Positions 1 through 64,000 of a DNA stretch of 64,000 nt are shown piece after piece. The DNA comes from Pseudomonas leptonychotis. GTDB taxonomy: Bacteria; Pseudomonadota; Gammaproteobacteria; Pseudomonadales; Pseudomonadaceae. Location of the stretch: NCBI RefSeq assembly GCF_004920405.1, contig NZ_RFLV01000001.1, positions 2,258,233 to 2,322,232 of the forward strand, given 5' to 3'. The notes beneath the pieces are model-generated. The model searched no databases. It saw only the letters and a list, made by a program, of their open reading frames with translations, and was not told where the DNA came from. Position 1 is the first letter of the stretch, and every line of letters begins with the position of its first letter. The position numbers and the translations under genes are program-made.

Positions 1-35
1 TGTTCATTTCCACCGATGCGTTCACTGGGACAACC

Positions 36-67
36 TAGGGTGGATCGATGACGCGTGATCCACCCTA
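36..67. repeat. REP-like palindrome (GTGGATC type)
   Basis: Perfect 11-bp inverted repeat (arms 36-46 and 57-67, 10-bp loop) around the core GGGTGGATC/GATCCACCC. It lies in the noncoding DNA downstream of the sigma-54 regulator. Palindromes of this type are dispersed in intergenic DNA of many Pseudomonas genomes and can act as mRNA 3' stabilisers or terminators. That role is inferred here. Confidence 0.6.
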
Positions 68-123
68 CGACTCAAATAACATCGCGGGCATGGGTTAGGC
101 ACCCCTCGTCTCTCCTACAGCCC

Positions 124-188
124 GTAGCCCGGATGAAACCCGGGAAATGCTCGTCTACGCGGTACTCCCCGGATTACATCCGGGCTAC
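124..188. repeat. REP-like palindrome (GTAGCCCGGATG type)
   Basis: Perfect 12-bp inverted repeat, GTAGCCCGGATG at 124-135 and its complement at 177-188, with a 41-bp interior that holds a second short CCCGG palindrome. It sits 14 bp past the stop of the minus-strand sigma-54 regulator, where it would form the 3' end hairpin of that transcript. The family is a common dispersed repeat in gamma-proteobacteria. Confidence 0.65.
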
Positions 189-202
189 GAATCGAGTCTG
201 GC

Positions 203-1663
203 TTAGTCGTGCTTACCCAGCCCATGCAGGGCTAATTTGGCATACAGCCCGGCGCGGGAAATGCCTAGGCGCTCGGCTGCGTGTTGGCGATTGCCGGCCG
301 TGGCTTGCAGGGCCTCGATCAATGCCTGGCGTTCGACCTGCGCCAGCTGTTCTGCCAGCGGTTGGCTCACCCCAGCGGCTGGCTGTGGTGCAAGGCTGTG
401 CGCCGCTGGCGTCACCGGGTCGACCAGCAATGCCCGTACAGTTTGCATATCCAGGCGCCCATCGACATCCAATTGCGCGCGCTCCAGCAGGTTGCGTAGC
501 TCGCGTACATTGCCACGCCAGGGCTGCGCGCTAAGCAGGGTGAGTGCGTCGTCGCTCACTTCCAGTGGGGCTTGCGCGGAGCGATTGGCGATATCGTCGA
601 GCAGGTGTTCCAGCAGCGCTGGAATGTCCTCACGGCGTTCACGCAGCGGTGGCACGCGCAGGGCCAGGACGTTGAGCCGATAGTACAGGTCGTCACGGAA
701 CTGCCCGGCAGCGACCTTGGCTTCCAGGTCGATATGCGTGGCGGCGATCACCCGCACATTCAGCGGTTTGACCTGGTTGGAGCCGAGCGGCTCGACTTCC
801 TGTTCCTGCAGCACGCGCAGCAGTTTGGCTTGCAGTGGCAAGGGCAGGTCGCCGATTTCATCGAGAAACAGTGTGCCGCCATTGGCCACCTCGAACTTGC
901 CGATGCGCGCCTTGCGGTCGGCGCCGGTAAAGGCGCCGGGCGCGGTGCCGAACAGCTCAGCCTCAACCAGGGTTTCCGGAATGGCCGCGACGTTGACCGC
1001 AACAAACGGCCCGTTAGCCCGTGGCGACAGGTTGTGGATGCCCTGGGCCAGCAGTTCTTTGCCGGTGCCGGTTTCGCCACGTAGCAGCACGGTGGCGTCC
1101 AGTTGCGCCGCTCGGCGGGCTTGGCGTTTCACTTCACTGGCCGCAGGGCTGCTGCCGATAAATCCGGCAATGGTGTAACGCGCCCGGCGCGCCTTGGCCA
1201 GCTCATGCTGGGTCGCGACCAGCTGGCTTTGCAGAGTATTGAACTTGGCCATCAGTGGCTTCAGATGGCGCGCGCGGTCGAACAGTACAAAGCCCAGCGC
1301 GCCGACCAGGGTGCCGTCCTCATCGCGCAGCGGAATACGCGTGACCACGAAGTGCTCGCTGCCGAAGGCCATCAGGTCGAGCATGCTCGGTTGACCGCTT
1401 TCCACCACCTCGCGCAGTTTGCTCGCGGGGAGCACCTGCTCGATCTCCTTGCCGAGCACGCTGCGCGGGTCGTTGATGCCAACCTTCTCGGCGTACTTGT
1501 CGTTAATCCAGACAATCCGTGCCTGGCGATTAACCGCAATGGTGCCCTCACATTGCGCGTTGAGGTGGTCGAACAGCAGGGGCATAGCCACCGCGCGAAA
1601 ACGCTCGGGGGAAACACCGATAATCAGGCCGTGTTGGTCGAGGTCGTCGCGGGCAATGGCCAT
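203..1663 (-). CDS. Sigma-54-dependent transcriptional activator with PAS sensor
   Basis: Bacterial enhancer-binding protein, 486 residues. An N-terminal PAS domain (about residues 35-140, with 'INDKYAEKVGI' typical of PAS) is followed by a central AAA+ domain with Walker A 'GETGTGKE', the sigma-54 contact loop 'GAFTGAD' and 'LFLDEIGDLP' as Walker B. A C-terminal Fis-type helix-turn-helix ends the protein. It should activate RNA polymerase-sigma-54 promoters in response to a ligand or redox state sensed by PAS. No target operon is adjacent: the next gene is a divergent diguanylate cyclase. It resembles HbcR-type regulators of hydroxybutyrate catabolism, but I cannot fix the target from sequence alone. 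Confidence 0.92.
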   Translation of the reverse strand: MAIARDDLDQHGLIIGVSPERFRAVAMPLLFDHLNAQCEGTIAVNRQARIVWINDKYAEKVGINDPRSVLGKEIEQVLPASKLREVVESGQPSMLDLMAFGSEHFVVTRIPLRDEDGTLVGALGFVLFDRARHLKPLMAKFNTLQSQLVATQHELAKARRARYTIAGFIGSSPAASEVKRQARRAAQLDATVLLRGETGTGKELLAQGIHNLSPRANGPFVAVNVAAIPETLVEAELFGTAPGAFTGADRKARIGKFEVANGGTLFLDEIGDLPLPLQAKLLRVLQEQEVEPLGSNQVKPLNVRVIAATHIDLEAKVAAGQFRDDLYYRLNVLALRVPPLRERREDIPALLEHLLDDIANRSAQAPLEVSDDALTLLSAQPWRGNVRELRNLLERAQLDVDGRLDMQTVRALLVDPVTPAAHSLAPQPAAGVSQPLAEQLAQVERQALIEALQATAGNRQHAAERLGISRAGLYAKLALHGLGKHD

Positions 1664-2026
1664 GGGTGCAGTTCATTCAGAATCAGGTGCGGCCGATTAT
1701 GGGTGGCGCTGTGCGCAGCGGGCAACCAGCGGCGATTCCACCCCGGTAATCCTGCCCACCTGCTGCGTTGTGATTTTGCTCATGGTCTGCGGGTACGGCC
1801 AGCATCTACACATCAGTGGGTACTGGTTCAGTGCGGATTATTTTCCAACGGGTACGCGGCATGCTTCGCTCAGGTGCATTGGCTTGCTGGCGCAGGTAAT
1901 GGCACGTAGTAATCTGATCGCCAGCTTGGCTACGCGCTTCAGCTTGATCAGGTTGTATGTCTGGCCAATCGGTTAGGTTTTCAGGCACAGTGCGGCATCA
2001 CTCCGTCACCTGCGCAGGGCCGCGCT

Positions 2027-3112
2027 ATGTCTTTCCGACCGAACAGCAAAACAGGTAATGACGGCATTGCTGACCTCGCAGATATGCAGGACGTCGGCCA
2101 GCGCTCGCTGGTGCGGATGATCTTTGCGTCCACCGGGCTGACCCTTGGAGTGTTCTGCGCCCTGCAATTTATGGCCGGGAATTACCTACTCGCCAGTTTC
2201 GAACTGGTTGCAACGGTGGTGGTGCTGTGGGGTGCCTGGCGCATCCCTCGGGTACGCAACCTGTTGCCCTGGATCTACCTCTACCTGCTGCCTACCTTTA
2301 GCTTTCTGGTGTACATCATCATTGTCCCCCAGGCATCCAAAACGGCTTTTGTCTGGCTTTACAGCATCCCGGTACTTTCTTATCTGTTGCTTGGGCGCAG
2401 GCGCGGCAGTCAACTGGCGCTACCGTTTGTCGTTGGTGCTTGTCTGCTTTATCTGCAGACCTATTCAATTCCGGTGGATACCAGAGGGTTGATCGATCTG
2501 GGTAACGCGGTTTTCTGCGGGTTGCTGATCATTGTTTTTGTGCATTTTTATGAAACCCGCCGCGCCTCTGCTTATCAACAACTTGAACGCATGGCCCGTA
2601 CGGACGCACTGACAGGCGTAGCCAGCCGCGGCAGCTTCCAACAAAGCCTGGAACAGAGTATCCGTGAGGCCGAACGCAGCCATGCCAAATTGGTGCTGGT
2701 GATTCTGGATGTCGATCACTTCAAAATGGTGAATGACCAGTATGGCCACGAAGCCGGCGACCAGGCGTTACGGCATATATGCAACAGCTTGAGCCAGCGA
2801 TTACGCATTACCGACACCCTGGGTCGCTTGGGTGGTGAGGAGTTCGGCCTGCTGCTGCGCAACACCGACGGCGAGGGTGCCGAGCCGCTAGTGGAGGTCT
2901 TGCGCGCGCAATTGTGCAGTCAGCCGATGCTTTATGGCTCGCAACCGATCCGTTTGTCAGCCACCTTCGGTTTGGCCGAGTGGCCCACCGATGGACGCAC
3001 CGCCGAGCAGCTTTACCGCTGTGCGGATCAGCACTTGTATCGCGGTAAAGCGCTAGGCCGTAATCGGCTGGTTGGCCGCAGCATGTCTGAGGTTAGGGTT
3101 AGCGACTATTAG
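2027..3112 (+). CDS. Membrane diguanylate cyclase (GGDEF)
   Basis: Makes cyclic di-GMP from two GTP. The N-terminal half (about residues 28-185) is a run of hydrophobic segments predicted to form five or six membrane helices. The C-terminal half is a GGDEF domain with active-site 'GGEEF'. An intact inhibitory I-site, RITD, lies exactly five residues before the GGEEF, so product inhibition is expected. No separate sensory domain is visible; the membrane part is the probable input. The gene is monocistronic and divergent from the sigma-54 regulator. It lies just outside the tRNA-anchored island. Confidence 0.93.
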   Translation: MSFRPNSKTGNDGIADLADMQDVGQRSLVRMIFASTGLTLGVFCALQFMAGNYLLASFELVATVVVLWGAWRIPRVRNLLPWIYLYLLPTFSFLVYIIIVPQASKTAFVWLYSIPVLSYLLLGRRRGSQLALPFVVGACLLYLQTYSIPVDTRGLIDLGNAVFCGLLIIVFVHFYETRRASAYQQLERMARTDALTGVASRGSFQQSLEQSIREAERSHAKLVLVILDVDHFKMVNDQYGHEAGDQALRHICNSLSQRLRITDTLGRLGGEEFGLLLRNTDGEGAEPLVEVLRAQLCSQPMLYGSQPIRLSATFGLAEWPTDGRTAEQLYRCADQHLYRGKALGRNRLVGRSMSEVRVSDY

Positions 3113-3116
3113 GTAG

Positions 3117-3139
3117 GCGTGATCCGGCATCGATCACGC
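3117..3139 (+). terminator. Hairpin after the diguanylate cyclase gene
   Basis: 8-bp perfect inverted repeat GCGTGATC / GATCACGC with a 7-nt loop, 4 nt after the stop codon. There is no T-tract, so it may be only an mRNA 3' hairpin. The remaining DNA up to 3353 shows no convincing gene. Confidence 0.35.
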
Positions 3140-3353
3140 ACGTCTGCTGCGGTGTTAACACTCACGGGCTCCCCCTAACGCATCGATAAGCCAGCAACGC
3201 GTGTCGCCGTAATGCTCGGCATTGCTAAATGTGCACGCCATTGAAGTGCATCACCGCGATCTACAACTACCCGAACCCCTGATCGTGCAGGGCTGGAGAT
3301 CACCCTCTGGCTGCCGCGAACTCAGGGCTGGCGTGTAGCCAAAATAAGGCAGA

Positions 3354-3378
3354 AAAAAGCCGCGCAGTGCGCGGCTTT
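3354..3378 (-). terminator. Duplicated tRNA terminator hairpin
   Basis: Minus-strand hairpin with 7-bp GC stem GCCGCGC / GCGCGGC, 3-nt loop and flanking A/T runs. It is an exact copy of the terminator at 13896-13920. Before the insertion this copy was probably the original chromosomal terminator of the tRNA. Confidence 0.75.
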
Positions 3379-3383
3379 GGAGT

Positions 3384-3429
3384 TGGTGGGCCCACACGGA
3401 CTCGAACCGTGGACCAAAGGATTATGAGT
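3384..3429 (-). pseudogene. Truncated 3' fragment of tRNA (CAU)
   Basis: 46 of 77 nt of the tRNA at 13926-14002: encoded CCA end, acceptor 3' strand, T arm, variable loop and anticodon loop. The D arm and 5' acceptor strand are absent. It cannot fold into a tRNA and marks the distal end of the integrated element. Confidence 0.88.
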
Positions 3430-3436
3430 TGCCTAG

Positions 3437-3625
3437 AAACGCTGCAAACCCAGTGAAATCGTGCGTAGCTTAGCGCAGGTACAGTTAGCTGAAAGTAGCG
3501 TGGTTACTGGTGTTGAGCGTAATTTGGCGAAATGGGTAGAAGCTGGGCACTGTACCGTCAACGTACCGCTTTCTCGTACTGTGAAGCGGCCAAGCATGAG
3601 CCGCTTCCTGAGTTTGGATGAGTAA
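3437..3625 (+). pseudogene. Possible degraded tyrosine-recombinase fragment
   Basis: An open plus-strand stretch just inside the left att repeat reads as about 62 residues ending in 'RPSMSRFLSLDE' then TAA. The string 'RFLSLDE' resembles the junction before the catalytic domain of phage-type integrases (consensus RFLS.(D/E)E). No catalytic R-H-R-Y part follows. The position next to att fits an integrase relic. The minus-strand reading (69 codons) looks less protein-like. This is a weak call based on one short motif. Confidence 0.25.
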
Positions 3626-3658
3626 CGTCTTATGAGTCTCACCAGGATAAACCTAAAT

Positions 3659-6583
3659 TTAAGAGAGCTCTTCCGCTAGGCGGAATAACGCAATAGAGGG
3701 GCTTCCCTGCTCGAAATAATCAATCACGCTTTTGTACTCATCACTAACTTTGAATTGCCGCATAGTCGGTTTTTTAGGGTCTTTATAGTTTTTTAATACA
3801 CCCTTCTCGAGCAGGTGGGGCAGGAAGTTCACCGCAGATAGTTTCTTTCTTACTTCCTCTTGTTTTCTTGGGTAGAAATTACCTCGCTGGTAGAATAGTT
3901 TAAATACCTTTTCTAGTTCTGTAAGTACGGCCTCTTTATTCTCTGCGGCTTCTTCCTCTTTTTCTGTTAAAAGATGCTGTATCTGCGTGAGGTCGCAGGT
4001 GCTAGAGAAAAGGCTGTTATGTAGTTTTATTGTTACGCCGCTTCTAGGGTTTATGTCTTTAAATTGCGAGTTCTCAAATTTTGTACCCTCGTTCATTTGG
4101 CACTCCCAGAAATATTCATAATTGTCGAAAGTGCAATCTCGCAAAACTCTGTCTTTGAAGTCGAATGTGGGTTTTATAGATGAGTTGCCAAATATGTCTA
4201 TTAGGGAAATGCCTACTAATTCGTTGCTTTTCAAGAATAGTTTTTCAATTAGCTCTGTTCTGGTGTGAGTGCTTGATTGGCTGTTGTCTGATTTTTGGAG
4301 TAGGCAAAGTAGCAAAGAAACAATCGATGATATTAAAGTATTGGGATTTTCATAGCTTGCTGCAGACTCTATTACTTCAATGCAAAACAATACAAGGTCG
4401 TCGTGCATTTCTATTCTTTCGCATACCGACTCAGTGAAGCTGCTGTCATATTTTAAATAGCCAGATATAACTCTGGCTGTTTGCTCGTCAAGTGCTGTTA
4501 TATCTCTCTGCTTGAAAAAATAAACGAGGTGGAGTGCGGCAAAGTAGACATCAAATACATCGTATCTGAAATGAATTCCGTTATCAGAGCACACAAGTAG
4601 GGTGTGGCCTTTAATCTTTTCTATTAGTGCGTTGTCAGGGGCGGTGACGATTTTTTGAAGTTCCTGCTTTATATCGTAAAGATCTACGCCGTTGTCTTTG
4701 CTTATGGCTATTCGAATGAAAAGCTCAATCTGCTGGTCGACTGTTAGTCCTCCGAGTTTTATTATCTCTCGGTCGCACACTTGCGCTATTAAGAAATCAA
4801 CATGATTTTCGGTTGATAAATATCGGCTTGCGAATTGTTTTTTTAAATTGATGTCTTCAGTTCTAGAATTTATTAGGTATCCAATCATGTCTAGAAGAAA
4901 AGGAATATAGAAGAGCTCAGTGGTGCCTTGTTTTGTTCTGGTTTCAATTGCTAGTTTGTCAGCTATAAGCATGGCATTGGTAATGCGCTTCTTATCACCT
5001 TTTAGTTTTTGATTAAAAAAATCTTGTGCTAAGTCGGCGTTGAAGGCTTTGAGTACTATTTCAGGGAGAAGTATTTTTTTGCCGACTTCATTCCAGAAGT
5101 GGTCCCTGCATGTAATTAATACTTTCGTTTTGTGCAGGTCTGAAGAGTATTCTTGGAAAATTGAGGTTATAAAGGCTTGTACATCGAAGCGATTCCCAAG
5201 CTTTGCTATTACCTCATCTATGCCGTCTAGGACAACAGTTAGGCTTCCGTTATCTATAGATAACTTAAGAAGATCCTTGTTGAATCTAGATGAGTCGTTG
5301 CCATCCACGTCCATCTGTGCCCTGTAAAAATCAAATACGTCACTGATTTTTGAATTTCTAGATAGCTCGTTAATTATCTCTTTAGAATCAATAAAAAGAA
5401 GACCTTGGTCATTTTCTTCGGTATATATTTGATCTAGAAATTGTTTGGCGAGTGTGGTTTTCCCTATTCCACCGTGCCCGCTAACAATAAATAAAGGCTC
5501 ATTCTCTGTGTTGTACCATTCTTTAAGCTTTTCAAGTGCAGGGAGATCGCGTTCTTCCTCTAAATCATATAGGCCATTCACATAAATTGGTAAGTTAAAC
5601 TTTTCATATGGCAGCATGCAGTCTTTGTACAAGAAATTACATCCGAATTCGTCTACGAAATAGACAAACTTTGTACCGAATAATCTTGATATATTTTCTT
5701 TTCGCTTTCCAATGTCTTTTAAATTTGGTCTGTCAATCAAGATAATTGATGATTCCGGTTTTGAAATGTAGTTTTTGCTTTTTATCTCACCGACTGTCTT
5801 TCCTTGATTTGAACTGTCGTGTATGTAGATAAATTCTTTCCCGCCATCAAATCCATCTGTTAACTTGTAAACTTCGTAAATGATACTGTCTTTCCAGTTT
5901 TTTACTCGCACTGGATATTTCTCTACCAGGGAAAGGCTAGAGTTTTTGTCCATGAATAGTTGGACTGTTTTCTCAATGCTTCTTTCTGTTTGTTGCTCTT
6001 CTGGTTCGGGTTGAGTGAATCTTGCAAAAAAATCAGATCGTCTAAGTGATTCAAATTCTTCTTTAAGATTCTGGTACTCGGATGGAGTTGCTGTTCTTAC
6101 CTCATCCGTTTTCTGCCCTTTTCGTATTAGTACTCCGCCCTCATCAATGTGCCTTGTTTTTGTTTTTAGCCCGGTTTTTAGTTCGGTTATATATCCCTTC
6201 ACGGGTAGTTCGATTATAAGTAGTGTGCAGCCTTCGTGAACTGTGGTTTCAATGTTTATATCGGTTAAGGAGGGGGTTGTATATTTTTCCAGTCGACGAA
6301 TTAGGTCTTTTTTGAAGGCTGTGAGGTTTTGTAGTTGCTTTATTTTTGAAATTCCAATATTAAAAGGTTTTCTTTCTGTCTCTGAATAGCCAATAACTAG
6401 GTGGCGATTTCTGCCTGTATGGCCTAGGTATCCGTTAGATAGCGAAATGATGTCTTTTATTAACTCTCCCCACAGGTCGGCCATATCTGTGGCGGGGGTA
6501 GTATCATCCCAGTACCATTGTCTTTTGAACTCGAGGGTAGGAGACTCTTGCTCAGTAATTAATTCAATGATGCTCGCTTTCAT
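3659..6583 (-). CDS. AlbA_2/Schlafen-like - NACHT STAND NTPase, candidate antiphage protein
   Basis: 974 residues. Residues 1-165 look like an AlbA_2 (Schlafen-type) domain, with 'TLEFKRQW' and a conserved 'KDIISLSN' helix. Residues 360-690 form a NACHT/STAND ATPase: Walker A 'GHGGIGKTT' (369-377), Walker B 'VVLDGIDE' (450-457), sensor 'VLITCRDHFW' (488-497) and a winged-helix motif 'FRYDVFDVYFAA' (672-683). A helical region follows, then a short pentapeptide-like stretch (about 806-846) and a C-terminal winged-helix-like segment (about 885-974). In this protein class the NTPase oligomerises on sensing an invader and activates an effector. AlbA_2 as effector or nucleic-acid-binding domain is inference. 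The DNA is visibly AT-rich (33% GC in the sampled 4201-4260) against GC-rich neighbours, a sign of separate acquisition. It starts 47 nt after mrr and may share its transcript. Confidence 0.85.
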   Translation of the reverse strand: MKASIIELITEQESPTLEFKRQWYWDDTTPATDMADLWGELIKDIISLSNGYLGHTGRNRHLVIGYSETERKPFNIGISKIKQLQNLTAFKKDLIRRLEKYTTPSLTDINIETTVHEGCTLLIIELPVKGYITELKTGLKTKTRHIDEGGVLIRKGQKTDEVRTATPSEYQNLKEEFESLRRSDFFARFTQPEPEEQQTERSIEKTVQLFMDKNSSLSLVEKYPVRVKNWKDSIIYEVYKLTDGFDGGKEFIYIHDSSNQGKTVGEIKSKNYISKPESSIILIDRPNLKDIGKRKENISRLFGTKFVYFVDEFGCNFLYKDCMLPYEKFNLPIYVNGLYDLEEERDLPALEKLKEWYNTENEPLFIVSGHGGIGKTTLAKQFLDQIYTEENDQGLLFIDSKEIINELSRNSKISDVFDFYRAQMDVDGNDSSRFNKDLLKLSIDNGSLTVVLDGIDEVIAKLGNRFDVQAFITSIFQEYSSDLHKTKVLITCRDHFWNEVGKKILLPEIVLKAFNADLAQDFFNQKLKGDKKRITNAMLIADKLAIETRTKQGTTELFYIPFLLDMIGYLINSRTEDINLKKQFASRYLSTENHVDFLIAQVCDREIIKLGGLTVDQQIELFIRIAISKDNGVDLYDIKQELQKIVTAPDNALIEKIKGHTLLVCSDNGIHFRYDVFDVYFAALHLVYFFKQRDITALDEQTARVISGYLKYDSSFTESVCERIEMHDDLVLFCIEVIESAASYENPNTLISSIVSLLLCLLQKSDNSQSSTHTRTELIEKLFLKSNELVGISLIDIFGNSSIKPTFDFKDRVLRDCTFDNYEYFWECQMNEGTKFENSQFKDINPRSGVTIKLHNSLFSSTCDLTQIQHLLTEKEEEAAENKEAVLTELEKVFKLFYQRGNFYPRKQEEVRKKLSAVNFLPHLLEKGVLKNYKDPKKPTMRQFKVSDEYKSVIDYFEQGSPSIALFRLAEELS

Positions 6584-6630
6584 TGTTAAGGCCTGTGAGT
6601 TAATTTGATATTGGCTTTCTTAGTTTTTAA

Positions 6631-7551
6631 TTATTCTTCGTCGAAGTAGTCGCTATCCAGCTTGGGCAACCTCAGTAGGCGTGAAGTCACACCTACCTCG
6701 TGATCCATCATCAGGTTGACCAGTCGGTTGCCATCCACCAGAACCATGCCTTCCACCGAGCGGGAAAAGTCGACTGCCTGTGAGGTGAAGCCTGAGGTGG
6801 TAATAAACACGCCACGCTTGGCTTTCTGCCCTGCAAGAGCTCCATAGAAGGCCTGCAGCTCTGGCCTGCCAACTGTTCCCTGCCAGCGTTTGGCCTGGAC
6901 GTAGACTTTTTCCAAGCCGAGCTTGTCTAGCGAGATCACCCCGTCGATCCCACCGTCGCCGCTGCCGCCGACGCGCTGCAGATCGTTGCGGCTAGCGCCG
7001 TAGCCAAGGCTGTGCAGCACATCCAGCACGATGACTTCAAAGCGGTTGGGGCTGACTTGCAGGAGGTTATCCAGCAGGTCTGCAGCCGTTGCTTCGCGCA
7101 GTTCACGCAAAGCCTGCTCCAGACGATCATCAGGGCTAACAGTGGCTGAGATGAGCGCCGCTGTAGGCTGCTCTTGCCCATCGAGTGGGACAGCATCTGT
7201 CGGGGTCTTGAGTTTTACATTCATAAAGCCAATGGCGAGCTGTTCGATCTTATTCGCAGTCAGAGGGGCGGGGTGCTGGACGGCATAGGTAATGCCAGCG
7301 TCAGTCAGCTTCCAATACCCACGCTTGGCGCTGCTGGACAGGCCGGCGCGCTTGAGGCGGTCATGGGCCCAGCCTGCACGGTTCTTGTACGTGGCCTGGC
7401 CGCTGGCAATTAGCTCTTGGCGCTGTGCTTCCGACAGGTTCAGCGCATCAGCAGCTGCTTCATGGGCGTCACGTGCTGTCGCGCCTTCGGGCGTGGCGGC
7501 CAGGTAGCGCAGGATCGGCTCAATAAACTGGTCGTAGGTAGGGACGGGCAT
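6631..7551 (-). CDS. mrr: Mrr-type restriction endonuclease
   Basis: Type IV restriction enzyme of the Mrr family, which cleaves modified foreign DNA. I start it at the ATG at 7551 ('MPVPTYDQFIEP', the usual Mrr N-terminus), giving 306 residues; the longer frame runs into the upstream gene. Residues about 1-95 form the Mrr N-terminal winged-helix DNA-binding domain. The C-terminal half carries the PD-(D/E)XK-like catalytic core: 'FEVIVLDVLHSLGYG', 'GGSGDGGIDG' and 'VYVQAKRW', with the D...QxK residues intact. It lies 38 nt after the corrected NERD stop and 47 nt before the NACHT gene, so a three-gene transcript is plausible. GC content is like that of the host, unlike the NACHT gene. Confidence 0.92.
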   Translation of the reverse strand: MPVPTYDQFIEPILRYLAATPEGATARDAHEAAADALNLSEAQRQELIASGQATYKNRAGWAHDRLKRAGLSSSAKRGYWKLTDAGITYAVQHPAPLTANKIEQLAIGFMNVKLKTPTDAVPLDGQEQPTAALISATVSPDDRLEQALRELREATAADLLDNLLQVSPNRFEVIVLDVLHSLGYGASRNDLQRVGGSGDGGIDGVISLDKLGLEKVYVQAKRWQGTVGRPELQAFYGALAGQKAKRGVFITTSGFTSQAVDFSRSVEGMVLVDGNRLVNLMMDHEVGVTSRLLRLPKLDSDYFDEE

Positions 7552-7576
7552 TGCGACTCCAGGCGCAGGATTGATG

Positions 7577-8359
7577 TTAGGGCCGCGTGCTAAAGGCTCT
7601 GCATGGTTTTGCATTTGGGGAAGGTTGAGCAGCCCCAGAATTGTTGGCCGACATTGGCCCTGTTTTACGGATGCGAATAACCAGGGCGCTGCCGCATTTC
7701 GGGCATTGCCGCTCGGCTGCCGGATCGCTACGGCGTTTAAGGTTTTGTACATGCTCGCGGTGGGTGGCGAGCGTCGGGGCGCGGCGGCCGGTTTGCAGGG
7801 CGTGCAGCATGGCGTCGACTTCAGCCTCGCTAAACACTAGCTGCTGGAATGACTTGATATAGCGGATAAAGCCGATGCCCTGCGTCACGTTGGCCGGCAC
7901 TTCGGTTTTGAAGGTGCTGCCGCCAACGAAGGTAATGACCGAGTGCAGGTGCTCGGGATTAACGCCAAGGGTGGCTTCCAGGGCTTTGAGGTGTTTGTAG
8001 TTCTGGCGTAGCGGGTTCTGGAATTTGAAGGTGCGCTTGTAGAGCTTTTGCGTCCACTGCGCTTGGTTCTCACTGCCGAAGATCCAGCCGCTCATGCTCT
8101 TCGTTTCCAGCACGAAGATGCCGTAGGGCGAGAGGAATACATGGTCGATCTGCGTGGTGCCGTCTGGCGTGTTTAGCGTGACGTTGTGCAGGCGGCGGTA
8201 GGTCTGTTTATCCAGCTGGAAGTGAGCAAACAGCTGCACCAGAAGCTCGCCGATATAGCCTTTGGCCCAAGGCGACTTGAACAGCGTGATCAGCAGCATG
8301 AGTGGAATAAACCAGCTCAACATGCCCCAGACCTGCGCGATGACGGGGGTGAAGTCCAT
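7577..8359 (-). CDS. NERD-domain nuclease-like protein with frameshifted C-terminal zinc finger
   Basis: An N-terminal membrane segment (about residues 5-28) precedes a NERD (nuclease-related) domain at about 33-150, with 'DGTTQIDHVFLSPYGIFVLE' followed by TKS. A C4 zinc finger of the topoisomerase C-terminal type starts with 'CPKCGSALVIRIRKTG'. After that the open frame loses homology. Reading +1 from the GGGCC run at 7656-7660 gives 'NVGQQFWGCSTFPKCK' and a stop at 7590-7592, the canonical second half of the finger. One missing G would explain it, as a true mutation or a homopolymer sequencing error. A Shine-Dalgarno GGAAGG lies before the ATG. The intact gene would be 7590-8359. NERD proteins are often found with restriction and defence genes; the function here is unproven. 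Confidence 0.82.
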   Translation of the reverse strand: MDFTPVIAQVWGMLSWFIPLMLLITLFKSPWAKGYIGELLVQLFAHFQLDKQTYRRLHNVTLNTPDGTTQIDHVFLSPYGIFVLETKSMSGWIFGSENQAQWTQKLYKRTFKFQNPLRQNYKHLKALEATLGVNPEHLHSVITFVGGSTFKTEVPANVTQGIGFIRYIKSFQQLVFSEAEVDAMLHALQTGRRAPTLATHREHVQNLKRRSDPAAERQCPKCGSALVIRIRKTGPMSANNSGAAQPSPNAKPCRAFSTRP

Positions 8360-8426
8360 TTCCCAACCTTCCAGTAATCCAGGGTTAACCGGATAGTACC
8401 GAAAGTAGGCGCAGGTAAACGAACGT

Positions 8427-8783
8427 TTATTTAAGTTGTGCTAGAGCTGTTTCGATGTCCCGCCATTCTGGCCTTAGCCTGTAGCGCAGATAGGCGATGA
8501 AGGCTTTGTCGCGCAGGCGCCTGAGTGAAGAAGACCTTCGCGCTTCATGGATGCGGTCGATAGTCTCGGCAAGCCAAGCGGGGTCGAACGCTGTCCAGAT
8601 GGGAGGAATGGCTGCCTGCAGGTTTGAGTAGCACGCAGGTGCGACGTCCACGAAGAAGGCAGCCTCGATGACTGAGCGCTCATAGCCGCCAAGACTTTTG
8701 GCGACCTGGGCATAGTCGACGACGTTGTCTACGAATACGTCTGACAGCGCTGCCCAAAGCCTGACCTGTTCCTGTCTTGTCAA
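8427..8783 (-). CDS. DUF7079 family protein
   Basis: 118 residues, acidic at the N-terminus and helical, with no signal peptide or membrane segment. The opening 'RLWAALSDVFVDN' and the later 'AAIPPIWTAFDPAWL' match the DUF7079 family as I recall it, a small conserved bacterial protein of unknown role. Lone genes of this family are common in accessory DNA and polymorphic-toxin immunity contexts, but nothing here proves such a role. It stands between the Fic and NERD genes, on the same strand, with about 70-105 bp on each side, so it may have its own promoter. Confidence 0.65.
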   Translation of the reverse strand: MTRQEQVRLWAALSDVFVDNVVDYAQVAKSLGGYERSVIEAAFFVDVAPACYSNLQAAIPPIWTAFDPAWLAETIDRIHEARRSSSLRRLRDKAFIAYLRYRLRPEWRDIETALAQLK

Positions 8784-8888
8784 AATACTTCTCGCTGTGA
8801 GAGTTCTTCGAGTTCGTTATCCCGCGCGACTGCAGCCAAGCTATTCCGCTTAGGGTGCACGCCTGCCTGTTTAGGTTGCCTGGCTGTC

Positions 8889-10022
8889 TTACCCGCTCAC
8901 GGCATAATTAACGTGGTAACGGGTGCTGCGCCCACCGCCCGGCAGCCGCACGATGTAGCCCTTTTCCAGCAGGTCGCCTAGATGACGGGTAGCGGTGGCT
9001 TTAGACACCTTGGCGACGGCTTGATATTGGGCAGCGCTGATACCGTTCTCAAAACCGTTATCACCGCCATCGAGCAGGCGATTAAGCACTTTGATTTGTT
9101 CGGCTGACAGGGCATGGCTGCGGTGCGTGTGCCAGAAGCGCGCCTTAGCCAACACGCGGTCGATGCGGGCAAGTGCCTGTTCCAGGCTGTTGAGTAATGT
9201 GCCGAGAAACCACTGCAGCCAGGCGGTGACATCCAGCATGCCTTTCTGGCTGGACTCGAGGATGCGGTAATAGCCGGCGCGGTCGTCGAGGATGCTGGCG
9301 GACATGGCGTAAAAGCGGATGGCCTGCTGTTCGCCCTGGGCTAATGCCAAGTCGGTGATGGCGCGAGTAAGGCGGCCGTTACCGTCATCGAAAGGGTGCA
9401 GGGTGACGAACCAGAAATGGGCTATGCCAGCGCGCAGCAATGGATCAAGGCTGGCATCGCTGCGGCTGTTCTCGAACCAGGTGAGGAAGTCGGCCAGTTG
9501 CTTTTCCAGCCCGTCGCGTGGCGGGGCTTCAAAGTGCACGATGGGGCGGTCAACTCGGCCGGAAACAACCTGCATGGGCTCTTCGCCGCGCAATGTACCG
9601 ATGCGTAGCGGGCGGGCCAAAAGGTTGTCGTCGCTGGGGAACAGCCAGCGGTGCCAGCCATATAGCCGCTCCAGATCTAACGGTTGTTGGTGCACGCGAG
9701 TGGCATCGAGTAAAAGTTCTGCCAGCCCCTCGGAACGTGAAGTGGTGCGACCTTCCTCGTTCAATCCCAAGCGCCGAGCCAGAGAGGAACGCACCGAGCC
9801 GACATTCAGTTGCTCACCCTCGATGGCAGATGAGGTGACGATGTTCTGCAGCATGGCATCCAGGCTGCTCTGCACCTCAGTGTCACTACCAACAGCGCCG
9901 AGCATGCCGAGCAAGCGCCCCTGTGTCTGTGCACAGGCACGCAGCAGCGGGGCAAGCGGCTCGGCTTGCCAGCTGAAGTGCGGCCAGTTGGGCTGCTGCC
10001 AGATCCAGAAGGGTTCATTCAT
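8889..10022 (-). CDS. Fic-family AMP-transferase (DUF4172 N-terminus)
   Basis: 377 residues. It has an N-terminal DUF4172/Fic-N region beginning 'MNEPFWIWQQPNWPHF', a Fic domain with the full catalytic motif HPFDDGNGR (209-217), and a C-terminal winged helix (about residues 300-375). Fic enzymes transfer AMP from ATP to hydroxyls of target proteins. The inhibitory helix motif S-S-A-I-E-G (64-69) is present within the protein, so it is self-inhibited (class II). The winged helix plus a duplicated dyad immediately upstream suggests the protein binds its own promoter. Targets are unknown. Confidence 0.92.
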   Translation of the reverse strand: MNEPFWIWQQPNWPHFSWQAEPLAPLLRACAQTQGRLLGMLGAVGSDTEVQSSLDAMLQNIVTSSAIEGEQLNVGSVRSSLARRLGLNEEGRTTSRSEGLAELLLDATRVHQQPLDLERLYGWHRWLFPSDDNLLARPLRIGTLRGEEPMQVVSGRVDRPIVHFEAPPRDGLEKQLADFLTWFENSRSDASLDPLLRAGIAHFWFVTLHPFDDGNGRLTRAITDLALAQGEQQAIRFYAMSASILDDRAGYYRILESSQKGMLDVTAWLQWFLGTLLNSLEQALARIDRVLAKARFWHTHRSHALSAEQIKVLNRLLDGGDNGFENGISAAQYQAVAKVSKATATRHLGDLLEKGYIVRLPGGGRSTRYHVNYAVSG

Positions 10023-10037
10023 GGGGCTTGCTCACGG

Positions 10038-10100
10038 TGAGCCGATTAGCGGCTCTATTCGGCTCATTAGATGAGCCGATAATGCCGGCTATTCGGCTCA
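10038..10100. promoter_or_regulatory. Duplicated 29-bp dyad, probable operator of the fic gene
   Basis: Two copies of TGAGCCGA-N13-TCGGCTCA (10038-10066 and 10072-10100) are separated by 5 bp. The inner half-sites also form a perfect palindrome (10060-10078). All four 8-bp half-sites are exact. The array starts 16 bp upstream of the fic start codon. The distal copy overlaps the candidate -10 and the spacer, and the proximal copy lies just downstream of the -10. A repressor, perhaps Fic itself, would block transcription here. Confidence 0.7.
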
Positions 10101-10107
10101 CTGTCTA
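10079..10107 (-). promoter_or_regulatory. Candidate sigma-70 promoter of the fic gene
   Basis: On the minus strand TAGACA (10102-10107) and CATTAT (10079-10084) are separated by exactly 17 bp. They overlap the distal copy of the duplicated dyad. Transcription would start about 50 bp before the fic ATG. Confidence 0.45.
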
Positions 10108-10211
10108 ATCTTCAGCGGGGTTGCTTGGTTGAGGTGCTGATTTTTCAGGCGCGCGTTGAGCTGACGTGAACGTCAAGAATCATGCTCAGTCTCTCCCCGA
10201 ACGTTGCTCGC

Positions 10212-10865
10212 TCAGTAAGTATTCAATTGCTCTTTAGTGGCCGGTCTTACAGTCAGCTCGTCGGCGGGCTGCAGGCGGAGCCAGCCCAGTACTCGTGACT
10301 GCTCGAGATACCAGTGGCCTTCTCGTTGGGTAAGCCCCAGGTCTTCTCTGGAGCTGCCAAAGGGGCCAGGGTTTTGCTGGGCGATTTGCAGGGTTTCGGT
10401 GCCTACGCTGGCGATAATCGCGACGTGACCGAAGCGGTTGAGTAGTGAGGGGGCGAATACCAGCAAGTCTTCTGCTTGCGGTTGCTCGGCGCTGCCGTTG
10501 CGAAACTGCAGCATCGCCCGTTTGGCGTTCAAACTGCCGTCGCTGAGGGTTGGATCGAAGAAGTCTTTGGCGTGCCCGTAGGTGTCCGGCATGCGGTGGC
10601 CATGGCGTTCGAAGTAGTAGCGTTTGACGAACTCCACGCACTGATAGCGCAGGCCTAGGTTGTAACCGTCCTGGCTCAGGTTACGGCCCTGCACCGTATT
10701 GACCCCGCCGTTGTAGTAAATCGCCACGCCATTCAGCTCATCAAGTTGTTCGCCCACGGCATGCTGGCTGTTGGGGTTGATACGGGTAACGGCTGCATAA
10801 GTCGCCAGAGCGATCAAAGGCAGCAGCACACAGCTAGCGAGGAGGGTGATTCGACGTTTGTTCAT
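10212..10865 (-). CDS. Exported CHAP-domain amidase/peptidase
   Basis: 217 residues from the ATG at 10865, chosen because it begins with a clear signal sequence or membrane anchor ('MNKRRITLLA' and a hydrophobic run to about residue 25). The longer open frame overlaps the preceding gene. The CHAP domain has catalytic Cys76 in 'GLRYQCVEFVKRYYF' and His147 in 'NRFGHVAII'. CHAP enzymes hydrolyse peptidoglycan peptides or glutathionylspermidine-type amides; this one is closest in look to the glutathionylspermidine amidase branch. It is the last gene of the PAAR cassette. Whether it is an effector, an envelope-remodelling aid or simply a neighbour cannot be decided. Confidence 0.8.
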   Translation of the reverse strand: MNKRRITLLASCVLLPLIALATYAAVTRINPNSQHAVGEQLDELNGVAIYYNGGVNTVQGRNLSQDGYNLGLRYQCVEFVKRYYFERHGHRMPDTYGHAKDFFDPTLSDGSLNAKRAMLQFRNGSAEQPQAEDLLVFAPSLLNRFGHVAIIASVGTETLQIAQQNPGPFGSSREDLGLTQREGHWYLEQSRVLGWLRLQPADELTVRPATKEQLNTY

Positions 10866-10938
10866 CGTGAGGGCTTTATAAGTTGGAGGGCGCGGCTGTG
10901 GTTTTTTGGCTGGATCGTTAGCGCGGCGCAGAGCGGCA

Positions 10939-11370
10939 TTAATCCGTGTTTGGGTCTGCTGCCGTTGAGTGCCCGTTATCGCTGGCATCGAGCCTGTAAA
11001 GCCTTTCTATATCTTGCCCCGCGCATTGGGTGCCATAGGTACGGCCATAGACCAGTACGTCGTAGCGTCCGGCCTTGGTGGGAATACCCTGAATCACGCC
11101 ATGCTTTTCTCTTTCGATATGGGTTAACTCCAAGCCATTGGGCAGTGGCGTGTCTGGAGCTACCAGCAACTGGCTTATGGGGGTACTGGCGTTGATCACA
11201 TCTATACGTATGCGATAGGGGACTCCCACGACTGCAGCAGGAAGCTCATTGGGCAGAAGTTCCGGCGCAGGCCTTATGGCGCAGCCGACCACGACATTAC
11301 CGAACATGAGGACTTCACAGCCTGTTAGCTGAATGGCCATACAGAGAGTGAGCAGCGTATTTCGCAGCAT
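10939..11370 (-). CDS. Putative lipoprotein with Ig-like fold
   Basis: 143 residues. A lipobox 'LTGC' at residues 15-18 after a short hydrophobic stretch marks it as a lipoprotein. The mature part has a region around 'PLPNGLELTHIEREKHGVIQ' followed by a turn that resembles cadherin-like 'putative Ig' modules. There is no enzyme motif. It lies 29 nt after the candidate immunity gene and 73 nt before the CHAP gene. A lipid-anchored periplasmic protein in an effector cassette could be an immunity protein, for instance against the CHAP enzyme; this is inference. Confidence 0.6.
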   Translation of the reverse strand: MLRNTLLTLCMAIQLTGCEVLMFGNVVVGCAIRPAPELLPNELPAAVVGVPYRIRIDVINASTPISQLLVAPDTPLPNGLELTHIEREKHGVIQGIPTKAGRYDVLVYGRTYGTQCAGQDIERLYRLDASDNGHSTAADPNTD

Positions 11371-11399
11371 GGTTGCGTTGTTCTTTACGGAGGAGGTGG

Positions 11400-11996
11400 T
11401 TAGCGCGATTTGCGTTCGAGTTCTGCTATTTCGGCAAAGGCTTTTCGATGCTCGGCTTGCGAGGCGTAGTCGCCGCTGATTTCCTTGGCATCTTTTCCGG
11501 TTAGGTCATTGCCAGTCAGCGCATCGCGCGCGAACAGGATGGCAAACTTCCGACCGTCCAATTCCAAGTAGAGGTAGTAGTAGTCTTCGGGCTTGTTGGG
11601 CTCGGCGAAGGCGCTGTAGGTATAGCGGATGCGATAGCTGAGATCGGGCGGGTTCAGTATCAGTGCCTGGGTATCTGTGTCTTCAAGGTAGCTGCTGTCG
11701 AAGGCTTCGGCCGCGGCATAGGGAAGCTCGGCCAATTGCTCGGGTTTAAACTGCCTGAGCTGGCTGCGTAGCATGGTGACATTGCTGGCTCCGCCGTCGG
11801 CCTCAATGTTGCGTGGTTTGTACATGCCACTAACAAACCACTGGCTGGCATCGAACATCTCTTCGACTTCGAAACCGCCGTAATACATCATGATTTTTTT
11901 AGGCATTTGGCTTTCCTTGGCATTCAGATAAAGCCCGGTCGCCAAGCTGGCGACCAGGGCAATGCTACATAGCAATAGCTTGTTCAAGCGCCTCAT
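11400..11996 (-). CDS. Hypothetical membrane-anchored protein, candidate immunity protein
   Basis: 198 residues. One N-terminal hydrophobic segment (about residues 6-25) can be a signal anchor. The rest is soluble, rich in Tyr and acidic residues. I do not recognise a family. Its ATG overlaps the stop of the putative effector by 4 nt (ATGA), so the two are translationally coupled, the usual arrangement for a toxin with its immunity protein. Role by position only. Confidence 0.6.
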   Translation of the reverse strand: MRRLNKLLLCSIALVASLATGLYLNAKESQMPKKIMMYYGGFEVEEMFDASQWFVSGMYKPRNIEADGGASNVTMLRSQLRQFKPEQLAELPYAAAEAFDSSYLEDTDTQALILNPPDLSYRIRYTYSAFAEPNKPEDYYYLYLELDGRKFAILFARDALTGNDLTGKDAKEISGDYASQAEHRKAFAEIAELERKSR

Positions 11997-13024
11997 AGTG
12001 GCTTGTATTCCCGCAGGGTGGCCGGCACCCCAGTGGGCGAGTCGCCTGCACGCACAGGGCGAACCGCCCCCTCAGCGTCCAGTGGGTAACCTATGGTTCG
12101 ATCATTTCCATCGCGACTATTGGCATGGCGTACTAGGGCCTCATCCTGCGCGCTGGCAGTTCTGATCGGTGTCTGCGGCGCGGTTTCGTTAGGTAGTTGG
12201 GCGTTTGCGTCTTTACTGGTCTGTCGGTGCGCGGCTAGACGCCTCTGATAGTCGCTGAGTCGGCGTCTGTATGCCTTCATTGCTTGTGCGTCGGCTTTGG
12301 TTTTCTCCTGGGCATTGGCTAATCCTGCACGATCACTAGCATTGCCATAGGTCTGGTCATAATTGCTGCGCCGTGGGAATGCCCAAACAGAGGTCTGAGC
12401 GGTGTTGGCGATCAACTGCGCCAGGCTTTTCTCGTACAGCGGGTCTTCGTCCTCGCTGACGTGTACGTCGGCATGAATACCAAGGCCGGTACGGCAGGCG
12501 TAGGAGTGAATCTTGGCGCTTAGGTCGAACGCTTCAGGCTTGAGCATCTGAGCTTGAGCATCGCGCATGCGGTAGCTGTCGGCCTTATCCAGCTCATAAC
12601 CAAACTCGATGGTGCCAACCAGGCCGTGGGAGAAAAAGTCGAGCTGCTTGATCTCGCGCTTCTTGCTGATGCGCAGGTTGATAAAGTCGAGTAGTTGGGC
12701 GATGGAGTCCAGTTCTCGGTACTTAGCGCCATAGCGCGTTTCAACCACGTCCTTTACGGCATCGAGCAGGGGGCGTTCGTAGTCTTCTGTGAAAATCAGA
12801 AAAATTCGTTGGGTTGCATCGTTAGCACTTGCGGGCGGATAGAGGCGAGTTTGCCGGATGCCCTGATTGATAAAGCGCATCTTGTTGCCTTTCTGCCCCC
12901 GAAGTTTTTCCATCAGGGTCATATGCGAGGCACCGACCACAGTAATGAAGTCGCGCTGTAGAGAAACAGGGATCTGTTGAATCGCGTGCTGGGAGCTGGT
13001 CTTGCCCTGGTGAGGTGCTGTCAT
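11993..13024 (-). CDS. Putative T6SS effector with SHG...C dyad (clan-CD-like)
   Basis: 343 residues, no signal peptide. Around residues 73-180 lies an alpha/beta region with two hydrophobic strands ending in catalytic-looking residues: 'LDFFSHG' (His133) and 'IHSYACRTG' (Cys177). A strand-His-Gly and strand-Cys pair is the hallmark of caspase-like clan CD peptidases and of DUF4347-type proteins. Residues 235-290 are a charged Ala/Gln/Lys-rich, probably coiled, stretch, and the tail is proline/glycine-rich. It follows the PAAR gene by 11 nt and overlaps the next gene by 4 nt. An effector loaded on the PAAR tip is the best inference; protease activity is a hypothesis from the motif. Confidence 0.65.
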   Translation of the reverse strand: MTAPHQGKTSSQHAIQQIPVSLQRDFITVVGASHMTLMEKLRGQKGNKMRFINQGIRQTRLYPPASANDATQRIFLIFTEDYERPLLDAVKDVVETRYGAKYRELDSIAQLLDFINLRISKKREIKQLDFFSHGLVGTIEFGYELDKADSYRMRDAQAQMLKPEAFDLSAKIHSYACRTGLGIHADVHVSEDEDPLYEKSLAQLIANTAQTSVWAFPRRSNYDQTYGNASDRAGLANAQEKTKADAQAMKAYRRRLSDYQRRLAAHRQTSKDANAQLPNETAPQTPIRTASAQDEALVRHANSRDGNDRTIGYPLDAEGAVRPVRAGDSPTGVPATLREYKPL

Positions 13025-13035
13025 TGCATCTGTCC

Positions 13036-13563
13036 TTAGAAGCTAATGCCTTTTTGCTTGAGGTGGTTAGCGGCATCCCGACCCCAGCGAACGACCACAG
13101 ATTGTGGGTCTTTGGTAAATACCCGCTCGGTATTGCCGTAGCCATTGGTGTAACCCACAAAGCGCTGGCCATCGTCGCACTCCACGCAGTAGAGCGCGTC
13201 CTCGACTGGCTGGCCGCTATTGCTGTCTATCAACTGGTACTGCTCGCTGTGCCTGGGCAGGATCTCTGGTGCGCTGAACGGCGCGCTGCCCGATTGAGTG
13301 CCGACCAGTACGTCGCCTGAGCCAGTGATGATGACCCCGCCATGGGCGGTGGCACTGCCCAGAAAGGCAATGGGCTTGCCATTGACCAAGATGCTGCCGA
13401 TGCCTTCGGTGACCGCATCGCCACAGGCCGTACTGTCACCGACCCGCAGGGTGGGAAGGTTGTTGATCAGTACATCCGGCGAACCATTGGTGGTCGGGTT
13501 GGTGCCATGCCCAGGAATGGGGCACGCATTTAAATCGCTAAGGCGGGAGGCGGGTTTTGCCAT
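13036..13563 (-). CDS. PAAR-domain T6SS spike tip protein with C-terminal extension
   Basis: 175 residues. Residues 1-95 are a PAAR domain: repeated short beta strands with conserved 'CPIPGHG', 'VLINNLPTLRVGD', 'SILVNGKPIAFLGS' and 'AHGGVIITGS', including the His and Cys that bind the tip metal. PAAR proteins sharpen the VgrG spike of type VI secretion and carry effectors. The C-terminal 75 residues form a small beta-rich domain common in PAAR proteins that recruit a separate effector. No vgrG or T6SS structural gene is in the window, so this is an orphan cassette served by a machine elsewhere. It heads the five-gene minus-strand cassette. Confidence 0.92.
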   Translation of the reverse strand: MAKPASRLSDLNACPIPGHGTNPTTNGSPDVLINNLPTLRVGDSTACGDAVTEGIGSILVNGKPIAFLGSATAHGGVIITGSGDVLVGTQSGSAPFSAPEILPRHSEQYQLIDSNSGQPVEDALYCVECDDGQRFVGYTNGYGNTERVFTKDPQSVVVRWGRDAANHLKQKGISF

Positions 13564-13895
13564 GGCAGTCGTCCTTGTGCCGAATCATCAAGCATTCTGA
13601 GCTCCATGGGATTTTTCCGTTGTGGCTAAGTTCACCTTTCGCGGCTTAAACATTCTGCGTGCGGCAAGCGCGGCCTATCGACAGGCCTGCCACTCGTTCA
13701 GCGGAGGGAGGTGTTTCGGCGCGCATGGGCCACAGGTCAGCAATATGCGCACGCAATAGTTGCCCGGAAACTGCATTCGCCAATGACCGACCGCTACTTT
13801 AGTTGGACGCATCTTTCCCTGCTCCCAAACGGCACCGTACTGGATTTTCGCTTTCGAACTGTAGGGCTGGTCTAGCTGCTTTTCCTGCAGACATG
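13564..13895. other. Noncoding or unassigned DNA between PAAR gene and tRNA
   Basis: 332 bp. It should contain the PAAR promoter, though I see no strong -35/-10. A minus-strand frame from an ATG at 13812 to 13675 (45 codons, weak AGGG before it) has several Cys but no recognisable homology, so I do not call it a gene. Confidence 0.4.
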
Positions 13896-13920
13896 AAAAA
13901 GCCGCGCAGTGCGCGGCTTT
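13896..13920 (-). terminator. Rho-independent terminator of the tRNA
   Basis: GCCGCGC / GCGCGGC stem with 3-nt loop and a T-run on the minus strand, 5 bp after the encoded CCA end. It is included in the duplicated att sequence. Confidence 0.85.
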
Positions 13921-13971
13921 GGAGTTGGTGGGCCCACACGGACTCGAACCGTGGACCAAAGGATTATGAGT
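13896..13971. repeat. Right attachment-site repeat (att, 76 bp)
   Basis: Identical to 3354-3429 over 76 bp. Here the repeat merges into the intact tRNA, so tRNA function was restored by the incoming element. Identity ends inside the anticodon loop, which places the crossover within or beside the anticodon arm. Confidence 0.9.
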
Positions 13972-14002
13972 CCTCTGCTCTAACCAACTGAGCTATGGGC
14001 CC
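13926..14002 (-). tRNA. tRNA with CAU anticodon (Met, or Ile2 read as AUA)
   Basis: 77 nt with encoded CCA. Acceptor GGGCCCA/TGGGCCC, D arm GCTC...GAGC, anticodon loop CTCATAA (CAU), variable loop TGGTC and T arm with GGTTCGAGTCC are all complete. Annotation pipelines would say tRNA-Met. However, the C4-G69, C5-G68, C6-G67 pairs and the TGGTC variable loop resemble tRNA-Ile2, whose CAU is modified by TilS to lysidine to read AUA. It lies 15 nt downstream of rmcA on the same strand, as the tRNA does in PAO1, and is the integration target of the island. Confidence 0.95.
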
Positions 14003-14017
14003 TCAGAAGCGGGCGGA

Positions 14018-17000
14018 TTATACCGGTGCCTTCTCGGCAGCGCCAACCGAATGGCGTGGTGAGAGGAAGTTTTGTGCAAAGGCCTCTGCATGGATCGCAC
14101 GGCTGATCACGAAGCCTTGGATCTGTTCGCAGCCTTCGGCGGCAAGGAACAGTTCCTGCGCCTTGGTCTCTACCCCTTCGGCAATCACCGTCAATTGCAT
14201 GCTGCGGCCCAGGGCGATGATGGCGCGCACGATGGCAACGTCGTTAGTGTCATTAGGTAGGCCGTGGACGAAGGATTGGTCAATTTTTAAGGTGTCGACC
14301 GGCAGACGCTTGAGGTAGCTGAGTGAGGAGTAGCCGGTGCCGAAATCATCAATGGCCAGTTGAATGCCCAGGCTCTTGAGCTGATGCAGCAGGCTTAATG
14401 CTTCTTCAGCCTGGTTCATGATGAAACTCTCGGTGATTTCCAGCTGCAGCAGTTCAGGGGGCAGGCCGTTGTCCTCCAGTAGGCTGGAGATACGCACTAG
14501 CAGGTGCGGCTGGCGCAACTGCACGCCGGTTAGATTGACGGACAGTGGGCCAAATGGTGCGTGCTGTTGTTGCCATTGCTGCATTTGCCAGCAGGCCTGG
14601 CGCAGCACCCAATCGCCGAGCGGGATAATCAGTCCTGTTTCTTCGGCCAGGGGAATAAAACGATCGGGTGGGATTTCGCCGAACACCGGGTGATTCCAGC
14701 GCACCAGGGCTTCGGCGCCGATCAGGCGGTTGCTGCTTAGGCAGCGTTTAGGTTGGTAGTAGAGCTGCAGTTCTTCCTGCTCGATGGCGCGGCGCAACTC
14801 ACGCTCCAGGGCCATGCGCTCGGTGGCCTGGAAGGTTAGGTCGCGTGTATAGCGCTCCACGCGGTTGCGCCCGCGTGCTTTGGCGCGATACATGGCTGCA
14901 TCGGCATTCTTCACGAGGGTCGCGACGTCCTTGCCATCATCCGGGTAGCAGCTGATACCGATGCTGGCGCTAATAAACAGCTCTTGCTCGTCGAATCGGA
15001 ACGGCAGGTTGAAGCAGTCGAGTAGCTTGTGCGCCACTAACTCAGCGTCGCTTTTGTGTTGTAAGCCAGGCAGCAGGATGATGAATTCGTCGCCGCCTAG
15101 GCGCGCCAGGGTGTCAATGTCACGTAAGAGCGCTTTTAGTCGCTCGGCAATGCTCTTGAGTAACTGGTCGCCGACTGGATGACCGAGGCTGTCGTTGATG
15201 TGTTTGAAGCGGTCCAGGTCGATAAACAGCACGGCCCCTAAGCCTTGATCGATTAGTGCGTCGTCGATGGCCGTGAGCAAGCGGGCTTCGAATAGCATGC
15301 GGTTAGGCAGGCCTGTGAGGGGGTCGTGATGGGCTTGGTGATCAAGTCGTGCCTGGGCGTGCTTGAGCGAGCTGATGTCGGCGAAGACCCCGACAAAGTG
15401 GGTGATCTGCTCTTCGCTATCGCGAACGGCACTGATAGTCAGCCACTCAGGGTAGAGCTCGCCGTTCTTGCGTTTGTTCCAAATCTCACCTTGCCAGTGG
15501 CCCGACGCGCTGAGGTTGTGCCACATGGCGGCGTAGAACGCACTGTCGTGGTTGCCGGATGCGAGCAACCGTGGCGACTGGCCAAGGGCTTCGGTTTCGC
15601 TGTAGCCGGTGATGCTGGTGAAGGCGCGGTTAACCGCGGTGATGCGCTGTTGCAGGTCGGTAATCATGACGCCTTCGGCTGTGCTCTCGAAAACGGTCGC
15701 GGCTTGCAGTAGATGTTCCTGCATCTGTTCGCGTTCGGTGACGTCGCGGGCGATGGTCAGCATGCAGGTATCGCCTTCGATGGGGATCGGCTGCACCGCC
15801 ATTTCACAGGTGCGCAGCGAACCATTACGGGTGCGAATAAGGGCGCGAAAGTCCCGTACAGAGCCGTGCTGTTGTACCTGTTCGAGCATGCGGGTGCGGT
15901 CTTCCGGGTTGGCCCAGATGCCTAGCTGCAGGGTCGAACTGTCGGTTGCCTCATTGATGCTGTAGCCGGTGATGCGGCTGAAGCCTTCGTTGACGTCCAG
16001 GAGTTGGCCGTCGCTTAAGCGAGTGATCAGCAGTCCATCCGGAGAGGCGTGGAAGGCTTTGGCGAATTTATCTTCGGACAATTTCAGGCGCTGCTGAGTG
16101 TCTTTCAGTTCACTGATGTCGCGCACGGCTACGACCAGGGTGCTGGCGCCATCGAGGATGACCTTCTGCGCGGAAATCAGTGCTGTGAATTGGCGGCCAT
16201 CGCGGCGCCGGAACGAGCCTTCAATGTTGTGTGCGTTACCTTTGCGCAGCACTTCAAGAATGCGTGGGCCGGTGCCCTGATCGTTCCACAGGTCTAACTC
16301 TGAACTGGTGTGGCCGATAGCCTCTGCGGCGCTGATGCCGAATTGTTGTTCGAAGGTTTGGTTGACCGCCAGCAGCTTGCCATCGTTCAGGTTGAGCAGG
16401 GCGATGATGTCGGGGCAGCTGTGGAATACCGAAGAAAACTTCTGTTCTGACAGGGCGAGGGCCTGCTCGGTCTGCTTGGTTTCGGTGATATCGATCAGCA
16501 GGCCACGCAGCATCTGGCTGCCATTTTGCGGTGACAGCGTGACGATGTCGCGTACCCAGACTTCACGGCCGTCGGCGGCCAGCATGCGGTAGTCCAGACT
16601 GTGGTCGCGTCCGGCCTGCGTTTCAGTGCGGCAATAGTCGAGGGTGCGGTGCGCGTCATCGGGGTGCAGGATGCGTTCGATAAAGCCAGGCTGGAGCCAA
16701 TCTTGAGCGGGGTAGCCGAGCAGCCTTTCTGCCTGGGGGGCGACATAGGTGAAGCGAAAGTCACTCGGGTCCATTTGCCAGGCGATTGCATTCAAGCTTT
16801 CGACCAGGCCGCGGTAATGCTGCTCGCTATTGCGCAGCTCGTCTTCCAGCATGGTGCGCCTGCGCATCTCGCTGCGTAGGCGATGGTTGATGCGCAGAAT
16901 ACTGAAGATGATCAACAGTGCTGCCAGCAGCCCCGGTAGACCAAATAGCAGCAGGCTGCGCCAGAACGGGCGTTGGTCAATCGGCTCGCCAACCCAGCGT

Positions 17001-17752
17001 TGCTGAATGTCGGCGATCTCACTTGGGGTGAGCTCACTCAACACCTTGTCGAGAATGCCGGCCAAGACCGTTTGATCCTTGGGAACCGCCATGGCCAGTT
17101 GGTAGCGGTACGGCGTTTGGCCGCTGATGATAATGCCGTCGAGTTTGAGCTGGCGCAGGTGCCAGACGCTGGAGGCGAGGTCGCCGACCATGGCGTCGGC
17201 TTGACCGGACGCTAGGGCTTGCAAGGCTGCAGCCACGCTGGGGCGTGGCCAGAGGCGCAGCTCAGGGTGCTTGTCGCGAAGCAGTTCGTGGGTGGCGTAA
17301 CTGTCGACTACAGCCACTTTTAGCCCCTGCAGCTCGCCTAGCTTGCGTGGTTGCGGGCCTTGTTCCTGGGTCAGGATGACAATCGGAAAATCGAGGTAGG
17401 GGCGGGTGAACGTCAGGTACTGCTCGCGCTCTGGGGTGGCCATCAGGCTAGGCAGTAGGTGTACTTTGCCGGTTCTGGCGTCGGCCAGTACTTCGCTCCA
17501 GTTTTGCGCCGGTGCCGGGCGTAAGTTGATCGATAGGCGCTGCTCTATCACCCGCACATAGTCGGCAGCGAGCCCCTGATACTGGTCCTCGTTGTCGATA
17601 AACTCATAGGGTGGCCAGTCTTGATCAACGCCCAGGCTGAGTTCGGGGTGGGCAGCAAGCCACGCCTGCTCTTCTGCAGTCAGCTCCAAGCCGACTGCAG
17701 GCAGGGACCAACAAGCCAGACACAACAGGAGGGTGGCCAAAACACGCGGCAT
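14018..17752 (-). CDS. rmcA: RmcA-like dual GGDEF-EAL c-di-GMP enzyme with periplasmic sensor
   Basis: 1244 residues, matching PAO1 RmcA (PA0575) in size, place and layout. A signal peptide and a periplasmic SBP_bac_3-type binding domain (about 24-255) precede one membrane helix (about 268-290) and four PAS/PAC modules (about 310-800). GGDEF follows, with intact 'LGGDEF' and I-site RDID five residues before it. The EAL domain has 'GAEALVRW' and the DDFGTGYSSL loop. In P. aeruginosa RmcA degrades c-di-GMP in response to redox state through its PAS domains and limits matrix production. The periplasmic domain suggests an amino-acid-like ligand. The gene lies directly upstream of the tRNA and downstream of rpoD. 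Confidence 0.93.
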   Translation of the reverse strand: MPRVLATLLLCLACWSLPAVGLELTAEEQAWLAAHPELSLGVDQDWPPYEFIDNEDQYQGLAADYVRVIEQRLSINLRPAPAQNWSEVLADARTGKVHLLPSLMATPEREQYLTFTRPYLDFPIVILTQEQGPQPRKLGELQGLKVAVVDSYATHELLRDKHPELRLWPRPSVAAALQALASGQADAMVGDLASSVWHLRQLKLDGIIISGQTPYRYQLAMAVPKDQTVLAGILDKVLSELTPSEIADIQQRWVGEPIDQRPFWRSLLLFGLPGLLAALLIIFSILRINHRLRSEMRRRTMLEDELRNSEQHYRGLVESLNAIAWQMDPSDFRFTYVAPQAERLLGYPAQDWLQPGFIERILHPDDAHRTLDYCRTETQAGRDHSLDYRMLAADGREVWVRDIVTLSPQNGSQMLRGLLIDITETKQTEQALALSEQKFSSVFHSCPDIIALLNLNDGKLLAVNQTFEQQFGISAAEAIGHTSSELDLWNDQGTGPRILEVLRKGNAHNIEGSFRRRDGRQFTALISAQKVILDGASTLVVAVRDISELKDTQQRLKLSEDKFAKAFHASPDGLLITRLSDGQLLDVNEGFSRITGYSINEATDSSTLQLGIWANPEDRTRMLEQVQQHGSVRDFRALIRTRNGSLRTCEMAVQPIPIEGDTCMLTIARDVTEREQMQEHLLQAATVFESTAEGVMITDLQQRITAVNRAFTSITGYSETEALGQSPRLLASGNHDSAFYAAMWHNLSASGHWQGEIWNKRKNGELYPEWLTISAVRDSEEQITHFVGVFADISSLKHAQARLDHQAHHDPLTGLPNRMLFEARLLTAIDDALIDQGLGAVLFIDLDRFKHINDSLGHPVGDQLLKSIAERLKALLRDIDTLARLGGDEFIILLPGLQHKSDAELVAHKLLDCFNLPFRFDEQELFISASIGISCYPDDGKDVATLVKNADAAMYRAKARGRNRVERYTRDLTFQATERMALERELRRAIEQEELQLYYQPKRCLSSNRLIGAEALVRWNHPVFGEIPPDRFIPLAEETGLIIPLGDWVLRQACWQMQQWQQQHAPFGPLSVNLTGVQLRQPHLLVRISSLLEDNGLPPELLQLEITESFIMNQAEEALSLLHQLKSLGIQLAIDDFGTGYSSLSYLKRLPVDTLKIDQSFVHGLPNDTNDVAIVRAIIALGRSMQLTVIAEGVETKAQELFLAAEGCEQIQGFVISRAIHAEAFAQNFLSPRHSVGAAEKAPV

Positions 17753-17824
17753 GGTCGGGCTCGTTTATGGGCAATAGGAAAAGTGTAGACCTGTGCAGCA
17801 GGCCTTGGTAGTTGCCCATAATGC

Positions 17825-17852
17825 AAAACCCCCGGCAGGGCCGGGGGTTTTG
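17825..17852 (-). terminator. rpoD terminator
   Basis: Strong GC hairpin, CCCCCGGC and its complement around AGG, flanked by AAAA and TTTT, 3 bp past the rpoD stop. Confidence 0.85.
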
Positions 17853-17855
17853 GTA

Positions 17856-19700
<1,845 letters not shown>

Positions 19701-19765
19701 AACACCCTATCCACTGAAGGTCTGGCGGGCAAAAACAAGCCGCGGATTATACCCGAGTAATACCC

Positions 19766-21742
19766 CTAAGCGCCAGTTGGACTCGGGATTACCGGTGATG
19801 CATTACGGCTCAGCAAGCTACGCAGCTGATCTTTCTCTTCTGCGCTCAACTCACTTTGACGGGCTTTGCGCAGCAAATGTTCCAAGCTGCGCTCGCGTTG
19901 GCGGGCTACTAGACTAGTTATAGTGTCGAAAAACTGTTGTTCAAGGTTGTCGGCCGAAATCAGCCATTCCTTTTCTGCCAGGGCGCGCAATAAACGGCCC
20001 TGCTCGGTACCGTGCCAGCGTGCAATCAGCTGCAGCGAGCGTAGGTTAGGGTTTTTCTGCAGTGCCCCAAGTAGGGCGACCAGCAGTTGCGCATAGGTGT
20101 CGTCTTCGCCGGCGAAATGGCTGACGTCTTCGACCTTTTGCGCTAATTGCGGATGATGCAGCAGGGTGCGCAGAGCGCTCAAGTGCGGTGATTCCACGCT
20201 CACCGCAGTTCGTGGTGCGCGTGGCGCGAATTCACCTTGACCTTTTTTGTTCCATTTGCCGCCGCCTTTTTTCCAGCTGCCCTTGCCGTTGTTGGGCTCG
20301 AAGTGTGTGGTGGGGCTGGGATTTTCGTACTCGTTGCGGCTGGGCTCGACATCGTAATAGGCGCTGTCGGGGATAGCTGCGTAATCCGGGTAATCGCTGG
20401 GTGGGGCGTTGTTGTGGCTTGGCTGGCTGCTGCGCGCGGCTGGCGCCGTTTGCTGCATGGCCTCGCCGGAAAGGCCGGTGATTTCGCTCAGGCGCTGGCG
20501 CATCAGCGCGCGCAAGTTGTTGCCGGGAATTTTGTCGATCAGCGGCACGGCCAGTGTCATCAGGTGCGCCTTGCCTTCCAGTGAGCGTGGGTCGGCTTCC
20601 TCGCTGAGCTGTTGGAAGAAATAGTCGGCCAGGGGCTGGGCGTGCTGGTTGATGCGGGCGCGGAAAGCGTCGGTGCCTTCACTGCGCACTAAGGTGTCTG
20701 GGTCTTCGCCGTCGGGTAGAAACAAGAAGCGTGCGCGGCGACCATCCTGCAGGCTCGATAAAGTCGACTCCAGTGCGCGCCAGGCGGCGTTGCGGCCGGC
20801 GGCATCGCCGTCGAAGCAAAACAACACGCTGGGTACGACGCGGAACAGGCGCTTGAGGTGTTCTTCGCTGGTGGCGGTGCCAAGTGTGGCGACGGCATTG
20901 CGTAGGCCTTGTTGGGCCAGTGCGATGACGTCCATGTAGCCTTCAACCACCATGATTTCGTCGAGATCGCGGTTATGCTTGCGCGCTTCGAACAGGCCAT
21001 AGAGTTCCTGGCCCTTGTGAAATACCGGGGTTTCTGGGGAGTTCAGGTATTTGGGTTTCTCGTCGCCCAGCACGCGACCGCCAAAGGCGATTACCCGGCC
21101 GCGACTGTCGCGAATAGGAAACATAATGCGATCGCGAAAGCGGTCGTAGCGCTTGCCGCTTTCGGCGTTTTCCACCAGCAGGCCCGCGTCGATCATGGCC
21201 TTTTGTTGCAGGCTGTCGCTGGCTAGGTGTTTGTGCAGGTTGTCCCAGCCGGGCGGGGCGAAGCCCATGCCGAAGTCGCGGGCAATCTCGCCGGAGAGGC
21301 CGCGGCCTTTTAGGTAGTCAATCGCGGCTTTACGTTGCGGGTGGTTTTTCAGTGCCTGTTTGTAGAATTCGGCAGCGGCCGTTAGCAGCGGGTAAAGCGG
21401 CGAGTCGGTGGGTTGGCGCGGCTTGTTGTTGCGTCCGCCTTCCTCGCGGGGTACTTCCATGCCGGCGCGCTTGGCCAGGTCCTCGATGGCTTGGGGGAAA
21501 TCAAGCTGATCGTGATCCATGACAAACCCCAGGGCGTTGCCGCCGGCCCCGCAGCCAAAGCAGTAATAAAACTGTTTGTCCGGGCTGACGCTGAACGAGG
21601 GGGTTTTTTCTTTATGGAAGGGGCAGCAGGCGGTGTAGTTCTTGCCGGCTTTTTTCAGTTGGATGCGCGAAGCCACCACGTCGACGATATCGGTGCGGTT
21701 GAGCAGATCATCGATAAAAGACTGTGGGATCAGGCCGGCCAT
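19766..21742 (-). CDS. dnaG: DNA primase DnaG
   Basis: 658 residues. The N-terminal CHC2 zinc finger (Cys40-Pro-Phe-His ... 'YYCFGCGAGG') binds the template. The central RNA polymerase core includes the TOPRIM domain with 'VVEGYMDVIALAQQG' and 'FDGDAAGRNAAWRAL'. A variable linker rich in Pro/Asn/Gly (about 430-510) leads to the C-terminal DnaB-binding helical domain. It makes RNA primers for Okazaki fragments. It lies between rpsU and rpoD, forming the classical rpsU-dnaG-rpoD arrangement. The start at 21742 gives the usual 'MAGLIPQSFIDDLLNRTDIV'. Confidence 0.98.
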   Translation of the reverse strand: MAGLIPQSFIDDLLNRTDIVDVVASRIQLKKAGKNYTACCPFHKEKTPSFSVSPDKQFYYCFGCGAGGNALGFVMDHDQLDFPQAIEDLAKRAGMEVPREEGGRNNKPRQPTDSPLYPLLTAAAEFYKQALKNHPQRKAAIDYLKGRGLSGEIARDFGMGFAPPGWDNLHKHLASDSLQQKAMIDAGLLVENAESGKRYDRFRDRIMFPIRDSRGRVIAFGGRVLGDEKPKYLNSPETPVFHKGQELYGLFEARKHNRDLDEIMVVEGYMDVIALAQQGLRNAVATLGTATSEEHLKRLFRVVPSVLFCFDGDAAGRNAAWRALESTLSSLQDGRRARFLFLPDGEDPDTLVRSEGTDAFRARINQHAQPLADYFFQQLSEEADPRSLEGKAHLMTLAVPLIDKIPGNNLRALMRQRLSEITGLSGEAMQQTAPAARSSQPSHNNAPPSDYPDYAAIPDSAYYDVEPSRNEYENPSPTTHFEPNNGKGSWKKGGGKWNKKGQGEFAPRAPRTAVSVESPHLSALRTLLHHPQLAQKVEDVSHFAGEDDTYAQLLVALLGALQKNPNLRSLQLIARWHGTEQGRLLRALAEKEWLISADNLEQQFFDTITSLVARQRERSLEHLLRKARQSELSAEEKDQLRSLLSRNASPVIPSPTGA

Positions 21743-21795
21743 AGGCGCTCAGAATATTGTCATGCGTGAGAGCAAAGCAATTGTTGGGCAAAAAC

Positions 21796-21838
21796 TAAAA
21801 GACTCCGAACATCACCCTGAGGTGCGCGGAGTCTAAAA
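21796..21838 (-). terminator. Terminator between rpsU and dnaG
   Basis: 8-bp outer stem AGACTCCG/CGGAGTCT (21800-21807 and 21827-21834) with an inner CACC-CTGA-GGTG hairpin, followed on the minus strand by a T-rich run. A hairpin between rpsU and dnaG is a known feature of this operon in relatives; it lowers primase synthesis relative to S21. Confidence 0.7.
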
Positions 21839-21907
21839 GTGAAACCCAGGCGAGGCCGGGTGTCAGGCGTTGCTTGTAGTTAAGCGTGCAGGCCGAAGCC
21901 GCAGTGC

Positions 21908-22123
21908 TTAGTACAGGCGTACGCTGCGGCGCTGCTCGCGCTGCACTTTCTTGGCGTGACGTTTAACAGCTGCTGCTGCTTTGCGCTTACGCTCTGAAGT
22001 CGGTTTTTCGTAGAATTCACGGCTGCGAACTTCAGCCAGAACACCGGCTTTTTCACAGGAGCGCTTGAAACGGCGCAGGGCTACGTCGAACGGTTCGTTC
22101 TCTTTAACTTTTACGGCTGGCAT
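21908..22123 (-). CDS. rpsU: 30S ribosomal protein S21 (bS21)
   Basis: 71 residues from the ATG at 22123 ('[20 protein letters not shown]'), the invariant S21 N-terminus; the seven extra codons upstream are not part of the family. Highly basic C-terminal half. S21 sits near the 3' end of 16S rRNA and helps initiation. It is the first gene of the rpsU-dnaG-rpoD set and is divergent from tsaD. Confidence 0.98.
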
Positions 22124-22329
22124 CCAGGGCTTACCTTCTCTCATTACCGGGGGGTAACGTTGCTCCTGGCAAATGACGCTGGAGAACGTAGGTTTTTAAG
22201 GGTTGCGGATGTTACCGTCTCATCAAGAGGAATGCAAAGCCTCTGATCGAAAAGCGCTGGCCGGCTCGCGGCAGCGACCATTATCATGCGCGCCTTCGAA
22301 GCCGTACACACTACTACAAGGCACTGCCC

Positions 22330-23355
22330 ATGCTGGTTCTGGGATTGGAAACCTCCTGCGATGAAACCGGTGTCGCGCTCTACGACAGTGAGCGCGGCCT
22401 GCTGGCTGATGCGCTGTTTAGTCAGATTGATTTACACCGAGTTTATGGCGGCGTGGTGCCAGAGTTGGCCTCGCGCGATCACGTCAAACGCATGCTGCCG
22501 TTGATTCGCCAGGTGCTCGACGAGGCTGGTAAGCATAAAACTGACATCGATGCGATCGCGTATACCGCCGGCCCCGGGCTGGTTGGCGCATTGCTGGTTG
22601 GGGCCTCTTGTGCTCAAGCCATGGCCTTTGCCTGGGGCATTCCGGCGCTCGGTGTGCACCATATGGAAGGCCATCTTTTAGCCCCGATGCTTGAAGAGCA
22701 ACCACCGGCTTTTCCGTTCGTCGCTTTGTTGGTGTCTGGCGGTCATACCCAGCTGGTTCGCGTAGATGGCATTGGCCAATATCAACTGCTTGGCGAGTCC
22801 CTTGACGATGCGGCCGGTGAGGCTTTTGACAAGACCGCCAAGCTGATGGGGCTGCAATATCCAGGCGGCCCGGAGATTGCCAAGTTGGCCCTGAGCGGTA
22901 CACCCGGGCGCTTCAAGTTCCCACGGCCGATGACTGATCGCCCTGGCCTGGAGTTTAGCTTCAGCGGGCTGAAGACCTTTACCCTCAATACGTGGCAGAA
23001 GTGTCAGGCCGAAGGCGATAACAGCGAACAAACCCGTTGCGACATCGCCTTGGCATTTCAGCAGGCGGTGGTCGATACCCTCACCATCAAATGCAAGCGC
23101 GCGCTCAAACAAACCGGGCTGAATAATCTGGTGATTGCGGGAGGGGTGAGTGCCAACCAAGCGCTGCGTCAGTCGCTTGAGAAGATGCTCGGTGAGCTGA
23201 AGGGTGAGGTGTTCTACGCCCGCCCAGCATTCTGTACCGATAACGGTGCGATGATTGCGTATGCCGGTTGCCAGCGTTTGCTGGCGGGGCAGCATGAGGA
23301 TTTGAGCATTCAGGTGCAGGCGCGTTGGCCGATGGAGCAACTGCCCGCGCTGTAA
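22330..23355 (+). CDS. tsaD: tRNA N6-threonylcarbamoyladenosine transferase TsaD
   Basis: 341 residues, standard length. It is the catalytic subunit of the TsaBDE complex that transfers the threonylcarbamoyl group to A37 of ANN-decoding tRNAs. ASKHA-fold motifs are visible: '[16 protein letters not shown]' at the start, the metal-binding HxxxH in '[12 protein letters not shown]', 'VSGGHTQL' and '[12 protein letters not shown]'. It diverges from rpsU, as in most gamma-proteobacteria, and converges with plsY. Confidence 0.98.
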
Positions 23356-23390
23356 GCGCAGCGTTGATGAGCCGGGCTCAGTGGGTGGAT

Positions 23391-23960
23391 TTAAAAATGC
23401 CGTTCACGGCCGGCGTATAGATCGCGTAGATTGCCGCGATGTCGCCAAACGATCAGCCCGGTTAGTGCGCATACGGGCAGCAGGGCGGCGGGTTGTTGCC
23501 AGGCCAGCAGTGGTAGGGTCAGCGGCGTGGCGATCAGCGCGGCCAGTGAGCTAGTGCGGGTCAGAATGAAGGTCAGCAGCCAGGCAGCAACGGCCAGTAA
23601 CGCGGCTGGTGGGTACAGGCCCAGGAGCATGCCGGCAGCTGTAGCGACGCCCTTGCCACCATGGAAGTTGAAGTACAGCGGGTACATGTGGCCGATAACA
23701 GCGGCTAAACCGATCCAAGCTTGCTGGTGCAAGCTGAAGCCGAGCAGGCTCGCGATGACTACAGGCAAGAGGCCTTTGAGCAGGTCACCGATCAGCGTCA
23801 GAATAGCCAGGCGCTTGCCGGCCAGCCTGAACATGTTGGTGGCGCCGGGGTTGCCTGAGCCACTGGCGCGCGGATCTGGCCCGCCGCTAAGACGGCTGAG
23901 CAAAATGGCGAAGGACAATGAGCCAAGCAGGTAGGCAAGGGTTGCCAACAGCCAAAACAT
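23391..23960 (-). CDS. plsY: Acyl-phosphate:glycerol-3-phosphate acyltransferase PlsY
   Basis: 189 residues from the ATG at 23960 ('[14 protein letters not shown]'); an ATG three codons upstream leaves no room for a ribosome binding site. About five membrane helices. Family motifs: '[12 protein letters not shown]' (motif 1), '[17 protein letters not shown]' (motif 2) and the terminal '[16 protein letters not shown]' (motif 3). It uses acyl phosphate made by PlsX to acylate glycerol-3-phosphate, the first step in phospholipid synthesis, at the inner membrane. Confidence 0.96.
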
Positions 23961-24034
23961 GGTATCCATTCCAGGGCGAGGGAGTCCTGATTCTAACTAG
24001 GTGCGACAGTCTTGTCGTGCCACGGAGAGCGTGC

Positions 24035-24391
24035 TTGGACACAGTTTTTATCGAAGGTCTGGAAGTCGATACCGTCATCGGCGCCTACGACTGGGAGCGC
24101 AGCATTCGTCAGTGTTTGCGGCTGGACCTTTACTTGGGCTGGGATAACCGCCCCGCTGCAGTGAACGATGACCTGGATAAGGCGCTTGATTACGCCAAGG
24201 TGTCGCAGCGTATTCAGGCTTTTGCCAGCGAGTCGCAGTTCATCTTGGTAGAAACCTTCGCTGAGCGTTTGGTGCAGCTGTTGATGGATGAGTTCCAGGT
24301 CCCTTGGGTGCGCCTCAAGCTGACCAAGCCAGGCGCGGTGCCTGCTGCCAGCGGCGGTGTCGGGGTGGAGATCGAGCGCGGATGTCGCTAA
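24035..24391 (+). CDS. folB: Dihydroneopterin aldolase FolB
   Basis: 118 residues starting at TTG 24035, five bases after a GGAGAG ribosome binding site; the reading 'DTVFIEGLEVDTVIGAYDWE' from there is the family N-terminus, so the rare TTG start is favoured. The catalytic Lys lies in 'LKLTKPGAV' and a Glu/Tyr pair in 'VIGAYDWE'. It converts dihydroneopterin to 6-hydroxymethyl-dihydropterin in folate synthesis. It overlaps folK by 10 nt, so the two consecutive pathway enzymes are translationally coupled. Confidence 0.95.
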   Translation: MDTVFIEGLEVDTVIGAYDWERSIRQCLRLDLYLGWDNRPAAVNDDLDKALDYAKVSQRIQAFASESQFILVETFAERLVQLLMDEFQVPWVRLKLTKPGAVPAASGGVGVEIERGCR

Positions 24392-24918
24392 CTCCCGTTC
24401 TGTTGGGGCTGGGCAGTAATGTCGAGCGCGAAGCTCACCTGTGCGCCGGCCTCGATGCGCTCGCTGACCTACTCAGTGATATGCGCTGCTCGCCTGTATT
24501 TGAAAGCCAGGCAGTTGGCATCAAGAGTGGGCCATTCTTCAACTTGGTGGTGGCCGGTTACAGCGCGCTGCCATTGGCTGAGCTGGATCGCCGCCTGAAA
24601 TTTATCGAAGCCGATAACGGCCGCTATGCGCCCGAGCGCAAAGGCCTGCCGCTGGATATCGATGTGTTGTTGTATGGCGATTTAGTCGGCAATTTCGATG
24701 GCCTGATTCTGCCGCGCGCCGAAATCCTCAAAAATGCCTTTGTGCTTTGGCCACTGGCTTTGTTGGTGCCGAGCTTGCTGCACCCGGCGCAGCAGCGCAG
24801 CTTTGCTGAACTATGGAAGGCGGCGCAGATTGACCAGCAGCTGTGGCCGGTGGCGTTCAGCTGGCGTGATCAACCGCTAACGCCGGCGCCGTTGCTTCAG
24901 GCGTATCCGGCGACATAG
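24382..24918 (+). CDS. folK: 2-amino-4-hydroxy-6-hydroxymethyldihydropteridine pyrophosphokinase FolK
   Basis: 178 residues from the ATG at 24382 inside the folB end. It transfers pyrophosphate from ATP to the FolB product. HPPK signatures: 'LLGLGSNVERE' at the start, then 'KGLPLDIDVLLYGD', close to the family pattern RPLDLDLL and carrying the metal-binding Asp pair. 'LILPRAEILKNAFVLWPLA' is the usual C-terminal block, with Lys-Asn where many relatives have Glu-Arg. Converges with cca. Confidence 0.94.
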   Translation: MSLTPVLLGLGSNVEREAHLCAGLDALADLLSDMRCSPVFESQAVGIKSGPFFNLVVAGYSALPLAELDRRLKFIEADNGRYAPERKGLPLDIDVLLYGDLVGNFDGLILPRAEILKNAFVLWPLALLVPSLLHPAQQRSFAELWKAAQIDQQLWPVAFSWRDQPLTPAPLLQAYPAT

Positions 24919-24929
24919 TCCTGCGGGGG

Positions 24930-26168
24930 CTAACGAGGTTGCGCTGCGGTATTTGCTTTATAAGTGCTAAGTGCATTCAGCCGCTCGCGATTTAACGCCT
25001 CGCCCAAGTCTGCCCCTTTGAGCCCCTGTGCGAGCAAGGGATGCACCGCGACTGCTCGCGCCGCCTGCATGGCCGCGCGCAGGTAACCTGCTTGTGGGTA
25101 GTCGCGTTGTTCCAGGCCGAGGCGGCCGCGGGCGTCCATTTCACAGGCGGCAATAAACTCTTCAAAGCGCTGTGGGCGACGGAACACGTCGAAACCTTGC
25201 AGCAGCTTGAGCAGGGTCGAGGCTTTGAGTTCCATGGCGCGGTGACCGTGAGTGTGGAATTCGCCAACCTGTAGCGCCAGTTCCTGGCAATCCTTGGGCG
25301 CTTTACAGCGCTGGTTGATCGCGCGAATCAGTTTCAAACCTTTGTGTTCATGGGCGATATGTCGCGGCCACTCGGCCTCGGGCGTTAGGCCTTTGCCGAC
25401 ATCGTGCAGCAGGCAGGCCCAGCGCACGGTAAGCGGTTGCTGGTGTTCGGCGCATTGGCGCAGCACGCTGAGGACATGTGCGCCGGTGTCGATTTCCGGA
25501 TGATGAGCCGGAGGCTGTGGGATGCCGAACAGTGCGTCGACCTCCGGCAATAGCACCTGTAATGCGCCGCAGTCGCGCAGTACCTGGATGAACACATCTG
25601 GGCGCGGCTCCATCAGAGCGCGGGAGATTTCCTTCCAGCTGCGCTCGGGTGTCAGCGCGGTCAGCTCGCCGGACTCACTCAGCTCGTGCATCAGCGCCAT
25701 GGTTTCTGCTGCGACGCTAAAGCCAAGCGGTGCATAGCGTGCGGCAAAGCGCGCAACACGCAAGACCCGGAGCGGATCTTCGGCGAAAGCCGGGGAAACG
25801 TGGCGCAGCAGTTTGGCGTCGAGGTCGCGCTGGCCGCCGTAGGGGTCGATCAGCTTGCCTTGGCCGTCTTCGGCTATGGCATTGACGGTCAGGTCGCGGC
25901 GAATCAGGTCGTCTTCCAAGGTGACGTCAGGGCTGGCGAAGAAGGTGAAACCGCCATAACCGTGCCCACTTTTACGCTCAGTGCGGGCCAGTGCGTACTC
26001 TTCGCCCGTCTGCGGATGCAAGAAAACCGGGAAGTCCGCACCCACCGGACGGTAGCCCAGTTCGAGCATCTGCTCGGCACTGGCGCCGACCACCACCCAG
26101 TCGATCTCGCTAATGCTTCTGTTTAACAGGCGATCACGTACTGCGCCGCCCACTTTGTAAATCTGCAT
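24930..26168 (-). CDS. cca: Multifunctional CCA tRNA nucleotidyltransferase with HD domain
   Basis: 412 residues, E. coli-type. It adds or repairs the 3' CCA of tRNAs and, through the HD domain, has phosphodiesterase and phosphatase activity. Visible: '[11 protein letters not shown]' for nucleotide binding, '[10 protein letters not shown]', the '[16 protein letters not shown]' helix and the HD motif 'LLHDVGKGL'. Odd point: the catalytic carboxylate pair, D-x-D at 21/23 in E. coli Cca (DRD), reads E-I-D here, so the first Asp is Glu. The codon is GAG in clean sequence. All other motifs are intact, so I expect a working enzyme. Confidence 0.95.
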
Positions 26169-26333
26169 GCCGAATCCTCCGTTGGCTAAAGCATAACGGC
26201 TGGGAGGTGCGGCTGTCTGGTTGGTGCCTTCGCCGGAATAGCATCCGTGCGAGGGTTTATGGCGCCGCCTGCAATAGATTCCCGCTGTATTAACAGCGAA
26301 CGCAGGTGCGTGTCATCGCGAGCGCGCCACCGA

Positions 26334-27905
26334 TCAGATAGGCGGAATCATCAGGTCGAGGCGCGGGTAGTCGCTACCTTGTTCAGTTTCATGCTTGGGG
26401 GGCACGTGTTGGGTGCCGATCAACTGGTCACCTTGGTACAGCTCCAAGTGGATATTGAAGCCCCACAGGCGGTGCAGGTGTTTGAGCACCTCCTCGGTCG
26501 AGCTGCCCAGCGGTTTGCGATCGTGCTGCTGGTGACGCAGGGTTAGGGAGCGGTCACCGCGGCGGTCGATGCTCCAGATCTGCACATTGGGCTCGCGGTT
26601 GCCCAGGTTGTATTGCGCTGCCAGGGTTTCGCGGATGGCCTGGTAGCCAGGCTCATCGTGGATAGCCGGTACGTAGAGTTCGTCTTTTTGGTCGTCATCG
26701 AGAATGCTGAACAGCTTGAGGTCACGGATCACCTTGGGCGACAGGTACTGCAGGATAAAGCTCTCGTCCTTGAAGCTGCTCATGGCGAATTTCAGGGTGC
26801 TCAACCAGTCGCTGCCGGCGATCTCCGGGAACCAGCGGCGATCTTCTTCGGTAGGTTCTTCGCAGATACGGCGAATGTCGCGGTACATGGCAAAGCCCAG
26901 GGCGTAGGGGTTGATGCCGCTGTAGTAGGGGCTGTCGAACGGCGGCTGGTAGACCACGCTGGTGTGCGATTGCAGGAACTCGATCATAAAGCCTTCGGTG
27001 ACCAGGCCTTCGTCGTAGAGGTCGTTCATCAGGGTGTAATGCCAGAAGGTCGCCCAGCCTTCGTTCATCACCTGGGTCTGGCGCTGCGGGTAGAAGTACT
27101 GGGCGATCTTGCGCACGATGCGGATGATCTCGCGCTGCCAGGGCTCCAGCAGCGGGGCGTGTTTTTCCAGGAAGTAGAGGATGTTCTCTTGTGGTTCGGC
27201 GGGAAAGCGCGTGCTGTCCTTGTCGCCGCCCTTGCTGGCGTTTTTCGGGATGGTGCGCCACAGGTCGTTGATCTGCTTTTGCAGGTGTTCTTCGCGATCC
27301 TTCATGCGCCGGCGTTCTTCCTCGGCGGAGATCGGGTAGGGGCGCTTGTAGCGGTCGACGCCGTAGTTCATCAGGGCGTGGCAGGAGTCGAGCAAATCTT
27401 CCACCGCGTCGATGCCGTGGCGCTCTTCGCATTGCATGATGTACTGCTTGGCGAACACCAGGTAATCGATGATCGAGCTGGCATCGGTCCAGGTGCGGAA
27501 CAGGTAGTTACCCTTGAAGAAGCTGTTGTGGCCATAGCAGGCATGGGCAATCACCAATGCCTGCATGCAGATGGTGTTTTCTTCCATCAGGTAGGCGATG
27601 CAGGGATCGGAGTTGATCACGATCTCGTAGGCCAGGCCCATCTGCCCGCGTGAATAGCCTTTCTCGGTGGCGAGGAAGTGCTTGCCGTAGGACCAGTGGT
27701 GATAGCCCAGTGGCATGCCGACCGAGGCGTAGGCGTCCATCATCTGCTCGGCGGTGATTACTTCGATCTGGTTGGGGTAGGTGTCCAGCGCATAGCGCTC
27801 GGCAATCCGGCTGATCTCTCGGTCGTATTGGCGGATCAGTTCAAAGGTCCACTCCGAACCGGTGGAAATAGGTTGGCGGCGCTTGCTCTTGTCGGTGCTG
27901 GTCAT
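26334..27905 (-). CDS. ycgB: SpoVR family protein YcgB
   Basis: 523 residues, full length. It is the last gene of the conserved stress operon prkA-yeaH-ycgB. SpoVR-family signatures include 'HHWSYGKHF', 'SYGK'-linked aromatic residues, '[18 protein letters not shown]' and 'EGWATFWHY'. The biochemical role is unknown; the name comes from a Bacillus sporulation gene, but in pseudomonads it belongs to the stationary-phase and nitrogen-stress response. Its ATG overlaps the yeaH stop by 4 nt. Confidence 0.93.
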
Positions 27906-29170
27906 GATGTCAGCCTCCGCTGGAACAGGTCGCGGAATACCGGGTAGATGTCACCGGCCGACACCAGTTGCTGCTGGGCGAAGGTGTCGGCGAAGGCCGC
28001 GCTGACCTGTTCGTATTCAAACCACAGTGCTTGGTGCTCGCGTGGGGTGATTTCGACGTAGGTGAAGTACTGCACGAACGGCATGATCTGGTTGATCAAT
28101 ATATCCCGACATACCGGCGAGTCGTCATTCCAGTTGTCGCCGTCCGAGGCCTGGGCGGCGTAGATATTCCATTCGTTGATGGGGTAACGCTCGCTCATGA
28201 CCTCATGCATCAGCTTGAGTGCGCTGGAAACGATGGTGCCGCCGGTCTCGCGAGAATAGAAAAACTCCTCTTCATCGACCTCTTTGGCGCTGGTGTGGTG
28301 GCGGATAAACACCACATCAATCTTGTCGTAGTTGCGCTTGAGGAACAGGTACAAAAGGATAAAGAAGCGTTTGGCGATGTCCTTGGTCGACTGGGTCATG
28401 GAGCCGGAGACGTCCATCAGGCAGAACATCACGGCCTTGGAGCTGGGGTTGGGCTGCTTCACCAGTAGGTTGTATTTGAGGTCGAAGGTGTCGAGAAAGG
28501 GTACGCGCTTGATCCGTGCACGCAGCTTGCTGACCTCTTCTTCCAGCGCCTGAATATCGCCCAGGTTGTCCGGTTGCTCCTGCTTCAGGCGCTCAAGCTC
28601 GGCTTGGATATCTTTGAGCTTGTGCCGGCTGCTGCCGGACAGAGCAATGCGCCGGGCGTGGGCCGAACGCAGAGTGCGAACGATATTGATGCGTGACGGG
28701 TTGCCTTCGTTGCTGATGCCCGCTCGCACGCTTTTAAAGGTGTCGCTGCCGGTCAGGTGGCGTTTTATCAGGTTGGGCAGCTCGAGGTCCTCGAACATAA
28801 AGTCGAGAAACTCCTCCTGAGTGATCTGGAAGACGAACTCATCGATGCCTTCGCCCGAGTTACTCGCCTTGCCAGCACCTTGGCCGCCACCACCTTGCGG
28901 GCGGGCAATTTTTTCGCCGGTAGTGAATTCGCGGTTGCCGGGGTGCACGGTGGTCTGCCGGCCGCCGCGGCCATGATGTAACACCGGTTCATCGATGTCT
29001 CGGCCTGGAATACTGATCTGTTCGCCGTGCTCCATGTCGGTGATGGAGCGGCGGCCGACCGCTTCCTCAACGGCCTTTTTGATGTGGTCGCGGTAGCGCC
29101 GCAGGAAACGCTGGCGGTTTACCGTGCTTTTGTTTTTGCCATTCAGGCGTCGGTCGATCACATGGCTCAT
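27902..29170 (-). CDS. yeaH: YeaH/YhbH family protein (DUF444, VWA-like)
   Basis: 422 residues from the ATG at 29170 ('[15 protein letters not shown]'). The N-terminal part has a basic segment and a Gly-rich stretch near residues 85-105. The C-terminal half has a von Willebrand A-like fold with the MIDAS sequence '[15 protein letters not shown]'. It works with PrkA (YeaG) in the sigma-S-linked response to sustained starvation in enterics; the molecular partner is unknown. Middle gene of the operon, 96 nt after prkA. Confidence 0.93.
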
Positions 29171-29266
29171 CACTGCCCTCCGTGCGCTGCAGGTAGCAGG
29201 CGCGGATACGGCAGAGCTTGTAATACCCGCTCTGCACGAATCCGCAGCCTGTCACGTCAGGCCGTT

Positions 29267-31189
29267 TTATTGCGATTTGCGAACCCGCAGATACCACTCA
29301 GAGAGCAGGCGTACCTGTTTGTCGGTGTATCCGCGTTCAACCATGCGCGTGACGAAGTCGTTGTGCTTCTGTTGATCCTCTTTGCTCGCTTTGGCGTTGA
29401 AGCTGATGACCGGCAGCAGGTCTTCGGTGTTGGAGAACATCTTCTTCTCGATCACCACGCGCAATTTTTCGTAGCTGAGCCAGGTGGGATTTTTGCCATT
29501 GTTGTTGGCGCGGGCGCGCAGCACGAAGTTGACGATCTCGTTACGGAAATCCTTGGGGTTGCTGATGCCAGCCGGTTTCTCGATCTTCTCCAGCTCTTCG
29601 TTGAGGGCCACGCGGTTGAGGATTTCGCCGGTTTCCGGGTCGCGGTATTCCTGGTCCTGAATCCAGAAATCGGCGTACAGCACATAGCGATCGAAGATGT
29701 TCTGCCCGTACTCGCTGTAGGACTCCAGGTAGGCAGTCTGGATTTCCTTGCCAATAAACTCGATATAGCGCGGCGCCAAGTACTCCTTGATAAAGCGCAA
29801 GTAACGCTCGCGCACTTCGGCAGGAAATTGTTCTTGCTCAATCTGCTGCTCCAGCACGTAAAGCAGGTGCACCGGGTTGGCAGCAATTTCGTGCGGGTCG
29901 AAGTTGAACACTTTGGAGAGGATCTTGAAGGCGAAGCGGGTCGACAGGCCATTCATGCCCTCATCGACGCCGGCAGTGTCGCGGTATTCCTGAATCGACT
30001 TGGCTTTGGGGTCGGTGTCCTTGAGATTTTCGCCGTCGTACACGCGCATTTTCGAGTAGACGTTGGAGTTTTCCGGCTCTTTCAGGCGGCTGAGGGTGGA
30101 GAACTGCGCGAGCATCTTCAGCGTGTCCGGCGCGCAGTGGGCCTTGGCCAGGGAGCTGTTGAACAGCAGTTTGTCGTAGATCTTGATCTCGTCGGTGACG
30201 CGCAGGCAGTAGGGCACCTTGACGATGTAGATGCGGTCGATAAATGCCTCGTTGTTCTTGTTGTTGCGAAAGCTATGCCATTCCGATTCGTTGGAGTGGG
30301 CCAGCAGAATGCCGCTGTAAGGAATCGCGCCGAGGCCTTCGGTGCTGTTGTAGTTACCTTCCTGGGTGGCAGTCAGCAGTGGGTGCAGCACCTTGATCGG
30401 TGCTTTGAACATCTCGACGAATTCCATCAGGCCCTGGTTGGCTCGGCACAGGGCGCCCGAGTAGCTGTAAGCATCGGCGTCGTTCTGTGGAAATTCCTCC
30501 AGCTTGCGAATGTCCACCTTGCCGACCAAGGCGGAAATGTCCTGGTTGTTGTCATCGCCCGGCTCGGTCTTGGCCACGGCGATCTGATTAAGGATCGAGG
30601 GGTAGAGTTTGACCACGCGGAACTGGCTGATGTCGCCACCGTACTCTTGCAGGCGTTTGGTGGCCCAGGGCGACATGATGCTGCCTAGGTAGCGGCGCGA
30701 AATGCCGTAATCCTCTTCGAGAATGGCGCCATCCTCGGCATCACTGAACAGGCCGAGTGGTGACTCGAATACTGGCGAGCCTTTGATCGCGTAGAACGGC
30801 ACCTTCTCGATCAGGTGCTTGAGTTTCTCGGCCAGCGAGGATTTACCGCCGCCCACCGGGCCGAGTAGGTAGAGAATCTGTTTCTTCTCTTCCAGGCCCT
30901 GAGCCGCATGGCGGAAGTAGGAGACGATTTGGTCGACGCATTCTTCCATGCCGTGGAAGTCAGCAAAGGCGGGGTAACGGCGGATCACCTTGTTGGAGAA
31001 AATCCGCGACAGCCGCGAGTTGCTTGAGGTGTCGAGCAGTTCAGGCTCGCCGATGGCCATTAGCAGGCGCTCGGCCGCCGAGGCATAAGCACTGCGGTCT
31101 GTTTTGCACAGTTCGAGGTACTCCTGGAGGGACAGTTCCTCCTGGCGAGTCGCTTCGAAACGTTGTTGGAAGTGGCTGAAAATGCTCAT
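29267..31189 (-). CDS. prkA: PrkA/YeaG family serine protein kinase (AAA+)
   Basis: 640 residues from the ATG at 31189 ('MSIFSHFQQRFEATRQEELS'), the family start; the 33 codons upstream are noncoding. The N-terminal AAA+ domain has Walker A 'LLGPVGGGKSSLAEKLK', and the C-terminal part is PrkA-type. E. coli YeaG is an autophosphorylating kinase active in stationary phase and nitrogen starvation. It heads prkA-yeaH-ycgB. The 275 bp between its start and glpE should hold the operon promoter. Confidence 0.95.
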   Translation of the reverse strand: MSIFSHFQQRFEATRQEELSLQEYLELCKTDRSAYASAAERLLMAIGEPELLDTSSNSRLSRIFSNKVIRRYPAFADFHGMEECVDQIVSYFRHAAQGLEEKKQILYLLGPVGGGKSSLAEKLKHLIEKVPFYAIKGSPVFESPLGLFSDAEDGAILEEDYGISRRYLGSIMSPWATKRLQEYGGDISQFRVVKLYPSILNQIAVAKTEPGDDNNQDISALVGKVDIRKLEEFPQNDADAYSYSGALCRANQGLMEFVEMFKAPIKVLHPLLTATQEGNYNSTEGLGAIPYSGILLAHSNESEWHSFRNNKNNEAFIDRIYIVKVPYCLRVTDEIKIYDKLLFNSSLAKAHCAPDTLKMLAQFSTLSRLKEPENSNVYSKMRVYDGENLKDTDPKAKSIQEYRDTAGVDEGMNGLSTRFAFKILSKVFNFDPHEIAANPVHLLYVLEQQIEQEQFPAEVRERYLRFIKEYLAPRYIEFIGKEIQTAYLESYSEYGQNIFDRYVLYADFWIQDQEYRDPETGEILNRVALNEELEKIEKPAGISNPKDFRNEIVNFVLRARANNNGKNPTWLSYEKLRVVIEKKMFSNTEDLLPVISFNAKASKEDQQKHNDFVTRMVERGYTDKQVRLLSEWYLRVRKSQ

Positions 31190-31464
31190 GACTTCACCTC
31201 GCTCGATGCGCAGAGCCGGTGCGGGATCGGTCAGGTGCTTGGTAGCTCCGGTGCGGATGCAACCGGGATTAAACCCCCAGAACACCAAATAGTCTTACCG
31301 ATGGCCCGATGCCGTGTGGCCGGCTCTACCTTGTTTTAGATGGCCTGAGCTAAAGGATAGTTCGGAATCGGCGGGGGCAAGGGGCGCGCGACGATAACAG
31401 GATATTACCGCTGGTCGGGAGGGGCCGGCAGGCCGCTGCTGGTGCGGCCTGGGCGTTGAAAAAA

Positions 31465-31794
31465 TTATTCTTCGGAAGCTTGTGCGGTATCGCCGGGGAA
31501 GGTGGCGCGCCACAGCTCGAAACCGCCATCGAGGCTGTAGACCTCACTGAAACCCTGGCCAACCAGGTAGGCCGCCGCGCTCTGGCTGGAGTTGCCGTGA
31601 TAGCAGGCGACGATCAGCGGCGCATCGAGGTCGGCCTGGCTGATAAAGGTATGCAGCGAGTGGTTGTCGAGGTGCTGTGAGCCGCTGATGTGGCCGGCGG
31701 CGAAGCTCTGTGGGTCACGGATGTCGACCACCGCTGCGCCTTGCTGACGTAAGGCCTGAGCCTGCTCGGGGGGGATGCGTTTAAATTCGCTCAT
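31465..31794 (-). CDS. glpE: Thiosulfate sulfurtransferase GlpE
   Basis: 109 residues, a single rhodanese domain. The active-site loop is '[14 protein letters not shown]', with Cys accepting sulfur from thiosulfate before transfer to cyanide or a thiol. The start overlaps apaH by 4 nt. Last gene of the rsmA-apaG-apaH-glpE run. Confidence 0.93.
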
Positions 31795-32612
31795 GCTTGC
31801 TCCTTACAGTCGCAGCTGTATTTCTCGCCGCTATCGATATTTATCAGGGTCATGCTCGCGCCCCAGACGCAGCCGGTATCCAGGGCAATCACGTCGGGTT
31901 CCGAGGATTGCCCTTCGAGCGCAGCCCAGTGGCCGAAAATGATGCGTTGGCCGCGAGTCTTGCGCTGCTTGTAGCTGAACCAGGGCGCGTAGCCTGGCGG
32001 TGCACTGCCGACGCCTTCCTTGCTTTTTAAGTCGAGGGTGCCGTCGGCTTTGCAGAAGCGCATGCGGGTGAAGTAATTGGTGATCACCCGCAGACGGGTT
32101 ACGCCGTGCAGGTCACCGTCCCACTTGGCCGGCTCGTTGCCATACATACCGTCGAGAAACTGCGGCATGAGTGCGTCGTCACGCAGAGCTGCTTCCACTT
32201 CGGCGGCGCGTCTGAGCGCTTTGTCCATGTTCCACTGCGGCGGGATGCCGGCGTGTACCAGGGCGGTATCGCGTGCTTCGTCGTAATGCAGAAGCTTCTG
32301 CCGGCGCAGCCAGTCGAGCAAGTCGGCAGCATCCGGCGCGTCGATGATCTCGCGCAGGGTGTCGCCTCTTTTCAGGCGTTCGATGTTGTGCGCCACGGCC
32401 AGCAGGTGCAGGTCGTGATTGCCCAGCACGCAGGTCAGCGCATCACGGATGTTGTAGAGAAAACGCAGCGTCGCTAGGGACTCAGGCCCGCGGTTGACGA
32501 GGTCGCCCACCAACCAGAGATTGTCCTGCGCGGGATCAAAGGCCACGCGCTCAAGCAGGCATTGCAGGGGTTTCAGGCAGCCTTGCAGGTCGCCGACTGC
32601 GTAGGTGGCCAT
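31791..32612 (-). CDS. apaH: Symmetrical bis(5'-nucleosyl)-tetraphosphatase ApaH
   Basis: 273 residues. Calcineurin-like phosphoesterase with motifs '[11 protein letters not shown]', '[12 protein letters not shown]' and '[12 protein letters not shown]'. It hydrolyses Ap4A to two ADP and removes Np4 caps from RNA. It is coupled by one-base overlap to apaG upstream and by 4 nt to glpE downstream. Confidence 0.97.
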
Positions 32613-32992
32613 TAGTGCAGCGAGCCCGGCACCGCGAGACGGAAGGGCGCGATCAGCGCGTCAAAGCGTTTACCGTCTTCGGCCAGCATTTGATAGCTGC
32701 CCTGCATGATGCCCACACGGGTAGTCATTACTGTGCCGCTGCTGTACGTGTGGCTGGCACCGGCTTCGATCAACGGCTGCTGGCCGATCACGCCGGCACC
32801 GCGCACTTCCTGCACCCGGCCATCGCCATCAGTAATCACCCAATGGCGCGAGAGCAGTTTGGCCGGCAGTTCGCCCTTGTTGCTCACCGTAACGGTGTAG
32901 GCGAAGGCAAAGCGGTTCTGCTCCGGCTGCGATTGCTCCGGCAGGTAGCGGGTGGCGACGCTGACGTCGATGTTGTAGCGCGAATCGCTCAT
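32612..32992 (-). CDS. apaG: ApaG (CorD) domain protein
   Basis: 126 residues, a single beta-sandwich ApaG domain: '[15 protein letters not shown]', '[18 protein letters not shown]' and '[12 protein letters not shown]'. Binds Co/Mg and pyrophosphate in relatives, and the biological role is unclear. Sits between rsmA (41 nt away) and apaH, as in E. coli. Confidence 0.96.
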
Positions 32993-33033
32993 GCGTAATT
33001 AACTCGGTGGGTAGAAGCCCAGTCTAGCCGCTG

Positions 33034-33837
33034 TCAGTCGGCGTTGGATTGTTCCGCTAGTTTGTCCGCCAGGCGTACAAACGCAGCCAGGTCCAGTTGC
33101 TCGGGGCGCAGGCTGCCATCGACGCCTGCGGCTTCGATTGCCGCAGCGGGCAGTAAATTCTTCAGGGTATTGCGCAGTGTTTTGCGCCTTTGGTTGAAGG
33201 CTTCACGGACCACGCGCTCAAGCAGATGATGATCCTTGGCCGGATGCGGCAGCACGTCGTGTGGCACCAAGCGGACGATCGCCGAGTCGACTTTGGGCGG
33301 TGGGTTGAACGCGCCGGGGCCGACGTTGAACAGATGTTCCACGCGGCAGTGGTACTGCACCATGATCGACAGCCGGCCCCAATCGCCGCCACCAGGCTCT
33401 GCGGCCAAGCGCTCGACCACTTCTTTTTGCAGCATAAAGTGCATGTCGCGGATCAGCGAGGCATTGCTCAACAGGTGGAAGATCAGCGGCGTGGAGATGT
33501 TGTACGGCAGGTTGCCGACCACGCGCAGGCTGTGTGGCGCGGCCTGCAGCTGGTTGAAGTCGAACTTGAGAGCGTCGCCCTGATTCAGGCGAAAGCGCGG
33601 GTTGTTGCCGAACTGGTGTTGCAAAATCGGGATCAGGTCGCGATCGAGTTCAATCACGTCGAGCTGCGCGCCGCTGTTGAGCAGGCCTTCGGTCAGTGCG
33701 CCTTGGCCTGGCCCGATTTCCAGCATGTGCTCGCCTTCGCGGGCGTGGATGGCGCGCAGAATGCGGTGAATGACCCCAGCGTCATGCAGGAAGTTCTGGC
33801 CGAAGCGCTTGCGCGCGCGGTGTTGGTACTCGGACAT
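33034..33837 (-). CDS. rsmA: 16S rRNA dimethyladenosine transferase RsmA (KsgA)
   Basis: 267 residues. It dimethylates two adjacent adenines near the 3' end of 16S rRNA. SAM-binding '[15 protein letters not shown]' and the catalytic N6-adenine motif 'NLPYNIS' are intact. '[11 protein letters not shown]' at the N-terminus is the family signature. The pdxA-rsmA-apaG-apaH order is typical. In pseudomonads the symbol rsmA is also used for the CsrA-like regulator; this is the methyltransferase. Confidence 0.97.
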
Positions 33838-33945
33838 GCAGCAGCTCCAGGCTTCAAAGCATCGGCTTGAAGCGAATTTAACGCGTGTAGAAAGCCCGGC
33901 AGTTTAACAGCATTGGCGGCGTCCGCCCCGTGCCGGGCGTGGCAG

Positions 33946-34947
33946 TCAGTGGCTTTTCACCTGGCGGGCGGCCATTTCGTATGCGGTTTGCAGGGCCACC
34001 TGCAGGCTGCCGCTGTCGATCTGGCCGCTACCGGCCAAATCCAGTGCGGTGCCGTGGTCGACCGAGGTGCGGATGATGGGCAGCCCGAGGGTGACGTTTA
34101 CGGCCGCGCCAAAGCCTTTGTATTTGAGCACCGGTAGGCCCTGGTCGTGATACATCGCCAGCACCGCATCACAATGTTCGAGGTGCTTGGGGGTGAACAG
34201 GGTGTCGGCGGGTAGCGGGCCGATCAGGTTGATACCTTCGCTGCGTAATTGTTGCAGCGTTGGCTCGATGATCTCGATTTCCTCACGCCCCAAATGACCA
34301 CCTTCGCCGGCATGCGGATTGAGGCCGCACACGAGGATGCGCGGCTGAGCGATGCCAAATTTGCTGCGCAGATCATGGTCGAGAATACGCGTGACGCGGG
34401 TTAGGCGTTCGGGGGTAATGGCATCGGCTACATCTTTGAGCGGCAGGTGTGTGGTCACCAACGCTACACGTAAACCATGAGTGGCGAGCATCATCACCAC
34501 CTGTTCGGTATGCGTCAGTTCGGCAAGAAACTCGGTGTGACCGGAAAAGTTAATTCCTGCCTCGTTGATTACGCCTTTGTGCACGGGGGCCGTAATCATT
34601 CCGGCGAAGTGCCCATCGAGGCAGCCTTGACCCGCGCGGGTCAGGGTTTGCAGCACATAGTGCGCGTTGCTTGTATTCAGTTGACCGGGCTTTACAGGGG
34701 CGGCCAGTGGCGTGTCCCAAACATACAGGCTGCCAGCGGGTGCGGCCTGGTCCGGCCAGCGTTCTGGGCTGACTGCGATCAATTGAATGCTCAGCCCCAT
34801 TAGCTGTGCGCGTTGGAGTAGTAAGTCTCGGCTGGCGATGGCAATCAGCGCGTGCGGCTGTGCTTCGCGGGCTAGTAGCAGGCATAGATCGGGGCCTATG
34901 CCGGCAGGCTCACCTGGAGTCAGTGCGAAAGGGCGAGTGGTAATCAT
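33946..34947 (-). CDS. pdxA: 4-hydroxythreonine-4-phosphate dehydrogenase PdxA
   Basis: 333 residues. It oxidises 4-phosphohydroxy-L-threonine with NAD in vitamin B6 synthesis. Motifs: '[14 protein letters not shown]', '[11 protein letters not shown]' and the metal-binding '[14 protein letters not shown]' and '[13 protein letters not shown]' histidines. It is followed by rsmA and preceded by a terminator that separates it from surA. Confidence 0.97.
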
Positions 34948-35019
34948 CGGCAGGTTCTCCGTTAAGCGCCAACTGAAGTGGGGCGGGTTTGCAGAGCGGC
35001 GGTCATGATGCCGTGGCGT

Positions 35020-35055
35020 AAAAAAGCCCGGCTCTGCATATGCTGGGCCGGGCTT
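35020..35055 (-). terminator. Terminator between surA and pdxA
   Basis: Nine-bp stem AAGCCCGGC (35024-35032) with GCCGGGCTT (35047-35055) and a run of T on the minus strand. It ends the lptD-surA transcript before pdxA, so pdxA probably has a promoter in 34948-35019 or depends on read-through. Confidence 0.8.
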
Positions 35056-35086
35056 GATCTGTTACTGCGCGAAGGCGTCGAGGCTG

Positions 35087-36379
35087 CTAGAGCTTGCTCT
35101 CGACATAAGCCTCGTCGCGGATCTGGCGCAACCAGGCCTGCAGTTCTTCGTCGTACTTGCGGTTGCGCAACAAGGTCATCGCCTGTTGCTCGCGGTACTG
35201 GGCACTGCTATCCGTGGCGCGGCGGCCCATGACTTCCAATACGTGCCAGCCGTATGGGCTCTTGAAGGGCTTAGACAGCTCGCCAGCTGGCGTGCTGTTC
35301 ATCACTTCGCGGAATTCAGGTACCAGTATGTTCGGGTCGATCCAGCTCAGGGTGCCGCCATTCAGGGCAGAACCGGGGTCTTCGGAGAAACTCTTCGCCA
35401 GCTCACTGAAGTCTTCGCCAGATAGGATGCGTTGGTACAGGCGTTCAACCAGGCGCTTAGTTTCGGCTTCGCTACGGATTTCGCTGGGCTTGATCAGGAT
35501 GTGACGAACATTTACTTCGTCACGTACCTGGCTGTCGCCGCCGCGCTTTTCCAGCAGCTTGATCATGATAAAGCCACCTGGGGTGCGCATCGGCTCTGTC
35601 ACCTGGCCGACCGACATAGCACTGAGCATTGCATCGAAAGGCGGTGGCAATTGCCCGGCTTTACGCCAGCCCATTTCGCCGCCTTCCAGTGCGGTTTCGC
35701 TGGCTGAACGAGCAATGGCTAACTGGGCAAAGTCGGCACCTTGCTGCAATTGCTGATACAGCTCGCGAGCCTGGCGATCAGCTGCTTGTATATCCTGCGA
35801 AGAAGCGCCTTCTGTCACCGGGATCAGAATGTTCGCCAGGCGAAACTCTTCCGACAGCTGCATCTTGCCCATGTCTGATGCGAGGAAGTTTTGCACTTCC
35901 TGATCCGTGACTTGGATGCGTTCTGCCACACGACGTTGACGTACACGGCTGATGATCATTTCGCGACGTACTTGGTCACGTGCGTCGGTATAGGACAGGC
36001 CGTCCTTCGCTAGCGCCGCGCGAAACTGCTCGATACTCATACCGTTACGCTGGGCGATAGTGCCGATGGCCTGATTCAACTCTTCGTCGGTAATGCGAAT
36101 GCCTGAGCGATCACCAATTTGCAGTTGGATGTTTTCAATGATTAGCCGCTCTAGCACCTGCTGACTGAGAACATGCTCAGGTGGCAGCGCCGCACCGCGC
36201 TGAGCGATGGTTTGCTGCACCTCACGCAGGCGCGCATCAAGCTGGCTTTGCATGACCACGTCGTTATCAACAATTGCCACGACGCGGTTGAGTGACTGTA
36301 CTTCGGCTTGTGCCGCAGTACCCAGAAACAGCGCGCCCAACAGCAGTGGGCGCACGCAATCAGAAAGCTTGATCTTCAC
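35087..36379 (-). CDS. surA: Periplasmic chaperone / peptidyl-prolyl isomerase SurA
   Basis: 430 residues from a GTG at 36379, where a signal peptide begins ('[19 protein letters not shown]', cleavage after AQA). Domains: SurA N-terminal helical region, two parvulin PPIC domains ('[12 protein letters not shown]' and '[12 protein letters not shown]') and a C-terminal helix. It escorts outer-membrane proteins, LptD among them, through the periplasm. It overlaps the end of lptD by 20 nt, a fitting coupling of chaperone and client. Confidence 0.95.
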
Positions 36380-39134
36380 GTTCACGATAACCTTGAATGC
36401 CTTGATCGAGGAAAGTCTCAACTTTATTGCCGACTACACCGCCCAGACCCTTAAGTACGATCTGCAGGAAGATGCCGCGGTCAGCTTGGTCGTTCAGTGA
36501 CGGGTTCAGGCTGACTTCGTCATAATCAATCCAGTAGCGGTTGATCAGGCGCAGTTTCCAGCAGCAGTTGTCGTACTCAAAGCCAGCGAAGGCTTCCAGT
36601 GTACGGTCGCGGCCGTAGTCATACTGCCAGCGCGAAATCACGTTCCACTGCGGCACGACCGGCCAGATAACCGAGAAGTCGTGCTGACTTATCTTGTAGT
36701 AGTCCTCAATATATTCAGGTGAGCCTGGTGTGCCATAGTCACCGCCGCCCACGACCCAGCTACCGGTGGTTTCGTCGTAACGTATGGTGTCGTTGCGATA
36801 GCGATATCCCGCGTTGACTACCTTGTTCGGGTTGTCTTCGGGTTGGTAGTGGAACATGGCGCTACCCGAACGAGTGGTGTGGCTGTCCGGGTCCCAGTTG
36901 AAATCGGACGAGAAACGCCAGTCGCGGTTAAAGCGATACAGGTATTCCAATGCGTAGGGAGAAACCGACGCTTGCGAGTCTTGGCGGGTACGGTAGTCAA
37001 TCCCTGGGAGCTGTACCTGGCGGTCTTCGAAGTAGAAGGCCTGGCCGATACTGAAGCGCTGGCGCTCAAATCCGTTGGGTTCGATCCAGCGGTTGGTTAC
37101 GCCCAGTGACAGTTTGTTTTCATCACCAATGCGGTCTCTGCCCGAGAAGCGGTTTTCACGCCATAGCGAGGAGTAGTCGAAAGTGCTCTCGCCGCTGTCG
37201 AAAATGGGGATGTCGGTCTGGTCTTCTTCGGGTACATAAAGATAGAACAGGCGCGGTTCCAGCGTTTGTCGATAAGATTTGCCGAACCATTGGCTGTTGC
37301 GGTCGAAGTACAAACCGCTGTCCAGGCTGAACATGCCAAGGCCACGATCAGGCGTATCTTCAAACGACTGATTGCTGCTGGCTAGGTTCTGTTTACCTTT
37401 CGAGTCCAGACTCAGGTCGTAGTTGGTCTGCAGAAACTTAATCTGCGGCTTGATAAAGCCCCAACTCCAGTTCAGCGGCAGGCTTACGGCGGGTTCTAGA
37501 TGTATACGCTCGCCATTGGCGCGAGCAAGGCCAAATATATTTTCGTCGTACCACGGCTGTTCTACTACACCGTCTTCTTTGACGAAGTTGCCCTTGCGTA
37601 GGCTGCGATCGAAGCGAACATATTCAGTGCCGTAGCTGAAGTTCACACCAGCAGGCTGAAATGGCAACACGCCATCTAGTGTCAGTTGCGGCAAACGATT
37701 GTACGGCGTGATATCGGTGATGTTGGCCAGTTCGTAAGCGTGCGCGTTCAGTCGTGCGGTGTAGCTGTCGCCGCGATAGGTCAGAGTGCCGCGCTGATTA
37801 ACAAAGCTGGTTGAGCTGATGCCAAGGTCGCTGTCCAGGTCCTGGAAATAGTATGGGTCGCTGATGTCGGTGTAGTCGACTTCAGCCAGCAAGCGCGAGG
37901 TCAATCCCGTCTTGTGCTGCCAGCTGTGCATCCAGCGCTGGTCTTGGTACTCCGACTGCAGTTTGCGGTCGTCGTTGCTGTCATCGAGATAAGCACCGCC
38001 AAACTGGCCTTCGCTGTTCTTGGTGAGGTAGCGGAACTCGCCTTCCATCAGCAAGCCGCGGTCGCTCATATAGGTTGGGTACAACGTGGCGTCATAGTTC
38101 GGTGCCAGGTTGAAGTAATAAGGCGTTTGCAGCGTCAGGCCGTTATCGCTGGAGCTGCCGATGCTCGGCGGCAAGAAGCCGGACTGGCGACGGTCATCAA
38201 TTGGGAAGTAGATATAAGGTGTGTAGAACACCGGAATATTCTTTACCCGCAGGGTGACGTTGGTCGCGGTACCGAAACCGGTAGCCGGGTTCAGGGTGAT
38301 GTTATTACCCTTCAGGTGCCACGCGTTGCTACCCGGCTCGCAGCTGGTGTAAGTGCCGTCTTTCAGACGGATAATCGCGCTTTCTTCACGCTTGGCGTAG
38401 AGCGCATTACCGCGGATATGGCTCTTGTGCAGCACATATTCAGCGTTGTCGACTTTGGCTTCGCCGTTATCCAGCTGCAGTTCGGCGCGGTCACCGACAA
38501 CCAGCATGCCCTGATCACGCAGACGCACATTGCCGATCAGCTCACCACGGTTTTCCGCTTGACGCAGGTTGGCTTCATCCGCTTCAACCTGCATGCCGGC
38601 CTGGCGCAAAACTACATCGCCGGCGAGGGTGGCGACTTGCTCTTCCTGCTCATAGCGCGAGGCTTTGGCCGAGACGAACATCGGCGCTTCATCCATCGGC
38701 GTTTTGTCGTCCATGCCTGGTCGAGTTGGCTCTACATAAGCGCCAGCGCAATAAGGGCCAGCTTCAGCTAGCTGAGCGGCGCTGAGGTTTTCTCGCGGCA
38801 CCCAATCCAGATGGCTGTAGTCGGCGCTGCGCGAGGCGAGGCCTTTGCCACGGCTTTCCGTAACCAGGGTTGCTTGCGCCGCTTTGGTTTGGCCGGATTC
38901 AGTGCGGCCATCAGCAGTCTTGCTGCTGGCAACCGAATCACGTTGTACTGGCCGAGCTGGCAGTGCAGCATTGCTGGTTTTCGGGGCGCATGCCCAGCCG
39001 CCGGTGGCGGAAACCTGGCAATCGAACTGATCAGCAGCGATAGCAAAAGGAACGGCTAAAGGTTGTAGCGCCAGTAGGCTGCCAGTAACCAGTAGAGGGA
39101 ATTTCTTACGAAACGCGGGGTATTTTACTGCCAT
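36360..39134 (-). CDS. lptD: LPS assembly outer-membrane protein LptD
   Basis: 924 residues. The signal peptide runs to about residue 33. The protein has a pseudomonad-type N-terminal extension, an OstA/LptA-like jellyroll (about 140-270) that receives LPS from LptA, then a large beta-barrel. Conserved Cys pairs, an N-terminal one and '[14 protein letters not shown]' near the C-terminus, form the maturation disulfides. With LptE it inserts LPS into the outer leaflet. The divergent gene is amgK. Confidence 0.97.
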
Positions 39135-39259
39135 CTTATTTTATCCGGGCTTCCTGCGCGCCATTGGCCCTGAGGCCGCACGCCTCTCGATGGGCTTGAA
39201 AAGATGCTGGATAATAAAGCATGACCCGCGCAACGGCTAGCGCCGTCGGAGACCTTGTA

Positions 39260-40944
<1,685 letters not shown>

Positions 40945-40945
40945 G

Positions 40946-41707
40946 ATGCTCTGGCCTGCGACCTTATTGGGGGCTGTTGTCGGTCTGGTAGTGGCCAGTA
41001 TTCCCGGGGCAATGCTCGGCGGGTTGTTGGGCCAGGTTCTGGACCGGCGCTTGCGGCTGCAGTCCTGGGGAGCGTTGCGTGAGCGCTTGGGTGGTCGCGC
41101 CGAGTCACGTGATGAGTGGCTACTTTTTATATTGCTGGGACGTTTGGCCAAGAGCGGTGGCCGTGTACTCCCGGCGCATATCAAGCAGGCTCAGGCGGAA
41201 ATGCAGCGTTTGGGGCTGGATGTAGAGGGGCAGCGACAGGCGATAGCGGCTTTTGCCCAGGGCAAGACCGGGCGCTATAGCTTGCGTGCGCCATTGCGTC
41301 GTCAGCGCGGACGCAGTGAGGCGCTGTTGCGCGCTTGCTGGCGGATGGCCTGGGTGGATGGCCAGGTTGCCCAGGCAGAGCGTGAGTTGATCATGCTTTG
41401 GGGCAAGTGGTTGCAAGTCTCAGCGGCTGTCCAGGCGCAGCTGAGTGACACGTATGCGCCGCAGCAAGGGCCGTTGGTTTCGAGCGTCAGCAACGCTTAT
41501 CAGCATGCGCTGAGGCTGTTGAATGTAAATGCCGAGGCCGAGCCTGCGCAGATCAAGCAGGCGTATCGACGCTTATTGAGCCGCCACCATCCGGACAAGT
41601 TAGCGGGGAGCGGTGCGACGCCAGAACGCGTGCGCGAGGCCACGGAACGTACACGTGAGCTGCATCAGGCCTATGACCTGATTCGCCAGCGTCACGGTTT
41701 TCGTTAG
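40946..41707 (+). CDS. djlA: DjlA-type membrane-anchored J-domain co-chaperone
   Basis: 253 residues from the ATG at 40946, 2 bp after the murU stop. One glycine-rich N-terminal membrane segment ('LLGAVVGLVVASIPGAMLGG') is followed by a TerB-like helical domain (about 60-165) and a C-terminal J domain with HPD in 'LLSRHHPDKLAGSG'. It stimulates DnaK at the inner-membrane surface. Confidence 0.93.
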   Translation: MLWPATLLGAVVGLVVASIPGAMLGGLLGQVLDRRLRLQSWGALRERLGGRAESRDEWLLFILLGRLAKSGGRVLPAHIKQAQAEMQRLGLDVEGQRQAIAAFAQGKTGRYSLRAPLRRQRGRSEALLRACWRMAWVDGQVAQAERELIMLWGKWLQVSAAVQAQLSDTYAPQQGPLVSSVSNAYQHALRLLNVNAEAEPAQIKQAYRRLLSRHHPDKLAGSGATPERVREATERTRELHQAYDLIRQRHGFR

Positions 41708-41709
41708 GG

Positions 41710-42726
41710 CTATTTCGCTTGCAGTTTCAACGTCAGCCAGCCACGAATGCGGCGGTAGAGTTGCTCCTGCTCGGCTTCGCGGTTGCCCGGCAGCGCTTTC
41801 ATGGCGATTTGTACATAGGTGGGATGCTTGTGCCGCTTGCTGGCCTGTGAGCGCTTGAGCGCGGCTTGGCGGTCGGCGGACAGGTCCTTGTAATAGAAGT
41901 CCCCGGTCGCCAATTGCAGTTGTGGGATCAGTTCATCCAGGGGTGGGGTGTAGCCGGCGGGTAATTGCGCGGCGACCAGCAGCAGATTTTGAATTTGGGC
42001 CGGCTTGCGTTCGGCCAGATAACGCGCGGCCCAGTAACTGCCACTGCCGTGGCCGAGCAACACGATGGTCTTGGCTTGCTGTTGCTCGGCAAAGCCGATG
42101 GCCGACTCAATGCGTGCCAATACGCGTTCGGCATGTGCTTTTTGCTGTTCCTCAATGCTTTTTACTTTGCTCGCCGCAGTTTCGGCACTGTCGAGTTGGC
42201 TGTTGCTGGTTGGCGTGGCCGCGTCATCTGTCGCGGGGCTGCCCTCGGTGTCTTCCTCGGTCGTCGCCTTCGTGGCGTCGGCTGCTGCTTCGTCCGCCGG
42301 ATCTGTCTCGGGTGGTTCGGCGCTGCGCAGCGGCGGTGCAACATTGTTGGGGTCGGGCAGGGTCAGGCTAAGGCTGTGCCAGCCTCCATTAGGTAGTTTG
42401 CGCCGCAAGGGCCCGACACTTTGCGGCCAGTCAGCACTTTCATCATCGCCCGGCAGAATAATCACCACGCCATTGGGCTCCGGGACATTGGCCGGCAGCC
42501 ATAAAGCGAGAAAGCGCTCTGCGCCGGCGTGCAGCTGTTGTTGTTCCTTTTGCTCCAGCTGCTGTTCCAGGGCCGTGGCTTCCAGTTCGCTGCGCTCGGT
42601 CAGGGGGGCGCGCAGCTCTTCTGCGGGCTCTGCGGGCGTGTCGGCTGCTGAGGGTTCTTCTTCCGCATGCAGCGGGCTAATCGATAGCAGCAGGCTCAGT
42701 GCCAGTGCAGCAGGGCGCGAAAACAT
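41710..42726 (-). CDS. DUF3530 family alpha/beta-hydrolase-like protein
   Basis: 338 residues from the ATG at 42726, where a signal peptide starts ('MFSRPAALALSLLLS'); five codons upstream are discarded. An acidic Glu/Gln-rich linker (about 20-70) and an Ala/Thr/Asp-rich low-complexity insert (about 130-185) flank conserved parts. 'IVLLGHGSGSYWAARYL' carries a nucleophile-elbow-like GHGSG, supporting an alpha/beta-hydrolase fold. Function unknown. It converges with djlA and diverges from rpe. Confidence 0.85.
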   Translation of the reverse strand: MFSRPAALALSLLLSISPLHAEEEPSAADTPAEPAEELRAPLTERSELEATALEQQLEQKEQQQLHAGAERFLALWLPANVPEPNGVVIILPGDDESADWPQSVGPLRRKLPNGGWHSLSLTLPDPNNVAPPLRSAEPPETDPADEAAADATKATTEEDTEGSPATDDAATPTSNSQLDSAETAASKVKSIEEQQKAHAERVLARIESAIGFAEQQQAKTIVLLGHGSGSYWAARYLAERKPAQIQNLLLVAAQLPAGYTPPLDELIPQLQLATGDFYYKDLSADRQAALKRSQASKRHKHPTYVQIAMKALPGNREAEQEQLYRRIRGWLTLKLQAK

Positions 42727-42862
42727 GGGGCTCTCCAGCAAGCGTCGTGTTTCAGCAGCCTAGCCTTTTCCGTGCGTACTTGTCAGGTGTCGGTCACGCG
42801 CGCCAGGCCTTGGATTGGGCTGGTACACTGCGCGCCTTCTGTGAATGCCACCGAGGTGCGTT

Positions 42863-43537
42863 ATGCAACCCTTCGCCATTGCTCCGTCGATTCTTTCCGC
42901 TGATTTCGCCCGCCTGGGTGAGGAAGTAGACAAGGTGCTCGCCGCCGGTGCTGACATCGTTCACTTCGATGTGATGGATAACCACTATGTGCCGAACCTG
43001 ACGATTGGCCCGATGGTTTGTGCGGCGCTGCGCAAGTACGGCATTACGGCACCGATCGATGCGCACCTGATGGTTAAACCTGTGGATCGCATCATCGGCG
43101 ACTTTATCGAGGCCGGCGCGACCTATATCACCTTCCACCCGGAAGCTTCTGAGCACATCGACCGCTCTCTGCAGTTGATTCGCGACGGCGGCTGCAAGGC
43201 CGGTCTGGTGTTCAACCCAGCCACCTCGCTGGATGCACTCAAACACGTCATGGACAAGGTCGACATGATCCTCCTGATGAGCGTCAATCCAGGTTTTGGC
43301 GGGCAGAAATTTATTCCCCATACCCTGGAGAAGCTCAAAGAGGCGCGCGCTCTGATCGACGCATCTGGCCGCGATATCCGCTTGGAGATCGACGGTGGGG
43401 TCAATGTGCAGAATATCCGTGAGATTGCCGCGGCGGGTGCCGACACCTTTGTTGCGGGCTCTGCAATTTTCAACCAGCCCGACTACAAAGCGGTTATCGA
43501 TGCCATGCGCGCCGAGCTGGCTCAGGCCCGCGGGTGA
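42863..43537 (+). CDS. rpe: Ribulose-phosphate 3-epimerase Rpe
   Basis: 224 residues from the ATG at 42863 ('[20 protein letters not shown]'). TIM barrel with metal-binding '[17 protein letters not shown]', 'AHLMV', '[13 protein letters not shown]' and 'EIDGGVN'. It interconverts ribulose-5-P and xylulose-5-P in the pentose phosphate pathway. Its stop overlaps the gph start; the rpe-gph-trpE order is usual in gamma-proteobacteria. Confidence 0.97.
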
Positions 43538-44253
43538 TTTTGCTGCGCGAGTTGTTCCGGGGCGAGCTGCCGCGGCTGGTGATGTTTGATCTGGATGGCA
43601 CGCTGGTGGATTCAGTACCGGACCTTGCTGCTGCCATTGATAAGACCTTGCTGCTGCTCGGCCAGCCGGCTGCCGGTATTGAATACGTGCGCGACTGGGT
43701 TGGTAACGGTGCGCGCGTGCTGGTGCGGCGTGCCTTGGCCGGCAGTCTGGAGCATGACTGTGTCGAGGATGGGCAGGCGGAGCAGGCGCTAGAGCTGTTT
43801 ATGCAGTATTACGCGCAAAGCCATGCCCTGACCCAGGTCTATCCCGGAGTGAAGCAGACGCTGGACTGGCTGCGTGAGCAGCAGGTCGAGCTAGCAATTA
43901 TCACCAATAAGCCTGAGCGGTTTGTTGCGCCCTTGCTCGATGAGAAGGGGTTAGGTGGTTATTTCCGCTGGATTGTTGGGGGCGACACCTTGGCGCAGCA
44001 GAAGCCTGATCCGGCAGCATTACTGCATGTGATGCACCTTGCCCAGCTCGACCCCGAGCAGGTGTTGTTTGTCGGTGACTCGCGCAACGATGTATTAGCC
44101 GCCAAAGCCGCAGGGGTAGCGTGCGTAGCGCTGAGCTATGGCTATAACCACGGCCGGCCGATTGCGGAGGAGCATCCGACACGGGTGCTGGATAACCTGA
44201 GCGAGTTGCTGCAAACCGGTGCGAACCCGCTTTTGCCGGGCCTTGCGGGTTGA
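43534..44253 (+). CDS. gph: Phosphoglycolate phosphatase Gph
   Basis: 239 residues from a GTG overlapping the rpe stop (GTGA). HAD-superfamily phosphatase: motif I '[11 protein letters not shown]', motif II 'AIITNKPE', motif III and IV around '[10 protein letters not shown]' and '[16 protein letters not shown]'. It removes phosphoglycolate formed by DNA repair. The candidate trpE promoter overlaps its last codons. Confidence 0.95.
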
Positions 44254-44278
44254 TTCGGCCCCAGCCCTGCGCTAGTGT
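44250..44278 (+). promoter_or_regulatory. Candidate trpE promoter
   Basis: TTGATT (44250-44255) and TAGTGT (44273-44278) with a 17-bp spacer, overlapping the gph stop codon and placed about 37 bp before the leader peptide start. Confidence 0.45.
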
Positions 44279-44315
44279 GGCCGGACTTCAATCCCGCCTG
44301 AATTAAGAGAGCATC

Positions 44316-44399
44316 GTGGTGGTTACCTGCATGCGCTGGTCGGCAAGCGCCGATATGAAAATCATCAAGGCCCTGGCCCGTTGGCGCTGGCGCCTCTGA
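44316..44399 (+). CDS. trpL: Trp-rich leader peptide (attenuator) of trpE
   Basis: A short frame opens at GTG 44316 (AAGAGAG just before it) or at ATG 44331 and stops at TGA 44399. The ATG version is 22 residues and ends 'ARWRWRL', with three Trp in total, far above chance. It lies between the trpE promoter and trpE. Leader peptides of this kind stall the ribosome when charged tRNA-Trp is scarce, and attenuation of trpE has been reported in P. putida. I do not see an obvious U-run terminator in 44400-44467, though GGCC/GGCC and GGCGC/GCGCC repeats could pair. Confidence 0.7.
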   Translation: MVVTCMRWSASADMKIIKALARWRWRL

Positions 44400-44467
44400 C
44401 CTGATCTTGGCCGCTTAGGCCGCGCGCTTGCACACGACCGTTTTAACCTCAAGCCACGAGGCTGATC

Positions 44468-45976
44468 ATGATCCGCGAAGAATTCCTGCGTTTAGCCGCT
44501 GCCGGCTATAACCGCATTCCTGTTGCCTGCGAAACCCTGGTGGATTTCGACACGCCACTGTCTATCTATTTGAAACTGGCTGATGAAGCCAATACCTACT
44601 TGCTTGAGTCCGTACAGGGCGGAGAGAAGTGGGGGCGTTATTCCATCATTGGCCTGCCTGCACGCACTGTGTTGCGGGCTTATGAGCACGAAGTGTCGAT
44701 CACTGTTGATGGCGTTGAAGTCGAGCGCCATCACTGTGAAGACCCGCTGGATTTTGTTGAACAATTCAAAGATCGCTACAAGGTGCCGACCTTGCCCGGC
44801 CTGCCGCGCTTTAACGGCGGCCTAGTGGGTTACTTTGGTTATGACAGCGTGCGTTATGTCGAGCCCAAGCTCGCAAAAGGCGTCAACCCGGATGCGCTGG
44901 GAACACCGGATATTCTGCTGATGGTGTCCGATGCCGTGGTGGTGTTCGACAACTTGGCCGGCAAGATGCACGCCATCGTGCTGGTTGACCCTGCCGATAG
45001 CGATGCGCTTGAGCAGGGCCAAGCGCGGCTACAAGAAATTCTGCACAAGCTGCGTCAGCCGATTACTCCGCGTTTGGGGGTGGACTTGGCTGCGCCTGCC
45101 GCTGCTGATCCGGACTTCATTTCCAGCTTCAAGCGTGACGATTACGAAAAAGCGGTTAAGGCGATCAAGGAATACATCCTCGCCGGCGACTGCATGCAGG
45201 TGGTGATCTCGCAGCGCATGTCGATTCCGTTCAAGGCCGCGCCGATTGACTTGTACCGCGCCCTGCGTTGCATCAATCCGACGCCTTATATGTACTTCTT
45301 CAACTTCGGCGATTTCCATGTGGTCGGCAGTTCGCCAGAAGTGCTGGTGCGTTTGGAGGATGGGCTGGTGACGGTGCGTCCGATTGCCGGTACACGTCCG
45401 CGCGGCGCCAATGAGGAGGCCGATCTGGCCTTGGAAATAGACCTGCTGTCCGACGCCAAGGAAGTGGCTGAACATCTGATGTTGATCGACCTTGGGCGTA
45501 ATGATGTCGGGCGGGTAGCCAGCACGGGTAGCGTCAAACTCACCGAGAAAATGGTGATTGAGCGCTATTCCAACGTCATGCATATCGTCTCCAATGTGAC
45601 TGGCCAGCTTAAAGAAGGCCTGACCGCGATGGATGCATTGCGCGCCATTTTGCCGGCGGGGACTTTGTCTGGTGCGCCGAAGATCCGCGCCATGGAAATT
45701 ATCGACGAGCTGGAACCGGTCAAGCGCGGTGTTTACGGCGGCGCGGTGGGCTATCTGGCCTGGAACGGCAATATGGATACCGCCATCGCCATCCGTACGG
45801 CGGTGATCAAAGACGGTGAGCTGCACGTGCAGGCTGGCGCCGGCATCGTCGCCGACTCGGTGCCCGCGTTGGAATGGGAGGAAACGCTGAACAAGCGTCG
45901 CGCCATGTTCCGTGCTGTGGCGCTCGCCGAACAAACTGCCTCCGAGCAAACCGTTGTTGACCCGTCTAAGCGCTGA
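44468..45976 (+). CDS. trpE: Anthranilate synthase component I TrpE
   Basis: 502 residues. Chorismate-binding enzyme; the feedback-site 'LLESV' lies near residue 47 and the catalytic region has 'GSSPEVLVR', 'IAGTRPRG' and '[19 protein letters not shown]'. It makes anthranilate from chorismate with ammonia passed from TrpG. It is followed 11 nt later by trpG, unlike PAO1 where a pyocin cluster separates them. Confidence 0.97.
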
Positions 45977-45987
45977 GGAGTCTTGCC

Positions 45988-46584
45988 ATGCTGTTAATGA
46001 TCGATAACTACGACTCCTTTACCTACAACGTGGTGCAGTACCTGGGCGAGCTGGGTGCTGACGTCCATGTGATCCGCAATGACGAACTGTCGATTGCCGA
46101 GATCGAGGCGCTGAAGCCCGAGCGCATCGTGGTTTCCCCCGGCCCGTGCACGCCGACTGAAGCGGGTGTGTCTATCGAGGCCATCCTGCATTTCGCCGGC
46201 AAGCTGCCGATTCTGGGTGTGTGCTTAGGTCATCAGAGCATCGGCCAGGCATTCGGCGGTGAGGTGGTGCGCGCCCGTCAGGTCATGCACGGCAAAACCA
46301 GCCCATTGTTCCATAAGGATCTGGGCGTATTCGCCGGCTTGAACAACCCGCTGACGGTTACCCGCTACCACTCGCTGGTTGTTAAGCATGAAAGCCTGCC
46401 GGACTGCCTGGAAGTCACCGCCTGGACCCAGAATGATGACGGCGCGGTGGATGAGATCATGGGGCTGCGCCACAAAACCCTGCATATCGAAGGCGTGCAG
46501 TTCCACCCTGAATCGATTCTGACCGAGCAGGGCCATGAGCTGTTTGCCAACTTCCTCAAACAACAAGGAGGCCTGCGCCGATGA
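45988..46584 (+). CDS. trpG: Anthranilate synthase component II TrpG (glutamine amidotransferase)
   Basis: 198 residues. Class I amidotransferase with nucleophile Cys in '[17 protein letters not shown]' and His-Glu in '[14 protein letters not shown]'. It supplies ammonia to TrpE and often to PabB as well. Overlaps trpD by 4 nt. Confidence 0.97.
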
Positions 46585-47630
46585 ATATCAAGGAAGCGCT
46601 TAATCGAGTGGTCAGCCAGCTCGATTTGAGCACCGCAGAAATGCAGGACGTCATGCGCGAGATCATGACCGGTCAATGCACGGATGCGCAGATCGGTGCG
46701 TTTTTGATGGGCATGCGCATGAAGAGCGAAACCATCGACGAAATCGTCGGTGCCGTCTCGGTCATGCGTGAGCTGGCCAGCCATGTGCATTTGCAGACCC
46801 TCGATCATGTGGTCGATGTGGTGGGCACTGGTGGCGACGGGGCGAATATCTTCAACGTGTCGACGGCGGCGAGCTTCGTCGTCGCCGCTGCCGGTGGCAA
46901 GGTGGCCAAACACGGTAATCGCGCGGTGTCGGGTAAAAGCGGCAGCGCCGATCTGCTAGAAGAGGCGGGTATTTATCTGCAGCTGACGCCGGAGCAGGTG
47001 GCGCGCTGCATTGAAAGTGTCGGGGTCGGCTTTATGTTTGCCCAAGTGCATCACTCGGCGATGAAGTACGCCGCGATGCCGCGTCGTGAGCTGGGGCTGC
47101 GTACCATCTTCAATATGCTCGGCCCGCTGACTAACCCTGCTGGGGTTAAGCATCAGGTGGTGGGTGTATTCAGCCAAGCGTTGTGCCGGCCGTTGGCTGA
47201 AGTGCTCAAGCGTCTCGGCAGTCAGCACATACTTGTAGTGCATTCGCGCGATGGCTTGGATGAGTTCAGCCTGGCCGCCGCCACCCATGTTGCAGAATTG
47301 AAAGGCGGCGAGATTAGCGAGTACGAAGTGCTGCCTGAAGACCTCGGCCTCAAGAGCCAAAGTCTGGTTGGCCTTGCGGTAGAAAGCCCGGAGGCGTCGC
47401 TGGCGCTGATCCGTGACGCGCTGAGCAAGCGCAAGACCGAGGCCGGGCAGAAAGCCGCTGACATGATCGCGCTGAATGCTGGCGCCGCGTTGTATGCGGC
47501 AGACCTGGCAGCTAGCCTGAAGGAGGGCGTCGCCCTGGCTCACGATGCCTTGCACACAGGCTTGGCATGGGAAAAATTACAAGAGTTGGTGTCCTTTACC
47601 GCTGTATTCAAACAGGAGAATGCCGGGTGA
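46581..47630 (+). CDS. trpD: Anthranilate phosphoribosyltransferase TrpD
   Basis: 349 residues. '[20 protein letters not shown]' binds phosphoribosyl pyrophosphate; '[18 protein letters not shown]' and '[10 protein letters not shown]' are family blocks. It adds phosphoribose to anthranilate. Its TGA overlaps the trpC GTG. Confidence 0.97.
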
Positions 47631-48463
47631 GTATTCCAACCGTGCTGGAAAAAATCCTCGCGCGCAAAGCAGAGGAAGTGGCTGCGCGGCGGGCGATCCT
47701 CAGCCTGGCCGACGTCGAACAACAAGCCCGCAATGCCGACCCGGTACGTGGCTTTGCCCAGGCGTTGTTGGCACAGGCCAAGCGCAAGCAACCGGCGGTG
47801 ATCGCCGAGATCAAAAAGGCGTCGCCGAGTAAGGGCGTGCTGCGTGAACACTTCGTCCCGGCCGAGATCGCCCGTGCTTATGAGGCCGGTGGTGCTACAT
47901 GCCTGTCAGTGCTCACCGATATCGATTTCTTTCAGGGGGCGGACAGTTACCTGCAAGAGGCACGTGCAGCCTGTGCGTTACCGGTAATCCGCAAAGACTT
48001 TATGATCGATCCGTACCAGATCGTTGAAGCGCGTGCGCTGGGTGCAGACTGCGTGCTGTTGATCGTATCGGCGCTGGATGATGTGCAGTTGGCCGAATTG
48101 GCGGCGACCGCTAAGGCGTTCGAGCTGGATGTGCTGGTCGAAGTGCACGACGGTGATGAGTTGGAGCGTGCGCTGAAAACCCTGGATACGCCGTTGGTGG
48201 GTATCAACAATCGCAGCCTGCACAGTTTTGAAGTCAGCCTGGAAACGACTCTGGATTTGCTGCCGCGAATTCCACGTGACCGTTTGGTGGTGACTGAGAG
48301 TGGCATCCTCAACCGTGCCGATGTCGAGTTGATGGAAATCAGCGAGGTGTATGCCTTTCTGGTCGGTGAGGCGTTTATGCGCGCCGATAATCCGGGCGCT
48401 GAGCTGGAGCGGTTGTTCTTCCCCGAGCGTAAGCGAGTAGTCACCTCACCGGATGTTGATTGA
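47627..48463 (+). CDS. trpC: Indole-3-glycerol phosphate synthase TrpC
   Basis: 278 residues from GTG 47627 (AGGAGA nine bases before), with '[20 protein letters not shown]' as N-terminus. TIM barrel with '[13 protein letters not shown]', '[12 protein letters not shown]', 'GINNRSL' and 'VTESGI'. It closes the indole ring of the tryptophan pathway. The stand-alone trpC without trpF fits Pseudomonas. Confidence 0.96.
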
Positions 48464-48474
48464 TTTAGCCGCAC

Positions 48475-48504
48475 AAAAAAGCCGACGCATGCGTCGGCTT
48501 TTTT
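48475..48504. terminator. Bidirectional terminator between trpC and vfr
   Basis: Perfect palindrome GCCGACGCATGCGTCGGC (48481-48498) flanked by A6 and T6; ends both the trp operon and the convergent vfr transcript. Confidence 0.9.
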
Positions 48505-48522
48505 ATATCTGCAGCATGCGGC

Positions 48523-49167
48523 TTAGCGCGTGCCGAAGACCACCATGGTTTTACCTTTGACGTTGACCAGGCCCTGTTCTTCTAGGGCTTTGAGCACGCG
48601 GCCAACCATCTCCCGAGAGCAGCCGACAATACGGCCGATTTCCTGGCGGGTGATCTTGATCTGCATGCCATCCGGGTGAGTCATGGCGTCCGGCTGCTTG
48701 CACAGATCGAGCAGGGTGCGAGCAACGCGACCGGTAACGTCGAGGAAGGCCAGGTCGCCAACCTTGCGCGTAGTGTTGCGCAAACGTTCAGCCATCTGGC
48801 TGCCCAGGGCGTAGAGAATGTCTGGGTCCTGCTGCGTCAGTTCGCGGAACTTGGCGTAGCTAAGCTCGGCGACTTCGCACTCGGTTTTGGCACGCACCCA
48901 GGCGCTGCGTTCTTTCTCGGTGCCGTCCTTCTCGAACAGGCCCATTTCCCCGAAGAAGTCTCCGGAATTGAGGTAAGCGATGATCATTTCACGACCGTCA
49001 TCGTCTTCGATCAGAATAGTGACCGAACCTTTAACGATGAAGAACAGCGTTTCGCAGCGATCGCCCGCGTAGATAATGGTGCTTTTGGCGGTATAACGAC
49101 GACGATGGCAATGCGCGAGAAGCTTGTCGAGATTTTTTATTTTAGGTGTGAGGGTAATAGCTACCAT
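48523..49167 (-). CDS. vfr: cAMP-binding regulator Vfr (CRP family)
   Basis: 214 residues, the size of P. aeruginosa Vfr, and in its usual place after trpC. N-terminal cAMP-binding barrel with '[14 protein letters not shown]' and '[19 protein letters not shown]'; C-terminal helix-turn-helix '[19 protein letters not shown]'. In pseudomonads it controls virulence, twitching and quorum-sensing genes with cAMP. Here the strain's targets are unknown. Confidence 0.96.
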
Positions 49168-49401
49168 GCCTGAATCCCGAATTTATAAAGGTAAGCCGTT
49201 GTACGGCTGGCGTTTCTAATAATAGTTATCTGTACAAGTGTGCCAGCAATCAGTCGTGAGCTTAACAAACACTCCGATACTCGGTGCTGTTTTGCGACCT
49301 GGCTAACATCTAACCATGGAACTTGCCGGTATCAGTGCTGCAATCGGCAGGTAAAAACGCTGTGCTAAGCTGCCTCCCTTTTTAACAGCGGAGCCTGGGT
49401 A

Positions 49402-49827
49402 ATGAAAGCGCGTATTCAGTGGGCCGGTGAAGCCCTGTTTATTGGTGAGTCGGGCAGCGGTCATGCCGTGGTAATGGATGGCCCGCCGGAGAGCGGTGGA
49501 CGCAACCTGGGTGTGCGTCCGATGGAGATGCTGCTGATCGGTTTGGGCGGCTGCAGCAATTTCGATGTGGTCAGCATTCTGAAGAAATCCCGGCAGGCCG
49601 TGGAGAGCTGTGAGGCTTTTCTAGAAGCCGAGCGCGCCACTGAAGAGCCCAAGGTTTTTACCAAGATTCATCTGCATTTTGTGGTCAAGGGGCGCGGCTT
49701 GAAAGAGGCACAGGTTAAGCGTGCAGTTGAATTGTCGGCTGAGAAATACTGCTCGGCGTCGATCATGCTTGGTCGCGCTGGCGTTGAGATCACTCACGAC
49801 TACGAGATTGTTGAGTTGGCCGAGTAA
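49402..49827 (+). CDS. OsmC family protein
   Basis: 141 residues. OsmC/Ohr fold with 'PMEMLLIGLGGCSNFDVVSILKK' carrying the first conserved Cys and 'KYCSASIMLGRAGVEITHDY' the second. It may reduce organic peroxides. In PAO1 the speD gene follows the orthologue; here it does not. Confidence 0.9.
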   Translation: MKARIQWAGEALFIGESGSGHAVVMDGPPESGGRNLGVRPMEMLLIGLGGCSNFDVVSILKKSRQAVESCEAFLEAERATEEPKVFTKIHLHFVVKGRGLKEAQVKRAVELSAEKYCSASIMLGRAGVEITHDYEIVELAE

Positions 49828-49852
49828 TCCAGGCAACGACTCTGCAGGCAAT

Positions 49853-49879
49853 AAAAAAGGCACCGTCAGTGCCCTTTTT
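49853..49879. terminator. Bidirectional terminator
   Basis: GGCAC-CGTCA-GTGCC hairpin flanked by A6 and T5 between the convergent OsmC-like gene and coq7. Confidence 0.85.
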
Positions 49880-49898
49880 GCTGCCTGTGTTTCGGCGC

Positions 49899-50546
49899 TT
49901 ACAGCCGGTATGTGGTTGTGGTCATGACCTTGGCCAGCAGGCTCATGCCAAATTTCACCGGCGCGGGGAAGCGCAAGCCGCCGGCTTGCAGGGCGCTACT
50001 GGCATGCTGCTCTTCGTCATCACGCATCTGCTCGAGGATCGCGCGCGATTTCTGGTCTTGCGCCGGTAACTGTTGCAAGTGTTCATCAAGGTGTTTGACC
50101 ACCTGATCTTCAGTGGCCGCGACAAATCCCAGACTAACTTTGTCGCTGATCAGGCCCGCAGCGGCGCCGACGCCAAATGACAAGCCGTAGAACAGTGGGT
50201 TGAGCACGCTGGGCTGGCTGCCGAGCTGGCGGATGCGTTGTTCGCACCAGGCCAGGTGATCGATTTCTTCATCAGCGGCATGCTCCATGGCTTTGCGCAC
50301 ATGGGGCAGCTTGGCAGTGAGGGCCTGACCTTGGTACAGCGCCTGCGCACAGACTTCGCCCGTGTGATTGATGCGCATCAACCCGGCGATATGTTGGGTC
50401 TGCTCGGCATTTAGCTCGCTCTCTGGCTGTACGATTGCGGGAGACGGCCGGCTCGGCTGACCACTGAATGGCAGCAACGTACGCAGCGCGGCATCGGCTT
50501 GCAGTAATAGACGGTCAACAGGTGAAAAGTGGCGTTCGCGGGTCAT
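49899..50546 (-). CDS. coq7: Ubiquinone biosynthesis hydroxylase Coq7
   Basis: 215 residues. Di-iron carboxylate enzyme with two ExxH-type repeats: '[14 protein letters not shown]', '[14 protein letters not shown]' and '[12 protein letters not shown]'. It performs the late C-6 hydroxylation (demethoxyubiquinol to demethylubiquinol) in ubiquinone synthesis, replacing UbiF in pseudomonads. Membrane-associated through hydrophobic helices. Confidence 0.95.
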
Positions 50547-50655
50547 AGGACCTCCTGCGATGACTTCGGTGGCCAGTTTACTCCAAACAATGCAGAGGGT
50601 CTGTTGACGTTTCGTCGCAGGCGCCGGGCATCAACATCTTCAGGTCAGGGCGAGG

Positions 50656-51489
50656 TTAGGGCAGCTCACGGAGCACCCGAAACCCCAGGGCATAGTCCTT
50701 GTGCTGTGGCTGTTTCATATCGCGCTGACTCGTGCGCAGATAACTCGGCCCGCTGTTCCAGGCACCCCCGCGTACCGCTCTCGGGCTGTTATCAAGTAGG
50801 TTGGCGCTGGTTTGTTCGCTGCCGTCGAATGGGCTGGCGAAGCGTGAGGCGGTCCATTCCCACACATTCCCTGCCGTGTCATACAGGCCAAAAGCGTTCG
50901 CCGGAAATTGCCCGGTACGTTCGGTTTTGTTTTGGATCAGGCGCGAGGTAGCACAGCCGCGGCAATGGGCCCGTGGTCGTGTTTCCGGACTATCGAGTTG
51001 CGCGCCCCACCAGTAATAGGTGGTGCTTCCCGCGCGTGCGGCATATTCCCACTCGGCTTCGGTGGGCAATCGGTAATGCTGGCCGGTGACCCTCGACAGC
51101 CATTGGCTGTAAGCCTGGGCTTGGTGCCAGGACACATGGATAACCGGACGTTGCGCCGACAGGCCCCAGCCTTCGTTGTCCGGCATGGCCGTGGCAGTTG
51201 CCTCTGCGTAATGCTGCCAGTCGGCAAAGCTGACTTCATAGCGGCCGATGGCAAATGGACGACTAATTTCTATCGCTGTAAGCGGGCGCTCATTATGGTT
51301 GCCGCGGCCCGTGTGATCACCCATCAAGTAGCGCCCAGCAGGCACGGTTACCAATGCGGGGCCTGGTTTCCCCATGCTCAGTTCATCGTGGAATACGCGC
51401 CCAGCTGCTTGCGCGTAGTCAGTGCCACTGCTCAGTAGGGCGAGCAAAGCCAGTGCGGCTAAAGGCTTGCTGATCAACCCGGCGGCCAT
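50656..51489 (-). CDS. Exported SUMF1/FGE-fold protein lacking catalytic Cys
   Basis: 277 residues with a signal peptide (to about residue 29, 'AQAA'). The body is a formylglycine-generating-enzyme-type C-lectin fold: 'VPAGRYLMGDHTG', 'ISRPFAIGRYEVSFADW', 'RLPTEAEWEYAARAG', 'GNVWEWTASRF', 'AVRGGAWNSG', 'GFRVLRELP'. FGE has Cys near the last block, but here the position after 'RGGAW' is Asn-Ser, so formylglycine formation is unlikely. The family also includes kinase-linked and ergothioneine-type proteins. Its start overlaps the HIT gene stop by 16 nt. Confidence 0.88.
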   Translation of the reverse strand: MAAGLISKPLAALALLALLSSGTDYAQAAGRVFHDELSMGKPGPALVTVPAGRYLMGDHTGRGNHNERPLTAIEISRPFAIGRYEVSFADWQHYAEATATAMPDNEGWGLSAQRPVIHVSWHQAQAYSQWLSRVTGQHYRLPTEAEWEYAARAGSTTYYWWGAQLDSPETRPRAHCRGCATSRLIQNKTERTGQFPANAFGLYDTAGNVWEWTASRFASPFDGSEQTSANLLDNSPRAVRGGAWNSGPSYLRTSQRDMKQPQHKDYALGFRVLRELP

Positions 51490-51812
51490 GTCATCTGCCG
51501 CTGACCCAGCACATGCATATGAATGTGATGCACGGTCTGGCCGCCGAGTTCGTTGCAGTTCATCACCACGCGAAAGCCTTCCTCGCAGCCTTGCTCTTTG
51601 GCCAGGCGCTGAGCAGTAAAGAGGATATGGCCGGCCAGTGCCGTATCGGCCTCAGTCAGATCATTGAGGGTGGAAATATGCTTCTTCGGAATGACCAGGA
51701 AATGCACGGGCGCTTGTGGGCCGATATCGTGGAAGGCAATGACGTGATCATCTTCATAAAGCTTGCGCGCGGGGATTTCCCCAGCGACGATCTTGCAAAA
51801 CAGACAGTCCAT
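51474..51812 (-). CDS. hinT: HIT family nucleotide hydrolase (HinT-like)
   Basis: 112 residues. 'DCLFCKIVAGEIPARKLYED' at the N-terminus and the histidine triad 'HHIHMHVLGQRQM' near the C-terminus. It hydrolyses adenosine phosphoramidates, especially lysyl-AMP, in E. coli HinT; the pseudomonad orthologue probably does the same. Confidence 0.93.
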   Translation of the reverse strand: MDCLFCKIVAGEIPARKLYEDDHVIAFHDIGPQAPVHFLVIPKKHISTLNDLTEADTALAGHILFTAQRLAKEQGCEEGFRVVMNCNELGGQTVHHIHMHVLGQRQMTWPPG

Positions 51813-51868
51813 GGACAGTCTCCCGGCCTGTAAAAAGAGGCCACGAGTTTAGTGGACAAGGAGTGTGG

Positions 51869-53350
51869 GTGAAAAACGATATTCATGATTTGGGCTTGGT
51901 ACTCGACTCCAAGACCAAACTGGTGTTGATCGAATCCTGGGATGAGGCACGTGTGTTGGAAACCCTGACCAGCCTCGCCGTACGCCGCAGCCTCGGCTTG
52001 CAGGTGTGGTCAGTGACTGAGGGGTTGCAGCGTTTAGGCTTCTCCGTGCAAGAGCCTGTCGACAGCGCCACCCTGGAGCCGGAAACCGCCCTGCGACTGA
52101 TTAAGGCGGATACACAGCCGACGTTGTATGTGATGTGCGACCTGCATCCGTTTCTCGACGACAACCCCAGGCTGGTGCGCCTGCTCAAAGAAATCGCCAT
52201 GAGTGAGCTGCCCGGTAAGCCGACGCTGGTGCTGGTTTCTCATGCCTGCAAACTGCCGCCGGAAGTGCAGCGTTACGCCTCGCGCTTCAGCCTGGCGCTG
52301 CCGTCCGAGGAGGAGTTGTTGGCGATTGTGCGTGATGAAGCCACAGCGTGGAGCGCGCGTAATCGCAATGCCCGGGTGCGCACGGATAACCGTACCTTGC
52401 AGCAGGTGGTGAAAAACCTGCGTGGCTTGAGTCACGCCGAAGCCCGTGCGCTGGCACGTAATGTGATTTGTGATGACGGCGCAATTACTCAGGAAGACCT
52501 GCCCGAATTGAACAAAACCAAGTTCAAGTTGCTTGATCTCGATGGTGTGTTGAGTTTTGAGTACGACACTGCGCGGTTTGCCGAGGTGGGCGGCTTGAGT
52601 AACCTCAAGCGTTGGTTGGGTGACCGGCAAAGCATTTTCCTCGAAGGCAAGGCCGCCGATCTGCCCAAGGGTGTATTGCTGGTGGGGGTGCAGGGCGGCG
52701 GCAAGAGCCTGGCCGCCAAGGCTATCGCAGGGCTCTGGGGCTTGCCCCTGCTGCGCCTGGATTTTGCCTGTCTGTATAACAAGTTCTTCGGTGAAACCGA
52801 GCGTAATTTGCGTGAAGCCCTGACGCTGGCCGAGCAGATGGCGCCTTGTGTGTTGTGGATGGATGAGATCGAGAAAGGTCTGGCCAGTGGGGACCATGAC
52901 GGTGGCGTCAGCCAGCGCGTACTCGGCACGCTGCTGACCTGGATGGCCGAGCGCAAGGCGCCGGTATTTATGGTGGCCACGGCTAACGTTATCTCGCGCT
53001 TACCGCCAGAGCTGGTGCGTAAAGGGCGTTTCGATGAGCTGTTCTTTGTCGATTTGCCGGATGCCAGTGTGCGCTCCGAGATTTTCCGGATTCACCTGGC
53101 TCGACGTGAGTTGGAGCCGACAGGGTTCGATTTGGCGCAGCTGGCGGCAACCTGTGAAGGCTTTTCCGGCGCAGAGATTGAGCAGGTGGTGGTCAGTGCG
53201 TTGTATGCCGCACAAGCCCAGCAGCAGGCCGTTAATCAAGCCTTGCTGCTGCAAAGCATTCAGAGCACGGCGCCGTTGTCCGTGGTGATGGCCGAAGACC
53301 TTGCGGCTTTGCGCGCCTGGGCGGATGGTCGCACGGTAAATGCGGGTTAG
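51869..53350 (+). CDS. AAA+ ATPase (Ycf46-type)
   Basis: 493 residues from the GTG at 51869, five bases after AAGGAG; a GTG two codons earlier would leave no spacing. An N-terminal domain of about 250 residues precedes a single AAA+ module: Walker A 'LVGVQGGGKSLAAKAIAG', Walker B 'VLWMDEIEKGLASG', and sensor and Arg-finger region 'LVRKGRFDELFFVDLP'. Ycf46-like proteins are linked to CO2 and photosynthesis regulation in cyanobacteria; the role in pseudomonads is not established. Overlaps the convergent SDR by 4 nt. Confidence 0.9.
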   Translation: MKNDIHDLGLVLDSKTKLVLIESWDEARVLETLTSLAVRRSLGLQVWSVTEGLQRLGFSVQEPVDSATLEPETALRLIKADTQPTLYVMCDLHPFLDDNPRLVRLLKEIAMSELPGKPTLVLVSHACKLPPEVQRYASRFSLALPSEEELLAIVRDEATAWSARNRNARVRTDNRTLQQVVKNLRGLSHAEARALARNVICDDGAITQEDLPELNKTKFKLLDLDGVLSFEYDTARFAEVGGLSNLKRWLGDRQSIFLEGKAADLPKGVLLVGVQGGGKSLAAKAIAGLWGLPLLRLDFACLYNKFFGETERNLREALTLAEQMAPCVLWMDEIEKGLASGDHDGGVSQRVLGTLLTWMAERKAPVFMVATANVISRLPPELVRKGRFDELFFVDLPDASVRSEIFRIHLARRELEPTGFDLAQLAATCEGFSGAEIEQVVVSALYAAQAQQQAVNQALLLQSIQSTAPLSVVMAEDLAALRAWADGRTVNAG

Positions 53351-54138
53351 GCAGGTTTGCCGAATTGGCGGTTCAGCCGTGCGCTGATCCGCCGTACCAG
53401 CCAGCGTGGCGCCAGGCGTGGGCTGAATGCCAGCAAACGGTTACGCCAACCCGGGATGATGATGGCGCGATCCTTGTCCAGAGCCTTGACGGTGATGAGT
53501 GCCACTTCTTCGGCGCTCATCATCAGCTTGCTGCCTTGCAATGAATCGACGCTCATCTGCGCGTTACGGAAGAAGGCGCTGCGGGTTGGTCCCGGGCAGA
53601 GCACCGAAACCTTGACGCCGTATGCCTTGAGTTCTTCGCGCAGGCCTTCAGAGAAGTGCAGCACAAATGCTTTGCTGGCGTAGTAGTTGCTCATTCCTGG
53701 GCCTGGTTGAAAACCGGCCACCGAGGCGACGTTAAGAATTTGTCCGTTACCTTGACCGGCCATGATGGTGCCGATGGCATGGCAGAGGCGCGCCAGTGCC
53801 AGTACGTTCAACTCAATCAATTGCTGTTCGCGCGACCAGTCTTGGGCGACAAATACGCCGTTGGTACCGATCCCCGCGTTGTTTATTAGCAGGTCGATGC
53901 TGCGCTCACCTTGCTCCAGCTCATGTAACAGGCCGCTGACCTGCAGCGGTTGGCTGAGGTCGCAGACGCGAAATAGCACTTCCACGGAAAAGCGTTGCGT
54001 CAGCTCGCAGGCAATGCTTTCCAGCGCGTCGCGCTGGCGCGCCACTAGAATCAGATTGCGCCCACGCCGGGCCAGAGCTTCGGCTAGGGCCAGACCGATA
54101 CCGCTGGAAGCTCCGGTGATTAGGGCGTAACGGCTCAT
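53347..54138 (-). CDS. Short-chain dehydrogenase/reductase
   Basis: 263 residues from the ATG at 54138 ('MSRYALITGASSGIGLALAE'); the 15 codons upstream are discarded. Rossmann motif 'TGASSGIG', then 'NNAGIGTNGVF' and catalytic Tyr-x-x-x-Lys in 'SNYYASKAFVLH'. C-terminal basic tail 'RLAPRWLVRRISARLNR' may bind membrane. Substrate unknown. Confidence 0.93.
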   Translation of the reverse strand: MSRYALITGASSGIGLALAEALARRGRNLILVARQRDALESIACELTQRFSVEVLFRVCDLSQPLQVSGLLHELEQGERSIDLLINNAGIGTNGVFVAQDWSREQQLIELNVLALARLCHAIGTIMAGQGNGQILNVASVAGFQPGPGMSNYYASKAFVLHFSEGLREELKAYGVKVSVLCPGPTRSAFFRNAQMSVDSLQGSKLMMSAEEVALITVKALDKDRAIIIPGWRNRLLAFSPRLAPRWLVRRISARLNRQFGKPA

Positions 54139-54192
54139 AGGGTTCTCCGTGATGGGGGCAGTTCGACCCCATGTGCCGCACAAGGTTGCGTC

Positions 54193-55137
54193 TTACAGGC
54201 CGGCTCCGGCAAAGCCCATATAAGCCGGCAGGGCGATGGCTGCCACGATGCCGAGGACGATAACGGCCAGCCAAAGTGCAGCAAGAACTTTCACCGCTGT
54301 GCTGTTAGGCGGAGGGGGAGAGCCAAAGCGGTTGGCCTCGGTGCTGCCGGGGATGATAAACATCAGCAGGGAGAACACCCCGCCGACAACCGGCACCAGG
54401 GTGACCAGCAGCAACCAGCCAGACCAGCCGATGTCATGCAGGCGCTGCACGCCAAACATGATGCCGACCACCATCGCGGCGATACCCAGCACCACTATCA
54501 ATATGCCACCGAGAATTTCCGAGGCAGCCATAACTCCGGCGGCAATGCCGAACAAGGGTAGGCAGGCAAACACCATCACCATCGACCAGGCCAAGTAGCG
54601 TAGGCGGCCGATGCGCCCGTCAGTGGTAAAGGCTTTCAGCTCGCCGAATTCCGGTAGGGTTTCGGCCACTGCGGCCTTGGGTGTGGCGTAAGGGGTGGCT
54701 GCGGCGCTGACCACTTCAGGTGGGTTTTCGGCGAGCATGGCCTGCCTGGCGAGAAACTTCTCAACCACAATACCGCACGCCGAGCATTCAGCGGCTTTGG
54801 CTTGCTGGTGGCCGCACTTGGGGCAGGTCATCAGCGTATTGTTGGTGGGCTCGCTACTTTCCGTGCGGTGATCATCCGTCTCCACCAGGCTTAGGCTTGC
54901 CGCCAGGTCAGGTTCCTTGCGTACCCTTGCGCCGGCGCTCTGCAGGGCTTTGAGGTATTGGTCGGCCTCGTTTTCGCTGAGGTCGCGTTTGATATCGACT
55001 GTGCCGCCCTTAAACAGCGAATTAATCCGGGTGTGGTCGCTTTTAAACAGGCGGGCGAGATTGTCTTTGGCTGTTTCCAGGCTTACATCGGGCATCAACT
55101 CGCCGTTGAACACAATCTTAAAACGGGCTTGGGTCAT
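54193..55137 (-). CDS. DUF805 membrane protein with N-terminal zinc-ribbon
   Basis: 314 residues. The N-terminal 80 residues form a small soluble domain, followed by a zinc-ribbon 'TCPKCGHQQAKAAECSACGI' (about 105-124). A DUF805 domain follows at about 170-270, with 'GRIGRLRYLAWSMVMVF', two hydrophobic helices and 'GVQRLHDIGWSGWLLL'. A final membrane helix ends the protein. The PAO1 counterpart lies at the same place. Function unknown. Confidence 0.88.
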   Translation of the reverse strand: MTQARFKIVFNGELMPDVSLETAKDNLARLFKSDHTRINSLFKGGTVDIKRDLSENEADQYLKALQSAGARVRKEPDLAASLSLVETDDHRTESSEPTNNTLMTCPKCGHQQAKAAECSACGIVVEKFLARQAMLAENPPEVVSAAATPYATPKAAVAETLPEFGELKAFTTDGRIGRLRYLAWSMVMVFACLPLFGIAAGVMAASEILGGILIVVLGIAAMVVGIMFGVQRLHDIGWSGWLLLVTLVPVVGGVFSLLMFIIPGSTEANRFGSPPPPNSTAVKVLAALWLAVIVLGIVAAIALPAYMGFAGAGL

Positions 55138-55302
55138 GTCGGCGTCCTTGTCGGTGCCAGAGTGGAGTTGCGCACAGACTAGCCGGCCTACAGGCCAGTA
55201 AACAAGCCATCTACACGCAAAGTGTCCATACCTGAGGTGGGTACAGCGCGGTTGTGTGCGGCTCAGCGCTCTATTTAAGTCGCCGAGTGGGTGGGCAATG
55301 CA

Positions 55303-56265
55303 TCATCGCGACCAGCGTTGTTGCAGCTGCAGGCTGTGCGTGAGGGCGGCGCGGTATTCGCTGTCGAGGCGGGTGATCAGTTGCTCGACGCTGGGCAGGT
55401 CGCGGATGTTGCCCACGCCTTGGCCGGCAGACCACACGGTTTTCCAAGCCTTGGCTTCCTCATCCATAGGCTTGAGCTTCTCGCCATAGTTGACCTCGCC
55501 TTTGCTTTGCAGTTGTTTGAGGTCGTAACCGGCCAGTTCCAGGCTCTGGCGCATAAAGCTGGCCGGTACGCCGGAGACTGCTGGGGTGTGAATGATGTCG
55601 GCGGCTTTGGCGTCGAGAATCATCTGCTTATAAGCCTCGGAGGCAGCGTTTTCCCGGGTGGCGATCAGGCGAGTGCCCAAGTAGGCGAGGTCAGCACCGA
55701 GTAGCTGAGCGGCCAGCACTTCGTGACCCTGGTTGAGACAACCGGCTAGCAGCAGGGTTTTGTCGAAGAACTGGCGAATCTCGGCGATAAGCGCGAACGG
55801 GCTCCAAGTGCCGGCATGTCCGCCAGCCCCTGCGGCTACCGCGATTAAGCCATCTACGCCGGCTTCGGCAGCCTTCTCGGCATGCCGGCGCGTGGTCACG
55901 TCATGGAACACCAGGCCGCCGTAGCTGTGCACAGCATCGACCACTTCCTTCACCGCGCCGAGGCTGGTGATCACGATAGGCACGCGCTGCTCGACGCAGA
56001 TGGCCAGGTCCGCCTGCAGGCGCGGGTTGCTGCCATGTACGATCAGGTTGACCGCATAGGGTGCCGCTGCGCTGTCCAGGCCGGCTTCGATCTCTTGTAG
56101 CCAATCCTTGAAGGCGCTGCTCTCACGCTGGTTCAGCGCGGGGAAGCTGCCGACGATGCCGTTGTTACAGCAGGCCAGTACCAGTTGCGGGTTAGACACC
56201 AGAAACATCGGCGCCGCGACGACGGGCAGGCGCAGGCGTTGTTCGAGCAGGGCTGGCAGCGACAT
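55303..56265 (-). CDS. Nitronate monooxygenase-like flavoprotein
   Basis: 320 residues. TIM-barrel FMN enzyme of the 2-nitropropane dioxygenase family: '[20 protein letters not shown]', '[14 protein letters not shown]' (FMN phosphate site), and '[19 protein letters not shown]'. It probably oxidises nitroalkanes to aldehydes, protecting against propionate-3-nitronate-like toxins. Confidence 0.92.
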
Positions 56266-56286
56266 GCAGTAATCCTCTTGATGTAT

Positions 56287-56715
56287 TTAGAAAGGGCGAA
56301 CCACGACCAGAATGACAATGCCAAGCAAGGCCAGCACGGGCGCTTCATTAAACCAGCGGTAGAACACATGGCCGCGTTGATTCTCGCCACGGGTAAACGC
56401 CTTGATCTGGGCGCCGCACATAAACTGGTAGACCACCAGCAGCAGCACCAGGCTCAGCTTGGCGTGCATCCAGCCCTGGCTGAAGTAGTGGCTGGGGTTA
56501 AGGCTGATCAGCCACAGGCCCAGGCCGACGGTGAGAATCAGCGACGGCCACATGATCCCGCGATACAGCTTGCGTTCCATGATGCAGAAGCGCTCGCGGC
56601 TGACCTCATCGGTGCTCATGGCGTGGTAGACGAACAGGCGCGGCAGATAGAACAGGCCGGCGAACCAGCACACCATAGCGATGATGTGGAAAGCCTTGAG
56701 CCACAGATAGAGCAT
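56287..56715 (-). CDS. hemJ: Protoporphyrinogen IX oxidase HemJ
   Basis: 142 residues from the ATG at 56715. Four membrane helices with the HemJ signature '[27 protein letters not shown]' split over residues 5-31, and a second conserved His/Lys stretch '[16 protein letters not shown]'. It oxidises protoporphyrinogen IX in haem synthesis in bacteria lacking HemG/HemY. Divergent from argC. Confidence 0.9.
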
Positions 56716-56862
56716 TGTTTGCACTCGTCGCAGGAAATTGCCCCCGATAGTAGTGGTCGTGGGCCACCTCGTCACCATTCCAGGCGCTCAAGTGTTGGCC
56801 CCTGGCCGAAGCGGCCGTATCATCGGCAGCTTTCCACTGCTGGTATTACAAAGGGGCAAGTG

Positions 56863-57897
56863 ATGATCAAGGTCGGAATCGTCGGCGGCACGGGTTATAC
56901 CGGCGTCGAGCTGTTGCGTTTATTGGCGCAGCACCCGCAAGCACAGGTTGAGGTGATTACCTCGCGCTCCGAGGCGGGCATGCGTGTCGATGAGATGTAT
57001 CCGAACCTGCGCGGTCATTACGACAACCTGGCCTTTAGCGTGCCGGATGCCGTTACGTTAGGCGCTTGCGATGTGGTGTTCTTCGCTACGCCGCACGGGG
57101 TGGCCCATGCCTTGGCCGGTGAGTTACTGGCAGCCGGTACCAAAGTGATCGACCTGTCCGCCGATTTTCGTTTGCAGGATGCCGATGAATGGGCCAAGTG
57201 GTACGGCCAGCCGCACGGCGCCCCGGACTTGCTACCTGAGGCGGTTTACGGGCTGCCTGAAGTCAACCGTGAGACGATCAAGCAGGCGCGCCTGATTGCC
57301 GTGCCAGGCTGTTATCCCACCGCTGCACAGTTGGCGCTGATTCCGCTGCTGGAAGCGGGTTTGGCCGATACCACGCAGATTATTGCTGACTGCAAATCCG
57401 GCGTCAGTGGTGCCGGGCGTGGTGCCAGTGTCGGTTCACTGTTCAGCGAAGCAGGCGAAAGCATGAAGGCCTACGGGGTTAAAGGTCATCGCCACTTGCC
57501 GGAAATCCGCCAGGGGCTGCGCCGGGCTGCAGGTAAAGATGTGGGGCTGACGTTTGTGCCGCACCTAACGCCGATGATCCGCGGTATTCACGCCACGCTT
57601 TACGCCACCGTAGTGGATCGCTCGGTGGACCTGCAGGCGCTGTTCGAGAAGCGTTATGCCAATGAGCCTTTTGTGGATGTGATGCCTGCAGGCAGCCATC
57701 CGGAAACCCGCAGCGTGCGTGGGGCCAACGTCTGTCGTATTGCCGTGCACCGGCCGCAGGATGGTGACCTGGTGGTGGTGTTGTCAGTGATCGATAACCT
57801 GGTCAAAGGCGCGTCGGGTCAGGCGGTACAGAACATGAACATCCTTTTCGGTCTTGATGAGCGCCTAGGCCTTTCCCATGCAGGCATGCTGCCCTGA
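56863..57897 (+). CDS. argC: N-acetyl-gamma-glutamyl-phosphate reductase ArgC
   Basis: 344 residues from the ATG at 56863 ('[20 protein letters not shown]'), following an AAGGGGC ribosome binding site; the open frame extends upstream for 226 codons but this part is antisense to hemJ. The active Cys is in '[14 protein letters not shown]'. NADPH-dependent step of arginine synthesis. Its stop overlaps the DUF6776-like start. Confidence 0.96.
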
Positions 57898-58628
57898 TGG
57901 CAGGTTGGGAAGTTCAGCCAAGCGATCCGGGGCGCGCCCGGCGCCGGCGCATGCTCGTCGTGCTGCTGGTGCTGTGTATTCCTCTGGCATTCTATGCAGG
58001 CACTTGCTGGCAGCAGCGTATACAGCCTGCGGTGAGTGAGGTGCAGCCTGCCGTGGCAGTGCATGATGAGCAGCTGAATCGCGAACTCGATGAGTTGCGT
58101 CAGCGCGTGGCGGTGCTCAGTAGCGTGGAAAAAGTCAGCCAGCAAGCCACCGAGCAGAGCCGTCTGACTATCAAACTGTTGGAGGAGCAAATCTACACAC
58201 AGCAACAGGATCTGGCCTTCTATAAAGGTGTTCTGGCGCCTGCCAGCCGTCGCGAAGGGCTGCGCATCAAGACCTTTGAGCTGCAGGCCACGGACAGGCC
58301 TGAGCATTTCCGCTACAAGATACTCCTGAGCCGTGTAGGTAAAGGTGAGGCGCCGCTGGAGGGCCAGTTGCAGGTGTCGATCGTCGGCAAGCAGGGCGAA
58401 CAGGATGTCACGCTCGAGCTGGCGGATCTGGGCGCAGACTTGCCCGATGCCCTACCTGAGCAGCCGATAGCCTTCGCCTTCAAGCACTTCCAGGCCATAC
58501 CCGAGGCTGGGCGCTTCGCTGAGTTGAAGTTGCCTGAGGGTTTTATCCCGCGCGAGATCAAGGTGCGTGCCGAGGTAAAGGGCGAGAAACCTTTGCTGCG
58601 CACATTCAAATGGAACAAAGAGGAGTGA
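57897..58628 (+). CDS. DUF6776-like membrane-anchored coiled-coil protein
   Basis: 243 residues. A basic N-terminus precedes one membrane helix (about residues 21-40), a coiled coil (about 60-110, heptads from 'ELDELRQRV') and a beta-rich C-terminal domain. It lies between argC and the bactofilin gene, as in PAO1. Bactofilins are membrane-associated cytoskeletal proteins, so this could be its membrane partner; this is inference from order only. Confidence 0.8.
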   Translation: MAGWEVQPSDPGRARRRRMLVVLLVLCIPLAFYAGTCWQQRIQPAVSEVQPAVAVHDEQLNRELDELRQRVAVLSSVEKVSQQATEQSRLTIKLLEEQIYTQQQDLAFYKGVLAPASRREGLRIKTFELQATDRPEHFRYKILLSRVGKGEAPLEGQLQVSIVGKQGEQDVTLELADLGADLPDALPEQPIAFAFKHFQAIPEAGRFAELKLPEGFIPREIKVRAEVKGEKPLLRTFKWNKEE

Positions 58629-58637
58629 CTGTTCCTT

Positions 58638-59048
58638 ATGTGGAATAAAGACAAAGCACGTACTGACGTGCAGCGTTTCGCCGGTAAGACCAGCCTGATT
58701 GCGGTGGGTGCTGAGCTGCATGGTGATCTGCGCTTTCAAGGCGCTGTACAAGTTGATGGCAAGGTCGTCGGCAATCTAGTAGCCAGCGAGGGCATGGTGC
58801 GCGTCAGCGTGCAGGGCCGGGTTGAAGGTGAGATCCGCGCCCCCCATATAGTGATTGATGGTGAAGTGGTCGGCGATGTGCATGCCAGTGGCCACCTTGA
58901 GCTGGGCGCGCGGGCGCGAGTGCGTGGCAATCTGTATTACGCATTGATGGAAATGGCCATGGGCGCGCAAATCGAAGGCCGGCTCTGCCGCCTGCAAGAC
59001 GAAGCGCGGCCGCTGGAGTTGCCGCAAAGTCTCGATGACGCACAATAG
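58638..59048 (+). CDS. Bactofilin (polymer-forming cytoskeletal protein)
   Basis: 136 residues, a beta-helical DUF583 core (about 20-115) of repeated short strands: 'TSLIAVGAELHGDLRFQGAV', 'GKVVGNLVAS', 'GRVEGEIRAPHIVIDGEVVG', 'LELGARARVRGNLYY'. It self-assembles into membrane-linked filaments that place cell-wall enzymes. It follows the DUF6776-like gene by 9 nt. Confidence 0.93.
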   Translation: MWNKDKARTDVQRFAGKTSLIAVGAELHGDLRFQGAVQVDGKVVGNLVASEGMVRVSVQGRVEGEIRAPHIVIDGEVVGDVHASGHLELGARARVRGNLYYALMEMAMGAQIEGRLCRLQDEARPLELPQSLDDAQ

Positions 59049-59124
59049 TTGACCGCTTTTGTAGGGTAAGCGGATAATGCCGATCAGAATGCAGTATGGC
59101 GCTTAGCGCCGGGAGTTAATCAGC

Positions 59125-59475
59125 ATGAGCGTTGAAACCTTCATCCCTAGCGCGATGCAATTTACGCAGGGCGCGGCGAACAAGGTGAAGAACCTGGTCG
59201 ATGAAGAAGGCAACCCGCGTTTGAAATTGCGTGTGTTTGTAACGGGAGGCGGCTGTTCCGGCTTTCAGTACGGCTTCACCTTCGACGAAGAAGTGGCAGA
59301 TGACGACACCATCATTGAGCGCGAAGGCGTTAGCCTGGTGGTCGATCCGATGAGCTTCCAGTACCTGGCGGGTGCCGAAGTTGATTACCAAGAAGGGTTG
59401 GAGGGTTCGCGTTTCGTCATCAACAACCCAAACGCGACCACGACCTGCGGTTGTGGCTCTTCGTTCTCGATCTGA
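59125..59475 (+). CDS. erpA: Iron-sulfur cluster insertion protein ErpA
   Basis: 116 residues. A-type carrier with three conserved Cys: '[11 protein letters not shown]' and the terminal '[10 protein letters not shown]'. It delivers Fe-S clusters to IspG and other apoproteins. Followed by a strong terminator. Confidence 0.97.
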
Positions 59476-59494
59476 TCTGCAGCCTGTTCAAGCG

Positions 59495-59523
59495 AACGCC
59501 GTGCCTTGTGCACGGCGTTTTTG
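59495..59523 (+). terminator. erpA terminator
   Basis: AACGCCGTGC / GCACGGCGTT perfect 10-bp stem with 5-nt loop, then a T-run, 19 bp after the erpA stop. Confidence 0.9.
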
Positions 59524-59553
59524 TTTCTGGGTGTCGCAGATTTGAACAGGTGA

Positions 59554-62056
<2,503 letters not shown>

Positions 62057-62269
62057 AGGCTGATTTTTGACTTTAAAAATGAAAAGAAATAGATAAACAA
62101 AATGATGAATATGCAGTAACTGTATAAAATATAACCAAATCGCCTGCTAGGCAACCCCGGTTGTCGCGAGGTGGTCTTAACGTGGCTGAGTGGCGGGCGA
62201 AACTTGTGATTTGTCTGCGATCTTGTATGGTTGGTTCCCTTTTGATTTTGAGTGGTCGTGAGTCCTGTC

Positions 62270-63472
62270 ATGAAGTCGGTTGAAGAACAGTTGGCGCTGA
62301 TCAAGCGTGGTGCGGAAGAGGTTCTGGTTGAGTCCGAGTTGGTTGAAAAGCTCAAGCGTGGTCAGCCCCTGCGTATCAAGGCAGGTTTTGATCCGACTGC
62401 GCCGGATCTGCACCTTGGCCACACCGTGCTTATTAATAAGCTGCGTCAATTCCAGGAGCTGGGTCATCAGGTCATATTTCTGATTGGTGATTTTACCGGG
62501 ATGATCGGTGATCCGAGCGGCAAGAGCGCCACGCGTCCGCCGTTGACGCGTGAGCAGGTGCTAGAGAACGCAGAAACCTATAAGACGCAGGTATTCAAGA
62601 TTCTCGACCCGGCAAAAACCGAGGTTGCCTTTAATTCAACCTGGATGGACAGGATGGGACCTGCGGATTTCATTCGCTTGACCTCTCAATACACCGTGGC
62701 ACGCATGCTTGAGCGCGATGATTTCAGTAAGCGCTATTCGACCCAGCAGCCAATTGCTATTCATGAGTTTCTCTACCCCTTGGTGCAGGGCTACGACTCG
62801 GTAGCGCTGCATGCTGATGTTGAGTTGGGTGGTACTGATCAGAAATTCAACTTGCTCATGGGGCGAGAGCTTCAGCGGTCCTATGGGCAAGCGTCGCAGT
62901 GCATCGTCACCATGCCTTTATTGGAAGGGTTGGATGGTGTTAAGAAAATGTCCAAATCCTTGGGTAACTACATTGGTATCCAAGAGGCGCCTGGCGTCAT
63001 GTACAACAAGCTGGTGTCGATGCCTGATGCGTTGATGTGGCGCTACTTCGAGTTACTCAGCTTCCGGTCTATGGATGAGATCGAGCAGTTCAAGTCTGAT
63101 GTCGAACAGGGCGCTAATCCTCGCGATATCAAGATCAAGCTGGCTGAAGAGATAGTGGCGCGTTTCCATGGCGAAGAAGCTGCGCTTAGCGCGCATCGTT
63201 CTGCGGGTAATCGCATGAAAGAAGGCGAGCTGCCTGACGATCTGCCCGAGATCGAAGTAATGTCTGCCGAGGATATGCCGATTTCTGCGCTGCTTAATAG
63301 GGCGGGTCTAGTGAAGAACGCGGCCATGGCGCGTGATCTGCTGGGTTCGGGTGGTGTGCGTGTGGATGGGGAGGTCGTTGATCGCACCTTTATATATAAG
63401 GTGGGCGCCGTGCATGTCTGTCAGGCGGGTAAAAAGGCCTTTGCGCGCATTACGCTCTCGCTCGAGAAGTAA
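62270..63472 (+). CDS. tyrS: Tyrosyl-tRNA synthetase TyrS (TyrZ type)
   Basis: 400 residues from the ATG at 62270 ('[20 protein letters not shown]'). Class I synthetase with the HIGH equivalent 'HLGH' in '[14 protein letters not shown]', KMSKS as 'KKMSKSLGN', and an S4 RNA-binding domain at the C-terminus ('[17 protein letters not shown]'). It charges tRNA-Tyr. It precedes the rRNA operon, as in PAO1. Confidence 0.96.
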
Positions 63473-63535
63473 GGTCTGGGATATATGCCTTTTGTGCTTG
63501 GGCGTCGGTGGAGCATCTAGTTACTCAGTTCGTAC

Positions 63536-63573
63536 GACAAAGCCGTTGAAGCGCCAGCTTCAACGGCTTTGTC
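63536..63573 (+). terminator. Terminator after tyrS
   Basis: Perfect 17-bp stem GACAAAGCCGTTGAAGC with its complement around a 4-nt loop, isolating tyrS from the rRNA promoters. Confidence 0.85.
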
Positions 63574-63646
63574 GTTTCTGTAGGCGGCGCGGTTTGGGCT
63601 TGTGCGCGTGAATTGGCTGCTCCTGAAGGAAAACTGTAATAAAGGA

Positions 63647-63674
63647 TTGACCTTCTATAGTTAATCCCTATAAT
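63647..63674 (+). promoter_or_regulatory. rrn promoter P1
   Basis: TTGACC, 16-bp spacer, TATAAT, followed by discriminator TCGCACC. First of four rightward promoters. Confidence 0.75.
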
Positions 63675-63744
63675 TCGCACCTCTTCAGGCGTACGCGGCT
63701 CCTTAAACTCCTTGTAAAACAAGAAGTTAGATTTAAAAGAGGGG

Positions 63745-63772
63745 TTGCAAAGCAGCGAAAGCTGCGTAGAAT
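63745..63772 (+). promoter_or_regulatory. rrn promoter P2
   Basis: TTGCAA, 16-bp spacer containing AGC/GCT dyad, TAGAAT, discriminator GCGCC. Confidence 0.7.
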
Positions 63773-63848
63773 GCGCCGGGCTGGCAGGGTGGTGGTTTGA
63801 TCCTGTTGGTGCTTCGGTCGAGCTGGTCGAAAGCGGTAAAAGAGGTGG

Positions 63849-63876
63849 TTGACAGCGGTTTGAAACGCTGTAAAAT
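63849..63876 (+). promoter_or_regulatory. rrn promoter P3
   Basis: Consensus TTGACA, 16-bp spacer, TAAAAT, discriminator TCGCC. Confidence 0.78.
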
Positions 63877-63967
63877 TCGCCTCCCGCTGACGAGAAGCTA
63901 GAAGTTGATCGGAGGCGCAAGTGGTTGAGTTTGAAAAGAAATTTTCTTCTCTAGTTAAAATAACCAC

Positions 63968-63995
63968 TTGACGGAAGATGAGGCTGCTGTAGAAT
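63968..63995 (+). promoter_or_regulatory. rrn promoter P4
   Basis: TTGACG, 16-bp spacer, TAGAAT, discriminator GCGCG at the window edge. All four promoters share the short spacer and G/C-containing discriminator typical of rRNA promoters under stringent control; the 16S gene is expected just beyond 64000. Confidence 0.75.
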
Positions 63996-64000
63996 GCGCG

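Follow-up and report, generated by a model that had tools for sequence, protein, structure and literature searches.

A 64,000-nucleotide stretch of the Pseudomonas leptonychotis genome (the window) carries an intact gene for a 974 aa protein in which a predicted AlbA_2/Schlafen-type domain is followed by a restriction-endonuclease-like (REase-like) domain and a NACHT module. We favour, at somewhat better than even confidence, the reading that this is a STAND protein with a Schlafen/AlbA_2 RNase as effector, a NACHT switch and a C-terminal phage sensor, in which cleavage of tRNA would stop phage growth. The domain architecture and the effector logic are held with high confidence, an antiphage role is considered quite likely, and RNA, probably tRNA, is a predicted target to which we give rather more credence than doubt.

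Domain architecture of the protein

The gene is a single open reading frame running from 6583 to 3659 on the minus strand, with an ATG start and 0 internal stops, and it occurs in one copy in the 4.39-Mb host genome; the initial annotation had given these coordinates, to which the strand is added here. The gene and its parts are as follows:

3659..6583, minus strand: AlbA_2 - REase-like - NACHT gene, 974 aa, intact (ORF, Pfam, homologues)
6038..6583, minus strand: predicted AlbA_2/Schlafen-type domain, residues 1-182 (model, fold matches, conservation, exchange in relatives)
5618..5986, minus strand: restriction-endonuclease-like fold without an ExK motif, residues 200-322 (weak fold matches; present with four effector types)
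4994..5572, minus strand: NACHT NTPase domain, residues 338-530 (Pfam, fold matches)
5453..5479, minus strand: Walker A, residues 369-377, GHGGIGKTT (sequence; K375 in 89/89)
5213..5236, minus strand: Walker B, residues 450-457, VVLDGIDE (sequence; D453, D456 and E457 in 89/89)
4229..4993, minus strand: helical/winged-helix region, residues 531-785, containing FRYDVF at 672-677 (model; NLRP3/NOD2 matches to residue 768)
4049..4222, minus strand: short spaced strands, pentapeptide-like by eye, residues 788-845 (model secondary structure only)
3704..3862, minus strand: winged-helix-like C-terminus, residues 908-960 (model secondary structure)

A search with the whole protein identified 220 homologues at E <= 0.001 from 7,990 scored candidates and, among the matches listed, those aligned over their full length show a single colinear layout down to about 38% identity. 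The Walker A and Walker B motifs, the sensor motif VLITCRDHFW (residues 488-497) and FRYDVF (residues 672-677) were found in the sequence where the initial annotation had placed them, and G374, K375, D453, D456, E457 and R493 are invariant in the aligned family (89/89). A Walker A motif is combined with a Walker B motif of the acidic DGxDE pattern, as in NACHT/STAND NTPases, and Pfam matches NACHT above its cut-off (E 5.2e-9) together with NPHP3_N (E 2e-9). The full-length model, built with 89 sequences, has a pLDDT of 84.2 and a pTM of 0.56; Foldseek matched it to NOD2 (1e-11), NLRP3, Avs3 and Avs4, and VIA-align extended the NLRP3/NOD2 matches over residues 322-768, with ORC/Cdc6-type AAA+ proteins tying over the NTPase alone. 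The NACHT module proposed earlier is therefore borne out by Pfam and by fold, and the succession of NTPase, helical and winged-helix domains is that of NLR-type proteins. Beyond it the model places short spaced strands (about 788-842), a long helix and a winged-helix-like end with a helix-helix-strand-strand order at 908-946, so that its predicted secondary structure agrees with the pentapeptide-like plus winged-helix C-terminus of the initial annotation over 788-842 and 908-946.

An intermediate domain had been suggested at about residues 200-345, and in the model it is real at about 200-322, residues 193-321 giving weak matches to REase-type folds. Because it is retained whichever effector is attached, it is probably a regulatory part of the chassis without activity of its own. 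The Pfam label NA-iREase was considered for residues 200-322 and discarded, there being no match at E 0.1; the label matches the neighbouring Mrr protein instead.

The N-terminal domain

Structure prediction of the N-terminus, which had been proposed as a check on its AlbA_2-like character, was carried out on residues 1-345 and gave a domain with the AlbA_2 fold over residues 1-182. Its best matches among solved structures are the SAMD9 tRNase domain, which is the closest, the Schlafens, and DIP2311, a bacterial AlbA_2 protein that matches the model equally well. Pfam AlbA_2 gave no match to the window protein at E 0.1. Its cut-off (PF04326) is passed by the relatives P0002, P0009, P0083, L013 and P0110, all but L013 having been chosen for the scan partly because they were already listed with PF04326, and L016/P0129 (one protein) falls below it. 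A sequence-level tie to SAMD9 or the Schlafens was sought in the PDB and rejected as not significant, the best row being a histone (E 0.065) and the fifth CbCash (E 0.28).

Among the 89 aligned sequences the conserved residues of this domain are E13 (88/89), E18 (87/89), K20 (88/89), E40 (89/89), K43 (89/89) and E68 (84/89, otherwise Asp). For the SAMD9 tRNase, PMC12331169 names the acidic residues E184, E196, E218 and D241 and the basic residues K198, K214 and R221; the triad of SLFN13 is given as E205, E210 and D248 (PMC5862951). The SAMD9 spacing is repeated in the family as E18-x-K20, E40 at +22 and K43 at +25, a correspondence of sequence spacing and not of superposed structures. The interval of 5 between E13 and E18 is that of SLFN13, versus 12 in SAMD9 (E184/E196), and E68 lies 5 residues past the position corresponding to D241 of SAMD9. 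On this conservation and spacing the catalytic positions of the domain are putative assignments.

Exchange of effectors on one chassis

The best support for an effector role of the N-terminal domain is its exchange among relatives. The remaining chassis of about 770 residues elsewhere carries an AlbA_2, PNP (nucleoside-phosphorylase), caspase, TIR or PRTase-CE N-terminus: in L015 (Azonexus) a PNP_UDP_1 domain precedes the module, in L019 (Terrimonas) a caspase and in L021 (Chlorobiaceae) a TIR domain. In an eight-row alignment the AlbA_2 and PNP rows share 37-46% identity with the module of the window protein, the caspase and TIR rows 26-27%. A search with this alignment gave 219 proteins, at least 19 of them with PF01048 among the 120 matches listed; searching with the caspase/TIR module gave 339 proteins, and the 120 matches listed comprise 93 with PF00656, 2 with TIR, 2 with PF24390 (PRTase-CE) and 23 without a labelled N-terminus.

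A midpoint-rooted FastTree phylogeny of the module was built from 78 chosen proteins (37 AlbA_2, 19 PNP, 17 caspase, 2 TIR and 3 other), in which the label AlbA_2 denotes an N-terminus alignable to that of the window protein and in which P0126 (PNP) and P0160 (caspase) are labelled although neither has an N-terminal Pfam match, P0160 from its source name. The PNP proteins form a single clade (support 1.0) nested in a clade of 56 proteins that holds all 37 AlbA_2 proteins (0.924); within the tree a mixed node of 30 has a support of 0.835 and the next deeper node 0.224, and a node of 23 is without a value. Since five exchangeable N-terminal enzymes are found on one chassis, the N-terminal domain is likely the effector and the remainder a reusable sensor-switch; this effector role, which the initial annotation had assumed, is supported by the exchange better than by the sequence alone. 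The caspase-armed branch of the chassis is large (at least 93 proteins with PF00656 among the 120 matches listed, P0144-P0262) and includes Vibrio and Flavobacteriia.

Distribution and genomic context

Within the genus, 5 of 199 genomes match at E <= 0.001 and only the host genome does so at full length; G018 has a relative 25% identical, and three further genomes match around the P-loop. In the class, matches were found in 4 of 369 genomes, 2 of them strong. The four plasmid records that matched cover 17-55% of the protein each at 24-28% identity. No whole-protein match was obtained with the PADLOC 2023 models (best 17 bits, P-loop only), and the earlier remark that this is not a named system holds for that collection.

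In Pseudomonas gregormendelii (L013) PD-Lambda-2 B (7e-188) and C (9e-155) come first and the gene follows 380 bp downstream of C, and in L012 a Dsr1-like gene is found 2.4 kb upstream. Six IMG/VR contigs encode relatives, and in five of these the gene is flanked by structural or replication genes of a phage. L065 and L068 have an origin-nicking replication gene on one side of it and a portal gene on the other, with a terminase past the latter (by PHROGs in L065, by eye in L068); L064 has tail-completion and baseplate genes around it, the neighbours in L063 and L066 are like those of L064 by eye, and L067 has a tail protein farther along the contig. From their gene order we take five of the phage-contig loci to be P2-like. 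If the defence reading holds, the presence of the gene on phage contigs suggests that phages use it against their competitors; a tblastn search of 50,697 phage records found no relative, which counts against a wide phage distribution. A side observation in L013 (13104-15272) is a dGTPase-like ORF after the NACHT gene, beside a second one (by eye, N-termini), which perhaps reflects an insertion that carried in its own copy of the target gene.

In the window the gene is part of a tRNA-integrated island, in which direct repeats of the 3' part of the tRNA flank the cargo:

3347..3429: left att-like repeat, a copy of the tRNA-Met 3' part and downstream hairpin
6631..7551, minus strand: mrr-type restriction gene adjoining the NACHT gene (Pfam Mrr_N, Mrr_cat)
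7577..8359, minus strand: NERD-domain gene, island neighbour (Pfam)
13889..13971: right att-like repeat, overlapping tRNA-Met
13926..14002, minus strand: tRNA-Met, the integration site

The 83-nt repeats are 96% identical and lie 10,542 bp apart, which gives an island of about 10.5 kb; the mrr start at 7551 is the presumed one in an ORF open to 7752. A long match to tRNA-Met and the adjacent GGDEF-EAL gene is present in 55 of 59 genus genomes (host included). Among the matches listed, the repeat recurs within the contig in G001 (about 15.7 kb away), G015 (5.6 kb), G042 (21 kb) and G012 (47 kb). Cargo at this tRNA comprises a type I restriction enzyme or methylase (G042, G012), a PDC-S39 protein (G015) and an N6-methylase (G001). 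No integrase or remnant of one was detected in the window island (best tblastn E 0.39), which may have lost its integrase, because an integrase-like ORF adjoins the same tRNA in G014, where it is confirmed by Pfam, and in G001 and G042, whose ORFs share the C-terminal sequence of that of G014. G075, the nearest flank match, has the two flanking genes arranged differently and is not taken as a clean empty site. About 228 bp inside the left repeat (3355-3582) match the corresponding end of the island in G001 at 81% identity, and the element end itself is therefore conserved. In G064 (L036, L052) two mrr/NERD/fic cassettes flank one att-like repeat; the second retains only the end of mrr and has two AT-rich genes without a PADLOC match in place of mrr.

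The deviating composition noted at the outset was confirmed, with a GC content of 38.7% in the gene versus 58.4% in the remaining window and a GC3 of 0.39 versus 0.62-0.74 in six neighbours. The gene is lower in GC than its surroundings in all 19 cases counted (the window, 12 loci and 6 viral contigs), a count that omits the truncated L008, L017, L018 and L020 and the distant L002-L005 and in which L063 and L066 are near-duplicates. Low GC thus marks the whole family and is not a pointer to a particular foreign donor, an origin that was rejected. Of the separate arrival proposed in the initial annotation, the use of GC in this sense falls away, and the independent movement of the gene stands on the cassette of G064 described below.

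Proposed function and alternatives

In the reading preferred here a phage component would be recognised by the C-terminal part, upon which the STAND protein would oligomerise and the predicted AlbA_2 RNase would be released to cut tRNA, so that translation and with it phage growth would stop. The RNase activity and the tRNA target are proposed on the grounds of residue spacing and of a fold akin to that of the SAMD9 and Schlafen tRNases; SLFN11 and SAMD9 have been described as cutting the acceptor stem and anticodon loop of tRNA (PMC12851939). Triggering by phage, oligomerisation and the identity of the sensor part are likewise suppositions. The tRNA-Met island, the restriction cargo at its site, the PD-Lambda-2 neighbour and the relatives on phage contigs make the context point to defence.

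The order of genes in the island could also mean that the NACHT gene is one component of a multi-gene Mrr-NERD-NACHT system and depends on its neighbours, being on the same strand with 47 bp from the mrr stop to its start. We consider this very improbable, and context was the ground for rejecting it. G064, another member of the genus, has mrr-NERD-fic at 84-88% nucleotide identity to the window, and the match stops at 6633, the mrr stop codon, other genes replacing the NACHT gene, which was therefore gained or lost separately. As the cassette exists elsewhere without it, Mrr and NERD are probably not its partners. The co-occurrence with mrr and NERD that the initial annotation had wished to see checked was not found: at E 1e-3, relatives of Mrr, NERD and Fic were absent from all 20 loci around family members (L002-L021, several truncated).

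Two other readings of the protein were weighed. An antiphage STAND whose AlbA_2 domain binds nucleic acid, for sensing or targeting, while a different step such as a block of replication or transcription gives the protection, is unlikely. It has in its favour that the SAMD9 domain has also been solved with DNA (title of 7ksp), that DIP2311 fits the model no worse, and that the window domain scores weakly by profile. Against this stand the enzymes (PNP, caspase, TIR, PRTase-CE) that occupy the same position in relatives and the retention, in 84-89 of 89 sequences, of the acidic residues that an RNase would be expected to have. A STAND regulator that depends on nucleic acid and serves the host or the island, and not defence, might be read from the winged-helix-like end of the model and from the presence of AlbA_2 domains in proteins of another kind (the RecG-related DIP2311); we regard this as improbable. 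The scattered occurrence (a full-length copy in 1 of 199 genomes of the genus, strong matches in 2 of 369 of the class), the restriction- and defence-type neighbours, the phage-contig locations and the exchange with caspase and TIR all argue against such a regulator.

Relation to known systems

NACHT defence proteins and bacterial Schlafens have each already been reported. Bacterial NACHT proteins are described as tripartite and antiphage, and bNACHT25 and bNACHT32 share with the window protein the plan of N-terminal effector, NACHT and C-terminal sensor (PMC12169576), but they have a PD-(D/E)XK DNase effector and an NCH1 C-terminus instead of AlbA_2 and a different C-terminus. Avs5 (Sir2-STAND), whose predicted structure from PaAvs5 is reported to resemble human SAMD9 (PMC12931631), has the STAND antiphage plan in common with the window protein and differs in its Sir2 effector and repeat-type sensor, no such repeats being recognised here. 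To judge by its title, a preprint deals with bacterial Schlafen-domain proteins in phage defence (bioRxiv 10.1101/2025.07.24.666596) and may already include the AlbA_2-NACHT architecture; no AlbA_2-NACHT protein was recognised among the titles and abstract starts that the literature searches listed, a body of text to which subscription papers and preprints are largely external.

The AlbA_2-type fold is common to SLFN11, SLFN13, SLFN14 and the window protein, which also shares with SLFN13 two conserved Glu spaced by 5. The N'-domain of SLFN13 is pseudo-dimeric and two-lobed (PMC5862951), in contrast to a single AlbA_2 unit followed by the REase-like domain in the window model, and where eukaryotic Schlafens have a helicase-like part the window protein has a NACHT switch. 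SAMD9 and SAMD9L, animal antiviral and STAND-like, likewise place AlbA_2 before a P-loop NTPase of the STAND type, with conserved E, K, E and K/R positions similarly spaced in the window family. Their middle domain is SIR2-like, whereas that of the window protein is REase-like; of the TPR, OB and SAM parts of the SAMD9 family the window protein has no SAM domain, and it has no TPR/OB or SIR2-like Pfam match. SAMD9 has a glycine at the position of the Walker A lysine (PMC5445408), which as K375 is invariant in the window family (89/89), and the same source describes many bacterial members of the SAMD9 family without AlbA_2.

A wider reading, held with less than even confidence, is that the protein is a bacterial counterpart of SAMD9, a phage-triggered and ATP-gated tRNA nuclease on a widespread STAND chassis that has been re-armed, by bacteria and by their phages, with at least five effectors under one sensing part. 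If so, the pairing of STAND with an AlbA_2 tRNase known from animals, where it is antiviral, would also operate in phages and in the defence islands of bacteria, and a single phage signal could be coupled to several means of arresting the cell. There would then be a bacterial model of a STAND NTPase gating an AlbA_2 tRNase, so far studied in SAMD9/9L, and a ready-made series of proteins, five effectors on a shared chassis, in which sensing and killing could be studied separately.

Further features of the island

A promoter scan gave 9 sites versus 6.7 expected and was uninformative. The tRNA side of the island (10212-13563) contains CHAP-domain, DUF4347-like and PAAR-like (by eye) ORFs, which resemble a cassette for secretion or competition, distinct from the restriction genes. 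A match to the Rfam P10 Pseudomonas sRNA at 13472-13543 on the minus strand (49.7 bits, cut-off 37) overlaps the 5' part of the PAAR-like ORF (13036-13563).
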